A stretch of 46,508 nt of DNA from the IMG/VR virus record IMGVR_UViG_3300042549_003140, positions 1-46,508 of that record. One strand, 5' to 3'. This document shows positions 1 through 46,508 of this stretch, piece after piece. The first letter of the stretch is position 1. Every line of letters begins with the position of its first letter. The notes under the pieces are model-generated. The model saw nothing but the letters and a program-made list of their open reading frames with translations, ran no database searches and was not told the DNA's origin. A program made the position numbers and the translations under genes. Source of the stretch: a virus.

Positions 1-127
1 ATCTGAATTGCGACACTAGCAATAACGGGTACAAAACAGGGGTAATAGGTAATAAGGTAATAGTCTTTGACTACTACACAATAACAGTGCTGGCAACTCT
101 TTTTTGCCCCGAAGGGGCGTACCCCTT
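1..127. repeat. Terminal direct repeat, left copy
   Basis: Bases 1-127 are identical to 46382-46508. The repeat shows that the sequence is circularly closed or terminally redundant, so the genome is complete. Its length of exactly 127 is also a common maximum k-mer size of de Bruijn assemblers, so it may be an assembly overlap and not the true packaged terminus. It contains three tandem GGTAATA units (41-63) and a GCCCC/GGGGC hairpin near 107-119. Confidence 0.95.
41..63 (+). repeat. Three tandem GGTAATA units
   Basis: GGTAATA, GGTAATAA and GGTAATAG run in tandem at 41-63, preceded by GGGG. The copy at 46422-46444 is part of the terminal repeat. Small iteron-like arrays at genome ends often mark origin or packaging sites, but no further evidence is visible. 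Confidence 0.5.
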
Positions 128-510
128 CCCCCTCCAGAAACAATAATAAAAACACGAACTTAAGTACGAATAAGAACATGAATGATAACCATAGTACTAA
201 TGCGAATCTGAATGAGAATCATTGTTATTGTGCTTATCACCATCACTTTCATTCTCAATTGCATTCAACCTATGTAATGCACAAGGGGTACACAGGGGAT
301 TGCTCTCGCACACGGTAGTGTGCATATCCCCATCAGAATTTTTGCAATAATTCCAGAGGTTCAGGCTTCCCCTCACCACTGCTCTTGCTTTTCATTCGTC
401 CCTCTCTCCGCCGTCGGCAGACGTTCTATCGAAGATAGATACCAGTGGATACCACAGGGGAGTAATATTACGTATCACGATCATCCGATCGTGGACTACA
501 GGAGATCACT
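128..510. promoter_or_regulatory. Gene-free leader of the rightward unit
   Basis: No credible gene lies here. The stretch 140-235 is A+T-rich with several GAAT repeats. Hairpins are visible at 308-323 (GCACAC/GTGTGC, 4-nt loop), 426-438 (CTATC/GATAG) and 476-493 (CACGATC/GATCGTG, 4-nt loop). The last sits directly before the AGGAG ribosome binding site at 500-504 of the first rightward gene and could affect its translation. I see no convincing sigma-70 promoter. The late promoter may be read by a phage sigma factor. Confidence 0.45.
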
Positions 511-717
511 ATGGAGTTCTTAGATAAGTTACCTGAGTACTTGCTGTACGGTTCAGCAATCCTCGGTGCATTAGTTGCAACAGCTCGTTCATTAGACGCT
601 GTAGTTGCATTAACCCCAAGCACGAAAGATGATGAGATCTTAGCGAAGGTACAACGAGTACTTCAGCTGTTATCTGATATCTTACTGAAGTTCGGTACGC
701 TGAACAAGAAGGTGTAA
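511..717 (+). CDS. Small membrane protein, holin candidate
   Basis: 68 residues. A short charged N-terminus (MEFLDKLPEYL) precedes one hydrophobic stretch (about residues 11-36, LLYGSAILGALVATA followed by a weaker VVAL segment), then an amphipathic helical C-terminus ending in basic residues. Small one- or two-helix proteins of this kind next to spanin genes are often holins or holin-like. The neighbouring genes at 719 and 810 look like a spanin pair, which supports a lysis role. AGGAG lies 6-7 bases before the ATG. No enzymatic motif is present. The holin function is an inference from size, hydrophobicity and context. Confidence 0.55.
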   Translation: MEFLDKLPEYLLYGSAILGALVATARSLDAVVALTPSTKDDEILAKVQRVLQLLSDILLKFGTLNKKV

Positions 718-718
718 C

Positions 719-946
719 ATGAAAGTACTGGAACTGGTTCTTCAGCTTCTTCAGTACCTCTCAGAGCTCTTCGAGCTCAAGAAACAACAGGACGATCAGA
801 GGAACCAGAATGACCAGTACCAAGCTATTCGTCGGAACCCTCGTGATCTTTTTGATGACGGCGTGCTCAACGAGAGTACAGCCCCCAGTGCAGAGGATAC
901 CCGTGATCCCGTTCCCAGAACTGACCCTAACCGATCACCCGACTGA
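719..946 (+). CDS. Putative spanin partner (i-spanin-like) protein
   Basis: 75 residues. The N-terminal third is a hydrophobic/amphipathic helix (VLELVLQLLQYLSELFEL). A highly polar Gln/Asp/Arg-rich section follows, then an NPRDLFDDG stretch resembling the NP-x-x-F/W-x-x-x-F signature seen in short phage lysis proteins. The lipoprotein gene at 810 is nested in another frame in its second half, which is the classical Rz/Rz1 arrangement. The membrane anchor is weak for a typical i-spanin, so the call is tentative. It follows the 68-residue gene by one base, so the two are surely co-transcribed. Confidence 0.45.
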   Translation: MKVLELVLQLLQYLSELFELKKQQDDQRNQNDQYQAIRRNPRDLFDDGVLNESTAPSAEDTRDPVPRTDPNRSPD

Positions 947-1031
947 TCCTTTAGGGTTCTGTCTGGATCGGAGATCAGCAGCAGACCTCGGGGTGTACAT
1001 CAAACAATTACAGGAAGCTGTGGATGAATAG
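810..1031 (+). CDS. Rz1-like o-spanin lipoprotein
   Basis: 73 residues. A basic start and hydrophobic core (KLFVGTLVIFLMTAC) form a type II signal peptide with lipobox LMTAC, so Cys19 should be lipidated and anchored to the outer membrane. The mature part is Pro-rich (QPPVQRIPVIPFPEL), as in Rz1 proteins that bridge to the inner-membrane spanin during lysis of Gram-negative hosts. The gene overlaps the preceding gene out of frame and has GAGGA 6 bases before its ATG. It is the best evidence in the window for a Gram-negative host. Confidence 0.7.
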   Translation: MTSTKLFVGTLVIFLMTACSTRVQPPVQRIPVIPFPELTLTDHPTDPLGFCLDRRSAADLGVYIKQLQEAVDE

Positions 1032-1284
1032 TCTGAACGATGCGTTACAGCGTACGTACAACACGAACGTAACTGAAGGGAAGCAACTGTTCACAGAAGC
1101 ACTTGCTGACCCGAACTCCTCTGAGAAGAGCGAACAACAAGAAGTGTACAATTCACTTCAACAGATGTATCCTGGTCTGAGCTTCAATGACGCGATGCAG
1201 CTGTACTTAAACAACGGTGGATCATGGGCGGGTGTCTTGATCTACAATGAAGTGCTTGACTGCACTAAGGTGATCAGATGTTAG
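1024..1284 (+). CDS. Hypothetical protein between lysis and tailspike genes
   Basis: 86 residues, hydrophilic and probably alpha-helical, with many Asn/Gln/Glu residues and no membrane segment or known motif. It overlaps the o-spanin gene by 8 bases and its own stop overlaps the tailspike start, so the four genes from 719 to 2633 are tightly coupled. A small tail-associated or spike-chaperone role would fit the position, but nothing in the sequence shows it. Confidence 0.6.
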   Translation: MNSLNDALQRTYNTNVTEGKQLFTEALADPNSSEKSEQQEVYNSLQQMYPGLSFNDAMQLYLNNGGSWAGVLIYNEVLDCTKVIRC

Positions 1285-2633
1285 AGTGTGGTGTAAGTAC
1301 AGTAGGCGATACCGTAGATGCGGTTAATAGTCTTCTTCAGGAAGTTATTGTTGCGACACCTCCCCCAGAAATAACCTTGCTTCCGGAAGTGTTGTCAGGA
1401 TTACAAGCAGTAAAGCAGGCAGATGACGTTACGTGTAATATCCGACCTGAAGACCTGTTCAATGTATCCACGATATCGAACACGTACTACGTGAATGTAG
1501 CTCGCGCAGATAACTCTGGAAACGGACTAACATGGGCCACAGCTAAGAAGTCAATACGTGCAGCAATAGACGCAGCTAATGCAAGTGGACTCCCGTCTAG
1601 GATTGCTGTGAAAGCTGGTGTGTACAACAGATCAAATGGTTTTAACACATCAGGGACAGGTGTGACTACCTCTGTTCCGTTGTATATTTACTCCGTGTAC
1701 GGAAGAAGTAAGACAGGTAACTTCGATGAACTTACTTATACAAAGACGGGAGAACAGACTTACGTATGGCAGGTTGCTCGTTCCCTAGTTAACAATGTAT
1801 TGAACCCACAGATAAATGCTGAGTACACATACGTGGCAAGTGTCGCAGCTTGTGACGCACTGCCCGGATCTTTCTATACAGATAACGTGACTCTTTATGT
1901 GCACGCACACTCAAGTGGTGTAGTGACATCCCAGAACTGTTTACCAAACCTGAATGCAAACGGTTGTATCTTTATTGGAAATCAAAACGTAATGTTGTCT
2001 GGTTTTGATTTTGTTGGTGGTTCAGCAGGGGCCGTTAGTTTTTCTGGCGGGTCAACTAACGTCTGCATAATGGAAAATTGTTCTGCCTCGTACGCACTTG
2101 GTGGTGTGTATTCCTCTCGAACAGCTCAGAACGGAGTTGTGGTGCTTGGATGTGGAATATTCGCTGCGTTTAACACCGACGCGTCTAAGAACAGCAATGA
2201 TGGATTCAACGTACACAAGGATGGGGTTGACGTTAGGCCGTTTTCTTTCTTTGTGAATTCAAGTGGGTCGAACAATGGAACACTACCAACTTCCGTGTCG
2301 AACAATGGTTACACTGTTCACGATGGTTGTCAATCTATTTTCATCGGCGGAACATTAGAGGGGTCTATCGGTACAAACAGCGGACACGTCAACGATGATA
2401 CTGTGGTTTGGCACTTCGGAACAAAAGCTGGATCTTCAGATGGGGATGTCATTAATGGTGGGACGGTTACTTGGGGAGCATTCGGTGTCTGGTCTGGAAC
2501 TGCAAAACTCTATCTGGATAGCTGCACAGATTTCGCATCAAGTGTCGGTGTTTACGCTTCAGGTGGCGCAACAGCCTACCTCAGGAATCATTCAGGCACA
2601 GGTGCTAAGGTTGGGAATGTGTTCTCCTATTGA
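1278..2633 (+). CDS. Tailspike-like protein with beta-helix fold
   Basis: 451 residues. After a helical N-terminal 70 residues comes a stretch typical of right-handed parallel beta-helix proteins: YYVNVARADNSGNGLTWATA, then an AAIDAANASG helix and IAVKAGVYNRSNGF, the usual entry into a pectate-lyase-like solenoid. The remainder is Gly/Ser/Asn/Val-rich with short repeating strands, as in phage spikes that bind or cut surface polysaccharide. No catalytic residues can be assigned by eye. It is co-translated with the upstream 86-residue gene. Distal adhesin or depolymerase is the likely role. Confidence 0.7.
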   Translation: MLECGVSTVGDTVDAVNSLLQEVIVATPPPEITLLPEVLSGLQAVKQADDVTCNIRPEDLFNVSTISNTYYVNVARADNSGNGLTWATAKKSIRAAIDAANASGLPSRIAVKAGVYNRSNGFNTSGTGVTTSVPLYIYSVYGRSKTGNFDELTYTKTGEQTYVWQVARSLVNNVLNPQINAEYTYVASVAACDALPGSFYTDNVTLYVHAHSSGVVTSQNCLPNLNANGCIFIGNQNVMLSGFDFVGGSAGAVSFSGGSTNVCIMENCSASYALGGVYSSRTAQNGVVVLGCGIFAAFNTDASKNSNDGFNVHKDGVDVRPFSFFVNSSGSNNGTLPTSVSNNGYTVHDGCQSIFIGGTLEGSIGTNSGHVNDDTVVWHFGTKAGSSDGDVINGGTVTWGAFGVWSGTAKLYLDSCTDFASSVGVYASGGATAYLRNHSGTGAKVGNVFSY

Positions 2634-2664
2634 TTCTGTGAATAAGGACCTTTTACAATAAAAC

Positions 2665-2784
2665 ATGGAACAGCAGATGACCTACATACCACAGTTCGTG
2701 ACACAACCTGCTGGGATCAATGCGGAGCTAATAAAAATAGTTGTTTCTCTTCTTGAATCCGCTGACCCAGATCCAGAACTATAA
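2665..2784 (+). CDS. 39-residue ORF resembling a truncated fibre N-terminal module
   Basis: 39 codons encode a peptide beginning MEQQMTYIPQFVTQPAG and continuing INAELIKIVVSLLE. It ends 12 bases before the TTG start of the next fibre gene. The central part (INAELIKI) resembles the start of the two following tail proteins (AVNAELEKIEQ), so it may be a remnant or short paralogue of their N-terminal attachment module. The ribosome binding site is poor (AAGGA 17 bases upstream), so expression is uncertain. Confidence 0.4.
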   Translation: MEQQMTYIPQFVTQPAGINAELIKIVVSLLESADPDPEL

Positions 2785-2796
2785 CCGGAGGTACAC

Positions 2797-3438
2797 TTGT
2801 ACAACCATCAAGATGTCGGGACGATCTCGGCAGTGAACGCAGAGCTTGAGAAGATCGAGCAAGCGTTCACACAAACAGTCGCTCGTGTACCGGAAGGGAG
2901 CCGCACAATGGAAGCGGCTCTTGATATGAACTCGAACAGAATCCTGAATCTTCCAGCACCAGTGCAAGGTACAGAGCCGGTTCGATTAATGGATATCCAG
3001 AACGGTGTCCAGATCGACACCTCTGTTGACCTGACTCTTATTCGATCCGCAAGCACACCTGCTGTTCAGAACGGAGCGATGTGGTTCGACACAGTATCTA
3101 ACCTACGTGTAGGTGATCAGGATCTTTGGAAGTCTGTTGTTGGGCAGGGGGCTATCCGTGTCACAAAGATCGGGGGTACCGTTCTTGACATCGGTGCTGT
3201 GAACCGGTTGCAAGACTCTGGTTTGTTCGCGCGTCCCGCTGTCGAGACACTAGAGTCAGGGGCTTGGTTGGGAATTGAAGTACCCTTCTCCGTGCTCCCA
3301 ACACTAGCTGTTAATGGTTCTGCATCCGAACAAATCATAACAACCCTAGGCATACAAGCAACATCCTTTACTGTGGATGTGTACTACGTATTCAACGTAG
3401 TGTGGAACGCCGTTACTAACAGATGGGAGATCAAGTAA
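2797..3438 (+). CDS. Short tail fibre protein with virion-attachment N-terminus
   Basis: 213 residues, starting at TTG. The start is supported by a strong GGAGG six bases upstream and by alignment of its N-terminus with the paralogue at 4260. Residues 1-120 are strongly similar to the start of the 680-residue spike: VNAELEKIEQ, MNSNRILNLP and PVQGTEPVRL all recur. This is probably the module that docks fibres to the tail. The C-terminal 90 residues differ, are beta-rich, and may be a small receptor-binding tip. The stop overlaps the next start (TAATG). Confidence 0.7.
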   Translation: MYNHQDVGTISAVNAELEKIEQAFTQTVARVPEGSRTMEAALDMNSNRILNLPAPVQGTEPVRLMDIQNGVQIDTSVDLTLIRSASTPAVQNGAMWFDTVSNLRVGDQDLWKSVVGQGAIRVTKIGGTVLDIGAVNRLQDSGLFARPAVETLESGAWLGIEVPFSVLPTLAVNGSASEQIITTLGIQATSFTVDVYYVFNVVWNAVTNRWEIK

Positions 3439-3893
3439 TGCTTTTATCAGAAGCTCTTGTGAAAGGAGCGTCACCCGGTTTTGAACTCTCTGGGTTACAT
3501 ACGTTCACCGCTACTGCGGTAAGTGCAAGGTACGGACTGACAGTCTCCGTATCCGGTGTGAACGTAACTGCTGGGCTTACCCAATTAGTAAGTTTCGATG
3601 TCCCAGCTGGATCAAAGATGATAATCCTTGGCGCAGCGTTCACGGGTACATCGGGAGGCACTGCCCCTACGGTGATTGAAGTGGAGGTAGATGGATCAAC
3701 CGTGCTTCGAGCCTCAGCGGCTAGCGTCGCTGCTAACCCAAGGATCGTGGGTTACGATGCGGATGTCTCACAGGGAGGTGCCCAACAAATAATGGTGCGT
3801 GATATTGTCGTTACCTCTAACATCAAAGTTCGTGCAAGCTGTTCTTTATGGAACGCAGCTGGCTTAACTATTAACTACATCTTGGTGAAATAA
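3438..3893 (+). CDS. Probable tail fibre-associated beta-rich protein
   Basis: 151 residues from the ATG that overlaps the preceding stop. GGGAG lies 8 bases upstream; an upstream in-frame ATG at 3423 lacks a ribosome binding site. The sequence is rich in Val, Thr, Ser, Ala and Gly with alternating hydrophobic residues, consistent with a beta-sandwich, for example a fibre tip, carbohydrate-binding or attachment domain. No family is recognised. Its position between the short fibre and a small fibre-cluster protein makes a structural role likely. Confidence 0.55.
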   Translation: MLLSEALVKGASPGFELSGLHTFTATAVSARYGLTVSVSGVNVTAGLTQLVSFDVPAGSKMIILGAAFTGTSGGTAPTVIEVEVDGSTVLRASAASVAANPRIVGYDADVSQGGAQQIMVRDIVVTSNIKVRASCSLWNAAGLTINYILVK

Positions 3894-4237
3894 TGACAAG
3901 TATTACTTTAGAGAACGGAGCAGTTGTTACTGTACCAGAGGGTGCTACTGTTTCCACTGATCCAGTGGTTCGTCCCGAAACAAAGATAACAAAGCTCGCT
4001 TTCAAAAAGAGAATGACCCAAGCAGAACGAATTGCTATCCGAGAAGCAGCTGCTGTGGATGCTGTCGTTTTTGACTTCAGCGACCTACAAGAGTCATCTA
4101 AGTACGTAGATCTGAGTGACCCTATCCTGTACGCAGGTCTTCATGCAATAGAAAAAGCTGGTGTACTTAGTGCTGGTCGTGCTGATGAAATCATATCAGC
4201 ACCTGTGCAAGAAGATGAAGCTTGGTCCGGTGCCTAA
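3893..4237 (+). CDS. Small conserved fibre-cluster protein
   Basis: 114 residues. The central part (KLAFKKRMTQAERIAIREAA) followed by FDFSDLQESSKYVDLSDP and a helical end resembles a family of small proteins encoded next to phage tail fibre genes, whose members typically contain a LAFRxRFTxxEKxAI stretch. Its start overlaps the previous stop (TAATG). The function is unknown; fibre assembly or a minor tip component is possible. Acidic, with no membrane segment. Confidence 0.55.
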   Translation: MTSITLENGAVVTVPEGATVSTDPVVRPETKITKLAFKKRMTQAERIAIREAAAVDAVVFDFSDLQESSKYVDLSDPILYAGLHAIEKAGVLSAGRADEIISAPVQEDEAWSGA

Positions 4238-4259
4238 GAACTAAATAAAAGGAACAGCA

Positions 4260-6302
4260 ATGTACACCCACAAAGATGCTGGGACAATCCTAGCCGTGAA
4301 TGCAGAGCTCGAAAAGATCGAGCAAGAGTTCAAGGATGTTGTCTCAAGACTCCCTGACGGGAATCGAACAATGGAGGCGGACTTCGATATGAATTCGAAC
4401 CGCATCCTGAATCTGCCCAAACCAGTTCAGGGAACAGAGCCTGTTCGCTTACAAGATATCCTTGATGGTATTCAGATCACCACATCCCCTGACCTTGGTC
4501 TGATCCGGGCAACAGTAGCACCAACACAATCAGATGGTGCTTTGTGGTTCGATAAAGAAAGAGCCCTGTACGTAGGTGATGACGGACAGTGGAAGCTGGT
4601 TGGTGGGGAGGTTGAGCGGAAGTTTGCTGTTCTTGATAGTGTTCAGGCGTTACGTACTACAGTTCTTCCCGACGAGGTGAGTGTTGTACAGACCGTAAGT
4701 TACTACGCAGATCGTATCGTTGGCGGTGGTACGTACCGTCTGTCAACAGATACAACCTCCGCAGATAACGGTGGTACAATGATCATCGATACCTTAGGTC
4801 GTCGGTGGAGGCTTCTACACAACGGAACAGTAAGTATTCGACAGTTCGGTATGGTGCCTGATTGGAACGGAACAACAGGAACAAATAACCTACCCGCCCT
4901 CCAAGCGATGTTCGATGATGTGAACATCCATAAGATCACCGGGTGGGATGGTCCGTTTTACTTCGGGCAGATCCCAGCAAATACATCTGGAGCTTTGATT
5001 CAAAGGGATATCGTAATCGACTGGTTAGGTGCACAGCTTTTCGTGCGGCATCTCGCCACGAACAATATCAGCACGGCATTCATTGAAGCACGTAATACAA
5101 AGAACTTCGATATGTCGAACTTCGAGTTCACGGACGTGAATTACTCGCACCTAGATGTTCCGGCTAACAACCGTGGTATCCATCCGTTTGTTCTGTCTGC
5201 TACAGCAGGTAATGGAATCACAGACGTATCTCACCGTGCTGGTAATTACATCGTACACAAAGGGCAGTCTGTGTACTGCAACTCTGCCTTAACAGGAGAT
5301 GACCTCGGTGTGAACTACACCAAAGGGTTCACCCTGTACGGGGAGGTGTACGGAGCAGATGTGTACTACGGGGGTATCCATTATTACTCTGGTTCTTGTG
5401 CGAAGGGGGCTTTCCGATTAGGTCGATACGTACGTCAGCTTATAGCTAATGACGCATACGGTATTCATATGGATATCCGAACAGAAGGGGAAAACGTAGC
5501 TACGTCCGCTTCTCTGCTGATGACTGCGCACGGAACAATCCCGATGAAAGATATTCGTATCCGCTCTCATAACAAGTACTTGAACGGTCCGATGCGGATA
5601 TCTGCACCAGATGATGTAGGATCAGCTGCCCTGTTCAAAGACGTAGATCTTGATGTGGTGGTGGAGAACATTGGCGCTAACATCGACCCTGTGAATGGTG
5701 CACTTGTCGCGATCTCTGCGTACGATGCTGTTGGTACGTACTTAGAAGTTGGGACATTAACGGTTACGGATTGTAAGATCAAGATCCGCACGCCTTTGTT
5801 GAATCTATCTCAACCGTTCTTCTTTCAGACAAGATCTCCGAACGTAAAGAGGATAACGCTAGATGTACCGCGCCTTGATGTCACATCCCTACAAGCAGAG
5901 AACACAATCATCAGGACAACGCAAGGGACTGTGATAGGGAAGCGTGGGAATATCGTGGCATCCCCTCTTACGTTTCGAATCCAAGATATCATTGACGGGA
6001 ACGATGTAAGTCCTCGTTCGTTTTATATCGAAATGGACGTAGTCCGATTCGTGAGTGGTGATCCAACAAAGTACAACATTGAGAAGTTCGGAGTGTGGGC
6101 ATCAACGAGTTCTCTAGGGGCGAACATCATAACGCGAGTTACGAACTTGTTCACATTGAATCCAGATTTTGCAAACCCAACAGTGATTACGCTGGCACCT
6201 TTTGGTGCTGCATCGTTCTCGATAACATCAACAACAGCGGGAACAGTGAATGATCGGATCATAGTAACTATGAGGGATCTCGCTTCTTTCTCTAGAATGT
6301 AA
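4260..6302 (+). CDS. Tailspike with shared attachment module and pectin-lyase-like body
   Basis: 680 residues. Residues 1-120 are the same docking module as in the 213-residue fibre at 2797. At about 125-195 comes a short linker domain (VLDSVQALRTT...GGTYRLSTDT...RRWRLL). It is followed by FGMVPDWNGTTGTNNLPALQAM, the typical beginning of phage depolymerase-type beta-helix domains (FGA-x-x-DG-x-x-D-x-x-A-x-Q). The long remainder consists of short beta repeats. This is probably the main polysaccharide-degrading receptor-binding protein. AGGA lies 6 bases before the ATG. Catalytic residues cannot be assigned by eye. Confidence 0.75.
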   Translation: MYTHKDAGTILAVNAELEKIEQEFKDVVSRLPDGNRTMEADFDMNSNRILNLPKPVQGTEPVRLQDILDGIQITTSPDLGLIRATVAPTQSDGALWFDKERALYVGDDGQWKLVGGEVERKFAVLDSVQALRTTVLPDEVSVVQTVSYYADRIVGGGTYRLSTDTTSADNGGTMIIDTLGRRWRLLHNGTVSIRQFGMVPDWNGTTGTNNLPALQAMFDDVNIHKITGWDGPFYFGQIPANTSGALIQRDIVIDWLGAQLFVRHLATNNISTAFIEARNTKNFDMSNFEFTDVNYSHLDVPANNRGIHPFVLSATAGNGITDVSHRAGNYIVHKGQSVYCNSALTGDDLGVNYTKGFTLYGEVYGADVYYGGIHYYSGSCAKGAFRLGRYVRQLIANDAYGIHMDIRTEGENVATSASLLMTAHGTIPMKDIRIRSHNKYLNGPMRISAPDDVGSAALFKDVDLDVVVENIGANIDPVNGALVAISAYDAVGTYLEVGTLTVTDCKIKIRTPLLNLSQPFFFQTRSPNVKRITLDVPRLDVTSLQAENTIIRTTQGTVIGKRGNIVASPLTFRIQDIIDGNDVSPRSFYIEMDVVRFVSGDPTKYNIEKFGVWASTSSLGANIITRVTNLFTLNPDFANPTVITLAPFGAASFSITSTTAGTVNDRIIVTMRDLASFSRM

Positions 6303-6314
6303 TAGGAGTCTCGT

Positions 6315-6836
6315 GTGTCTAATAACAGCGTTTGGGATGTTCGGGATAAACCCGTACGTCTAAAGGGGGAGAACGGAATCCTTCTTACACAGAGATTGTT
6401 CGTAGAGTTCGGGGACCAAGAGTCCCCGTACACTCTGAAGAACTACGATCTTCATCGTGACCAGAAAGATTTTGTATCGTTCTCTAAGGTGTACATGGAA
6501 GCAGCTGATGAGTACGATGCAGCAATGCGACTTGTTGGTAGCATGAAGCACTGGAGGAAACTCTGTGGTTTGAAGTGGTTCATGGAGGGTTGGGAAGAGC
6601 ACGGGTTCGATGGACTAACCGCACTGCGGGAAGACATGGCGAGTCGTGACAGATCACTAGCCAAGAAAGAATTACTGAAGGCAGCGAACAGTGGGAACGT
6701 ATCTGCAATGAAGATTTTGTACGATACAACTGTCGTGAAGAAAGCAGGTCGTCCAGTTAAGACGAAGAACACTGAATCGAATATAGAGAGTGAGCTCGTG
6801 AGTTCATTCGCTGTGATTGCGGGGGCTCGCTCATGA
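6315..6836 (+). CDS. Terminase small subunit
   Basis: 173 residues, GTG start with AGGAG six bases upstream. The protein is helical with a charged central region (AMRLVGSMKHWRKL) and a C-terminal part reading AKKELLKAANSGNVSAMKIL followed by KKAGRPVK. This pattern is common in small terminases of T7-like and marine podoviruses, where the K-x-GRP end is typical. It lies two genes before the large terminase, with one membrane protein between, and should recognise the packaging site on the concatemer. Confidence 0.65.
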   Translation: MSNNSVWDVRDKPVRLKGENGILLTQRLFVEFGDQESPYTLKNYDLHRDQKDFVSFSKVYMEAADEYDAAMRLVGSMKHWRKLCGLKWFMEGWEEHGFDGLTALREDMASRDRSLAKKELLKAANSGNVSAMKILYDTTVVKKAGRPVKTKNTESNIESELVSSFAVIAGARS

Positions 6837-7147
6837 GTGCAGAAGTGGGCTCCGTGTTCGGGGTGAAATGGTTAATCGGTGCACTAGCAACGGCAGCTGT
6901 TGCTGCTTGGGCTTGGATAGCGAACAACCACTCGAACCGGTTACAGCAAGTGGAAAAGGACCATGATGAATTGAAACTGAAACTCGCCACCGAGTACTTA
7001 GACAAGGATGGAGTCGAGCGACAGATCGAGTTAATGATGGAACCTACGAACCAACGGTTAGACCTACTGATTCAGATGACAGCTGAGTCCGTAGCCGAGT
7101 TACGAAAACTAAACGACCGAGTTATACGAGTCGAATCTAAGAGGTAA
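6833..7147 (+). CDS. Membrane-anchored coiled-coil protein
   Basis: 104 residues. One N-terminal transmembrane helix (residues 10-28, VKWLIGALATAAVAAWAWIA) is followed by a long coiled coil (about 33-104). This topology, N-in with a periplasmic helix, is that of an Rz-type i-spanin, and it could be the true partner of the lipoprotein at 810. Holin-like and unknown membrane proteins are alternatives. The start overlaps the terminase small-subunit stop and the end overlaps the large-subunit start. Confidence 0.55.
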   Translation: MSAEVGSVFGVKWLIGALATAAVAAWAWIANNHSNRLQQVEKDHDELKLKLATEYLDKDGVERQIELMMEPTNQRLDLLIQMTAESVAELRKLNDRVIRVESKR

Positions 7148-8748
7148 TGATGTCGGGACAGAAAGATATTCAAAGTGTACGAGAAGCTTGTGAGCAGGAC
7201 TTGTACACGTTCGCACAGATAATGTTCCCGGATAGGTACTACGGCGACGTACACAAAGAATTCTTTCACTGGTTAAGCTCAGATAAGAATCAGTTCCAAC
7301 TTGGTCTGATTCCACGAGACCATCAGAAGTCCCACTGCATCGCAGTGTACTGTGCTTGGAAGATCACAAAGAAGCCTTGGTGGACGATACTGTACGTATC
7401 CTCGAACCCCGGACTAGCGTCTGAACAACTTGGGGTTATCAAGACTGTTCTTACTTCTCCGAAGCACAGGGCTCTGTGGCCTGATATGTTGAACTACGTA
7501 CGTGATCGCGACGGAGAACTGAAGCACAAACCACTGGATACTTGGACTCAGGATGCGATTAAGGTGGACCACCCTGATCGTACAAAGAGACAGGTTCGTG
7601 ACCCTACGGTACGTGCTACATCAGCTAAGAGTACAAACACAGGGTACCACTGTAATGAAGTTATCTTCGATGACTTAGTAACAGATGAGAACTACGAGTC
7701 CGAGGCAGAGAAGGCGGATGTTATTCGATGCTACAAGAACTGTATGAAGATCATGACAACTGGCTCGTTCTGTAAAGCAGTAGGTACTCGGTACGGGGAA
7801 GATGACTTGTACTCTTTGATCACCGCCTTGAAGATCCCAGTGTTCGTAGATGGGGAAGAGGTTGGTGAAGAACCGATGTGGGAAGTGTTCGAGCGTGTGG
7901 TTGAAGACTCTCCGTTCAGAACAGGGGATGGGAACTTTATCTGGCCTCGGATGCAAATGCCAGATGGGGAGTGGTACGGTTTCGATCAACGAGAACTCGC
8001 TATAAAGAAACGGAACCTGACGATTGACGGGAACCTATCTGCGTACCTCGCACAGTACTACAACGATCCGAATGATGAGTCGTTGTCTCGGATCAACAAA
8101 CAACACTTCCAAAGTATTGAGCCGAAGTTCTTGAAGAAGATCGGTGACGAGTGGACGTACAACAACAAGAAACTCCGATTGATTGCAGCGATGGACTTAG
8201 CGTTCTCGAATCTGAAAGCAAAGAGGAGAGACTTCACAGCGATAGCTGTTGTTGGGATGGACCACGATGGGTTCCTGTACGTTCTTGACCTTGAGCGTTT
8301 CAAGACAGATCAGATGGAAGTGTACTACGAGAAAGCAATCGAGATGTTCGTGAAGTGGAACTTCAAAACCCTTGTCGTTGAAACAAACAACGGTGGTGGT
8401 TTGGTAGCTGAACACATCAAGAGTATGATCAGACGAGAAGGTGGCTCCCTTGAAGTTAAACCAAAGGCTGCTCCGAATGACGCCTCGAAGTTCGAACGGA
8501 TCATCCAGATCTTAGAACCGAGGTACAGGAACAATGAAGTGTTCCATAACAAGATCGGGTACTCTCGTTTACTAGAAGAAGAGTTAATGCAGCCAAAGCC
8601 TAAGAACGATGATTTAAAGGACGCTGTAGCGCTCGCTGTTAGTGAATTGAAGCCACCTATGGGTAAGGGTATTGCCTTACAAGTTAAATCGCTTGGAGAG
8701 CGTCTGAGCCGCTTTGGTGCAAGACGTGGAGCACAACGGAGACATTAA
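7147..8748 (+). CDS. terL: Terminase large subunit
   Basis: 533 residues, the normal length for TerL. It has an N-terminal packaging ATPase with a degenerate Walker A (about 55-63, IPRDHQKSH) and a Walker B with catalytic acid (about 171-176, VIFDDLV). The C-terminal RNase H-like nuclease has metal-binding acidic residues in AAMDLAF (about 349), LVVETNNGG (about 415) and DDLKDAV (about 487-491). The fold order and motifs match T7 gp19-like terminases. Its start and stop overlap neighbouring genes, tying it to the portal gene. Confidence 0.92.
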   Translation: MMSGQKDIQSVREACEQDLYTFAQIMFPDRYYGDVHKEFFHWLSSDKNQFQLGLIPRDHQKSHCIAVYCAWKITKKPWWTILYVSSNPGLASEQLGVIKTVLTSPKHRALWPDMLNYVRDRDGELKHKPLDTWTQDAIKVDHPDRTKRQVRDPTVRATSAKSTNTGYHCNEVIFDDLVTDENYESEAEKADVIRCYKNCMKIMTTGSFCKAVGTRYGEDDLYSLITALKIPVFVDGEEVGEEPMWEVFERVVEDSPFRTGDGNFIWPRMQMPDGEWYGFDQRELAIKKRNLTIDGNLSAYLAQYYNDPNDESLSRINKQHFQSIEPKFLKKIGDEWTYNNKKLRLIAAMDLAFSNLKAKRRDFTAIAVVGMDHDGFLYVLDLERFKTDQMEVYYEKAIEMFVKWNFKTLVVETNNGGGLVAEHIKSMIRREGGSLEVKPKAAPNDASKFERIIQILEPRYRNNEVFHNKIGYSRLLEEELMQPKPKNDDLKDAVALAVSELKPPMGKGIALQVKSLGERLSRFGARRGAQRRH

Positions 8749-10466
8749 TGGCGAGTATCACATTCGAGTACTGGGCTAAGCCTAACAAGATCGCTACTTC
8801 AATCACAGAGAAGTACTCACAGTTCCAGATGTACCGGACTGTGAACCGAGATAAATGGACAGAGTTAGAAGCGTACCTGTACGCCACTGACACTACCTCT
8901 TTAGAAGGTGGTGCAGCTCACGACCATACCACCCATATCCCGATCCTCGCTTCCTTGAAAGAAGAGTTAGAGGCGATCGTGTACGCTGCGGTTATGCCGC
9001 ATGAAGAGTTCTTAGGGTGGCGTCCGTACGACCGTACTGCGAACACCTTGCAGGTACGACGGAAGGTTCTTGAGTACATCAGGAACCGACATGTGCTGAA
9101 CGATTTCGAACGTACACTACGGAAGTTGATCCAAGATCTTGTGATGTACGGGAACTGTTTCGTGAAGGTGTGTTATGTAGACGAGCGTGTGAACGGAGTT
9201 GGGTACGTAGGTCCGAAGCCTGTACGTATCAGCCCGTATGATATCGTGTTCGATCCTACTCGTACTGAGTTCAAGAGTACCCCGAAGATCTTACGGCAGC
9301 TGCTGTCTATCGGTGAGTTCCTTGATATGGCGAAGTCTATCCCTCATCAGATCGATGACTCAGTGATCGAGCGTGTGATTGAACGACGTGGCTCGTACAC
9401 ATCTCTTAGTAAAACTGAAATCAATAAAGCGAAGCAGTACACCCCTGATGGATTCACAAACATGGAAGCGTACTACAACAGCTCTATGGTTGAGGTGTTG
9501 TGGTTCTATGGCGACGTGTTCGATGCAGACCAGCGTGAGTACAGAAAGAACCGGTGTGCTGTTGTCGTTGACCGCGTTGACCTTTTGGTTGAGTACGAAG
9601 AACAGAACCCAAGGATCTTCAAAGGTTCATGGGCGGAGAAGCCTGATAACTTGTGGTCACAGGGTCCACTCGACAAAGTGGTAGGTCTGAATTACCAGAT
9701 CAACCACAGAGAGAACTCGAAGTCTGATGCACTCGATCGTTATATCCACCCTGACAAGGTGTTCATGGGTGATGTGGAAGAAGTGTACAACGAGAGTACA
9801 GGTCAGACGATATACCTAGCACCAGAAGGTGGTGGCGTTCGTGACCTTGTACCTGACACAACAGTGCTGACAGCAGACCTACATCAAGATCGTTTGATGC
9901 AACATGCACGTACCGCTGCTGGCCTTCCTCCTCAGTTAATGGGGTTCCGTACACCGGGTGAGAAAACTCTTGGTGAGGTACAGAACCTAGACGATGCTGC
10001 GTTACGGAAGTTCTTGCACAAAGCAGAACAACTGGAACTGGATCTTCTGGAACCAATGGTGAAGGCAGAGATCGACATCGGTCGGGAGAACTTCCACTCA
10101 GTGATCGAGGCAATCAGTACTGATGAGGAAGGGATGCCTATCCTGTTGAGTATCACGAAGGCGGATCTATCAGCGAACGGGAAGCTTGTTCCAATGGGTG
10201 CTCGTCGATTCAAACGTCAGAACCAACAGATGACGATGTTGAACCTGTTAGCGAACTCGAACCTTGGGAACTTAACAGCTGCTCACCTGAAGACATTCAA
10301 CCTTGCACAAGCTGTTGAAGAGTTAGGTGGATTCGCACAGTTCGAGCTGTACGAGAAGCACGGAGCGATGATAGAACAAGCGGATGCAGAGGTCACTATG
10401 GCTGCATTACAGCAGCAGACTGTGAACACTGTGTCTCAACCAAGCGCTATTGAAGTTGTTGGTTGA
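8748..10466 (+). CDS. Portal protein
   Basis: 572 residues, directly after the large terminase with a one-base overlap. The sequence has podovirus portal features: an N-terminal helical part, RRKVLEYIRNRHVLNDFERTL leading to VMYGNCFVKV (the portal clip/stem entry), RISPYDIVFDPT, and a late AAGLPPQLMGFRTPGEKTLGEV segment of the kind seen in marine podovirus head-tail connectors. It should form the dodecameric DNA entry channel. The C-terminal 60 residues are Gln/Ala-rich and may protrude as a barrel. Confidence 0.9.
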   Translation: MASITFEYWAKPNKIATSITEKYSQFQMYRTVNRDKWTELEAYLYATDTTSLEGGAAHDHTTHIPILASLKEELEAIVYAAVMPHEEFLGWRPYDRTANTLQVRRKVLEYIRNRHVLNDFERTLRKLIQDLVMYGNCFVKVCYVDERVNGVGYVGPKPVRISPYDIVFDPTRTEFKSTPKILRQLLSIGEFLDMAKSIPHQIDDSVIERVIERRGSYTSLSKTEINKAKQYTPDGFTNMEAYYNSSMVEVLWFYGDVFDADQREYRKNRCAVVVDRVDLLVEYEEQNPRIFKGSWAEKPDNLWSQGPLDKVVGLNYQINHRENSKSDALDRYIHPDKVFMGDVEEVYNESTGQTIYLAPEGGGVRDLVPDTTVLTADLHQDRLMQHARTAAGLPPQLMGFRTPGEKTLGEVQNLDDAALRKFLHKAEQLELDLLEPMVKAEIDIGRENFHSVIEAISTDEEGMPILLSITKADLSANGKLVPMGARRFKRQNQQMTMLNLLANSNLGNLTAAHLKTFNLAQAVEELGGFAQFELYEKHGAMIEQADAEVTMAALQQQTVNTVSQPSAIEVVG

Positions 10467-10493
10467 TACGGACTGTTCTGGTAGGGGAGTAAT

Positions 10494-10769
10494 ATGATGT
10501 CAGAAACAAGAATTCCGCGTGCTTCACAGGCACGCTGGAGTACTCTTCAAACTAAAGAAGAGAAAGACAAATACGTACAACAGTACAAATCTTGGAAGCA
10601 GAACCCGTTCACTAAAGAATTGATCGAGCATCTCACTGCATCGTTAGAAGCAGAGAGTGTGAATCAAGACAAAGAGACTGGGTTCTTGTCTCTGTTCCAG
10701 TTCAGGTTCTCTGAAGCTGTAGCACGAGGGAAAAGAACTGTGTTACGTGAGCTAATTAAAATAATCTAG
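10494..10769 (+). CDS. Hypothetical protein between portal and scaffold
   Basis: 91 residues. Two adjacent ATG codons (10494 and 10497) follow a GGGGAG ribosome binding site; either can serve. It is charged and helical (RWSTLQTKEEKDKYVQQYKSW; KELIEHLTASLEAE) with no known motif. It resembles the small helical proteins found between portal and scaffold genes in podoviruses, which may act in head assembly. The role is inferred from position only. Confidence 0.6.
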   Translation: MMSETRIPRASQARWSTLQTKEEKDKYVQQYKSWKQNPFTKELIEHLTASLEAESVNQDKETGFLSLFQFRFSEAVARGKRTVLRELIKII

Positions 10770-10778
10770 GGGACTTAG

Positions 10779-11453
10779 ATGTTTGATACAGCCGCACCAG
10801 CAGACCAATCTGGTACACCACAAGAAATTAAATTCAAGGTAGGCGATCGTGAGTACGATGCTACAACAGCTAGTACAAAGATCGCACATGCTGATCAACA
10901 CATCAGTACTCTAGAAGAAGAACTTGCATCCTATCGTAAGAAGTTAGCTTTGACAGAAGCTCAACTGAAAGCGAAGGATGCTCTAGCCGCACAACAAGCG
11001 ACTGTACCAGTCTTGCCGACGACATCGGCACCAGCACCGGATCAGACTGCTCAGTTGGAGGCACTTGCTGAGGAGCGTGCGTTTCAAGCGTTGACTCGTT
11101 GGCAGCAGGAGGCATTAGCTAAGGCTAACTTAGATGCCAGTACCCAAGCTGCTATCGCAATCCACGGTGATTCGTACCAGCAGAAGTTGGAACAAGCAGG
11201 TAAAGAGTTCGGGATGTCGAAGGAAGATATCGTCCTGATGGCTAAGACTAAACCAGAAGCATTCAAGCGACTGTTCAATCTTACTACGACTGAAGTGAAA
11301 CCGAACCCAGCACCTGTTAGTTCTTATTCCGCTCAACACGTACCAACTGGCGATCCAATCAAGGATGCTGCTAAACTAATTGTATCTCGTGGGACTTCAA
11401 ACCGTGAGCGTACACAAGCAATCGAGCTCGCTCTTAAACAAGCTGGCTTTTAG
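10779..11453 (+). CDS. Capsid scaffolding protein
   Basis: 224 residues, acidic, with a coiled-coil stretch (about 34-70, ADQHISTLEEELASYRKKLALTEAQLKAKDALAAQQ) and an Ala/Pro-rich hinge. It sits between portal and major capsid protein. The N-terminus reads KFKVGDREYDATTA, a pattern common at the start of phage scaffolds. The C-terminus is helical and basic (SRGTSNRERTQAIELALKQAGF), which suits capsid binding. No protease is encoded nearby, so scaffold exit without cleavage, as in T7 gp9, is likely. Confidence 0.75.
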   Translation: MFDTAAPADQSGTPQEIKFKVGDREYDATTASTKIAHADQHISTLEEELASYRKKLALTEAQLKAKDALAAQQATVPVLPTTSAPAPDQTAQLEALAEERAFQALTRWQQEALAKANLDASTQAAIAIHGDSYQQKLEQAGKEFGMSKEDIVLMAKTKPEAFKRLFNLTTTEVKPNPAPVSSYSAQHVPTGDPIKDAAKLIVSRGTSNRERTQAIELALKQAGF

Positions 11454-11461
11454 GAGTTCAA

Positions 11462-12436
11462 ATGCAAACTACTGGTAATACCGCTGCGCTAGTCATCCAA
11501 CAACTGTACAGCTCAGCGCTGATCGAGTCGTTCGATGAGCAGTTAACTGACTCAAGTCTGTTGTTCAATGATCGGACATCAGAGTTCCCTGAAGGTGATC
11601 GACTGAACATCAACCAAATCGGTGATGTAACGTTATCTCCGTTCAACGAGAACCAACCACTGACGTTCTCAGCGATCGACACATCACGTATCTATCTTCA
11701 ATTGTCTGATCGTGACAGTGATGGTTGGTTCATCACTGACGAACTGAAAGAAGATGCTCGCTCTCAGATCCCGGGCTTAGTAAGTGCTCGTTCTCGGAAG
11801 TCGGCTCAAGCGTTCCGTCAGAAGATGGTCTCTGATATCTTCTCTGTATCGAACCAACAAACGTTATCGAACCCGAACCTGATCAACGGTCAGCCTCACC
11901 GGTTCGTAGCTAACGGTGGTTCGAACGGTGCTCGTAAGATCACGTTAGACGATATCCGTAAGATGAAGCTTGCGTTCGACCAAGCGAACATCCCAGCGAA
12001 CGGTCGTGTGTTCTTCGTTGATCCAACAGTTGAGTTCGACCTGAACGGTCTGTCTCAAGTTGTTACATCAGAGAACCCGAACTTCCAAGGTCTGATCGAG
12101 ACAGGCTTCGCTGATCGGAACTCAATGCAGTTCTACCGTAATATCTACGGCTTCGATATCATGATCACCACACTGTTACCAGTAGTCGGTGTTGAGACCA
12201 TCACTGGTGGTTTCACTGATACTGCGAAGACAACTGGTGCGAACGGTGTAGCGAACATCGCGATGTACGTTGGTGATGATGACGGCAAGCCATTCATGGG
12301 TGTGATTCGTCGTGCTCCTACTGCTGGCATGAAGCGTAATGACGACTTAGGTCGTGATGAGTACTTCGCGAAGTCACGTTGGGGCTTCGGTCTACAGCGT
12401 CCTGAGTCTATCGTAGTCGTACTGACCGATAAGTAA
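11462..12436 (+). CDS. Major capsid protein
   Basis: 324 residues, right after the scaffold and followed by a putative hairpin and a decoration-like protein. It starts ALVIQQLYSSALIESFDEQLTDSSLLFNDR, resembling HK97-fold capsid proteins of VpV262-like podoviruses. The middle contains DIRKMKLAFDQANIPANGRVFFVDPTVE, the typical P-domain helix and strand (residues inferred by resemblance). Codons are strongly biased (GAAC, ATC, GGT), as expected for the most highly expressed gene. Confidence 0.88.
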   Translation: MQTTGNTAALVIQQLYSSALIESFDEQLTDSSLLFNDRTSEFPEGDRLNINQIGDVTLSPFNENQPLTFSAIDTSRIYLQLSDRDSDGWFITDELKEDARSQIPGLVSARSRKSAQAFRQKMVSDIFSVSNQQTLSNPNLINGQPHRFVANGGSNGARKITLDDIRKMKLAFDQANIPANGRVFFVDPTVEFDLNGLSQVVTSENPNFQGLIETGFADRNSMQFYRNIYGFDIMITTLLPVVGVETITGGFTDTAKTTGANGVANIAMYVGDDDGKPFMGVIRRAPTAGMKRNDDLGRDEYFAKSRWGFGLQRPESIVVVLTDK

Positions 12437-12444
12437 TTAACGTA

Positions 12445-12486
12445 CCCCTCCAGCTACCCGTAAGATCAGCTCCCTGTGAGGGGTTT
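12445..12486 (+). terminator. Hairpin after the major capsid gene
   Basis: CCCCTC (12445-12450) can pair with GAGGGG (12478-12483), immediately followed by TTT. The loop is long (27 nt) and the U-tract short, so it would be at best a leaky terminator or an mRNA-stabilising end that sets capsid versus decoration-protein levels. Confidence 0.3.
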
Positions 12487-12509
12487 CAATCTCTAAGGAG
12501 AAAAGCCTA

Positions 12510-13004
12510 ATGGCTAAAGGTAATCAAGAGTTAGTCGGCGGTCGGTTCACGCACTTCGGTCCTCGTGGTCTGGATGCTAAACGTGGTGAAGCAGTTTCCC
12601 GTATCGGTTCAGTAACAGAGTTAGAGTACGTGTTCGATTGGAACGATGTTCCTACGTTCAGTGCTACTAACGAAATGCTCGCAGCTATCCCATCAGGTTC
12701 TATTATCGAACGTGTTGTGTTAGTAGCAATCGGTGCAGCTACCTCTGCTGCTTCTACAGATACGTTCGTAGTGAACGCTGTCCGTAAGGATGGCACTGGT
12801 GGTACAGTGTTGCTAAGTACAACTCGTGCTTCTCTCGATGCTCTGAACAAGACTGTCGTAGGTGCAGGTGCTGGCTTGAACGCATCGTTAGCTGGTGTCA
12901 CACAGATTCAGGTAGTCCCAACTGCGTACACTGGTGGTAAGTTCAAGCTGAACGTAGAGTACCGTGCTCCATCTGCTGATGTAGCTGGTGTGAAAACGTA
13001 CTAA
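12510..13004 (+). CDS. Head decoration or minor capsid protein
   Basis: 164 residues encoded between the capsid gene and a strong terminator. A basic N-terminus is followed by a compact, beta-rich body (ELEYVFDWNDVPTFSATNEML; IIERVVLVAIGAATSAAS; VVGAGAGLNASLAG) with no enzymatic motif. The sequence looks like a jelly-roll or head-fibre protein that decorates capsids. AAGGAG lies 8 bases before the ATG. It shares the strong codon bias of the capsid gene, suggesting high expression. Confidence 0.6.
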   Translation: MAKGNQELVGGRFTHFGPRGLDAKRGEAVSRIGSVTELEYVFDWNDVPTFSATNEMLAAIPSGSIIERVVLVAIGAATSAASTDTFVVNAVRKDGTGGTVLLSTTRASLDALNKTVVGAGAGLNASLAGVTQIQVVPTAYTGGKFKLNVEYRAPSADVAGVKTY

Positions 13005-13018
13005 CGTTATAATCCTTT

Positions 13019-13048
13019 AAGGGCGGGCTTGTCCCGCCTTTATTGTTT
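13019..13048 (+). terminator. Rho-independent terminator after the head genes
   Basis: GGGCGGG (13021-13027), a 5-nt loop and CCCGCC (13033-13038) form a G+C-rich stem that A/T pairs can extend, followed by TTTATTGTTT. It lies between the decoration-like gene and the 108-residue gene. A TATAAT hexamer at 13008-13013 precedes it. It probably lowers expression of the tail genes relative to the capsid genes. Confidence 0.8.
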
Positions 13049-13057
13049 GGAGAGAAC

Positions 13058-13384
13058 ATGGCTGTCAAGAAAACAATGAGTCAGGTTGCAAAAGCAACTA
13101 AGGTTCCGGCAGTAAAGACCCTGAAGAAATCACCAGTGAGTCCAACGTACCGACAGTTGGATGGTATTAAGATGGTTGCTACAGCACTGGCTGCTGATCG
13201 AAAGAAAGAGCAGATAACACGTACTGTTCCACCGAACTTACCGGGGCAAGGTGATCTTGGATTGTCTCGTAAACCACGAAGAGCTTTCTCTAATTTCCGA
13301 GAGGTCCCGATGGGCGAGCAGTACGAGAGAGCAACAAAGAAGCTGAAGAGTAAGAAGTCACGCCACCCTTCAGAAACATACTAA
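13058..13384 (+). CDS. Small basic protein after head genes
   Basis: 108 residues from the ATG preceded by GGAG; an upstream in-frame TTG at 13043 lies inside the terminator U-tract and is unlikely. It is very rich in Lys/Arg/Pro with low hydrophobicity (AVKKTMSQVAKATKVPAVKTLKK; RKPRRAF; KKLKSKKSRHPSETY). This suggests a largely disordered nucleic-acid or capsid-associated protein. No homologue is recognised. The position between head and tail genes suggests a virion component. Confidence 0.6.
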   Translation: MAVKKTMSQVAKATKVPAVKTLKKSPVSPTYRQLDGIKMVATALAADRKKEQITRTVPPNLPGQGDLGLSRKPRRAFSNFREVPMGEQYERATKKLKSKKSRHPSETY

Positions 13385-13395
13385 TAGGAACTAAG

Positions 13396-14148
13396 ATGTC
13401 AAAGAAAACTTTACTTCGAGTGGTCCAAGACTACTTAACATACGTGGACGGCTTTCAAGTAGATAGTATCTTTGACTCGGAAGAAAGCCAACAAGCTGCT
13501 CAGATCGCAGAGCATGTGTTCTACACTGTCGTTGACAAGAACCGTGATCAGATGCACAGTACAGTTGTTCGCTCGCTTGATGCAAGCACGGATGGAGACC
13601 TCCCTTGTGTGATGTTGATCCCGTCTGAGATTCGTAGAATCCATGACTCAGAGATCTGGTACAACACACACAAAACCGGTGGGGTTCAGTGGTCAAGAGT
13701 TCAGTTCATTGACCCGAAAGAGTTCTTAGTGTACGTAAGTGGTATGAACACAGACCAAGAGAACACCGAGGTTATGCTGGTTAATGGTGTCCCGTTCGTA
13801 GTGATGAACAACAGAGCACCGTTGTACTGCACCACGTTCGATGATCACACGTTAGTGTTCGATGCGTACGACTCAGAACTTGACAGTACACTCCAAGAAT
13901 CAAAGACAAAGATCGTAGCAGTACAAGCTCCTGTGTTCTTGCAGGAAGATGACTTCTTGATTCCTTTACCTGAGCGTATGATCTCTGGGTACACAGACAC
14001 AGTGATCAACGAGTGCGCTGTAGCACTACGTGGTATCGGGAATCAGAACGTAGCTCGAAGATCGAATCAGTTCTTAAGTAAGATGCAACAATCACAAAAA
14101 ACAATCGGAGATAAGTACTCCGTGAAGAAACTATACGGGAGACGATAA
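13396..14148 (+). CDS. Head-tail adaptor / tail tubular protein A-like
   Basis: 250 residues. The N-terminus (LLRVVQDYLTYVDGFQVDSIFDSEESQQAAQIAEHVFY) and the C-terminal PLPERMISGYTDTVINECAVALRG followed by NQNVARRSNQFLSKMQQ have the helical-bundle character of podovirus adaptor proteins of the T7 gp11 / P22 gp4 type, which sit between portal and nozzle. Its position before the nozzle-like proteins supports this. The stop overlaps the next start. Confidence 0.65.
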   Translation: MSKKTLLRVVQDYLTYVDGFQVDSIFDSEESQQAAQIAEHVFYTVVDKNRDQMHSTVVRSLDASTDGDLPCVMLIPSEIRRIHDSEIWYNTHKTGGVQWSRVQFIDPKEFLVYVSGMNTDQENTEVMLVNGVPFVVMNNRAPLYCTTFDDHTLVFDAYDSELDSTLQESKTKIVAVQAPVFLQEDDFLIPLPERMISGYTDTVINECAVALRGIGNQNVARRSNQFLSKMQQSQKTIGDKYSVKKLYGRR

Positions 14149-14342
14149 TGGCTAGTGCAGCAGCAAGTAAGGTAGAAGTTCAGAACGGTAAGGATCTGAA
14201 GGTACTGAGTTCAGAAGGGAGCTCTCTGTTCCGTATCGGATTCGATGGTGGCGGTGTGGTCCCGAAGGAACTCGATGGATTGTACACCTCAACAGACGTA
14301 GCAGAGAAAGCTATTCGTGCGTACCTAGTGAAGCGGGGTTAG
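14148..14342 (+). CDS. Small conserved-looking virion-cluster protein
   Basis: 64 residues: short Ala/Ser N-terminus, LKVLSSEGSSLFRIGFDGGG, then PKELDGLYTSTDVAEKAIRAYLVKRG. The last part resembles a small two-strand, one-helix domain seen in short phage proteins near tail genes. The function is unknown. It is translationally coupled to both neighbours (one-base overlap upstream, one-base gap downstream). Confidence 0.6.
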   Translation: MASAAASKVEVQNGKDLKVLSSEGSSLFRIGFDGGGVVPKELDGLYTSTDVAEKAIRAYLVKRG

Positions 14343-14343
14343 G

Positions 14344-15324
14344 ATGTCATACAGTCGGAAGGTTGACCAAGGGTACCTGAGCTTTGCCCGAGGGTTGGTT
14401 ACAGAGATCAACCCACTAAGTACGCCAGAGGAACTCCAAGGCACAACCTCTGACGAACTGAACATGATCGTTGACACAGATGGAATGATCCGTGTCCGAA
14501 GGGATGGGTTCAAGATTCTAGATGGACTTGTGAATGATGTGCAAGGGACTGTGTTAGATGTCCGGTACTGGAGAAAGGGCAGATGCTACGTCGTCTGCTC
14601 CGTTCTGCCTGATGAGGTTTCCCCGGGAGAGAGGGAAGTCAGTACTACATTCATAGATGAATCCTCTGATGCTTCCTTGAACAGACAGTTCAAGACAAAG
14701 ATCAAGAGTGAAGACTTCGTATTACCGAGTATCTGTTTCTTACGTACAAAATGTTTGGTTGCGTATGGCTCTCGTCCGTTACTGTTCTCTAGAGAATCGT
14801 CTGGTGAGTTCACGATCCAGTACGTGAACTTATTCGTTCGTGATTTCAAACTTCTGGACGACGAGTTAACAGTTACCCAGCGCCCAACAGAGCTTCTTCC
14901 TAACCATAGATACAACCTGTACAATGCAGGCTGGTACCAGCGTAGGAAGTTGATAACTACGAACGTGTTATCCGATCCGATAGCAGCGTTCAATGCATCT
15001 CGTTCACAGTACCCATCGAACGCCGACATCGCGTACCTAGGGGATATCACAGACCCTGATGGGGAACTCAGGTTCGACCCACAATCGTTTGACTCCGTGA
15101 ACGTAGGTTCAACAGAGGCACCACGTGGACATTACGTGTACGATATCCGTAGTTTAGATCGACAGGCTAGAGTGGATAGTCCTTTGAACGATGGACTTCC
15201 GAGCAACACACTCACAACATTAGTACAAGATGGGAACGTGCCGGGTACGAGTGATCCTATCCCTCCGTATGATCCTATTGATGATTCTTTCCCAGAACTA
15301 CCACCGGGGTACCCAGTTCCATGA
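14344..15324 (+). CDS. Tail nozzle protein, N-terminal part
   Basis: 326 residues. GYLSFARGLVTEINPLSTPE, then DELNMIVDTDGMIRVRRDGF, resembles the start of podovirus tail tubular protein B / nozzle proteins, where a similar ...NMxxxxxGxxxRRxG stretch is common. It ends in a Pro-rich tail (YDPIDDSFPELPPGYPVP). The stop overlaps the next ATG in ATGA. The following ORF reads like the second half of the same protein, so this may be one nozzle gene split into two cistrons. Confidence 0.6.
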   Translation: MSYSRKVDQGYLSFARGLVTEINPLSTPEELQGTTSDELNMIVDTDGMIRVRRDGFKILDGLVNDVQGTVLDVRYWRKGRCYVVCSVLPDEVSPGEREVSTTFIDESSDASLNRQFKTKIKSEDFVLPSICFLRTKCLVAYGSRPLLFSRESSGEFTIQYVNLFVRDFKLLDDELTVTQRPTELLPNHRYNLYNAGWYQRRKLITTNVLSDPIAAFNASRSQYPSNADIAYLGDITDPDGELRFDPQSFDSVNVGSTEAPRGHYVYDIRSLDRQARVDSPLNDGLPSNTLTTLVQDGNVPGTSDPIPPYDPIDDSFPELPPGYPVP

Positions 15325-16499
15325 TCCAGATTGAGACAAGATCGTACCCCAAAGCTGTGGCTGTTGCCTTCGGGCGTGTGTTCTATGGAACACAGGGGCG
15401 TGTGTACTTCTCCCAAGTCGTTGTTGATGACTTCTCCTTGATTGGGAAATGCTTCCAGAGGAATGACCCGATAGCGGAAGACGCCTCTGATATCTTAGAT
15501 ACAGATGGAGGCGAGATCTTAATACAAGATGCGGGGGAAATAAAAGCGCTTGAGCCTTTCAAGGCTGGTGTGTTGGTGTTCTGTGATAACGGGGTGTGGT
15601 ACATCTCGGGGACAACAGACACAGGGTTCAGCGCTACTTCGTACGCAGTATCCAAGATATCTCCGTACGTGTTGTACGCTAAGCGAACAATACTTCCGAT
15701 GAGGGATGTTGTTCTGTTCGCAGGGAGAGAGTCCTGTTACGTTGTACAAGAAGCTGCTCTGGGGCAGGCGACAGTCTCGTCCTTAACAGAGACGACGATC
15801 CAATCGTACTGGAAAGATTTCATCACAGAAGAAACACATGCTGTGTATGATGAGATCCTTGGGAGAGTCCACCTAGTTAATCCCGGTGAAGAAGGGAGCG
15901 CTCTGGTATTCGACTCGAAGCTTTCTTCTTGGCACCCTTGGAGATTGAACGTAGGGACTGGGGAGATAACCCGGTCTTCTGTCGGGGCAGTGTACAACGA
16001 TACCTTAGGAAAGGTTCTGTACGCGCACCAAAAACTTGGTGTGCTGGAATTCAGCTCTCAAGTTCAGGGAACGTTATCTGACTTCGAAGATGGGGAGTAC
16101 AGTTCGTACCTCGTTACCCAACCAGAGACTGTTCAGAACTTCTCTCAGAAGAAAGGAGTTCCCCTGATCGCTGTTATGTTCCGAAGAACAGAGAAGAACA
16201 TCCTCGGGTACTCTGGTGGGTACCAGTTCGACTTCCCTTCGTCTTGTCTTCTGAGTCTGCGGTTCGATTGGGATAGGAACAAGAGCACAGAACCGAGGGA
16301 AGCGTATCGTGCTTTACCTCACGGGTACACTGCGGAATCTATCCCTGAAGTACTAACATTGCGGAATGATATCGTAACGTTCAGGGATAAAATTCGAGGA
16401 GTTGGACGGGCTGTTCAAGTGAGATTCGAAAGCACTGGGCAGAACAGATTAGATCTGTACGGGTACAGCATCCAGTACAGTATAAAGGGGAGGATGTGA
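15321..16499 (+). CDS. Tail nozzle protein, C-terminal beta-propeller part
   Basis: 392 residues. YPKAVAVAFGRVFYGTQGRVYFSQVV, IGKCFQRNDPIAEDASDILDTDGG, KALEPFKAGVLVFCDNGVWYISG and SWHPWRL are repeated beta-blade-like segments typical of nozzle (tail tubular B) propellers. The ORF starts four bases inside the previous one, without a separate strong ribosome binding site, so it is translationally coupled. The two products probably assemble together as the distal tail tube. Confidence 0.6.
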   Translation: MIQIETRSYPKAVAVAFGRVFYGTQGRVYFSQVVVDDFSLIGKCFQRNDPIAEDASDILDTDGGEILIQDAGEIKALEPFKAGVLVFCDNGVWYISGTTDTGFSATSYAVSKISPYVLYAKRTILPMRDVVLFAGRESCYVVQEAALGQATVSSLTETTIQSYWKDFITEETHAVYDEILGRVHLVNPGEEGSALVFDSKLSSWHPWRLNVGTGEITRSSVGAVYNDTLGKVLYAHQKLGVLEFSSQVQGTLSDFEDGEYSSYLVTQPETVQNFSQKKGVPLIAVMFRRTEKNILGYSGGYQFDFPSSCLLSLRFDWDRNKSTEPREAYRALPHGYTAESIPEVLTLRNDIVTFRDKIRGVGRAVQVRFESTGQNRLDLYGYSIQYSIKGRM

Positions 16500-16500
16500 T

Positions 16501-16962
16501 ATGTTTTTTGCAGCGTTAGCCCTTGGGTTGTTCTCAGCCAGTACCGTTGCTAGTGTGAGGCAGCAAAGTAAATCCGCGAAGGCTCAGCGGAAAGCAAACG
16601 AAGTCTCTCGTAAGATCGAAGATCGACAGAGACAACGAGAGAGGATGCAGTCCTTGCGTGAAGCACAGATCCTGAGAGCACAAGGTACACAGATGGCTGT
16701 GAACACAGGGACAGTTGATAGCTCTGGATTCGCTGGTCAACAGGCTGGGATCACAGCGGCAACAGCAGGGAACATTGCGTTCTCACAACAGGTAAGCACA
16801 GGAGCAGAGGTGCTTGGGATGTACGGACAGCAAGCAGCTGACGCACAGAACAAGTCAAGCAACTGGGCAGCACTGGCATCGTTATCGTTGCAGGCTGCTT
16901 CATTCACGAGTACTACAACTAAGGCACCGAAGGCGAACACCCCAGTCGGTCCTGTACAATAA
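16501..16962 (+). CDS. Internal virion protein (T7 gp14-like)
   Basis: 153 residues. A short hydrophobic N-terminus (FFAALALGLFSAST) is followed by a strongly basic helical region (RQQSKSAKAQRKANEVSRKIEDRQRQRERMQSLREAQ) and an Ala/Gly/Ser-rich end. Size, position before two large internal proteins and the motif order match T7 gp14-type ejection proteins, which form the outer-membrane channel during DNA entry. The assignment rests on resemblance and context. Confidence 0.65.
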   Translation: MFFAALALGLFSASTVASVRQQSKSAKAQRKANEVSRKIEDRQRQRERMQSLREAQILRAQGTQMAVNTGTVDSSGFAGQQAGITAATAGNIAFSQQVSTGAEVLGMYGQQAADAQNKSSNWAALASLSLQAASFTSTTTKAPKANTPVGPVQ

Positions 16963-16982
16963 CACTGAACGGTAAGGGACGT

Positions 16983-19900
16983 ATGGCTATCGAGACAGCA
17001 GCACAAGATCTTCAAGATCAAATCCTGACAGAGCAGGTTGACCCTGTTCAGTTAGAACAAACCGTTCGTGATACGAACCTCGCTGAACCTGCGAAAGTAG
17101 AGTTAGTTCAGCAGATCCGGGCTGCTGATCAAGTCGCTCGTGATAAGCCAATCCCGTACCGCACAGCACAGAGTCCCGTTTCTCCCTTGGCTTCGCAGCA
17201 AGGGAGTTTTTTCTCGGACTCTTCGCTACAGAATTTCTTTGATTCAAAGGTGATATCTTCTTCACCAACTGTTCCTGACAAAAGAGCAGCACAGCTAGGG
17301 TTTGCTGTGGCTGTGGCTTCAGGAGCAGCACCCGAAGACCTTAGCTCTGTGGCTACAGAGGTACGTACTGACCTTGGTGCAACAGGGCACTCCGTGCTTC
17401 TGGAGCAGTTCCTGATGGATACACGTCAGGACGACGAAGCTGCTGTGTTCAGTGGTCACTGGGAGAACCAATCGTTCTTAGGGTTCGCGGTTCAAGAACC
17501 AGCTCAAGCGAACACACTGTTAGATGAAGCGAAGGAAGAACTTCGTACCCTTCATGCCGTGAACAAAGAAGCTCGGATGATCTCTGAAGCAGTTGATCGT
17601 CTGACACCTGAACAGAAAAAGATATTCAAGAACTTCGAGTTCGTGATGTCTGAGGTGATGTACCAACAGGCAGTTGAACAAACGTTCTCTCGCCAGATCG
17701 CTGAGGATTCTGAGAACGCTTCCTTGTGGGATTGGACAACAGCTACACTGAACCCACTGTTCGCTGTTAGTTCTCGTTCAGATCAAGGGAAGTTGTTACA
17801 GATCCTTGGTGAACGTATCGGAGCTGACCCCCAGAACTACGTGTTCAAGTCAGATGATGCGGATGCTGTCGTGAAGTACTTAATGGACCCAACCTTGAAG
17901 GTGTCTGAGCTCAGTGCTCGCCTTCGGGAAGTCCAAGAGGTTGTTGCTCATATGGATACAGAGCAGCTCGGTGTGAACCCAGTGTGGTCTTCTGAGTTGT
18001 TCGATGTGATCCAAGATGATCTCATGAATCTTGACCAGAACGTCAGCATGGGTAACATTCTTGATACAGTTGATGCAGTGGGCACAGCCCCTGTAGTTGG
18101 TTCTGTTCTAGGGATCGGGAAAAGACTTCGAGGTGCAGGGGAAGCACTCGGTGCTCGGTTGTTCGGTCAACTAGGTGCTGCTTCAAAGGCCCGTACCCCA
18201 GAGAGTATTGCGGAACTGGAGACTGTACTGCGGAAGACCGTAGATAACGCTCTAGGATTAACCACACAGGTTCCTGAAGCAACACCTGTAGTGGTGTCGG
18301 CTGAGACTAAAGCACTTCAAGCACGTAAGGCTGAGTTAGAATTACGGGCAGGGTCTGCTGGTACACGTCTTGATCGGAAGACTCTTGAACAAGATAAGAG
18401 ACAATTGAACGCTGAGCTTGAAAGCATTAAGCAGCAGAACTTAACAGACCGTACCAAAGAAATCCAAGGCACTGGTGTGAAGTTCAAGGCAGCGAACAAA
18501 CAAGCTGCGAAGGAACAGAGCGCACGGATCGCTGAGAAAGAAGCGGAGCTCGACCTGATCCAAGCTCGTATCGACGAAGAAGATCAGTTCCAAGCAGCGA
18601 AGGCAGAGATCTCTCGTATCGACCAGAAACTTCAGGTGGCTTCACCGGTGCTGGCACAGAAGTCGAAGCTCGCTCTTGGTGTACAAGCTGCAATCACTGA
18701 CAGGGGTAGTGTGTTCGATGCGTTATCCGCACAGAACCCTGTTGTTCTTCGTAGTATTGTGTCAGCTGCTGTGAAAGAAGACGTGAAAGCGTTGGATTTC
18801 TTAGGTGTTACACCTGAAGCAGTCGCTGAACGTGTAGTTCCGAACCCGAACTCTGGTCTTGGTGTGACAAGTTCAGTAGTAACGGGCTCTCCTCACAAGA
18901 TCGACCGGTTAGTTCTGAAGTTCAACGAGGAACTAGCGAAGCAAAGTGTGTCAGATGTACTCACGAAGCAAGAAATTCAAGATGTCCCACAGAAGTGGGC
19001 TCAAACTGTCGCTGCTCAATCGGCAGGGACACTGCACCCAAGCCATTCCTCTTTAGTTCAAGTGGCTGAGGATGGCACTCTGGACGTTCTAGGGGTATTC
19101 GGCGGGTCTGTTGATGGTGGGTACGTGAATCTCACAGATGCAGAGCGTGCATCCCAGTATTTATTCGGACTTGAAGGTAAGATCAAGGTTCGTGTACAAG
19201 GTTCTAACAAGCCACTGGAGTACTGGGAAGATGTGAAGGATACAATCACGAAGTCGAACGGTAAGCTGGAGTTCTTCATTGAAGCGAAGAACACACTGAC
19301 TCCGAACAGTTCATTCGCGAATCCGTTCACAGCGAACTATATCTCACCAAGTATCCCCGGTGCCTCGTACCTACAGTCTTGGTCGCGGATGTTACGTGAA
19401 GATCTGTTCAACGGATACACTGCGTACGTAGACAAGGGCACTCGACTAGCAGGTATGCAACAGCAGATGTTGGAACCTGTTCTTCGTATGCGTGGTTCTG
19501 ATGCGGATACATGGACGAAGGTACTGATGCACGGTGATGAGCATGAGATCGTGTTCAGCTCTGCTGCTGAGGCGTCACGTGTACTTGGTGTACCAGTTAA
19601 CGATCGTGTATGGGATGCGTACAAAGGTACTCGTGCGTACTACGATTCTGTTGCTGCTGTCCGTCAACGTGCTGTGTACAAGAACTTAGACCAGAACGGA
19701 TTCAAGTCTGCGTACGATGCGAACGGTGTACTGAAAGACCTGAACGGTCAGGTGCATGTCCGCCCACTGGCAGATAAGCCTGCTCGTGGTGCCCGTCCTG
19801 AAGATGGTACCGATGGACTGTTCACATCAGACAAGGTGTGGGGCGATGAGATCTATGATCTTGAAACAGGTACAGTTCAGAAACTAACAGACGAGTTCAT

Positions 19901-22490
19901 TGACTCTGTGTACAGCTCAGGGGACAAGATCATTGTTCGTGTGCATCGAGAAGCTGAGTTCTTGGATGGGGAACTGTTCGACTTCGCTGTGATCAAGACC
20001 GGAAAGGTGAAGCCGTTATCTAAGACCCCGATGAATATCCGTAACGGTCACGTTGATGTGAACTACAAAGGGGAAGATTGGTGGGCTCCACTGGTCGGTG
20101 GTCATAAAGGCGGTACTTCTTACAAGGTCACGAAGATCTCTGAGAAGCGTGTGAACGGTGTGAAGGTTCCTCGTGATAGTACTGTAGGGTTGTACGCTAA
20201 TCGTGCACAAGCTGTGGCTGCTCGTGAGGCGTTGATCCAGAAGGATATCGACGACCTGTTCGGTATCGCTACCCCCGAGGATGCTCGTGCTCTGGCAGAA
20301 CAAACGTACCCATCTCCGTTACTTACTCGCGAGGGTGAGCGAGAGTTCGGTCTTGATACTGCTGGTACGTTCTCTGGTCTGCCTGCTCATGCTCGGAAGC
20401 GTGGTGAGCGAGTGCTAGGTCCGAACGGTACAGCAGAAGTCCTGAGTATCGAAGAGTCGTTATCGAAGTCTGTCGGTGAGATCCGTCGTGCTCTGAGCAT
20501 CGACGCGGTTGAAGTTCAGAAGCGGAGGTTCGGTCAGTTGTATGCGAAGCACGCTGACAAATACGAATCATTCCCCGTTGAGTTCGACCAGATCGTTTGG
20601 TCAGAGACAGCGAAGGCTGCTGGTATCCCTGCTGAAGCTCGTAGAGCTCATGCTATGATCCAGAACTTCGACCATGCAGTCTCGAACAAAGAGTTCGTGT
20701 TGTTCATGAACCATGTTGAGACGTACGCTAGTGAGCTTATCGACAACGGAAGCAAGGTGTTCGGTCCACTGTTAAAGGGGATCAGTCGTTCACAGCTAGA
20801 TAAAGAGCTTAAGAAGGTCACAGCGACGTTATTGATCGGTACCCGTGTACTGTATCAGGTTATGGCGAACACCGCTCAGACAGCGTTCCTGTTCGTTCAG
20901 AACCCTGTTCAGTTCAGTGTGAACACTATTCGTCGGACTCTGGCTACTGCACTGTTCGGTATCCCGAACCTGAACATCGACGCAAGAGTTATGAACGTGG
21001 TAGGTGCGAAGCTGTTCGGTGCTACACCTGAGCAGTTCGCGAAGCATGTTCAGAACCTGAAGGAATCAGGTATCCTTCGTAGCGCTGCTGCACAGGATAT
21101 GGTGGCGTTGTTAGGGGAGTCTGGTAGGGTAGAGGCTGGTCGTCATAACATCACGAGTGGTGCGTTCTGGAAGCGTATGGTACCGGGTTTCGGTGGTGGG
21201 GAGAGGATCGGTAAGGCACTGATGTTCCCTCAGCATATCGCTACTGATATCGCGAACCTGTTCGCTTGGAACCATGCGTTCAGTACCGCTGCTGCGAAGG
21301 ATGGTATCGACGGTGCGTTATCGAGAGCAGGTCGAGTCACTGTTGCTGCGGATACTCGTCGATTGATGTGGAACCAGAACCGTACAGACCAGTTCGCGTA
21401 CCAACAGAACGCTGCAAGTATGCAGTTGATGTTCGTTCAACATGTGCACCGGATGTACAACGACCTGATCGTTGACCCAGCAGTACGTACCTTCACTGGT
21501 AACAAACTCGGGATCAGTATGGATGGCACGAACCCGTACGCTCGTACATGGGCTGAGTCTGTGAAGACGATGTTCATGATGACTGGGTTGTTCGGGGCTG
21601 GTGTGTACCCTCTGTTCGATGAACTGAAGGATGAGATCGGGGATGTACTTACTGACAAGGGGTTATCGAAGGAAGCTGTGTCGTACTTCTTAGATGGTGT
21701 TGTTGCTAAGGGTGTGGAAGATGCTGTCGGTGAGCGGATGAACGTACAGTCTCGGTTCTCTCCAGAGGGAGCGCTTAAGACTACCGTTGAGATGATGTTC
21801 ACGAACGATGGTGGGTTCCAGCTTGGTGGTCCTGTGGCTAGTCTGTGGGGTACCGGTAAGAAGCTAACTCGTATGGGGGAAGCGTACTGGAACGCAGAGC
21901 CGATGGATCAAGCAGTGTGGATGAAACTTATCCAAGCCACTGCTGCATCAGTGACATCTGGTACTAACGACGTGTTCCGTGCGTACGCTGCTGCTAACAT
22001 CGGTGAGTACGTGGACTCAAGTGGTCGTCCGATTGCTGAAGTCACAGACACTTCTTGGATTCCGATCCTGTTCTCTGTACCACCTGAGTCAGTTCAGTCG
22101 TACTACGATACTCGTTCTCAAACATTCGATGCTGAGAAGCAGATGCTTGAGGTAGCGAAGGTAGCGAACCGGATGGCTACGTCGATGGTCGCTGGTGTGC
22201 AGGATGGTCAGGTGAACGGTGAGTTGGTTCTTTCGGCATTGACACAGGGGATGCGTGCTATTGAACTTCTGTCTGGATCGAACGTGATCCAAGCACAGGA
22301 AGCGAAGCGTGTGTTCGCTACCCAGTTAGTGTTCGAGTCCGATGGTGTGTTAATGAAGCACGCTGATAAGATCGCAAGCACACTGAGTACGGATCAGGCA
22401 AAACAGGCGTTAAAGAAACTACAGAACGATAACCCAGAGCTTAAAGATGGTATTCAATTCCTCCTTGATGCACTGGATTACCAACAATAA
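16983..22490 (+). CDS. Giant internal virion (ejection) protein
   Basis: 1835 residues, the longest gene. It has a helical, acidic, Gln-rich N-terminus and long Ala/Glu/Lys coiled coils (about residues 445-560). A mixed alpha/beta middle has several Gly-rich turns, and the C-terminal 600 residues are helical with some hydrophobic patches (about 1290-1330, TATLLIGTRVLYQVMANTAQTAF). No catalytic motif is obvious by eye. Length, order and neighbours match the largest ejection protein of podoviruses (T7 gp16 analogue), which lines the trans-envelope channel. Gene and codon bias are uniform, giving no sign of fusion. Confidence 0.75.
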   Translation: MAIETAAQDLQDQILTEQVDPVQLEQTVRDTNLAEPAKVELVQQIRAADQVARDKPIPYRTAQSPVSPLASQQGSFFSDSSLQNFFDSKVISSSPTVPDKRAAQLGFAVAVASGAAPEDLSSVATEVRTDLGATGHSVLLEQFLMDTRQDDEAAVFSGHWENQSFLGFAVQEPAQANTLLDEAKEELRTLHAVNKEARMISEAVDRLTPEQKKIFKNFEFVMSEVMYQQAVEQTFSRQIAEDSENASLWDWTTATLNPLFAVSSRSDQGKLLQILGERIGADPQNYVFKSDDADAVVKYLMDPTLKVSELSARLREVQEVVAHMDTEQLGVNPVWSSELFDVIQDDLMNLDQNVSMGNILDTVDAVGTAPVVGSVLGIGKRLRGAGEALGARLFGQLGAASKARTPESIAELETVLRKTVDNALGLTTQVPEATPVVVSAETKALQARKAELELRAGSAGTRLDRKTLEQDKRQLNAELESIKQQNLTDRTKEIQGTGVKFKAANKQAAKEQSARIAEKEAELDLIQARIDEEDQFQAAKAEISRIDQKLQVASPVLAQKSKLALGVQAAITDRGSVFDALSAQNPVVLRSIVSAAVKEDVKALDFLGVTPEAVAERVVPNPNSGLGVTSSVVTGSPHKIDRLVLKFNEELAKQSVSDVLTKQEIQDVPQKWAQTVAAQSAGTLHPSHSSLVQVAEDGTLDVLGVFGGSVDGGYVNLTDAERASQYLFGLEGKIKVRVQGSNKPLEYWEDVKDTITKSNGKLEFFIEAKNTLTPNSSFANPFTANYISPSIPGASYLQSWSRMLREDLFNGYTAYVDKGTRLAGMQQQMLEPVLRMRGSDADTWTKVLMHGDEHEIVFSSAAEASRVLGVPVNDRVWDAYKGTRAYYDSVAAVRQRAVYKNLDQNGFKSAYDANGVLKDLNGQVHVRPLADKPARGARPEDGTDGLFTSDKVWGDEIYDLETGTVQKLTDEFIDSVYSSGDKIIVRVHREAEFLDGELFDFAVIKTGKVKPLSKTPMNIRNGHVDVNYKGEDWWAPLVGGHKGGTSYKVTKISEKRVNGVKVPRDSTVGLYANRAQAVAAREALIQKDIDDLFGIATPEDARALAEQTYPSPLLTREGEREFGLDTAGTFSGLPAHARKRGERVLGPNGTAEVLSIEESLSKSVGEIRRALSIDAVEVQKRRFGQLYAKHADKYESFPVEFDQIVWSETAKAAGIPAEARRAHAMIQNFDHAVSNKEFVLFMNHVETYASELIDNGSKVFGPLLKGISRSQLDKELKKVTATLLIGTRVLYQVMANTAQTAFLFVQNPVQFSVNTIRRTLATALFGIPNLNIDARVMNVVGAKLFGATPEQFAKHVQNLKESGILRSAAAQDMVALLGESGRVEAGRHNITSGAFWKRMVPGFGGGERIGKALMFPQHIATDIANLFAWNHAFSTAAAKDGIDGALSRAGRVTVAADTRRLMWNQNRTDQFAYQQNAASMQLMFVQHVHRMYNDLIVDPAVRTFTGNKLGISMDGTNPYARTWAESVKTMFMMTGLFGAGVYPLFDELKDEIGDVLTDKGLSKEAVSYFLDGVVAKGVEDAVGERMNVQSRFSPEGALKTTVEMMFTNDGGFQLGGPVASLWGTGKKLTRMGEAYWNAEPMDQAVWMKLIQATAASVTSGTNDVFRAYAAANIGEYVDSSGRPIAEVTDTSWIPILFSVPPESVQSYYDTRSQTFDAEKQMLEVAKVANRMATSMVAGVQDGQVNGELVLSALTQGMRAIELLSGSNVIQAQEAKRVFATQLVFESDGVLMKHADKIASTLSTDQAKQALKKLQNDNPELKDGIQFLLDALDYQQ

Positions 22491-22499
22491 GGGACGAAG

Positions 22500-24272
22500 A
22501 TGTTCACAAATCCAGTACAACCAAAGGCAGTGGGCTCTGTTAGTGTTCAAGCCCCTGTAGTTGATACCTCTGCCCAGACAGCAATGTCTGGGTTATCTGA
22601 TCTGTTCAGTGCGATCGGCACGATGAACCAACCTGCTCAGGTTAATGCTTGGGAAGTCAAGGAAGAGTGGGAGACTGAAGGACACAGTGCTGCTATCGAG
22701 GATGCGAAGCAGTACCAGTTCTTAGTCGAGACAGGTGGGAGACAACAGGCGGACCGGTGGTTGAACAAACAAACACTGGTTCGTCAGGGTTCGCTGGGCG
22801 CAAGCTCAGCGGATTCGTACCGACAAGTTCTTGGGGATACCGTAGGGAAAACAAAGGAGATCGTTGATCGGGAGGCAGAACATTCTCTTGAGAAACGGAA
22901 CGCAGAGAAACTTGCTGACCTAGAGTTCGAAGGTCGTGAGCTGTTGCTGGCGGATATCCAGAGCTACGGTGGGAACCCTGAGCTGATCACGCAGGATATG
23001 GCTATCGGTGCAGCTATGACTCGTCGTGGAGTACAGGCAAGGACAGCTGATGCCATCCAGCAGAACTCGTTAACGTCAGGGAGCATGAGCATCACCGCGA
23101 ACAAGCGGAAGCTCGCCTCCGAGACAGGTATTAACACGTTCATTGGGAACAGCACAGGAGCTGTGCAATCGAAGTTCCAAGCTGCGACTGCTGCAATGAA
23201 AGCAGATCCATCGAAGGCGGAGCAGATCAAGCTACAGTTCATTGCTGACCTCACACAACTGAAGACAACCGCTCAGTACAACGCAGCGAAGACCGTACAG
23301 AGTCTTGGTGGTGATCCATCAGACTTGAACGCAGACCGTGTGACTGGTGTGATGAAGATGTACGATGATGCGATCGCATTGATGCGAGGGGATTTCGCTG
23401 TAGATGTGATGAAGGTGAACCTTGATCTTCTGTCGTACGGAACAACCCTTGAGGTTCTTCCGAAAATGGCGAAAGGATTCGCTACACAGATCTATGTGGA
23501 GAACACTGTTCGGATGCCGGTCAAGGCACTAGGTGCCGTGTTGGAGAACACCCCTGTATCGTACTCCACGCAGGATACACAGGAAGTGATTCGGAGGGCT
23601 GCCTCTGGGATAGGTGCTGCTGTTCAAGGAACCTCAGTGAACCCTAGTCCTCTGTACCGAGGCATGGGATCTGTGTTGTTCCGAGCAGGGAAGTCAGAAG
23701 ATCCTGTCCTTCGTACAACATCAGCAGAAGCGTTGTTGAACTCTTTACAGGAGACGTACCAAGCCCCTTCTAAGGTGCGTGCTGTTAGTTCTCGACCAGA
23801 TGCAGTACCTGCGTTGTTCGAAACACTCGCTCGCTCACAGGCGAACGGAGAACTCGGTCAGGAGTTAGTTGATGCAGCAGCAGCTGAAGGTAGCACACCG
23901 CTAGATATCTGGATTCAATCCAGTACTGGTGTACTGCGGAACACTATCGCTCCTAGCTTGATGTTAGAAGATCCGAACGTGATGGGTAATTTAGATTTGA
24001 AGTACTCAGGCGGGAAGTTCAAGCTGTCATTGAACGAGGAAGGGTACAGGAAAGCAGCAGGGTTCTCTAAGAATCCGGGGTACTATTCAGGGATTGACCA
24101 GTCAATGACCAAGATCAATCGCATGAACAGCAACCTCAGATCCACAGAGAAGTTCTTGAATGATGCAGCCCAGTCGTACAGTAAGACAACTGGGAGTTCA
24201 GCAGATGATGTAGGTTTAGCGTTGTACGAGGTAATGAACCTTACGTTCAACCTCACTAAACCCACTGAGTAA
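22500..24272 (+). CDS. Second internal virion protein
   Basis: 590 residues, the last gene of the rightward unit. It is largely helical with Ala/Gln/Ser-rich segments (AQTAMSGLSDLFSAIG; GKTKEIVDREAEHSLEKRNAEKLADLEFEG). Position and composition match T7 gp15-type internal core proteins. No enzymatic motif is visible. It lies nine bases after the giant ejection protein with a weak ribosome binding site and is followed by the converging terminator region. Confidence 0.65.
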   Translation: MFTNPVQPKAVGSVSVQAPVVDTSAQTAMSGLSDLFSAIGTMNQPAQVNAWEVKEEWETEGHSAAIEDAKQYQFLVETGGRQQADRWLNKQTLVRQGSLGASSADSYRQVLGDTVGKTKEIVDREAEHSLEKRNAEKLADLEFEGRELLLADIQSYGGNPELITQDMAIGAAMTRRGVQARTADAIQQNSLTSGSMSITANKRKLASETGINTFIGNSTGAVQSKFQAATAAMKADPSKAEQIKLQFIADLTQLKTTAQYNAAKTVQSLGGDPSDLNADRVTGVMKMYDDAIALMRGDFAVDVMKVNLDLLSYGTTLEVLPKMAKGFATQIYVENTVRMPVKALGAVLENTPVSYSTQDTQEVIRRAASGIGAAVQGTSVNPSPLYRGMGSVLFRAGKSEDPVLRTTSAEALLNSLQETYQAPSKVRAVSSRPDAVPALFETLARSQANGELGQELVDAAAAEGSTPLDIWIQSSTGVLRNTIAPSLMLEDPNVMGNLDLKYSGGKFKLSLNEEGYRKAAGFSKNPGYYSGIDQSMTKINRMNSNLRSTEKFLNDAAQSYSKTTGSSADDVGLALYEVMNLTFNLTKPTE

Positions 24273-24278
24273 CTGGTA

Positions 24279-24299
24279 TAGGCCGCTAACGCGGGCCTA
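24279..24299 (+). terminator. Hairpin ending the rightward unit
   Basis: TAGGCC-GC (24279-24286), loop TAAC, and GC-G-GGCCTA (24291-24299) form a stem with one bulge just after the last rightward stop. No U-tract follows, so termination would need the adjacent convergent hairpin, or the hairpin may serve as an mRNA 3' end. Confidence 0.45.
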
Positions 24300-24317
24300 A
24301 CAGGTTATAATACTCCT

Positions 24318-24782
24318 TCAAAATAGACGGACGGTATCACGGCGTCGTTCGTCTATTCCTTTATGGTTGATTAAGTACGCATCCATCGCAGCTAACCACT
24401 TAAAGGCAGCTTCTAATCCTTGGTCTTCTGGAGGTGGAGGTGGCCGATCAGATCCAGTACCATTAATTCCAACCGTTCTACCCTTCGTTCCAACTCCCGC
24501 ACTGTTGGTGGCATCTTCGGGACGTTTAACTCCTGTAGTTCTTCCAGCGACATCAGCGATCGGTCTTTCACTTTTCCCACGGAGTTGCTCCTTAGCTCTT
24601 GTTAGTGAACGGATCATGTCATCTAAGTCTTGTTCGTACGACTTACCCCCAGACCGTTTACCCATAGCAAACATCTTCTTGAAAGCATGAGCCACAGCTG
24701 ACTGTTCGAACTGAACAGCATCTGTGATATCATAGCAGTCCATTGTAACACCATTAACTGTGATCAGGTACGGGTTGCTCAC
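24318..24782 (-). CDS. Conserved small phage protein of unknown function
   Basis: 154 residues, GTG start with AGGAG nine bases upstream. ITVNGVTMDCYDITDAV, then AVAHAFKKMFAMGKRSGGKSYEQDLDDMIRSLTRA follows a pattern recurring in small phage proteins: a V/I-DVYDV start, then xHAxKKLxxxGxRxxK and a DLxExxxSIxRA helix. The function of that type is unknown to me. The C-terminal half is Pro/Gly-rich linker, ending in a basic helix. It overlaps the previous gene by 29 bases and is the last gene of the unit. Confidence 0.65.
   Translation of the reverse strand: MSNPYLITVNGVTMDCYDITDAVQFEQSAVAHAFKKMFAMGKRSGGKSYEQDLDDMIRSLTRAKEQLRGKSERPIADVAGRTTGVKRPEDATNSAGVGTKGRTVGINGTGSDRPPPPPEDQGLEAAFKWLAAMDAYLINHKGIDERRRDTVRLF
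24322..24357 (-). terminator. Hairpin ending the leftward unit
   Basis: AATAGACGGACG (24322-24333) pairs with CGTTCGTCTATT (24346-24357) over 12 bp with one wobble and a 12-nt loop. On the leftward strand the stem is followed by a short TTTT. It overlaps the last 36 bases of the final leftward gene, an arrangement that saves space and sits opposite the end of the rightward unit. Confidence 0.5.
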
Positions 24783-25053
24783 GGCGACATTCTCCTATTT
24801 GAATTGCAGCATCAGCGATTTCTTGTAGATCCCATCCGTTCTGTGAACAGATCTCAACAACATTCGACAACACAGAGGGGAGAACAGCTCGGACACTCGC
24901 TTGTGCGCCGGCCGGAGATCCCTTCCCTGTCATGGGCATCGCTAGATTTCCCATGATAAAGCCAACATCGTGGCTCAGAGCTAGGTACGGGTACACTAAG
25001 TTGTTGTACCGTACTGTACTAGCAAGTTTCTGTTGCAGTTCATTCAGATTCAT
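24754..25053 (-). CDS. Hypothetical protein
   Basis: 99 residues. The helical N-terminus (MNLNELQQKLASTVRYNNLVYPYLALSHDVGFIMGNL) and Gly/Pro-rich centre show no known motif. The ATG overlaps the stop of the 39-residue acidic ORF upstream (ATGA) and the C-terminus overlaps the next gene. It belongs to the small gene set between the lysozyme-like gene and the end of the leftward unit. Confidence 0.55.
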   Translation of the reverse strand: MNLNELQQKLASTVRYNNLVYPYLALSHDVGFIMGNLAMPMTGKGSPAGAQASVRAVLPSVLSNVVEICSQNGWDLQEIADAAIQIGECRREQPVPDHS

Positions 25054-25169
25054 ATCTTACAAGCTCCCCCTTCACATCCTTCATCATCGTTCTGCTCGTA
25101 CTCGATGTCCACATCAGGAACATCAAAGCCGAAGTCCTCTAGTTCCATGTAATCTAAATCGTCTTCCAT
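25050..25169 (-). CDS. Acidic 39-residue protein
   Basis: A 39-codon ORF reading MEDDLDYMELEDFGFDVPD, then a further acidic stretch and CEGGACKI. It has a near-perfect AGGAGG four bases before the ATG, and its stop overlaps the start of the next gene (ATGA), so it is very probably expressed. About 17 of 39 residues are Asp or Glu. Such acidic mini-proteins are often DNA mimics or inhibitors of host nucleic-acid enzymes; that role is speculative here. Confidence 0.7.
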   Translation of the reverse strand: MEDDLDYMELEDFGFDVPDVDIEYEQNDDEGCEGGACKI

Positions 25170-25177
25170 CGTTCCTC

Positions 25178-25669
25178 CTAACACATCTTCAAATAAGCAC
25201 GACGGTAATCGTCAGGGGTTGCAGCACCAGCCTCAGTGTTCCAGTACTTCTTGCAGTACACAGCCATGCCGCTGACGTCTTCTGCTTTAGGTAGTGGTTC
25301 GTCGAACCGCATGAAGTGAACACGAGCCAACACAGTAGCGTACCGAAGATCTGTCTCTACTAACTCAGAGTAATCCTTTGCTGTTAAAGACTTCGTGCTT
25401 GGTACGAACTTCGAGACAGCGAAGTCAAGCTTCTGGTTCTTGCTGATCACAACACGGTACAGATCACGGATAGTCTCTGGCTCATGCTGGTACGGACCGA
25501 GGGCAGGGCCACCACCTACTTGTCTGATGTAAGACAGGAGATGTGATTCGTGTGCAGCTACCATCATCAGAAGCTCAACAGCATCTGCTGAGTACTTCGC
25601 TCCACCTAGTGCTTCGAACTTCTTCAGTGTCCGTTGAATAACGGATCGTAGTTGGTTACGGTTGATCAT
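25178..25669 (-). CDS. Lysozyme/transglycosylase-like protein, endolysin candidate
   Basis: 163 residues. VAAHESHLLSYIRQVGGGPALGPYQHEP has the layout of a lysozyme-superfamily active site: a catalytic Glu in an ES motif, then G-P-A-L-G-x-x-Q-x-E-P. The C-terminal YWNTEAGAATPDDYRRAY resembles the YNT-x-x-G-x-x-T-x-x-D-F end of similar phage proteins. There is no signal peptide or membrane anchor, so release would need a holin. No other endolysin is visible, so this is the best candidate despite its place on the early strand. Confidence 0.5.
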   Translation of the reverse strand: MINRNQLRSVIQRTLKKFEALGGAKYSADAVELLMMVAAHESHLLSYIRQVGGGPALGPYQHEPETIRDLYRVVISKNQKLDFAVSKFVPSTKSLTAKDYSELVETDLRYATVLARVHFMRFDEPLPKAEDVSGMAVYCKKYWNTEAGAATPDDYRRAYLKMC

Positions 25670-26126
25670 TTACTTCCCATAGTAATTTTAGACTGACATC
25701 GGAAATCCTTTTTATTCAAGGAAAACCAAGCTTGGTACTTTGCACAGTACTTGAACATACGGTCTGTGAACTTACCTAACCTACCCCCTCGGCAATCTTT
25801 ATACAGAATACAGAACTCGAACAGAGGAGAGCTACCATTGTTCTGCGAACTGAACAATAGTGAACCAGTGCGTGTTTCATATATCTTTGCATGATTACCA
25901 TTGCCCAGTAATTGCTCCTTGTCAACGGGGAGTGCTGTTTTAGCTACGTCACCCCAACACATACTCCGCAGGAGAGCCCACTGCTTTTGCATGTTGTACA
26001 ACTCATTGGCATCTGTGCAGTGCACCCCCATTCATCGAAGTACAACGCTTGTCGAAGCGCATTTACTCCGACAAAGATGTGGGATTCTTTTCTTGTGGAG
26101 TGGTAATTAATAATACAAGTTCTCAT
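25666..26126 (-). pseudogene. Frameshifted or programmed-frameshift gene of unknown function
   Basis: Two ORFs read as one protein if the frame shifts by -1 at a run of five C (26025-26029; GGGGG in the mRNA). The first part (26126 downward) starts in an ATGA overlap with the preceding stop and runs to ...ALYFDEWG. The second (121 codons, ends 25666) starts right after a stop without a ribosome binding site, continues VHCTDANELYNMQKQWALL, and its stop overlaps the lysozyme-like gene start. The joined product would be about 153 residues with scattered Cys. I do not recognise it. Base use here is poorer in GTAC than in neighbours. A sequencing indel, true decay or programmed slippage are all possible. 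Confidence 0.5.
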
Positions 26127-27103
26127 TGTACCGCCATCATAGTTGTTTCCATCTGGTTAGATGTACGTTTGTTCTTCCGAGCACGGTGGTGTGTACCACA
26201 ACCAGTGCATCGGTACACATCGAACGTACTGATGCTTGTATGAGCCTGTGCTTCGACGAGTTCCATACCTGTACTCCCGCACCGACCGCACCGTCTCTCG
26301 CTGTCTGGGTAGTACAGAGCGCCGTTTGGATGCTCTTTCATGTACGGTCGTAACCGCAGGTACAGATCTTGTAGTGAGTCGATGTCCCCAACGTTGTACG
26401 TCTCCATGTCAACGAAAGCAGAAGCGTCCCCCTCAATACAGCGACGCCATAAAGAGAACCCTTCGTTGTCCTGCTTAGGTGTGAGACCGTAGTACACACA
26501 CAACGCTTCCAGACTGTACGATGGGACACGTATCAGCTTCTTGGCTGCCTTCAGTGTGTCGATGTATTTCGTTGGAGAGATCGGAGGTAGTCCGTGGAAG
26601 ATCGCTCTTGATGTGATCCAAGGGATATCGAACTTATCTCCGTTATGTGCTACGATGTAGTCAGCTTCATCCATCAAAGCCCAGAGATCAGTGACAAGAT
26701 CCCGATCATCACGAGTACTGTTCGCCCAGCTCGGGTAGTCAGTGAGCTTTCTGCTCATTGTGACATCTGAACCTAGCCAACGTGCAGCCCATGTCAGTAC
26801 ATACGGGTGTTCAATCACTTGACCTTGAGAGATGAACTGCTTCCATCGTCCCCATGTGTAAGAGATCTCGGGTGTTGTTTCGATATCAAGAAGTAACACC
26901 TTCGGGCCGACAACCTGTGTACTCGTTGTACTCTGTTCCGTCGCACGGTATCTCCGTAACACGTTGTTCACTGTTGACTTCGTTACCACACCGTTCAGTG
27001 CTGCTGATACAGCGCGAGAGGATAAGGTCTTGCTGAGTTTGATAAGCTGTTTGATTTGTTGATCGTTCAGCTTCGATGATAGCTTTTGTTTTTTGGATTT
27101 CAT
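26123..27103 (-). CDS. DEDD-type 3'-5' exonuclease with HTH and zinc ribbon
   Basis: 326 residues. Residues 15-55 look like a helix-turn-helix (SSRAVSAALNGVVTKSTVNNVLRRY). The exonuclease domain begins KVLLLDIETTPE (DIET, motif Exo I), contains YIVAHNGDKFDIPWI (Exo II) and YNVGDIDSLQDLYLRL (Exo III). The C-terminal 60 residues form a Cys4 zinc ribbon (CGRCG...CTGCG). This resembles the YprB/PolB-exonuclease-like RNase H-fold proteins of phages and may act in DNA repair or host DNA degradation. The N-terminus overlaps the endonuclease VII frame by 218 bases. Confidence 0.75.
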   Translation of the reverse strand: MKSKKQKLSSKLNDQQIKQLIKLSKTLSSRAVSAALNGVVTKSTVNNVLRRYRATEQSTTSTQVVGPKVLLLDIETTPEISYTWGRWKQFISQGQVIEHPYVLTWAARWLGSDVTMSRKLTDYPSWANSTRDDRDLVTDLWALMDEADYIVAHNGDKFDIPWITSRAIFHGLPPISPTKYIDTLKAAKKLIRVPSYSLEALCVYYGLTPKQDNEGFSLWRRCIEGDASAFVDMETYNVGDIDSLQDLYLRLRPYMKEHPNGALYYPDSERRCGRCGSTGMELVEAQAHTSISTFDVYRCTGCGTHHRARKNKRTSNQMETTMMAVQ

Positions 27104-27503
27104 TCAGTACCCTTTGTTTCGCTTTGTCTGTTTTCAGAGACTTCAGTTTCTTGTTCAATGATCGAACAGTCTGTTCATGTTCAGTTACGTGAGTGGGATG
27201 CAGCACGGGGTACTGCTCTCCTGTCACGTACTGAACAGTCTTCATCAAGAACTCAGGAAAAGAGATCTGAGATCCGAGGCCCGAACGTTTGTACCATGCT
27301 CGCAACCGTCCTTCCACTTGGTTGCACTGACGGTGTATCACTCCCCGAACCAACCCCGAGTTGTGACAGTGATCCAGCACTGCCGCTTCCGAAGAGAGAT
27401 GAGTATTGCACAGTGCGCACCTCCCCCCTTGCTGCTCTAAGATCTTCCGTCGAGTAAACGGAAGATCCTTTGATCTGAGCTGTGAGACTTTGCAAGTACT
27501 CAT
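26886..27503 (-). CDS. Recombination endonuclease VII (Holliday-junction resolvase)
   Basis: 205 residues. CALCNTHLSSEAAVLDHCHNSG, then LVRGVIHRQCN is the zinc-dependent His-Me finger signature of T4 gp49-type endonuclease VII: two Cys pairs and a DHCH catalytic centre. These enzymes resolve branched DNA before packaging. The N-terminal 83 codons overlap the end of the nucleotidyltransferase-like gene out of frame and the C-terminal 72 codons overlap the exonuclease gene, so the start at 27503 is not certain, but the zinc motif is intact. Confidence 0.85.
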   Translation of the reverse strand: MSTCKVSQLRSKDLPFTRRKILEQQGGRCALCNTHLSSEAAVLDHCHNSGLVRGVIHRQCNQVEGRLRAWYKRSGLGSQISFPEFLMKTVQYVTGEQYPVLHPTHVTEHEQTVRSLNKKLKSLKTDKAKQRVLNEIQKTKAIIEAERSTNQTAYQTQQDLILSRCISSTERCGNEVNSEQRVTEIPCDGTEYNEYTGCRPEGVTS

Positions 27504-28341
27504 GTAATGAGGTCTCTCCTTCTTCCAGTCTGATCAGATCAGCACTTGGAACTTGAATGAACGGGAACGGAAGACCCAAGATCTCCTTTGTAACCGGGAC
27601 ACCGAGTGAGTTATTTTTCTTGATAACACGGATCGCTGGTCTGTACCGAAGACGAGTAACGTCTGTGGTGAATGACGTACCCATGCGTTCCCAGTACGCA
27701 GATCGAACGTCCGGCATAGGTCCGTACCCTGTTGTTAGGATACGAACGCCACCTCTGCTACGGCGGAGCAATAACTTCCGAAGCACCTTCTGATCGTACA
27801 CAGCGTTACCTGATTGTACTCCGAGGTCTACCGATGCGGAGAACCGCAGCAAACAAACCTTACCAAGCACTTTGAAGTACGCGAAGTGACTCATCGAGTG
27901 CGGGTAGTGTTGAAGCACACTCAGCGCTAGTGCACTTCTTGGAGCAGAAGCAGAACATACAGACGGTTTCACAACCATGATGTTCACCTTCGTGATCGCT
28001 TTCCGAATCACAGCAAAACCTTCGTAGATCACCGTTAAGTAATCGTTCGCTGTGTACGAACCGTCAGGCTGAGCACCACCGCCTTCACTCCATAGTTCAC
28101 GGAACTCAGTGATGTTCAGTACACGGATAAGTGTCTCTACCTCTTGGAGAGATCGAACGTAGATATCCACATCAGCAGCAGCGACATCATCGAAGTGATC
28201 ACGAGGACAGCCTCCGAGGACAACACCTTTTGTGTGTTCCATCACAGCTAACACAACCTTCAGTTGTTGGTTCACTGCCTTGTGGTTCTCAGCTGACCCC
28301 GGGTTTGTCAGCATTTCTAGAGTTGGGGTAGTATCCATCAT
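27253..28341 (-). CDS. Nucleotidyltransferase-like protein
   Basis: 362 residues from the second ATG pair, which has AAGGA five bases upstream. Early in the protein VVLGGCPRDHFDDVAAADVDIYV has the GG-x-x-RD-x(n)-D-x-D layout of the polymerase-beta superfamily head of CCA-adding enzymes and poly(A) polymerases, with the paired metal-binding Asp residues (DVDIYV). The middle is mixed alpha/beta. The C-terminal 83 residues (Ser/Gly-rich) overlap the endonuclease VII frame. RNA or nucleotide modification is likely, but the substrate is unknown. Confidence 0.65.
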   Translation of the reverse strand: MMDTTPTLEMLTNPGSAENHKAVNQQLKVVLAVMEHTKGVVLGGCPRDHFDDVAAADVDIYVRSLQEVETLIRVLNITEFRELWSEGGGAQPDGSYTANDYLTVIYEGFAVIRKAITKVNIMVVKPSVCSASAPRSALALSVLQHYPHSMSHFAYFKVLGKVCLLRFSASVDLGVQSGNAVYDQKVLRKLLLRRSRGGVRILTTGYGPMPDVRSAYWERMGTSFTTDVTRLRYRPAIRVIKKNNSLGVPVTKEILGLPFPFIQVPSADLIRLEEGETSLHEYLQSLTAQIKGSSVYSTEDLRAARGEVRTVQYSSLFGSGSAGSLSQLGVGSGSDTPSVQPSGRTVASMVQTFGPRISDLFS

Positions 28342-29095
28342 AAAATTCCTTATCAAGAGTAGGGATAACAGGTGAGTGATCGTCGTACAGCTCACGCACC
28401 ATCCAAGCTAACGTTGCTTGTTCTAAGAACCGTTGTTCAGTATCGTGGAAATAATACCCACGGTACGCATCAAGCACAGCATCGAACATATCACCTGCTG
28501 TCTCGCAGGAGGTGAGGATGTTCATTGCTTTCACAGGGCCACATCCGGGGAGTCCGGGGTAGTTATCTGTGGTGTCACCAGTAAGTACCTGAGAGAAGAA
28601 GCAGTACGCATGGTACCAGTTCTTCATGTTCTCGTACAGGTACTCGGCTTGCTTCCCGACCTTGTAAGAAAAGATCCGGCCGGGGACTTGCTTCAGGTCT
28701 TTGTCTCGTGTAACACAGATACACATCGGGTTCCTGTGCATCACCATAGCACAAGCATCATCAGCTTCGTATCCGTCTACAATCACAGCGTTGTAATTCA
28801 GCACGAGGTACTGTCTGATTTGCTTGTACCAGTGTGGACGAGGGGCCGTACGGTTCCCTTTGTACGGCTTCGTTGTACCAACCTGATGTCTGAAGTTCCC
28901 TGTTCCTGTGAGGAAACCTTCGTACGTTCCACCATTAAGCTTCTGCATGATCTCCGTGAAGCGTGTATCAATCAGGTCAGTGCAGTACGAGAACGGCATC
29001 AGCGTGCCGTCCTTTCCCTGTGCTGCGAACCCGATGTCATAACACCAGAGGTCGAAGTCAAAAACTATATGGTTCGGTTCATCACCAGTCATCAT
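28289..29095 (-). CDS. 5'-3' exonuclease (FEN/T7 gp6-like)
   Basis: 268 residues from the ATG pair near 29095; longer starts up to 29152 are possible, but the domain begins at HIVFDFDLWCY. The acidic residues of the 5' nuclease fold are visible: VFDFD, GYEADDACAMV, CVTRDKDLKQVPG and the H3TH region GDTTDNYPGLPGCGPVKAMNIL. T7-like phages use such enzymes to remove RNA primers and degrade host DNA. It overlaps the SSB gene and the nucleotidyltransferase gene. Confidence 0.87.
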   Translation of the reverse strand: MMTGDEPNHIVFDFDLWCYDIGFAAQGKDGTLMPFSYCTDLIDTRFTEIMQKLNGGTYEGFLTGTGNFRHQVGTTKPYKGNRTAPRPHWYKQIRQYLVLNYNAVIVDGYEADDACAMVMHRNPMCICVTRDKDLKQVPGRIFSYKVGKQAEYLYENMKNWYHAYCFFSQVLTGDTTDNYPGLPGCGPVKAMNILTSCETAGDMFDAVLDAYRGYYFHDTEQRFLEQATLAWMVRELYDDHSPVIPTLDKEFYDGYYPNSRNADKPGVS

Positions 29096-29726
29096 CACCA
29101 GTGGTTGGTGCTGCGGCTGGGCTGAGCTCTTCGTCAGTATCATCAGGTACATCCTTCAATGAACGGGTAACAGAGCCAGCGTCTAAGCGGTTCTGGATCT
29201 TCTCTTTCAAGAAGTCTGGTAGTTGTTGGAACACCTGTTCATCGTGCTTGTACGGATCGTAGAAGAACTGTGGGTTGAACGTGGTCTGTGGTACAGGCAT
29301 ACCCTTCGGTAATGGTGTAACACCACCGATGTTAGCGAATACCTTACCCTCATGCTTACCTTTACCAGCGTTATGGATGATCTGAACCATCACTGGCTTA
29401 CCTACGAACTTCGAGAGATCACCTTTCGAGTTCTTCAGGCCGGGGTCGATACCATTAGCACGCTTGTAGCAACGGGACTTCTCGTTACCACTGAACGCGA
29501 ACTCTTCGCTGATCACCAGTGGCTTCATCTCGCCACCGAAATCATGGACATCGTTCACTAATTCGTACGTGAACCGTACCATTTTCTGATCAGGCTTTTT
29601 CTCACCCTGCCAGAACCCACCATCTTGTAGACCAAGACCGATCACCTGTGTGATCACTGCTACCTGTACACCTTCCTCTGCTGTGTGCTGAGGGCCAGTC
29701 TGTTTCTTCGCTTCGTTTAAATTCAA
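29082..29726 (-). CDS. Single-stranded DNA-binding protein
   Basis: 214 residues, TTG start overlapping the previous stop, with AGGAG eight bases upstream. An OB-fold-like body (VQVAVITQVIGLG...KMVRFTYELVNDV...KPVMVQIIHNAGKGKHEGK) is followed by a flexible acidic C-terminus ending DDDW, as in T7 gp2.5 and other SSBs whose acidic tail with a terminal aromatic residue recruits polymerase and helicase. It sits between the DNA polymerase and 5'-3' exonuclease genes, completing a T7-type replisome. Confidence 0.8.
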   Translation of the reverse strand: MNLNEAKKQTGPQHTAEEGVQVAVITQVIGLGLQDGGFWQGEKKPDQKMVRFTYELVNDVHDFGGEMKPLVISEEFAFSGNEKSRCYKRANGIDPGLKNSKGDLSKFVGKPVMVQIIHNAGKGKHEGKVFANIGGVTPLPKGMPVPQTTFNPQFFYDPYKHDEQVFQQLPDFLKEKIQNRLDAGSVTRSLKDVPDDTDEELSPAAAPTTGDDDW

Positions 29727-29962
29727 TCTACGTACTCCTGATCTAATGTACCATCTGCGATCTCAAGGTCGAACAGATCTGCGATTTCTTCTGGGGATAA
29801 CCGAGAGTACATAGCGTACCCTGATCCCGCCATCCATAACACGGTCTTGAATCCCTCTTCGGAACGCTTACCGTAACAAGATCCCATCGTGGCTACTTGC
29901 ATAAGGTTGATGTACCGAGGGACTAAGCCCCCAGATGTTTGGTACTCTGTCTTTAAGAACAT
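29723..29962 (-). CDS. Small hypothetical protein between DNA polymerase and SSB
   Basis: 79 residues from the ATG preceded by TAGGT. An in-frame ATG at 29989 lies inside the polymerase gene and lacks a ribosome binding site. The protein reads YQTSGGLVPRYINLMQVATMGSCYGKRSE and ends acidic. No known motif is seen. It could be a replisome accessory factor, judged only from its tight position in the replication operon. Confidence 0.6.
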   Translation of the reverse strand: MFLKTEYQTSGGLVPRYINLMQVATMGSCYGKRSEEGFKTVLWMAGSGYAMYSRLSPEEIADLFDLEIADGTLDQEYVD

Positions 29963-29970
29963 TGAATTAC

Positions 29971-31950
29971 CTAGTGTGTTTCTGCCCATGACTGTCCGAT
30001 GCTGTAATCCCCTTCCTGAAGGACTACGCAGTTCAGTCTGCGGCTGGCTTCTCTGATTGCACGAGCGGATAGATCAGCGTACTGCTGAGCTAAGTCATCC
30101 CGTACCTCTGCTTGGAACTCGTCGTGGATGTTACCGACGAATCCGTACTCTCTACCATGTACCCATCCCATCTTATCAAGACGTTCCTTAAGCAGTAACA
30201 AAGCGTACTGCATGATGATCGCCTCGTCAGACTGGAGGATGTACACAAGGATTGTGTGTGGAAGTTCTATCCGAATCGGACGACCGTCAAGACCTTGAAC
30301 AGTACCACCGTACAACTGTGGCCTGCCGTAGTCAGACATCCGAACCTTAGCGGTGCTCTCCCACTGTCTCGTTAAGTCATCGACTAGCGCAGCCTGAGCG
30401 GAAGATACTTCAGCAAGTGCGGCTCGGATCAGCGCACCTACCTCCATACCGAGACCGACCATACTTCCTAGTTTCTTATCTGAAGCACCGAACTTCCAAC
30501 CGTACCCGTGGTTCTTTGCATCATCACGGGTGATCTGTACCTTGAACGGAAGCAAAGCTTTGTTAATAGCTTTCATGTTCAAGCTGTGACCGTCAGTTCC
30601 TTTTGACTTATCCCCGTTCAACAACATATCTGTGAACGCTTGGTTGTTCGCTCGGTTCGCTAGGCATCTGTCCTGACAGCTGACAGAATCTGTACCAACC
30701 AGTGTGTACCCTTTCTTTGCGATGAACAACGAGCGTATCCGATGACCGAAGAAACTTCTACCACCGGGTATATTAACAATACCCCCGTGGGTCAGTCGGC
30801 CTGTATCTGCAATCCCTGTTATGCGTTGGCTGATCCTTCCGTCAGGTCGGACTAACTCAAGCAACCCAGTGATCAACGAGTGACGGTGCCTGCACTGTAC
30901 CCACTTCGCTAACAGCTGCCCCTCTACACCCTGAACACCATCGAACGGGTCTTTGTAGTTCAGCTTAGGAGAGCTACGTATAGGGTTCCCTTTATGATCC
31001 TTGACGACTCTTCCGTTGTCATCTGTTTGGTAATTCCATTCTCGTGGTACCCATCCCTGCTGTAACAAGAACTGCACCATCTCGTTCCGAGAGTTGATAT
31101 CAAGAGTGCGGAACCGTACCCTAGAGAACGGCCCACCCACGACACCTTCCTTAGCAGTCTTCCCCTCCAACTCTGGGAACGTACGTGTAGTTATTGCAGC
31201 GTACTTCCCGCTGGTCAAGAACGGCTTCCTCACCCAGTTCACTGCACCATTGACAGTGGACTCAGCTGCTTCCGACATTCTCGGTAGCCGTGGCTGTATC
31301 ACACGTTCAATACGTGACATCCAGTGCTCTAGTAATGAGCAAGATCTTTTTGCTTTCTGTACATCGAACAACCAACCGTACTGTTCCATGTCTTGTAGGA
31401 TCTGGAACACACTGAACGTCCGATCCATCACATCCTTCGGGAACTTCAACGCACCCATCAGTGTCTTCAGGTGTTGAAGCAAGAGAACCTGTATCGCTGT
31501 GTCCATCTTACAGCGATTAAGCATCTCAGGAGTGAACGTATCCCACTCATCGTGGTCTACCTTACCCATCCCTAGGGTGTACCCCCAAGATTGAATACTG
31601 TGCGGCCCAGAGAGGCGAGCAGGTACACCCTGCTTTCTTTTATCTCGGACATCTTGCACCATCTTAGGAGGGACTGTTCTGTTCGGGCATAACAACCGTG
31701 ACATCACAAGGGTATCTACAACCTTGCCTTTGTACTTGTATCCGTGTACCTTCAGCAGAGCGGGGAAGTCGTACCCGATTACGTTATGACCGCAGAGCAC
31801 TGGCTGGGTGTCCATGAACTTGAACATCTCAGGGATCGTATCAGGTGTAAAGACCTTTGTATCTCTGGTGATCGGGTCGATGAACACTGCACAATGTACA
31901 ACAGTTACGTCGTCAAGCAACCCGTTAGCTTCGATATCAAATACATACAT
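29971..31950 (-). CDS. DNA polymerase, family A, with 3'-5' exonuclease
   Basis: 659 residues, T7 gp5-like length. Residues 4-9 (FDIEAN) are Exo I. Exo II (LCGHNVIGYDFPAL) follows. Polymerase motif A is at about residue 420 (LVGTDSVSCQDRCLA), motif B at about 472 (RDDAKNHGYGWKFGAS) and motif C at about 609 (NIHDEFQAEV). Motif A has Gln where family A enzymes usually have the Glu that helps exclude ribonucleotides, and motif B has Phe at the position that is Tyr in T7 polymerase. The enzyme likely relies on host thioredoxin or another clamp; no phage clamp is visible. Confidence 0.93.
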   Translation of the reverse strand: MYVFDIEANGLLDDVTVVHCAVFIDPITRDTKVFTPDTIPEMFKFMDTQPVLCGHNVIGYDFPALLKVHGYKYKGKVVDTLVMSRLLCPNRTVPPKMVQDVRDKRKQGVPARLSGPHSIQSWGYTLGMGKVDHDEWDTFTPEMLNRCKMDTAIQVLLLQHLKTLMGALKFPKDVMDRTFSVFQILQDMEQYGWLFDVQKAKRSCSLLEHWMSRIERVIQPRLPRMSEAAESTVNGAVNWVRKPFLTSGKYAAITTRTFPELEGKTAKEGVVGGPFSRVRFRTLDINSRNEMVQFLLQQGWVPREWNYQTDDNGRVVKDHKGNPIRSSPKLNYKDPFDGVQGVEGQLLAKWVQCRHRHSLITGLLELVRPDGRISQRITGIADTGRLTHGGIVNIPGGRSFFGHRIRSLFIAKKGYTLVGTDSVSCQDRCLANRANNQAFTDMLLNGDKSKGTDGHSLNMKAINKALLPFKVQITRDDAKNHGYGWKFGASDKKLGSMVGLGMEVGALIRAALAEVSSAQAALVDDLTRQWESTAKVRMSDYGRPQLYGGTVQGLDGRPIRIELPHTILVYILQSDEAIIMQYALLLLKERLDKMGWVHGREYGFVGNIHDEFQAEVRDDLAQQYADLSARAIREASRRLNCVVLQEGDYSIGQSWAETH

Positions 31951-31958
31951 CAGTCACC

Positions 31959-32498
31959 TCAGTCTGGACTTAACTGTTCCCGAATGAATTCAAGAATCCT
32001 TGGGTCTTGGTGAATCCTCGCCATCTGTCGTTCGTACGCTAATCGTTTCAGACCGATGATCTTGAACCGATCAGCAGCGTACAACGAAGGGGATACATCA
32101 GCGAGGATCAGAGACACATCCTTCTTCATGAGTTCAGGGAGGTCACGTACTAACTGCTCCATCCAAACCTGTGTCTCCAACGAGTCAGCTGTGTCTGGTT
32201 CCGATTCAATCACGAACTGTCCTCTGTAGTCTGAGTCACGGATCTTGATCAGATCATCCAGTGGATCAGAGAACCGACCCTCGTGGATGTACTTCACAAC
32301 ATCAAGTAACTTCAGCCACCAGAAACTAACGAGAGAGTACTTCGGATCGTATCTATGCCGTCGCTTCCAGATACTTAGGAACACCTCTTGTGCTAGGTCT
32401 TGACAATCTTCAGGGGAGTACCCCTTCTTGTGAAAGAAGTCACAGGTTCTTGCGAACCCGTTTTTGTACAGCGTTGTGTACTGTTCGTCACTGATCAT
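31959..32498 (-). CDS. ECF-type RNA polymerase sigma factor
   Basis: 179 residues from the ATG that overlaps the previous stop (ATGA), with AAGG upstream. FHKKGYSPEDCQDLAQEVFLSIWKRRHRYDPKYSLVSFWWLKLL is a clear sigma-70 region 2 (DLAQEVFLxxW, the core-binding and -10 recognition helices). The C-terminal 100 residues are helical (LPELMKKDVSLILAD; FKIIGLKRLAYERQ) and may hold a diverged region 4. It lies directly before the DNA polymerase gene. In phiEco32 a similar small sigma factor directs host polymerase to late promoters. Confidence 0.75.
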   Translation of the reverse strand: MISDEQYTTLYKNGFARTCDFFHKKGYSPEDCQDLAQEVFLSIWKRRHRYDPKYSLVSFWWLKLLDVVKYIHEGRFSDPLDDLIKIRDSDYRGQFVIESEPDTADSLETQVWMEQLVRDLPELMKKDVSLILADVSPSLYAADRFKIIGLKRLAYERQMARIHQDPRILEFIREQLSPD

Positions 32499-32701
32499 GC
32501 TGTGACCTTCAGCAAGTTCCATACCCACAACAGTAGGCCGAGAGTACCGAACACCACATCGAACACTGCCAGCTTAGGTACAGGTATGTTGTCGTCAATG
32601 CTTTTATGCCCCCAGTCTATCAGGGCGGAAGCACCAGAACGTACAAGATACGTAGCCGCCAGAAGTACAACAGCTGACCAAATAATTTCCAATACAGACA
32701 T
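32495..32701 (-). CDS. Small two-helix membrane protein
   Basis: 68 residues from the ATG preceded by GGAGG (8-base spacing). Two transmembrane segments (about 4-22, LEIIWSAVVLLAATYLV; about 44-64, LAVFDVVFGTLGLLLWVWNLL) are joined by a short polar loop containing DWGHKSIDD. This is the size and topology of a class II holin, but it lies in the replication operon between the primase-helicase and a sigma factor. Membrane attachment of the replisome or superinfection exclusion are alternatives. Confidence 0.55.
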   Translation of the reverse strand: MSVLEIIWSAVVLLAATYLVRSGASALIDWGHKSIDDNIPVPKLAVFDVVFGTLGLLLWVWNLLKVTA

Positions 32702-32838
32702 CAATCGTTCCTCCAACTCATCACGATACCACGACAGTACATCCAAGGGTCAGTTACCTCTTGGAACTTCTTGCCATCTAACACAGCACCATTAGCGAAC
32801 TGGAACCGCAGATCTTTTATTGCATCGTAATCAATCAA
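32701..32838 (-). CDS. 45-residue protein after the primase-helicase
   Basis: Starts at TTG with GGGAG seven bases upstream, four bases inside the primase-helicase stop region, and ends in a TGATG overlap with the membrane protein gene. The product reads MIDYDAIKDLRFQFANGAV, then DGKKFQEVTDPWMYCRGIV, with no known motif. Tight coupling on both sides makes translation likely. It is below usual length cut-offs and easily missed. Confidence 0.6.
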   Translation of the reverse strand: MIDYDAIKDLRFQFANGAVLDGKKFQEVTDPWMYCRGIVMSWRND

Positions 32839-33023
32839 TCGTCATCTCCCATATTGATATCAATAGGATCAAGTGTACCTGTACGTTGATCGTACTGGAG
32901 CTTGATACGTCTGGACTCACCGAACATCCGGTCTTCCAGTAACACAAGGTCACGTCTGTTCCGTTCTAGCGGATCAAGGTCAGGGTCTTTGTTCCCTTCC
33001 AAGCCCCACATCTGGTGGCAAAA
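32835..33023 (-). CDS. Primase-helicase exon 3 (C-terminus)
   Basis: 62 codons after the predicted splice site. FCHQMWGLEGNKDPDLDP, then ERNRRDLVLLEDR and SRRIKLQYDQRTGTLDPID reads like the end of T7 gp4 helicases. The exon ends in an acidic tail (NMGDDD), the part of gp4 that docks the polymerase. A GTG at 33026 would allow independent translation of a 63-residue peptide, but splicing of exon 2 to 33023 restores the full frame exactly. Confidence 0.8.
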   Translation of the reverse strand, partial: FCHQMWGLEGNKDPDLDPLERNRRDLVLLEDRMFGESRRIKLQYDQRTGTLDPIDINMGDDD

Positions 33024-33813
33024 CACTTAGTTAACTTCCATGTGTCCCATATTACTACGGGTATCGGACTATATCACGCTGCATAGCAGCCCTACCTTTT
33101 CGGGGCAACTCCTGTCACCCCTACTCTACTCCCTTCCAGCTACGCTGTGGTTTCGATAGTCTCTGCACGTTGATTACGATACTTAGTTTTCTTATCCCAG
33201 TTGTAGTGTTTGCTTATGTGTGTCCATGTTCTTCGTGCTCTGATGTTAAGAGCCGTTCCACGAGATACATTAAAAGCTTTCACCACATCCCCAGTTGTGT
33301 AACCGTATACATACATCCCACAAATAATACCGACAGCTTCGTCTGTTAACTCAGCGTTCCAATGGTCAGAACCCTTAGCCATCAGACCAAGTTCTTTTGC
33401 ATGTCGTTTGTTGTGAATGTCTGTGCACCACTCAAGATTACTAACGTGGTTATTCGTCTTGTCCCCATCTCTGTGATTAACAAACGGTAACTCGGACGGG
33501 TTATCAATCCAAGTGAGAGCCACCGCCCTGTGGACAGGGATGTGTTTATAACTCCCGTTGATCTTGCAAGAGAACCGGTAGTAACCATAGGCGTCTTTGT
33601 TTGTGCCTATGAATTTGTCGGTTATCTGTGACAGGATCTTACCAGAGTCACTCACTAAGTACTGAGTATTTAAAGGGAATGGTTTGTACATGATGCTGTT
33701 TCCTTGTAGTTGGCATAACAAGGATAGAGCGCATCACTAAGTATTGCAACCCTTCGCTCAGGATTGCCCGCTTGGGGTTTCCCTGAATTAGATAGGTTTT
33801 ACATGCGCCTTTG
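33024..33813 (-). ncRNA. Group I intron 2 in the primase-helicase gene
   Basis: 790 nt. The 5' exon ends ATGCGT, which pairs with the internal guide GCGCAT to form P1 with the expected U-G wobble. The P/Q core (33755-33785, containing GGGCAATCCTGAGC as in trnL-type introns), R (33154-33168, GTGCAGAGACTATCG) and S (33061-33077, GATATAGTCC) are all present, and the intron ends in G. The HNH ORF lies in the P6 region and runs into R. Splicing joins exons 2 and 3 in frame. Confidence 0.88.
33140..33691 (-). CDS. HNH homing endonuclease with NUMOD4 motif (intron 2)
   Basis: 183 residues from the ATG preceded by AGGA. The NUMOD4 part (FPLNTQYLVSDSGKILS) is followed by the HNH nuclease (VHRAVALTWIDNP...FVNHRDGDKTNNHVSNLEW). 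A C-terminal helix-turn-helix (TTGDVVKAFNVSRGTALNIRARR) probably binds DNA. Such enzymes cut intronless alleles and spread the intron. Its last codons contain the R element of the intron core, so coding and ribozyme sequence overlap. Confidence 0.9.
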   Translation of the reverse strand: MYKPFPLNTQYLVSDSGKILSQITDKFIGTNKDAYGYYRFSCKINGSYKHIPVHRAVALTWIDNPSELPFVNHRDGDKTNNHVSNLEWCTDIHNKRHAKELGLMAKGSDHWNAELTDEAVGIICGMYVYGYTTGDVVKAFNVSRGTALNIRARRTWTHISKHYNWDKKTKYRNQRAETIETTA

Positions 33814-34326
33814 ACGCATCATAGCACGGGAACCAGAGAACTGCACTGACTGTACCTTACCACCACGTTCGTGGGCAGGCCCACCTTGCGGTGCATTCAA
33901 GTGGCAGAAGATATAACCAGTGAAGTCTAACTCGTTCGCCATAGCAGCGAACTCGGAAGCTATGCTGATCAGTGTCTCGTTCTGCTCGGTGAGTGACATC
34001 CCTACTGTGAAGCAAGTGAGAGGATCAAGGAACACGTCCTTGCACCCAGCTACCAACACAGCAGATCGGATCTCTTGCTTCACGATAGTCCAATCAACAC
34101 CTTGGTACCCATCGTACAAGATCACCTTGTCACCTATGGCTGCCTTCCCTGCTTCGAACTGCTCAGGTGGGAACTCGATCTTCGGGTCCCAGAACACAGC
34201 ACGTACAGCCTTACCAGCTAACCGCTTCAGTGTACCACCCATCGGTTCCTCTGGCTTACAGAGGTACACCGGTGTGTCCTGTGTTGTAGCACAGAACGAG
34301 GCGATCTGATCAACGAGCACAGACTT
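33814..34326 (-). CDS. Primase-helicase exon 2 (helicase core)
   Basis: 171 codons between the two predicted splice sites. It begins KSVLVDQIASFC, the second half of Walker A, and includes VYLCKPEEP (motif 1a), KVILYDGYQG, VFLDPLTCFT (Walker B), YIFCHLNAPQGG (motif 3) and ends FSGSRAMMR, the start of motif 4. The open reading frame extends upstream to 34419 through intron sequence only. Order and spacing match the RecA-like helicase of T7 gp4. Confidence 0.87.
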
Positions 34327-35076
34327 CGATTTGTTCGACAGTGGTCGCAACCCACTGCCCGTTCTCTTATGAACTGCTGCATGTTCCCATGCAGTCCAGA
34401 CTATATCATCACCTCTCACGAGGGCTATGCGCTTCCATCACCATTGGCTTGTGATGTACTCCCTTGCGGGATAGTCGTTGCACCTTCCTTTGATATACGG
34501 TGCTTAGTACAAGCAACTGCGTTGTAAGTCACACCAACAGTCTCTGCTATCTCTCGATAACAAACACCAGATTGGATTAACTTAATACACAATTGTTTTT
34601 GTTCAGGGGTCATCTCTACTTTTCTTTTCATGTCACGCAACCCAGTATCTAAAGCGTGCTTTAAATTCTTTTCGTGAGTTGTCCATTCCAGATTGGCAGA
34701 TGTGTTGTTGTCTTTGTTCCCGTCTATGTGGTTCAGTATTGAATTACCTTCCACAGCTGGAACGAAATGTTCTGCCACTAACCTGTGTACAAACACACGG
34801 CTAGGTATCCCATCCCTACAAAGTGTTACTCGTGAATACCCTGTGCTGTTCTTGTCAACAAGCAACACATTACCACGAGCACCAACAACATACCCTTGAT
34901 CGGATACCTTATACTTCGGGTATCCCTTAACTTGTACTAGCATTTTATTTCCCCTTGTTATGACCTACAGTTCATATTACTGCATATGACAAGGGGAAGT
35001 GTATCAAAAGCTTGGCTCAGGATTGTCCGGTCTGGAGTTTCCCTGAGTTCACATAGTTTTACATGGGCTGCACTGA
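34327..35076 (-). ncRNA. Group I intron 1 in the primase-helicase gene
   Basis: 750 nt. The 5' exon ends ATGGGT, pairing with guide GCCCAT (P1, U-G wobble at the splice site). The P/Q core (35010-35045, GGGAAACTCC then GACAATCCTGAGCC), R (34470-34484, GGTGCAACGACTATC) and S (34394-34410, GATATAGTCTGGAC) are present, a P9-like hairpin follows, and the intron ends in G. The intron interrupts the Walker A sequence between Gly and Lys, and splicing restores MGKS in frame. Only four GTAC sites occur in it, far fewer than in flanking genes, consistent with later acquisition. Confidence 0.9.
34425..34943 (-). CDS. HNH homing endonuclease with NUMOD4 motif (intron 1)
   Basis: 172 residues; AAGGGG lies seven bases before the ATG. 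KGYPKYKVSDQGYVVG (NUMOD4-like) is followed by the HNH motif (VHRLVAEHFVPAV...ILNHIDGNKDNNTSANLEW) and a C-terminal HTH (CYREIAETVGVTYNAVACTKHRI). It is a distant relative of the intron 2 enzyme, with the same domain order. The ORF is placed in the P6 region and its 3' end contains the R element of the ribozyme. Confidence 0.9.
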   Translation of the reverse strand: MLVQVKGYPKYKVSDQGYVVGARGNVLLVDKNSTGYSRVTLCRDGIPSRVFVHRLVAEHFVPAVEGNSILNHIDGNKDNNTSANLEWTTHEKNLKHALDTGLRDMKRKVEMTPEQKQLCIKLIQSGVCYREIAETVGVTYNAVACTKHRISKEGATTIPQGSTSQANGDGSA

Positions 35077-36036
35077 ACCCATCTTAACACCAGCACCGAA
35101 GTAATACACTTCTTTCCTGCGACGACCACGAGTAACCTCTGTCATCTCAGGCCAAGGCCAAGGCAGACCTTCTTGTACTACCTCTGTAGCTAAGTGCCAG
35201 ATCTCAGAAGATCGGTACGACATCGCGGAGATCTTCGCAGCTGTCTCGTACATCACAGCTTTGAATAGCTCATCATCACGACCAGCGATCACCATGTCGT
35301 TCGCATCCTTCAATGGAAGCGTAGCTACATGCACACCGGGGAGCAGCTTGGATACTGCCTGTACTGCCGATCGACCGGGGTCATCGTTATCGAACACGAG
35401 CACCACCTTCTTGAACATCCGTTGGATATCCTTGATGTGGTGGTCAACATCACGAGTAGCACCCTTACAACCAGAGCGGAGGGAGATCACAGATGGATTA
35501 CCTGACCCGTTCCACTTCCGCTTCAGCACAGAGAACAACGCTATCGCATCGTCCTCTCCCTCTGTGATGAACAGTGTGTACTTATCACCGTACCGCATTG
35601 CCTGTTGCCAGCCGAACATATCACAGCCACGGGTACTACCTACACTGAACATCTGCTTTGTGTTCGTCTTACATTTATAGCCTTTGAGTTCTGTCTTCGT
35701 GTAGTACGGATAGAACCGAGAGACAGGAGTTACCCCGTCGAACTCGGATAACCCTACTCGTACCCCGAAGTACTCCAGTGCTCTACGAGACAGCTTCCGT
35801 TCAGGGATCTCGTGAGCAACCATCTCTGTGATCTCTTTGATCTCAGCAGCTATTTCATCAGGTGTTTTGATTGTCATTGTACGGGTCGGGGGTGCTTGTC
35901 CCTCACCGTACGGATGCTTCTCATATGTACCACAACGGAAACAATACCCGTCGTACTCACCATCATCCCGCAAGAACACTTGGAGGGAGCGAGTCCCTCC
36001 GCATGAGTGCGGTAGCTTCTCTACACAAGTGCTCAT
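35077..36036 (-). CDS. Primase-helicase exon 1 (primase domain)
   Basis: 320 codons; ATG overlaps the ATP-grasp stop with GGAGG before it. An N-terminal zinc-binding part (His10, Cys12, Cys32, Cys35) reads template trinucleotides. The TOPRIM domain has FITEGEDDAIAL (Glu159) and VLVFDNDDPGRSA (Asp216, Asp218). The helicase begins near the end, where FGAGVKMG is the first half of Walker A. Five more codons of intron follow in frame before a stop, so an unspliced message gives only a primase fragment. Joined to exons 2 and 3 it makes 553 residues, close to T7 gp4. Confidence 0.9.
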
Positions 36037-36920
36037 ACACCTCCTTCGTCAGTCTCTAGCTCTGTACCTTCCATCTCTAATTCCGAGTACGGACGCCAAG
36101 AGATTGTCTCCCCCGCCATGAATCGGAAGAACTCAACGTACCGTTCTAGGGTTGTCCCCTCCATCCCCGGAGAGGTGTTCACTTCAAGAACATAACACCT
36201 CGCTCTGTTAATCGGACCGCCCTTTTCGACAACGATATCCACAGCACCGAACTGAAGACCAAGATCGTCCACTGCCTGTTGTGCACGAGAGATCAGCTCG
36301 TTTGGAATTGTTCGTGCACAGATCCCGTTACGGACAAAGATAAAATCGTTATCATGATTCCAGATGAACGGACGATTTGTATCATCAACACCGGGGCGAC
36401 GGATCTTACGAGTGACGTCGATCACCCGCCATACACCATCTATCCTGCCGACATGAACTCGGTACTCACGACGCTTTTCAATAGCCTGTGTGTACAGTGC
36501 AGCTCGTGGGACACCACGACCAGCTCGTGCTTGCTCTGGTGTTACCACTACGATCCCTGCACCTGAACTGCCACGGTCTAGGGTACGGGCAACAACGGTC
36601 TTACCATCAACAAGACAAGCGTAGTTCGCATCTCGCGCGTCCGTCCAGTGAGGTGGGAGGGCAGCTGTACGTACTCGTTGGAACGTACGAAGCTTAGACT
36701 GTGCGTGATACACAGCTAACGGGGAGTTCACCAAGTTGTTCGCAGTACGCAACCGGTGGAAGCCCTCCGATTCTGTACCGATCCCGAGGTTGATCACATG
36801 AGTAACAGACCGTGGGATCGGGGATGTTGAATCTTTCTTCATTAACTTGCAGTCTAATGCTTCTGCAAGAGCACGGGCAGCTGTACCGTTGTTCCAACTA
36901 GCGATCAAGAACTTAGCCAT
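36033..36920 (-). CDS. RimK-like ATP-grasp ligase
   Basis: 295 residues from the ATG overlapping the previous stop (TAATG). An N-terminal Rossmann-like part ends at CKLMKKD. The ATP-grasp core includes VVARTLDRGSSGAGIVVV (the glycine-rich loop), TQAIEKRREYRVHVG, FGAVDIVVE and the metal-binding VLEVNTSPGMEGTTLERYVEF. ATP-grasp enzymes of this type couple a carboxylate to an amine through an acyl-phosphate. Next to two amidoligases it probably extends or attaches a peptide-like product. It is the last gene before the primase. Confidence 0.85.
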   Translation of the reverse strand: MAKFLIASWNNGTAARALAEALDCKLMKKDSTSPIPRSVTHVINLGIGTESEGFHRLRTANNLVNSPLAVYHAQSKLRTFQRVRTAALPPHWTDARDANYACLVDGKTVVARTLDRGSSGAGIVVVTPEQARAGRGVPRAALYTQAIEKRREYRVHVGRIDGVWRVIDVTRKIRRPGVDDTNRPFIWNHDNDFIFVRNGICARTIPNELISRAQQAVDDLGLQFGAVDIVVEKGGPINRARCYVLEVNTSPGMEGTTLERYVEFFRFMAGETISWRPYSELEMEGTELETDEGGV

Positions 36921-37999
36921 TACACACCCCACTGCTGTTTGATTTGAATAATGATATCCGCTGCTGTCACTGGGTCTGTGTTCGCACACAGTTCATTGAA
37001 CAGCTCACCCATACGAGCACGGGCAGAGTACTCTTGTAAGAACGAGTCACTACCAACAGAGTCAAGGAACGCTGGGAGAGTGCCCTCAGTCTGTGCCTTA
37101 ACAAGTGGTTGCCAGAACGAACCACGTACAACACGGAACGGTGCTGCTTCTGGGAATAACTGCTGGTGAATGCCTAGCAATTGGTCAACTGTACTGATCT
37201 CTCGTGTGATGTCGTTAGCCATCTCGATACCCTTCTCAATTAAATCACATAACTCAGTAATAGAAACTGTCTTACGCATTGCAAGCAGTTGATCTGTTAA
37301 TAACACACGAACACCATCTTGTACCTTGCGATCCTTGAGTTGCGACACGGTGTTCGTCATTGCTAACTCACGGATAGAGTTCAGGATCTGAACCCAACCA
37401 AGTAACTTCACCCCATCCTTACAGCCGGGGAACATACGGAACTCTATTGTACCGTACTCGAACAGACGGAACGCACCAACAGCGCAGTACTTCGGTACGT
37501 GGGACGTGAGCACTTGCTGCACAGCACCACGACGTTTGTTCTTGATATCACTAAGTAACTTGTTCCAGAACTGGATCAGGTTCACAGAGTTATACACAGG
37601 AACAGTGTACGTGTTATGGTTCCGAAGATCGGAGCAGTACCGTAGGAGCACAGGCTCCAGTGCTACACTCAGCCACACCATACTGCGGAACTGTTCTTCG
37701 TTCATGTCTTGTACATTCACATGGATGTGTGTACTACAGCGGGGGGATAACGATATCCGACGACCACGACAGAACTGTGTGTACGAAGAGCTAGCCTGCT
37801 GCACTTGATCAAGGGTCAACGGTACTGACACAAGCTCAATCCCGTTACGGAGGGAGCCATCGGTTGTCTTCCTGAAGTACTGATTCAGGGTTCCGATGTC
37901 TGCCTCTGCGATACCATCCCCTTCGATCTCTAACTCGATACCGAACATCGCACCAGAGTACCGTGCTCTGTCTTCTCTAAACCACCCGAATACTGACAT
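36920..37999 (-). CDS. Amidoligase (Amidoligase_2-type, glutamine-synthetase fold)
   Basis: 359 residues from the ATG with GGAG six bases upstream. MFGIELEIEG carries the paired Glu residues of the COOH-NH2 ligase fold, STHIHVNVQDM is the HxHV metal/ATP motif, and FEYGTIEFRMFPG the later EFR motif. These match the predicted Amidoligase_2 group, which forms amide bonds with ATP. The C-terminal 100 residues are helical. It overlaps the 170-residue gene upstream by 23 bases and touches the ATP-grasp gene. Substrates are unknown. Confidence 0.8.
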   Translation of the reverse strand: MSVFGWFREDRARYSGAMFGIELEIEGDGIAEADIGTLNQYFRKTTDGSLRNGIELVSVPLTLDQVQQASSSYTQFCRGRRISLSPRCSTHIHVNVQDMNEEQFRSMVWLSVALEPVLLRYCSDLRNHNTYTVPVYNSVNLIQFWNKLLSDIKNKRRGAVQQVLTSHVPKYCAVGAFRLFEYGTIEFRMFPGCKDGVKLLGWVQILNSIRELAMTNTVSQLKDRKVQDGVRVLLTDQLLAMRKTVSITELCDLIEKGIEMANDITREISTVDQLLGIHQQLFPEAAPFRVVRGSFWQPLVKAQTEGTLPAFLDSVGSDSFLQEYSARARMGELFNELCANTDPVTAADIIIQIKQQWGV

Positions 38000-38489
38000 C
38001 TTGTTCTCCAATTGAATCGAATAACTTAACCAATCGGTCAGCCACATCTGATGATCGAACGTACCAGATCTCTCCTTGGATGACCCCAACAGGGAATCCG
38101 TTCATGTACACGATCTTCACACCACGATGGTCTGATACGAACACAGACCAACTGTACCGCCGAGTGGTACGAGGGGACTCCCCTCGAAGGATCTTGTACA
38201 GATCAGGCAACTCGCTTGGGTCGTACTCCATCCCACGTTTGGTTGATCGCCGAACATTTAACCCGATGTACGCTCCCCGAGTTGTGTAAAACGCTGGGAA
38301 GATATGGGTGAACAGTTCATTGTACGGAACAATTGTTGTGCTGAAGTCAGTACCGTTGTACTTATGGATCGTGACGGAAAGGTCTTGAGCTATTGACATG
38401 AACACAGCAGGGCAATTCTCATGGATAACAACAGTGCCTTGGTAGTACGCACTCGCATCCCTCACAGAACAACTGATCAAAGGAATCAT
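37977..38489 (-). CDS. Unknown protein inside the amidoligase cluster
   Basis: 170 residues, beta-rich, with no membrane segment. A C-terminal part (RGVKIVYMNGFPVGVIQGEIWYV) looks like a small beta-hairpin domain; RRSTKRGMEYDPSELPDLYKI precedes it. I do not recognise the family. It overlaps the ligase genes on both sides (4 and 23 bases), so it is surely part of the same pathway, perhaps as a carrier, an accessory subunit or the target of modification. Confidence 0.65.
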   Translation of the reverse strand: MIPLISCSVRDASAYYQGTVVIHENCPAVFMSIAQDLSVTIHKYNGTDFSTTIVPYNELFTHIFPAFYTTRGAYIGLNVRRSTKRGMEYDPSELPDLYKILRGESPRTTRRYSWSVFVSDHRGVKIVYMNGFPVGVIQGEIWYVRSSDVADRLVKLFDSIGEQDVSIRVV

Positions 38490-39253
38490 GCTTCCCTCCC
38501 GATACGCTTCAGGTTGCTGACAGCAGAGGCACCGCTTGTGTACTCATGAGCGATCTCGAAGATCTCTGGTAGTTTCTCCAGACAACCGAGAAGTTTCTTG
38601 AGTTTCTCTTTGCTAGTGATCACCGTGCAGTCCATCATTCGGTACTCAATTCCGTACGGCTTGACACGGAACGCACCCTTACCACCGTACTGTGTAGCAC
38701 GTTGCCTTGTTGTGCTGAGGCCAGCTTCCTCGAACACTACATCAAGGGCTCGAACCAATCGACTCATGTCTTTGTACGTGAACACGTTCGATGGTTGGTC
38801 TTTGGTGAACCCGAGGTGGATATGGAAACCACTGTACCGACAGGTTTGGTTCGGTGCATCTGCTGTCTTGTACATACTATCCGAGTACGCATCGAACTCT
38901 GAACCACAACCGAACACTAAGTCTTCAGGCTGAGCACCAGTTACAGAAGCCACACGTACCTCTTCTGTGTACGCAATCGTTGTGCCTGTTGGTGTGAGGT
39001 ACAACTCTTGCACTTCACCAAGAACACGGAACAAGTTCTTAACCATACCAAGTGGGGTGTCTGCTGGTGGGGCACCTACCTCTAATGACAGGCCATCAGG
39101 GTGACACACACCGTACTGCAACTTATGTGGGTCAGTCTTCAGACCGGGGATCACACGAGCAGCTGCTATGAATCGGTCTTCTCTCTTCAAGAAGAACTCT
39201 GCATCCATCCCGATCAGGAGTTCTATCTGTTCGCCATTGAATTCAATCTTCAT
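38486..39253 (-). CDS. phiEco32-type COOH-NH2 ligase (type 2)
   Basis: 255 residues. IGMDAEFFLK, HPDGLSLEVGAPPAD, VFGCGSEFDAYSD, YSGFHIHLGFT and GAFRVKPYGIEYRMMD, in this order, are the signature blocks of the phiEco32-like COOH-NH2 ligase-type 2 family, a glutamine-synthetase-like fold predicted to make amide bonds. The acidic pair in DAEFF and the HIHLG motif should bind metal and ATP. Start and stop overlap the neighbours by four bases. Confidence 0.88.
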   Translation of the reverse strand: MKIEFNGEQIELLIGMDAEFFLKREDRFIAAARVIPGLKTDPHKLQYGVCHPDGLSLEVGAPPADTPLGMVKNLFRVLGEVQELYLTPTGTTIAYTEEVRVASVTGAQPEDLVFGCGSEFDAYSDSMYKTADAPNQTCRYSGFHIHLGFTKDQPSNVFTYKDMSRLVRALDVVFEEAGLSTTRQRATQYGGKGAFRVKPYGIEYRMMDCTVITSKEKLKKLLGCLEKLPEIFEIAHEYTSGASAVSNLKRIGREA

Positions 39254-40575
39254 TCAGGGATCTCTCCGAAGTTATATAATAATCCGACAGTGCTACAGAG
39301 GGTCTGCACGTTCACGTTCTTACCGTAGCAGGAACCACATACAAACGTGGCATCGTTTAACTGAGCACATTCAAGAACAGGTTGGTGTGTCTCACATACC
39401 TCACACATCACAGTGTCTACTTCAGGTACGTCACGCTTGTACTGTTCTTCCGTTGAATCGAACCCGCCGTTTTCCACGACGACGGGTAATGTCTTTTTTA
39501 CAGGAAGACGAACCTGTGTACTTGTTAGTGTGTACTCACCTGCACTCTTAGCGGCCTTGTTGTTAGCTACTGCGTACCATAACGTAGACAGGTACACTTC
39601 AACAGAATCAACCAGTGGTTCTTCTGTTCCGTACACGAGGATATCATTCCAAGGTTGTTGGTCTAACATCAAGGTCAAGGTACCACGACCAGAGTTCCCG
39701 TGCGAAGGGGTGAACTGCATCACAGTGGCAGGGTACCAACCCGGAACCATGTTCATTTCTTTTTTGAAATCATCCACGCCATTGCTGTACGCATCAGACT
39801 TCTTACCACTTGTTGTACCAGCCATCGTCCTCGAAGTATGCGGGGTTGTAATAGGATCTGGTTTCTTTTTTAATTCGACATTCTGCACACCCCGCTGGAG
39901 AACACCAGCCACAGTGGTGTACTTCCACAGCTGTCCAACAGGAAGGTTAAAGATATGAGTGGCAGGTACTACCTCCATCTTCTCCTTTGTTGCAGCAGCG
40001 TACAAGATCCCAGCTTCCGACGACAGGTACAACACAGTACCTGATGTGTTCTGCATCAACGTGAGAGGTCGCTCATCATTACGGATAAGGTTCCAACTGC
40101 TGTCTCGTGCATCGTACCACACCAAGGTGAACGCACCGTTCAGCGTGCTGATGAAAGCACCAGCCTCAGATGGTTCAATCAGGCTGAGGTTGTACGCAAT
40201 ACTCTCACTATCTGTGTCGAACAAGTGACTGTTCGGTGGCATCGGATGTGTGAGTGTGCCGTTGTGTACCAAGGAGATCGGTCCGTGCTCGAACGGGTGA
40301 GCGTTGTTCACACTTACAGAACCCTTGGTTGCATGTCTGTTATGACCAACCAGTGCACGGACTGCACCTGCTAGGATCGGAGCGACACGACGGTGCTCCA
40401 AGAAATCCGTAGGGTTCGTGATACTCTTAGCACAGGTGATCTTACCACCAGTTTCTGAGATCAACCCAACGGAATCCTTACCACGGATCACGTCCATTTG
40501 TAACATATGTTTGAAGATGTTCGTGTTACCGAACGTTAAAGCTGTTGAGCCGATCACACCTACGATTCCACAAAT
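39250..40575 (-). CDS. Class II glutamine amidotransferase (AUU start)
   Basis: 441 residues if translation starts at ATT (40575), giving M-C-G-I-V-G, so the catalytic Cys becomes N-terminal after Met removal. The next start (GTG, 40557) would delete it. GGGG lies eight bases before the ATT, and a stop immediately precedes it in frame. The Ntn domain shows VGHNRHATKGSVSVNNAHPF, LVHNGTLTH and DTDSESIAYNL, as in asparagine synthetase and PurF. The C-terminal half ends in a Cys4 zinc finger (CEVCETH...CGSC). It should release ammonia from glutamine for an amidation step. Confidence 0.88.
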   Translation of the reverse strand: MCGIVGVIGSTALTFGNTNIFKHMLQMDVIRGKDSVGLISETGGKITCAKSITNPTDFLEHRRVAPILAGAVRALVGHNRHATKGSVSVNNAHPFEHGPISLVHNGTLTHPMPPNSHLFDTDSESIAYNLSLIEPSEAGAFISTLNGAFTLVWYDARDSSWNLIRNDERPLTLMQNTSGTVLYLSSEAGILYAAATKEKMEVVPATHIFNLPVGQLWKYTTVAGVLQRGVQNVELKKKPDPITTPHTSRTMAGTTSGKKSDAYSNGVDDFKKEMNMVPGWYPATVMQFTPSHGNSGRGTLTLMLDQQPWNDILVYGTEEPLVDSVEVYLSTLWYAVANNKAAKSAGEYTLTSTQVRLPVKKTLPVVVENGGFDSTEEQYKRDVPEVDTVMCEVCETHQPVLECAQLNDATFVCGSCYGKNVNVQTLCSTVGLLYNFGEIPE

Positions 40576-40589
40576 TTACTCATCCCCTT

Positions 40590-40607
40590 TGTGTTGATGT
40601 CAACACA
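40590..40607. promoter_or_regulatory. 18-bp palindrome upstream of the amidotransferase gene
   Basis: TGTGTTGA-TG-TCAACACA is a perfect 8-bp inverted repeat around two bases, 15 bp before the predicted ATT start. A TTGACA hexamer is embedded on the leftward strand without a matching -10. The centre is too short for a good RNA hairpin, so a dimeric repressor or activator site is more likely. A second inverted repeat, GCAGCA (40625-40630)/TGCTGC (40641-40646), lies in the same intergenic gap. Confidence 0.5.
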
Positions 40608-40680
40608 TATAATACCATTTAAACGCAGCAGGATCGTCCATGCTGCACGATGTACCACTAACCAGTGCTAGGGTACAGGG

Positions 40681-41052
40681 TTACATCTCGCCTCGTCTGA
40701 ACAGCACCCAGTCACCGGACTGTACCTTCTCGTAGTTCGATAGGTTCTTACCAACGATGAAGTAAATCCATGCCTGCCCCTTACTGGTCTGGATTAACTT
40801 CCGATCATAGAACGAAGGATAACCTTCCAGTCGATCTAACCGTAACATCGTAGCATGACCTACCTTGTACAGTTCAATTCGGATCTCACCCTGTGCTGGT
40901 GTGATGAACGGGAATCCACCCATGCTGTACATATCGAACCCACTCACCCGCTCTGTCCCTAAGAACGTAACCTCATCAGACTGAAGCAGTCCGTGGTTCC
41001 CCATGCCCTTTCGTAAAGATCCGTACACTGCGACTAAGAATTCTTGTTCCAT
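40681..41052 (-). CDS. Gamma-glutamylcyclotransferase-like (AIG2/BtrG-like) protein
   Basis: 123 residues from the ATG overlapping the previous stop (TAATG). FLVAVYGSLRKGMGNHGLL is the YGSL-x-x-G-x-x-x-xxL signature that forms the binding loop in this family. GGFPFITPAQGEIRIELYKV and LDRLEGYPSFYDRKLI (with the catalytic Glu of LEGY) follow the family pattern. These enzymes release an amine or 5-oxoproline from gamma-glutamyl groups. It precedes the amidoligase genes, which suggests that it trims a gamma-glutamyl protecting group in the same pathway. Confidence 0.85.
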   Translation of the reverse strand: MEQEFLVAVYGSLRKGMGNHGLLQSDEVTFLGTERVSGFDMYSMGGFPFITPAQGEIRIELYKVGHATMLRLDRLEGYPSFYDRKLIQTSKGQAWIYFIVGKNLSNYEKVQSGDWVLFRRGEM

Positions 41053-41888
41053 TACATACTCCATAAACTTTTCATGAACGCCTTCAGATCTACACAACCA
41101 ACAAGTGTGTACTTCCCGAACAAACCATTGATCACCCGTGGTTTTGTGTGCTCCTTGCAGATCTTCTGCACGTACTTCCTCGTTAGGTACGGCTCTTCTG
41201 GACCTGTGACCCACATCGCACGGATGTTCATGCAGTACCCTTGCAGATCTCGGACACTGCGATGAAGCAGTACCATCTCAGAGAAAGGATCTTCACTGTG
41301 GATCAGACTCTTTCTGATGTTCGATGTGAAGAACACAGAGTCACCGCCTTCGCAGTACGTAACGGAGACATCGCCACGACCGATGGCAGGGAACATCTTC
41401 GCTGTTATCAAAGCCATCCACTTACTCTTAGCGAACGGTACCAACGCACAGAACGATGTGTTCAGATCATCGCTGTGTGCTATGCTACGAAGGAAGAACA
41501 AGCATGCCATCGTGATCTCACTCGGGATACCATGAGCGATCACGTTCACCATGTTCTGAGAGTACACCTTGCTGTACGGTTCATCGAAGCACACACGGTA
41601 CGGTGACTCTTCGATCAAGTACTGCATGATCTCTTTGTTCCGAACGTGGAACAGCGACTCGAACCCATCCGATAACCGGATATGGGTAACAGGCTTGCTG
41701 TACAAACCTTTCGTGTGGTCGTTCTGGTAGTCTGATCTGCCAGATAAACCGTGCTTCTCGTTGAACATCTTCCATTCAGCACGGTGCTCTGTTGTTACAC
41801 CGTACGAATCACTTCTCCCACAGCTACCGAAGCAGCCCATAGATTGTTCTCGGACGGTACCGTCCTCATAAACATGGAATACAATCAT
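41052..41888 (-). CDS. Unknown protein leading the amidoligase operon
   Basis: 278 residues with no known motif, no signal peptide and no membrane helix. Notable are a Gly/Cys-rich N-terminus (MGCFGSCGRSDSYG) and a mixed alpha/beta body (VCFDEPYSKVYSQNMVNVIAHGIPS). The N-terminal Cys-rich loop could bind a metal. AAGGT lies five bases before the ATG. It overlaps the cyclotransferase start, so it belongs to the same transcript and may be a pathway enzyme or a modified substrate protein. Confidence 0.6.
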   Translation of the reverse strand: MIVFHVYEDGTVREQSMGCFGSCGRSDSYGVTTEHRAEWKMFNEKHGLSGRSDYQNDHTKGLYSKPVTHIRLSDGFESLFHVRNKEIMQYLIEESPYRVCFDEPYSKVYSQNMVNVIAHGIPSEITMACLFFLRSIAHSDDLNTSFCALVPFAKSKWMALITAKMFPAIGRGDVSVTYCEGGDSVFFTSNIRKSLIHSEDPFSEMVLLHRSVRDLQGYCMNIRAMWVTGPEEPYLTRKYVQKICKEHTKPRVINGLFGKYTLVGCVDLKAFMKSLWSM

Positions 41889-41910
41889 GATACCTTCTCA
41901 AATTTTTGGT

Positions 41911-41966
41911 GGAGTATTATATACTACCAGTATGTACTATCGGAGATAGGAGTTAATACGTACTAT
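41911..41966 (-). promoter_or_regulatory. Candidate promoter/operator before the amidoligase operon
   Basis: On the leftward strand TATAATACTCC (41921-41911) would place a start about 20 bases before the 278-residue gene. The same 11-mer occurs rightward at 24306-24316. No sigma-70 -35 element is at the right distance, so a phage sigma factor could be used. ACTATC repeats (41936, 41962, 41977) and inverted GATAG/GATAGT copies flank it and could bind a regulator. Confidence 0.4.
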
Positions 41967-42479
41967 CTACTTATTAACTATCTTAAGTATCCTAGATAGT
42001 ATCTTGTTGTACCTTGACTCAATACTCTGACGAGACACAGCGTACATATCACCGATCTCTTCTGTACTGAATCCCATTAGCGTTAGCACTAACAGATCCT
42101 GTTGTGGCACTGTTAGTTCTGCTTGTTTCACAGCCTGTATTAAAGCGTACCGTTGTACACAGTACGTAACACAGTACTCTTCGTACGCCTCCCAAGGATC
42201 GAAGGCATCAACACCTTCAACCTGAGAGGTACTCATACCACGCTGATCGTACACCGATACCCACAGCGATTGTCTCTTGCGTTCTTGCCGCTTGCTGTAC
42301 CACTGAGAGAACATCAAACTGAACGCACCCAATGGGTTCCCTTCGCCGTTCCAGTACGTTAAGAACTGTACCCATGTATCATGGTACCTGTCCTCGAAGT
42401 CTGGATCTGACGGGTACCAGTTGTACTTCGTTGCGATGTACTGCTTCGTCCTCTCGTAGTTCAGCGGGCTAGAACTCAT
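41967..42479 (-). CDS. Second sigma-factor-like protein (ECF type)
   Basis: 170 residues; GGGAG lies seven bases before the ATG. The N-terminal half (YHDTWVQFLTYWNGEGNPLGAFSLMFSQWYSKRQERKR) resembles sigma region 2. The C-terminal part is a textbook region 4 HTH: LTVPQQDLLVLTLMGFSTEEIGDMYAVSRQSIESRYNKIL, in the pattern of ECF sigma factors (LxxxxxxxLxLxxxGxSxxEIAxxLxxSxxSVxSR). It is expressed earlier than the sigma factor at 31959 and directly precedes the amidoligase operon, so it may switch on middle genes. Confidence 0.72.
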   Translation of the reverse strand: MSSSPLNYERTKQYIATKYNWYPSDPDFEDRYHDTWVQFLTYWNGEGNPLGAFSLMFSQWYSKRQERKRQSLWVSVYDQRGMSTSQVEGVDAFDPWEAYEEYCVTYCVQRYALIQAVKQAELTVPQQDLLVLTLMGFSTEEIGDMYAVSRQSIESRYNKILSRILKIVNK

Positions 42480-42849
42480 CGTCTAACTCCCAGTAAAAAT
42501 CTTCATCGTACGAACGTTCATGAACCCTCTGCCAGAACTCTCGACCGAACACACTACGATCCCAAGACAACGCAGAGTTAGCATCAAGTGCATCCACGTT
42601 GATGTTGTTCTCGTTCTGTAACAACATCTCGTAGTACAACACCCAGATAGCCTGATTTCTTGTTAGCCCTGCCCCGCTCATGACCCTAGTAACAAGTTCT
42701 TTGTTAGCACTTTCTGCTCTGATGAACAGAGCCTGAAGCCTAGGGACACCTATCCCGTACCGGTACAAGCTGAACTGCTCTTGCACAGATACAGGGAACG
42801 ACTTCCGAAGAGAGAACCTTCGGACTGCACCTCCTGCTTTGAACTTCAT
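42469..42849 (-). CDS. Tandem paralogue B of a small early protein
   Basis: 126 residues from the ATG with GGGAG six bases upstream, overlapping the stop of its paralogue (ATGA). The shared core reads LFIRAESANKELVTRVMSGAG, then QAIWVLYYEMLL and SALSWDRSVFGREFW. The neighbour at 42846 has the same blocks with different surface residues. A basic N-terminus (FKAGGAVRRFSLRK) and acidic C-terminus (EDFYWELDDEF) distinguish it. The function is unknown; an early host-takeover role is possible. Confidence 0.65.
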   Translation of the reverse strand: MKFKAGGAVRRFSLRKSFPVSVQEQFSLYRYGIGVPRLQALFIRAESANKELVTRVMSGAGLTRNQAIWVLYYEMLLQNENNINVDALDANSALSWDRSVFGREFWQRVHERSYDEDFYWELDDEF

Positions 42850-43172
42850 CTTCTTCTCCCGTTGTCTTGAACATGATCCCAGAAAGTAGAACCGAAGTAC
42901 GTACGATCCCATACCATTGCTGAGTCAGGGTCACACTCAGAAAGGTCTACGTTCCCCTTCGTCCCAAGCAACAGCTCGTAGTACACCAACCACACTGCCT
43001 GTTCTGAATCACACCCTGCCCCCTCCATGATATGAAGCAGGAGTTCACGGTTGATATTGGAGGCCGTCCTCAACAACTCACGATTATGAGGGAACTCAGA
43101 TCCGTACCGAACGTACTCAAGGTAAGGACTGTGAACCTTCCGTAACTTAAAGACCTTACCCAATTGTCTCAT
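42846..43172 (-). CDS. Tandem paralogue A of a small early protein
   Basis: 108 residues from ATG 43172; a GTG at 43181 is an alternative. RELLRTASNINRELLLHIMEGAG, then QAVWLVYYELLL and SAMVWDRTYFGSTFWDH align with the following gene over about 70 residues, indicating a tandem duplication. Conserved are EGAG/SGAG, Q-A-x-W-x-x-YYE and WDR-x-x-FG-x-x-FW. Basic ends suggest nucleic-acid contact. No known family is recognised. Confidence 0.65.
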   Translation of the reverse strand: MRQLGKVFKLRKVHSPYLEYVRYGSEFPHNRELLRTASNINRELLLHIMEGAGCDSEQAVWLVYYELLLGTKGNVDLSECDPDSAMVWDRTYFGSTFWDHVQDNGRRR

Positions 43173-43356
43173 AGTTATCACCGATCTTCTTCACTGACCA
43201 GAGATCTCCTGATCCAGTGCGTACTGTTAGTACACCTTGATCCGGTACGTACACAGCTGTCACCTGTTCTGTGGCAGGGTGTCGAGCACGAACTAATGTG
43301 CTGACACCAGACTTCGACAGTCGAACTTCATGTTTGATTGTTACCGTGCTCATCAT
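43156..43356 (-). CDS. Small early protein
   Basis: 66 residues; two adjacent ATG codons, the first overlapping the previous stop. It is a beta-rich small domain (STVTIKHEVRLSKSGVSTLVRARHP...VYVPDQGVLTVRTGSGDLWSVKKI) without a known motif. It is tightly coupled to the genes on both sides in the leftward early operon. Confidence 0.6.
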   Translation of the reverse strand: MMSTVTIKHEVRLSKSGVSTLVRARHPATEQVTAVYVPDQGVLTVRTGSGDLWSVKKIGDNYETIG

Positions 43357-43526
43357 GCACTCCGGTATTTGTTCAGTTGCTCGTCAAGTACACGAGCTGT
43401 TGATAGTTGTTCATCCTTCCCCACTACACGAGAGGAAGGTGCTTGTTGTTGTACTGCTTTCTTCGGACTGGTGAAGTCAGAACAGAACGAGTACGGTACT
43501 GATTTCTTCGGGCTGCCTTTCATCAT
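43353..43526 (-). CDS. 57-residue early protein
   Basis: A 57-codon ORF: MMKGSPKKSVPYSFCSDFT, then SPKKAVQQQAPSS and a helical C-terminus (TARVLDEQLNKYRSA). Its ATG overlaps the stop of the 75-residue gene (ATGA) and its own stop overlaps the next ATG, so it fills the gap exactly. Two PKK motifs make the N-terminal half basic and probably disordered. The function is unknown. Confidence 0.65.
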   Translation of the reverse strand: MMKGSPKKSVPYSFCSDFTSPKKAVQQQAPSSRVVGKDEQLSTARVLDEQLNKYRSA

Positions 43527-43750
43527 AGCCCTCGCTTCATTTGCTTGTACATACAGCGAGGTGAGTCAGCTGCCCATAGTACCTGATGTACCTCATGGAA
43601 CACAGGCTGCACCACAGAGGTGCCATCTTGCAGAACCACACGCTGTGTACCGCACATCTTTTGATGTACGTTCACAGTGATCTGTTCGTTCGCCCCTTGT
43701 GCTACCTCAGCGGCAACACGTCTGAACATCTTAGCTTTAGATCCACGCAT
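43523..43750 (-). CDS. Small early protein with CPR-like basic C-terminus
   Basis: 75 residues with GGAG six bases before the ATG. It starts MRGSKAKMFRRVAAEVAQG and ends SPRCMYKQMKRGL; short basic phage proteins with SKAKxLR at the start and CPRxxYKxxKK at the end are common in podovirus early regions, with unknown function. The basic ends may bind nucleic acid. Confidence 0.6.
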   Translation of the reverse strand: MRGSKAKMFRRVAAEVAQGANEQITVNVHQKMCGTQRVVLQDGTSVVQPVFHEVHQVLWAADSPRCMYKQMKRGL

Positions 43751-43857
43751 AACACACTCCAGAACGCTCTGTATCGAGCGCTGTTGAATTTAAGTACAGA
43801 GGGTACACCTCACGTACAGGGTACTGCACTGCACCTCACACGGTGCAGCACAGCTCG
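43751..43857 (-). promoter_or_regulatory. Short gap with a strong hairpin
   Basis: CTGCACC (43829-43835) and GGTGCAG (43842-43848) form a 7-bp stem with a 6-nt loop. No U-tract follows on either strand, so it is not a classical terminator. The gap also holds two GTACCCT-type repeats. It may be an RNA-processing or stability site separating the earliest genes from the following ones. Confidence 0.35.
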
Positions 43858-44235
43858 TTATAGCTTGTTCACCACACCACGACGGAACTTCAGTATCTTC
43901 AGCTCCAAGGCAGGGAACCTGTCATTACAACCATTAGATAGGTTACGACCCATGAAAGAAGAACCTGTGTATTCTGTCACTAGGTAAATCCTGTGGTTGA
44001 AATGGATTTCCCACACATCACCAACCTCAACACCGTACTTCTGGAGGTCAGTCTCCTGTGGTTTCACACGGTACTGTAAGTGGTGCTTCCATGAGGGAGT
44101 GTCTGCTGTGAACCAATCCGAATGACCAGCACCACTAAGATGTACCTGAATCACAGCACCATCAGCCCACTGTTTGATCAGTTCTGCATGTGGGTGCGGC
44201 TTGCCTGTGGTTGGTTGTTCATTGCAGTTGCACAT
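43858..44235 (-). CDS. Small early protein with PSW...YRVKP motif
   Basis: 125 residues from the ATG that overlaps the previous stop (TGATG). HAELIKQWADGAVIQVHLSG, DTPSWKHHLQYRVKPQE and DVWEIHFNHRIYLVTEYTG follow a pattern (I-x-x-WADGA-x-I-Q...W...YRxKP) frequent in small phage proteins of unknown function. The Cys/Asn-rich N-terminus (MCNCNEQPTTG) is unusual. Probably a soluble early protein. Confidence 0.65.
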   Translation of the reverse strand: MCNCNEQPTTGKPHPHAELIKQWADGAVIQVHLSGAGHSDWFTADTPSWKHHLQYRVKPQETDLQKYGVEVGDVWEIHFNHRIYLVTEYTGSSFMGRNLSNGCNDRFPALELKILKFRRGVVNKL

Positions 44236-44384
44236 CACCGCCACTCCCTTGATACGTACAGGTGAGAAGGAAGCTCGTGCTTGTACTGCTGTACCTTCGT
44301 TGGATGAACCAGTGCCACACGGACTGGCTCGTTGTTCTTAGTGGTGTCACGTACCACTAGACGGACTGCTGTTGCTGTGCTCAT
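44235..44384 (-). CDS. 49-residue early protein
   Basis: MSTATAVRLVVRDTTKNNE, then PVRVALVHPTKVQQYKHEL and a short end, with GGAG six bases before the ATG and a stop that overlaps the next ATG (TGATG). The pattern suggests a small beta hairpin plus helix. It is below most gene-caller limits, but position and signals support translation. Confidence 0.65.
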   Translation of the reverse strand: MSTATAVRLVVRDTTKNNEPVRVALVHPTKVQQYKHELPSHLYVSREWR

Positions 44385-44393
44385 GCACTTCTC

Positions 44394-44669
44394 CTACGCT
44401 ACGATCTGAACTACACGGACGTCAGATACCGGACATCCTCGCTTCAATAAATCTTGGTACACAACATCACATAGCTGATGTGTACCCTCGAATATCTTGG
44501 TGTACTCCCTGCTACCGAACACCCAGTCTTTGACTTGGACTTGGTACAACCCGATGGGCTGATCGTCGTCGATCGCTGGCGCTGTGTACACTAGGTACAG
44601 CATCACCACAAAAGACACGAGTGCTACGGCAAGCACCGTGTACAGGAACAACCACTGTGATTCATTCAT
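44394..44669 (-). CDS. Early membrane protein
   Basis: 91 residues from the ATG preceded by AGGAGG five bases upstream; the upstream GTG overlaps that site. One N-terminal transmembrane helix (about 5-28, WLFLYTVLAVALVSFVVMLYLVY) is followed by a soluble C-terminal domain (KDWVFGSREYTKIFEGTHQLCDVVYQDLL) of unknown fold. Possible roles include superinfection exclusion or membrane attachment of early complexes; nothing decides between them. Confidence 0.65.
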   Translation of the reverse strand: MNESQWLFLYTVLAVALVSFVVMLYLVYTAPAIDDDQPIGLYQVQVKDWVFGSREYTKIFEGTHQLCDVVYQDLLKRGCPVSDVRVVQIVA

Positions 44670-44741
44670 ACGCACCTCCTAAGTGCATCTCGGTACCGAA
44701 TGATACCAACACAGCGCACCACTAAGGTACGCTGAAGTAGT

Positions 44742-44798
44742 TCACTCCAACATGGATAACAAGTACCCGACGAACACACCGAGTAAGAACGTCCCCAT
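44742..44798 (-). CDS. 18-residue hydrophobic peptide
   Basis: MGTFLLGVFVGYLLSMLE starts in a TGATG overlap with the stop of the first early gene. The whole peptide is one membrane-spanning stretch with a GVFVG core. Very short membrane peptides of this type occur in many phages. Support is the coupled start and composition only; a strong ribosome binding site is absent, as expected for reinitiation. Confidence 0.45.
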   Translation of the reverse strand: MGTFLLGVFVGYLLSMLE

Positions 44799-45370
44799 CA
44801 GCACACACCAGCAGCATCGGCATCAGCCAGTGATAACGCACCAGCAACAGCTGGTTGGTCTAGTACTGTGGTTTGCAGACGCACAGACCGGACAGCAGCG
44901 AGCAACTGGTGGTCTTCAGGTGTGAGCTTCCCTTCTTTGTCAGCCTTCTCTGCCTTGGCGATAGCCTGTGCCAGTGCCTTGGTGAAGCTGAAGTCATCCT
45001 TTGGCTGTTCCTGCTTACCGAAGTTGAACCAGTCACCACGAGTGGCATAGCTAGGCACAGATACAACAGTGCCCTTCTTCAGCAACTTCAGAGCTGATTC
45101 TTTCTGGTTCCAACCACAGGCAGGCACACCGTCAGAGTCTACGATGCACACCTTGATGTAGTCAGTCAGACGCTGTGTGTTGATACCCTTAGCCGCTGTG
45201 CTAGCAACGATGATCTCAGATACACGACGGAAGTCTGCACCATGACCAGCCTCTTGCCGTTCGATGGCATACGCCAGTGCTTGTTCGATCACTTGCTGTA
45301 ACGCTGTGAACCCCTTGCCGACCATGCCAAGGGCTTTAACTAAGGACGCATTGAATTGTTTATCGTTCAT
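44798..45370 (-). CDS. First early gene, unknown function
   Basis: 190 residues, first gene of the leftward unit, with TAGGTG six bases before the ATG. It has a helical, Ala-rich N-terminus (LVKALGMVGKGFTALQQVIEQALAYAIERQEAG) and middle SEIIVASTAAKGINTQRLTDYIKVCI, then GDWFNFGKQEQPKDDF and a long helical C-terminus. No domain is recognised, although the overall pattern looks like a soluble host-takeover protein. It follows a 700-base structured leader. Confidence 0.65.
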   Translation of the reverse strand: MNDKQFNASLVKALGMVGKGFTALQQVIEQALAYAIERQEAGHGADFRRVSEIIVASTAAKGINTQRLTDYIKVCIVDSDGVPACGWNQKESALKLLKKGTVVSVPSYATRGDWFNFGKQEQPKDDFSFTKALAQAIAKAEKADKEGKLTPEDHQLLAAVRSVRLQTTVLDQPAVAGALSLADADAAGVC

Positions 45371-46080
45371 AAATCACCTATTGAAGTTGTTGATTAATAA
45401 CATTGAAGCAAAGCGCTTCGGGTTGGATACTAGCAGGCACAAGGTGACAAGCTAATACCCAACGACGAAAAACTTTGCTTATCGTGCGGTGATTGGTTGC
45501 TAGACAATCGGATGCACTAAGAGACTGAAAGATGTTGAAGCCATCTCACAGTCCCGTCGAACACCTGTTACCGCACTAGTTAATCTATTGTTCTCGATGT
45601 AAGTTCAGCTTGCGCCGTTCCGAGTTCATCCTGCACCATACTTCCGCTAGGGCATACCCCTCCGGACTAACTCCGGTGGGCTTCGGCTAGTGAGTTTACC
45701 CCTCACACTAGATAACAGTCATGGCATATCCTCAAGGGTTTTGTGCTTGTCAGCCCCCAGATTCAGACCAAACCTGTAACAGTTTGCCTTAGATAGATTG
45801 CTGTGGAACCTATCGAACACGACTCCGATTCAGTAAGCACTATCTGCGTTCCCCAAGGGGATGTGGGCGTCGTACCCCACTGCAACTGGCTTCGGTCGGA
45901 ATAGCCTTGATGTATTGTTCAGACGTCCAGACGTTCGGACGGCTCTTTGTAATCTAACCTTCGCTTTATACAGTGGCGATTGTGTGCTATAAAGCGTCCG
46001 TACTATGTCCAGCACAGTAGCGGTAATATAGCTGGCACAAAGGGCACAAGCGAAGGTCAGATTGTTAAAGAGCTATCACA
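45371..46080 (-). ncRNA. Structured leader or non-coding RNA region
   Basis: No credible gene, but strong structure in 710 bases. From right to left on the leftward strand: a boxA-like element (46074-46062, GCTCTTTAACAAT), half of a 16-bp long-range stem (46048-46063 with 45951-45966) whose G-U wobble fits the leftward RNA, a competing 9-bp hairpin (45962-45970/45988-45996), hairpins at about 45850-45885 (GTGGG/CCCAC) and 45695-45713 (CTAGTGAG/CTCACACTAG), and a cloverleaf-like fold at 45484-45576. The region has only two GTAC sites, unlike coding DNA here. An antitermination leader or a separate ncRNA are the two readings; direction is inferred. Confidence 0.5.
46062..46074 (-). promoter_or_regulatory. 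rrn-like boxA antitermination element
   Basis: On the leftward strand this reads GCTCTTTAACAAT, matching the rrn boxA core TGCTCTTTAACA, which binds NusB-NusE to prevent termination. It lies about 700 bases before the first leftward start codon and overlaps one arm of the long-range stem, so pairing could hide or expose it. Confidence 0.55.
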
Positions 46081-46203
46081 GGTAACGCTGTGTCGTATGC
46101 CAAGTACAATGCAACTGAGAGGCCAAGCTGACACAACAGGTCAAAACTAATTCATAAGTCATTGATTCATAACGATTTAAAATTACTCTTACCTGATCAG
46201 GGT

Positions 46204-46236
46204 ACTGCATAAACACTGCATACACACTGAATAAGT
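46204..46236 (+). repeat. Three tandem 11-bp iterons
   Basis: ACTGCATAAAC, ACTGCATACAC and ACTGAATAAGT follow each other directly, one per helical turn. Together with the wider set of ACACTG words (46213, 46224, 46327, 46353, 46375, all same strand) this resembles binding sites for a replication initiator or transcription regulator in an A+T-rich segment. Confidence 0.6.
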
Positions 46237-46243
46237 ATGAAAC

Positions 46244-46398
46244 TGTGTCGCAAATAACAGACAGTATTTGTACCACGATTAGGGAACATCATACAAAACA
46301 ACAACTTAGAGTGTCGCTATTCAGAGACACTGATTTACCGATAACACACACAACACTGATAAACAAAGGGCTGGACACTGTATCTGAATTGCGACACT
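46244..46398. repeat. Three copies of a 21-bp motif, one inverted
   Basis: Copies at 46244-46264 (+) and 46310-46330 (+) and an inverted one at 46378-46398 (-) share the core GTGTCGC, then A/T-ATTCAGA or a close variant, then ACA. The 46310 and 46378 copies agree at 18 of 21 positions; the 46244 copy agrees with the 46378 copy at 16. Short TGTCGC words also occur elsewhere in the region. Regulator binding or replication control are possible. Confidence 0.55.
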
Positions 46399-46508
46399 AG
46401 CAATAACGGGTACAAAACAGGGGTAATAGGTAATAAGGTAATAGTCTTTGACTACTACACAATAACAGTGCTGGCAACTCTTTTTTGCCCCGAAGGGGCG
46501 TACCCCTT
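46382..46508. repeat. Terminal direct repeat, right copy
   Basis: Exact copy of bases 1-127. If the molecule is circular in the assembly, one copy should be removed, giving a unique length of 46381 bases. The left boundary of this copy overlaps the inverted member of a 21-bp motif pair (46378-46398), so the repeat edge does not coincide with an obvious functional boundary. Confidence 0.95.

Follow-up and report, generated by a model that had tools for sequence, protein, structure and literature searches.

The DNA analysed here (the window) comprises the 46,508 bases of a virus record, on whose minus strand a primase-helicase gene is divided into three exons by two introns, each with an open reading frame (ORF) for a predicted HNH homing endonuclease (Table 1). 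Compared with the records of relatives, the gene order is amidoligase, ATP-grasp, primase-helicase, sigma-like factor and DNA polymerase, and the best matches of the polymerase are oyster-derived Melvirus phages at 62–63%, with 52% to phage RIO-1. Because of this gene order and these matches we place this marine-type phage near Melvirus in the Zobellviridae.

Table 1. Features of the interrupted primase-helicase gene (window coordinates, all on the minus strand; a slash marks the insertion point)
Feature	Coordinates	Length	Description
Exon 1, primase-helicase	35077..36036	960 nt, 320 codons	primase part including TOPRIM, as far as Walker A ...GVKMG
P1 exon strand, intron 1	35077..35082		AUGGGU, last base is the U of the U.G pair
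Intron 1, group IA-type	34327..35076	750 nt	between G320 and K321 (MG/KS), Walker A
Internal guide, intron 1	35063..35068		GCCCAU
P6a hairpin, intron 1	34944..34998 (approximate)		UUCCCCUUGU...ACAAGGGGAA, pairs the Shine-Dalgarno of the ORF
HNH homing endonuclease ORF, intron 1	34425..34943	172 aa	starts in P6a loop
R-to-S core, intron 1	34399..34476		R (P7 5' strand) from 34476; S is GATATAGTC, 34407-34399
Exon 2, primase-helicase	33814..34326	513 nt, 171 codons	helicase domain, Walker A Lys to GSRAMMR
P1 exon strand, intron 2	33814..33819		AUGCGU
Intron 2, group IA-type	33024..33813	790 nt	between R491 and F492 (GSRAMMR/FCH)
Internal guide, intron 2	33803..33808		GCGCAU
HNH homing endonuclease ORF, intron 2	33140..33691	183 aa	starts in P6a loop
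R-to-S core, intron 2	33067..33161		R from 33161; S is GATATAGTC, 33075-33067
Exon 3, primase-helicase	32835..33023	189 nt	62 codons and stop

Joined together, the exons form a frame of 1662 nt without internal stops that encodes 553 amino acids. Exon 1 matches Toprim_2 in Pfam, and phrog_239 (PHROG 239) is collinear over the gene, with positions 50–369 on exon 1, 372–544 on exon 2 and 547–602 on exon 3. The empty-site reference consisted of the primase-helicases of four intronless Zobellviridae of Melvirus type (L008–L011), to which the spliced product aligns without gaps at both junctions (GVKMG/KSV and GSRAMMR/FCH). The intron boundaries and the three exons (320, 171 and 62 codons, 553 residues) proposed in the first-pass annotation agree with this alignment throughout, and so does its claim that the insertions lie at highly conserved positions of helicase motifs, the pairs G320-K321 and R491-F492 being invariant across the four homologues. 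One could suppose instead that nothing is spliced, that the HNH genes were inserted as free-standing units and that the helicase works as split polypeptides, given that the exon 1 ORF runs into a stop a few codons inside intron 1 and that the depositors of two related phages, HP1 (NC_048630) and HSd1-k141_2165608 (PQ867849), annotated the gene as three separate CDSs. We consider this extremely improbable, since the breaks fall inside Walker A and the motif GSRAMMR, comparison with intronless genes fixes the junctions to the base, and the full ribozyme core is kept, with covariation.

Both introns contain the P4, P6 and P7 (P/Q/R/S) elements, a U.G pair at the 5' splice site in P1 and a terminal G, and the introns of relatives have the same splice-site features. 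The fold was drawn with helices P1, P3, P4, P5, P6, P7, P7.1, P7.2, P8 and P9, plus P9.1 and P9.2 for intron 1, and pairs were counted on alignments from which the ORFs had been excised. For intron 1 and about 10–11 relatives, 95.0% of the cells are paired, against about 40% or less in slid controls, and 27 of the 61 pairs changed on both sides (drawing the structure on the window introns favours the first comparison, and the compensatory changes less so). None of 500 shuffles matches this result, and compensatory changes are found in P3, P5, P6, P7.2 and P9.2. P1 is paired in 100% of cases in this set, with one pair covarying between GC and CG. Among the site-2 introns, a set of three sequences only, 98.4% of the cells are paired, with changes on both sides in 9 of 43 pairs. 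P7 is uninformative with respect to covariation because it is invariant. The P7.1/P7.2 helices changed on both sides in six of nine pairs of the intron 1 set and are also found in the site-2 set, weakly for P7.1; we take their location between the 5' strand of P7 and the 3' strand of P3 to assign both introns to group IA. The pseudoknotted P3/P7 core with P4–P6 and P8 is backed by covariation in both introns, and the P1 U-G pair, the P/Q, R and S elements and the terminal G listed by the first-pass annotation are all present in this fold. By eye, CAAAG of intron 2 (33813–33809) can pair with UUUUG of the 3' exon (33023–33019) as a candidate P10.

The Rfam group I model RF00028 yields zero matches in the window at the gathering cut-off of 50 bits, and at a loose setting a partial match of 29.7 bits over intron 1, with E 6e-5 in a search of 3.3 kb, intron 2 being matched in fragments only. 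The first-pass annotation had named failure of such a covariance search as evidence against its reading, and formally the gathering score is that outcome. The miss is explained by the ORF in P6a, which splits the core; ORF-less relatives at the same or nearby sites, namely both introns of HP1, the P-loop intron of HSd1 and the site-2 intron of RIO-1 (NC_021300), pass with 56.8–83.3 bits, and we therefore do not read the miss as evidence that introns are absent. A published survey encountered the same problem of partial matches split by endonuclease loops (PMC11878797). Consequently, introns that carry ORFs are under-counted when this model is applied at its cut-off.

The 3' end of each ORF lies within the ribozyme core, spanning the 5' strand of P7, P7.1 and P7.2 in intron 1, and the 5' strand of P7 and P7.1 in intron 2. 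Both ORFs are open, with an intact HNH signature (NH..DG.K.NN...NLEW) and a Shine-Dalgarno-like sequence before the start. The Pfam family HNH_3 is matched at 41.0 bits by the ORF of intron 1 and at 24.8 bits, exactly the cut-off, by that of intron 2. Both match PHROG 59, and in phmmer the alignment of each with I-HmuI (1u3e) begins close to the N-terminus, with E values of 6e-16 and 2e-8, respectively. With the covarying cores, these matches confirm the first proposal that the helicase gene harbours a pair of group I introns, each with an HNH ORF. As to the NUMOD4-type start that was also suggested, relative to the Pfam cut-off of 23.4 bits the intron 1 ORF reaches 14.4 bits and the site-2 relative in HSd1 20.0 bits, and the intron 2 ORF has no Pfam match to NUMOD4. 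The hairpin that pairs the Shine-Dalgarno sequence in intron 1 has a folding energy of -20.6 kcal/mol (z -3.45), equalled by none of 200 shuffles; the corresponding hairpin in intron 2 fails to reach significance (z -1.33).

Relatives were gathered from IMG/VR with full-length homologues as the query; exon 2 extended by residues translated from the intron yielded weak matches alone, which resemble the 3' cores of introns. Site 1 (G320/K321) is occupied in the window, in L020 (IMG/VR 3300010372_000013), in KZY1-k141_1938105 (L005) and in the more distant helicases L140, L143, L144, L156 and L159. The guide pairing of the distant helicases, AUGGGU/GCCCAU, is that of intron 1, and L020 and KZY1 likewise share its guide. 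The L020 intron has a core 86% identical to that of intron 1 and a related HNH ORF (58% at the amino acid level), the ORF of KZY1 is shorter (109 aa), and both genes differ from that of the window in lacking the site-2 intron. Site 2 (R491/F492) is occupied in the window, HSd1, HP1, RIO-1 and L053. The introns of the last three are mutually identical and ORF-less. In the Pseudoalteromonas phages RIO-1 and HP1 the gene, site and guide are those of intron 2 and the core is about 79% identical, but the intron measures 233 nt without an ORF, whereas intron 2 contains its HNH ORF. HSd1 resembles the window in having two introns in this gene, and its site-2 endonuclease is 53% identical to that of intron 2.

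A third site, found outside the window, lies inside codon V317, 10 nt upstream of site 1, and is occupied in HP1, HSd1 and L053. The introns of HP1 and HSd1 at this site are ORF-less, and that of HSd1 also differs from intron 1 in its P1-P2 domain; RIO-1 has no P-loop intron. Klebsiella phage Z1 contains an intron inside the P-loop codon that aligns, by eye, to 319. In phages, introns enter the P-loop at three or more distinct points. No intron was found in the primase-helicase genes of L008–L011 and L018. Among 12 genes, none has both neighbouring P-loop sites occupied together, a number too small for us to claim mutual exclusion. The genome-contig search detected no cellular or prophage relative, and the plasmid search one weak core match. 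A search of the window for a third intron by its S element found none, its two plus-strand matches appearing to be due to chance.

The first-pass annotation also suggested spread within the gene, with one intron giving rise to the other. Such an ectopic transposition, for example by reverse splicing, could account for a local similarity of 83% over 59 nt from P1 to P5 and for AUGUAAAAC after both guides. The likeness is not specific to this pair, because the site-1 intron of L020 matches intron 2 equally well (82% over 62 nt), and many members of the intron family have the AUGUAAAAC motif behind their guide. Similarly, GCATGTAAAAC, exact or slightly varied, recurs across many phages in site-1 and site-2 introns and in linker introns, and the motif therefore marks a wider family rather than a parent and its offspring. 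Over the full cores the two introns are only 57% identical, and both have much nearer kin among the introns of other phages (79–86%), including for intron 1 the DNA-polymerase intron of the T7-like Salmonella phage Vi06 (81%) and for intron 2 the site-2 introns of HSd1 and HP1 (79% each). The two ORFs are 34% identical over 94 aa compared with 53–58% to the same-site ORF elsewhere, and the site-2 introns form a branch of their own with support of 1.000. We consequently regard derivation of either intron from the other within this gene as highly unlikely; any recent event of this type is contradicted, and an ancient one, preceding the site-2 branch, is conceivable.

Mobility of such introns is apparent in close relatives of the phage. 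The genes of HP1 and RIO-1 are 97% identical and the P-loop intron is present in HP1 only. Four of the 47 differences over the whole gene fall within about 6 nt of the insertion, a clustering consistent with what would be expected of co-conversion. L018, without an intron, and L020, with one at site 1, share 91% identity and stem from a single metagenome. This patchy occupancy among close relatives is consistent with homing by the HNH endonucleases. A different possibility is that the introns still splice but are by now inherited vertically, their HNH ORFs being relics. The frequency of ORF-less introns at site 2 (HP1, RIO-1, L053) and the upstream P-loop site (HP1, HSd1) would fit such a loss, and so would the divergence of the window ORFs from their same-site kin (53–58% aa), which is about that of the helicase itself (55–66% aa). 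Since the ORFs of the window are open, with signature and Shine-Dalgarno-like sequences preserved, we judge lost mobility unlikely and retain homing as the preferred reading. The similar divergence of ORF and helicase is also the reason why no recent horizontal transfer into the window phage is claimed; similarity of the cores can reflect constraint.

The P-loop intron of HSd1 looks like a chimera of an HP1-type guide domain and a site-1-type core. Its first 39 nt are nearly identical to those of the HP1 intron, against exons that are 57% identical, and the remaining core is 98–99% identical to the site-1 intron of L020, located 10 nt downstream, where the exons are 86% identical. The break falls between P2 and P3. 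Recombination between neighbouring introns, with a swap of core and guide domain, would explain this sequence most simply; HSd1, from an oyster metagenome, and L020 are both metagenome assemblies, for which an assembly chimera is conceivable. In our view the chances are evenly balanced that P-loop introns 10 nt apart in this helicase family exchange the P1-P2 guide domain and the core, by which an intron would be readdressed to a neighbouring codon without ectopic reverse splicing, with the P-loop as the meeting place. If true, guide-domain exchange between neighbouring sites would be a route for a group I intron to change its target.

We conclude with high confidence that this primase-helicase, of a Melvirus-like member of the Zobellviridae, holds two probably mobile group IA introns. 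The exon structure, the splice sites placed by empty-site alignment, the covarying core, the HNH families and the same-site introns in relatives are read directly from the data, and splicing, cleavage and homing are predicted from the families to which introns and ORFs belong. The guide (GCCCAU or GCGCAU) would pair with the six bases at the end of the exon, GTP and then the terminal G would bind in the P7 site, and each intron would leave the transcript by two guanosine-initiated transesterifications in a predicted self-splicing reaction, such that ligation of exons 1, 2 and 3 would restore the intact 553-aa enzyme. The I-HmuI-like HNH endonuclease made from the P6a loop is predicted to attack alleles that lack the intron in co-infecting phages, by a nick or a cut close to the insertion site, and repair of the cut allele would copy the intron across. 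An essential replication gene with two introns that each carry an endonuclease makes a clean, testable case, for which relatives with 0, 1 or 2 introns provide natural empty sites for homing tests, and in sister phages the gene currently stands in the databases as three broken CDSs.

It is known that introns in phages preferentially occupy conserved protein genes (PMC3984707). The introns described here are of a known kind, namely group IA introns of phages that carry HNH endonucleases and interrupt conserved replication genes, and site 2 had been annotated earlier in RIO-1, where the depositors' record describes a group I mobile intron. The intron endonucleases of T4 provide known examples of a hairpin that covers the ribosome site (PMC2988022), and the hairpin of the intron 1 ORF is of the same type; it is statistically marked for intron 1 only, and a regulatory role is putative. 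A further close parallel to both window introns is the I-HmuI intron of a Bacillus phage (1u3e), which is likewise a group I intron with an ORF for a homologous HNH nuclease in a peripheral loop. In contrast to the I-HmuI and T4 introns, those of the window reside in other host genes and at other insertion sites.

The P-loop intron of phage HSd1 looks, by sequence comparison, like a chimera of a P1-P2 domain of the HP1 type and an L020-like core: the former resembles that of Pseudoalteromonas phage HP1, and the latter is 98-99% like that of the IMG/VR virus L020, whose insertion site lies 10 nt from that of HSd1. In the T7-like primase-helicases of Vibrio phage JSF38 and Erwinia phage VL73, introns inserted after GATGCGT separate the primase part from the helicase part; they combine cores of the intron 1 type with GCGCAU, the guide that intron 2 uses.

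The intron-1 guide (AUGGGU/GCCCAU...AUGUAAAA) also recurs in L111, L154, L168 and L147, and in L121. It is found downstream of STMG|CRT and PMG|CR, in genes that, judging by these motifs, resemble anaerobic ribonucleotide reductase, and of RQMG, in a gene presumably resembling terminase on the same basis; the 3' exon of the terminase-like gene was looked for and not found.

The intron-split primase-helicase is deposited as three separate CDSs in HP1 (NC_048630.1) and HSd1 (PQ867849.1), labelled hypothetical proteins in the former and, all three, DNA primase/helicase in the latter. The label "RNA polymerase sigma factor" of PQ867853.1 ORF17, in an intronless relative, is likely wrong, as its product is 56% identical over its full length to the window's DNA polymerase.

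Coordinates of the features compared
Feature	Genome	Position	Compared with
HSd1 P-loop intron	L002	2535-2819	L020:4405-5129; L003 (HP1):2525-2835
PQ867853.1 ORF17	L008	4435-6462	window's DNA polymerase
DNA-polymerase intron, Salmonella phage Vi06	L098	2544-3020	intron 1

The Vi06 intron has a core 81% identical to that of intron 1 and an endonuclease ORF that differs from the HNH ORF of intron 1; the two ORFs share the core-encoded tail at their ends (75% over 20 aa).

Follow-up and report, generated by a model that had tools for sequence, protein, structure and literature searches.

Gene layout and enzyme classes

The window analyzed here is a complete-looking phage contig of 46,508 bases (IMG/VR IMGVR_UViG_3300042549_003140) with a 127-bp direct terminal repeat, belonging to a marine-type phage akin to the genus Melvirus (Zobellviridae). 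Between positions 41888 and 36033, its minus strand carries seven closely packed genes encoding, in order of transcription, p278, a gamma-glutamyl cyclotransferase (GGCT), a class II glutamine amidotransferase, a COOH-NH2 ligase, p170, an Amidoligase_2, and a RimK-like ATP-grasp ligase (Table 1). An earlier, sequence-only reading had proposed these genes in this order, as is borne out by the open reading frames (ORFs), by Pfam and PHROG matches, and by the same order in other loci. Starts were corrected to ATG 41052 (GGCT), ATT 40575 (amidotransferase, versus GTG 40557 in the ORF list), ATG 37999 (Amidoligase_2), and ATG 36920 (ATP-grasp). Neighbouring genes overlap by 1-4 nt, or by 23 nt for p170 and Amidoligase_2, the pattern expected of translational coupling; the sole gap is the 105 nt located 5' of the amidotransferase. 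The next gene, a primase, starts at 36036 and overlaps the ATP-grasp stop. As the identical order recurs in other loci (L002, L003, L007, L009, and L010), a chance arrangement is excluded. A PADLOC scan for membership in anti-phage defence systems returned no match.

Table 1. Features of the cassette in the window
Feature	Coordinates	Strand	Evidence
p278, uncharacterised 278-aa protein	41052..41888	-	ORF; invariant CFG-type Cys19 and Arg134; AF2 pLDDT 65
GGCT, gamma-glutamyl cyclotransferase (AIG2/YtfP-like), 123 aa	40681..41052	-	PF06094 3e-22; YGSL and LDRLEGY motifs; PDB relatives
Amidotransferase leader, 105 nt	40576..40680	-	7-bp stem; Shine-Dalgarno AAAGGGG
Class II glutamine amidotransferase, 441 aa, AUU start	39250..40575	-	Pfam, PHROG, motifs; C-terminal CxxC...CxxC zinc-ribbon-like region
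phiEco32-type COOH-NH2 ligase (GS-like), 255 aa	38486..39253	-	PF14395 3e-5; phrog_3815 3e-37; motifs
p170, uncharacterised 170-aa protein	37977..38489	-	Between the two GS-like ligases; present in 72/72 loci; AF2 pLDDT 84.7; fold searches
Amidoligase_2 (GS-like ligase), 359 aa	36920..37999	-	PF12224 5e-7; phrog_7469 1e-33; motifs
RimK-like ATP-grasp ligase, 295 aa	36033..36920	-	phrog_2599 9e-58; RimK profile match 1e-10; motifs

The enzyme classes named in the sequence-only reading agree with our Pfam, PHROG, and profile matches. The catalytic motifs that it had described as visible are intact, and the residues whose loss in alignments it had named as grounds for abandoning the idea are conserved. 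Against Pfam, the COOH-NH2 ligase scores 23.8 bits, just under the curated cut-off of 25, with the invariant motif residues present, and Amidoligase_2 scores 30.3 bits against a cut-off of 22. The latter carries the pattern ExE, D/E, HxH, ExR, which resembles the residues that bind metal and nucleotide in glutamine synthetase (GS). Motifs of both GS-like ligases are invariant in alignments with distant phages, and the two family profiles have the block YG-(I)E-[YF]-R in common; a PDB search with these profiles yielded no GS structure and one weak match, to an entry named H12. The ATP-grasp ligase has no Pfam match; its family profile matches RimK structures, its E-x-N metal motif is present as LEVNTSPG, and its motifs are invariant across distant phages. 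For all three ligases, we regard the PHROG scores as decisive for assignment to a family, as judged from sequence.

Distribution, uncharacterised partners, and exchange of the putative cap-removing enzyme

Scanning viral contigs with the ATP-grasp profile gave at least 507 relatives, from which 80 loci were kept. The five-gene core, defined as amidotransferase, COOH-NH2 ligase, p170, Amidoligase_2, and ATP-grasp ligase, is found whole in 72 loci; with its two GS-like ligases, class II amidotransferase, ATP-grasp ligase, and GGCT grouped in the same transcription direction, the window qualifies as carrying this cassette. Carriers include phages of Pseudomonas, Escherichia, Vibrio, Klebsiella, Rhizobium, and marine bacteria. 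A genome scan for a cellular operon returned, for the most part, contigs assembled from metagenomes; several carry this cassette, and these are taken to be phage. The earlier view of a small T7-like genome as an unusual setting does not stand: a T7-type primase/helicase adjoins the cassette in 67/82 loci examined, and a seven-gene "peptidoglycan modification cassette" has already been listed for phiEco32, 7-11, tf, and MR299-2 as well as, more to the point, RIO-1, PSA-HP1, LUZ24, PaP3, PA11, and CW02 (PMC5498523). Small podovirus genomes are the normal home of the cassette.

Cassette genes are expressed in relatives, as indicated by two published observations. PaP3 ORF48, which sequence searching identifies as the COOH-NH2 ligase, falls into the middle expression class, at 10-30 min (PMC4707531), and SU10 particle preparations contained the ATP-grasp, amidotransferase, and YtfP proteins (PMC4281155).

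p170 was found in 72/72 loci possessing both GS-like ligases and sits between them in mapped loci; p278-family proteins were detected in 39 loci by iterated search, a count limited by incomplete loci, and have an invariant Cys and Arg throughout. From these sequence surveys, p170 is a universal core component and the p278 family a recurrent one. A known family for the window proteins was sought and rejected, as neither has a Pfam or PHROG match of its own or, at E<=0.001, a match in a PDB fold search. For p170, the AF2 model is beta-rich and of fair confidence, and its best insignificant PDB matches include several small SH3/PWWP/Tudor-like barrels; in a viral fold library, at the same threshold, all matches are phage proteins that are uncharacterised or unnamed, CW02 and RIO-1 proteins among them. 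Three p170 relatives match SspH (3e-5). The AF2 model of p278 is poor.

In the window GGCT, the YGSL motif and the catalytic Glu within LDxLEG are invariant in alignment with distant phages, and the profile matches YtfP and AIG2-like/gamma-glutamylamine cyclotransferase structures in the PDB. Within the locus stretch covered, the 72 full-core loci comprise 19 with GGCT only, 39 with a peptidase C26 only, 11 with both, and 3 with neither, all 3 of the latter having short flanks. The C26 proteins are recognized by PF07722 at 1e-16 or better and match E. coli PuuD, with Cys and His-Pro-Glu retained in the sequences inspected. On a tree, switches between GGCT and C26 need 14 changes, with at least 6 C26 gains or losses forced by well-supported branches. 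Because two unrelated enzymes for the same bond type have swapped repeatedly, a gamma-glutamyl bond is likely both made and cleaved in the pathway; this exchange is good indirect evidence, and the best of its kind, for a bond that would be formed and then removed. Alternatively, GGCT and C26 could work apart from the ligases, on glutathione of the host or on other gamma-glutamyl compounds.

The AUU start of the amidotransferase

The amidotransferase matches GATase_6 (2e-10) and phrog_4736 (1e-56) and has the features of a class II enzyme, i.e., Cys-Gly right after the AUU start, together with HNR, HPF, HNG, and DTDSE, all invariant in alignment with distant phages. Class II enzymes need the Cys directly after the initiator Met; the ATT must therefore be the start. 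In this frame, a TAA lies immediately 5' of ATT-TGT-GGA, and initiation at GTG 40557 would forfeit the catalytic Cys. The Shine-Dalgarno-like AAAGGGG is placed 8 nt upstream of the ATT. We also considered a -1 frameshift from ATG 40583 into the amidotransferase frame and rejected it, since it would bury the Cys that in relatives comes right after the start. At least two relatives have annotated starts that omit this Cys; those annotated proteins, and constructs built on them, would thus be inactive.

Anchored amidotransferase starts (n = 67, including a few duplicate records, e.g., the window counted also as L001) comprise 51 ATG, 7 ATT, 5 TTG, 3 ATC, and 1 CTG. Genes without an ATG, GTG, or TTG start amount to 10/68 for the amidotransferase versus 5/156 for the C26, GGCT, and ATP-grasp genes that served as controls under the same search window (Fisher p = 0.003); most of the 5 control exceptions have implausible alignment starts, and taking all of them as errors gives p = 4e-6. 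The COOH-NH2 ligase has a poorly anchored N-terminus and is hence uninformative. The AUU/AUC/CUG label, mapped onto a quick tree, requires 9 changes, of which well-supported branches force at least 5. AUU, AUC, and CUG starts have arisen through repeated independent changes in about 10 of the 68 relatives.

In E. coli, IF3 discriminates against start codons of the AUU/AUC/CUG type, and it is reasonable to infer that the AUU start would make synthesis of the ammonia source weak or gated. With a leader of its own and a weak AUU start found only on the amidotransferase, ammonia supply is probably low or gated. The leader folds somewhat better than shuffled sequences in the window (z -2.5) and no better than shuffles in three relatives. 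Separately, a LysW-type carrier in the amidotransferase Zn-ribbon was rejected, as the Zn-ribbon C-termini are not conserved and have no conserved C-terminal Glu; a small acidic Zn-ribbon protein encoded downstream in other loci is absent from the window.

A candidate amide-bond assembly line, its rivals, and known systems

We propose that the cassette may be a phage amide-bond assembly line that would protect, ligate, and deprotect, a reading to which we give an even chance. (i) The class II amidotransferase, with its catalytic residues in place, would free ammonia from glutamine for delivery to a partner ligase. (ii) The two GS-like ligases and the RimK-like ATP-grasp enzyme would convert carboxylates into acyl phosphates and couple these to amines, with at least one product bearing a gamma-glutamyl cap. 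(iii) The cap would be removed by GGCT or, in the other phages to which the swap has brought it, by the C26 hydrolase. (iv) p170, and probably p278, would be dedicated non-ligase subunits holding the acceptor or the ligase complex, a role suggested by the universal presence of the former and the recurrence of the latter; both could also be subunits of another process. The cassette would be expressed together with the replication genes; in the relative PaP3, the COOH-NH2 ligase is a middle gene. The acceptor, presumably cytosolic, could be an envelope precursor, a protein, or a small molecule, the first two being favoured over DNA.

One possible identity for that acceptor is the peptidoglycan of the infected host, in which the cassette would alter the peptide side chains and so bring about superinfection exclusion. 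We hold this as a tentative possibility, and as a statement about the acceptor it is compatible with protect-deprotect chemistry. Peptidoglycan change has been hypothesized for RIO-1, PSA-HP1, and phiEco32 (PMC5498523, PMC10580990), and PMC5498523 attributes the idea that the surface is changed and superinfection excluded to Hardies et al. 2013 and Iyer et al.; the published function is hypothetical, in keeping with the sequence-only reading, which had named related combinations as predicted from sequence. The hosts of the named phages in our searches are Gram-negative and similar in their peptidoglycan, and the cassette enzymes look cytosolic, like muropeptide precursors. Against this, GGCT chemistry requires that the gamma-glutamyl group have its alpha-amine free, a feature that the D-Glu of the peptidoglycan stem lacks; this argues against direct GGCT action on the stem and renders GGCT doubtful as a peptidoglycan-degrading enzyme. 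In addition, the PaP3 member is a middle gene and not an early one.

Protein tagging, in which amino acids or short gamma-linked peptides would be put on a host or phage protein (e.g., at its C-terminus in the manner of RimK) and p170 or p278 would serve as target or adaptor, seems to us rather unlikely. The ATP-grasp enzyme is nearest to RimK by profile, p170 is obligatory and located between the ligases, and the proteins in SU10 particle preparations would fit; however, alignments reveal no evident conservation at the C-termini of p170 or p278, and no tagged protein is known. The sequence-only reading had suggested that the two uncharacterised proteins may be the substrate or carrier, a suggestion that our results neither bear out nor contradict. 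More elaborate, and to our minds improbable, is a scheme wherein p170 and p278 would be the carrier or acceptor of viral peptide tagging or carrier-bound synthesis, with the ammonia source metered via an IF3-sensitive AUU/AUC start, a control that would have been repeatedly selected on the amidotransferase.

Detoxification or use of a host amine such as a polyamine by gamma-glutamylation, after the manner of the E. coli PuuA and PuuD steps, is very unlikely. The kinship of C26 to PuuD and of GGCT to gamma-glutamylamine cyclotransferase would suit such a pathway, as would inhibition of some phages by putrescine, reported in work that PMC11898732 cites. Yet Pfam and PHROG searches recognized neither an oxidase or dehydrogenase nor an acyl carrier protein among the cassette genes; specifically, no gamma-Glu-putrescine oxidase or aldehyde dehydrogenase was recognized there, while E. 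coli has PuuB and PuuC. Moreover, the Amidoligase_2 profile has no significant match to PuuA, and three ligases, p170, and an ammonia source exceed what this pathway would need. Least probable is the synthesis of a hypermodified base in phage DNA or the modification of a nucleotide, for which the adjoining primase/helicase in 67/82 loci might speak, as a scan of the window proteins recognized no thymidylate-synthase-like, base-hydroxylating, or 7-deazaguanine gene, and ligases act on carboxylates, of which unmodified DNA has none.

Given its prior publication as a system, the cassette itself is not new; the window is a new, divergent member. In the open papers searched, we did not find it stated that p170 is universal, that the p278 family is broad, that GGCT and C26 are exchanged, or that AUU/AUC starts recur, some of which the founding papers (Iyer 2009; Hardies 2013) may hold. 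A cassette that is common and strictly conserved in phages of many hosts, with its product still to be named, represents a real gap, and our comparison yields testable points in the gamma-glutamyl intermediate, p170 as obligatory partner, and the start codon of the amidotransferase.

Among cellular pathways, E. coli PuuA/PuuD and butirosin BtrJ/BtrG follow a like logic, in which a gamma-glutamyl cap is added and then removed; PuuD is related to the C26 of cassette relatives, and we take the GGCT to be in the same AIG2 class as BtrG. The phage cassette differs from both in its extra ligases and ammonia source. Among phages, phiEco32 and SU10 (Kuravirus) have all seven families, including p170 (phi32_85, 2e-11) and p278 (phi32_87, 1e-4), which upholds the kinship with phiEco32 first proposed from the sequence; they differ in that the amidotransferase follows Amidoligase_2, the GGCT lies several genes off, and the genome is ~77 kb. 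LUZ24 and PaP3 (Bruynoghevirus) share with the window a p170 homologue between the GS-like ligases, the amidotransferase, the RimK-like ligase, and the GGCT, in another gene order and with two tandem p278-family proteins. PA11, CW02, Klyazma, and CVT22 (Zobellviridae) have the five core genes ordered as in the window and a peptidase C26, which replaces GGCT in most of them; in Klyazma and CVT22, a p278-like domain is contained within a longer protein. RIO-1 and PSA-HP1 (Melvirus, Zobellviridae) match the window in cassette genes and gene order, and in them, too, the primase/helicase lies alongside. The window proteins are about 15-40% identical to the RIO-1 versions and, unlike the window, RIO-1 has an additional small gene before p170 and starts its amidotransferase with AUG in place of AUU.

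Small Zn-ribbon proteins beside the ATP-grasp gene

Acidic Zn-ribbon proteins of 60-85 aa recur 3' of the ATP-grasp gene in related cassettes (loci L020, L030, L053, L082 and many others), their genes lying mostly within ~1.5 kb downstream of it, and could possibly serve as carrier proteins. C-terminal conservation was not found among these proteins, and the window encodes no small acidic Zn-ribbon protein.

Amidotransferase leader and start

The amidotransferase leader (window 40576-40680) contains a perfect 7-bp stem immediately 5' of the Shine-Dalgarno sequence; two relatives (L006 and L007) have stems at the same leader position, but different ones. In L006 and L012 the amidotransferase truly begins at an ATT or ATC codon, and for this reason the public annotations let the protein start only past its catalytic Cys (see table).

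Genome ends and neighboring genes

The window is bounded by a direct terminal repeat, and the contig is therefore probably a complete genome. The primase/helicase gene (window 32835-36036) is in three pieces, among which sit two HNH endonuclease genes. A sub-threshold group I intron match (E 5e-5) occurs at 34662-34377, and the stretch 34334-34490 shares ~80-91% nucleotide identity with numerous other phages; the interruptions probably represent two mobile introns. One sigma-factor-like gene lies directly 5' of the cassette.

Coordinates of features in the window and in two relatives
Feature	Position	Remark
Direct terminal repeat	1-127; 46382-46508	127-bp
Sigma-factor-like genes (two)	41967-42479; 31959-32528	
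Primase/helicase pieces	36036-35059; 34419-33799; 33026-32835	
Nucleotidyltransferase-like protein	27253-28395	phrog_1614, 8e-5
Site of misannotated amidotransferase start	L006:5208-5223; L012:5136-5214	public start downstream of catalytic Cys

In phiEco32-like phages, a gene annotated as a nucleotidyltransferase is found close to their own amidoligase cassette, the annotation in SU10 being of the CCA-adding class.
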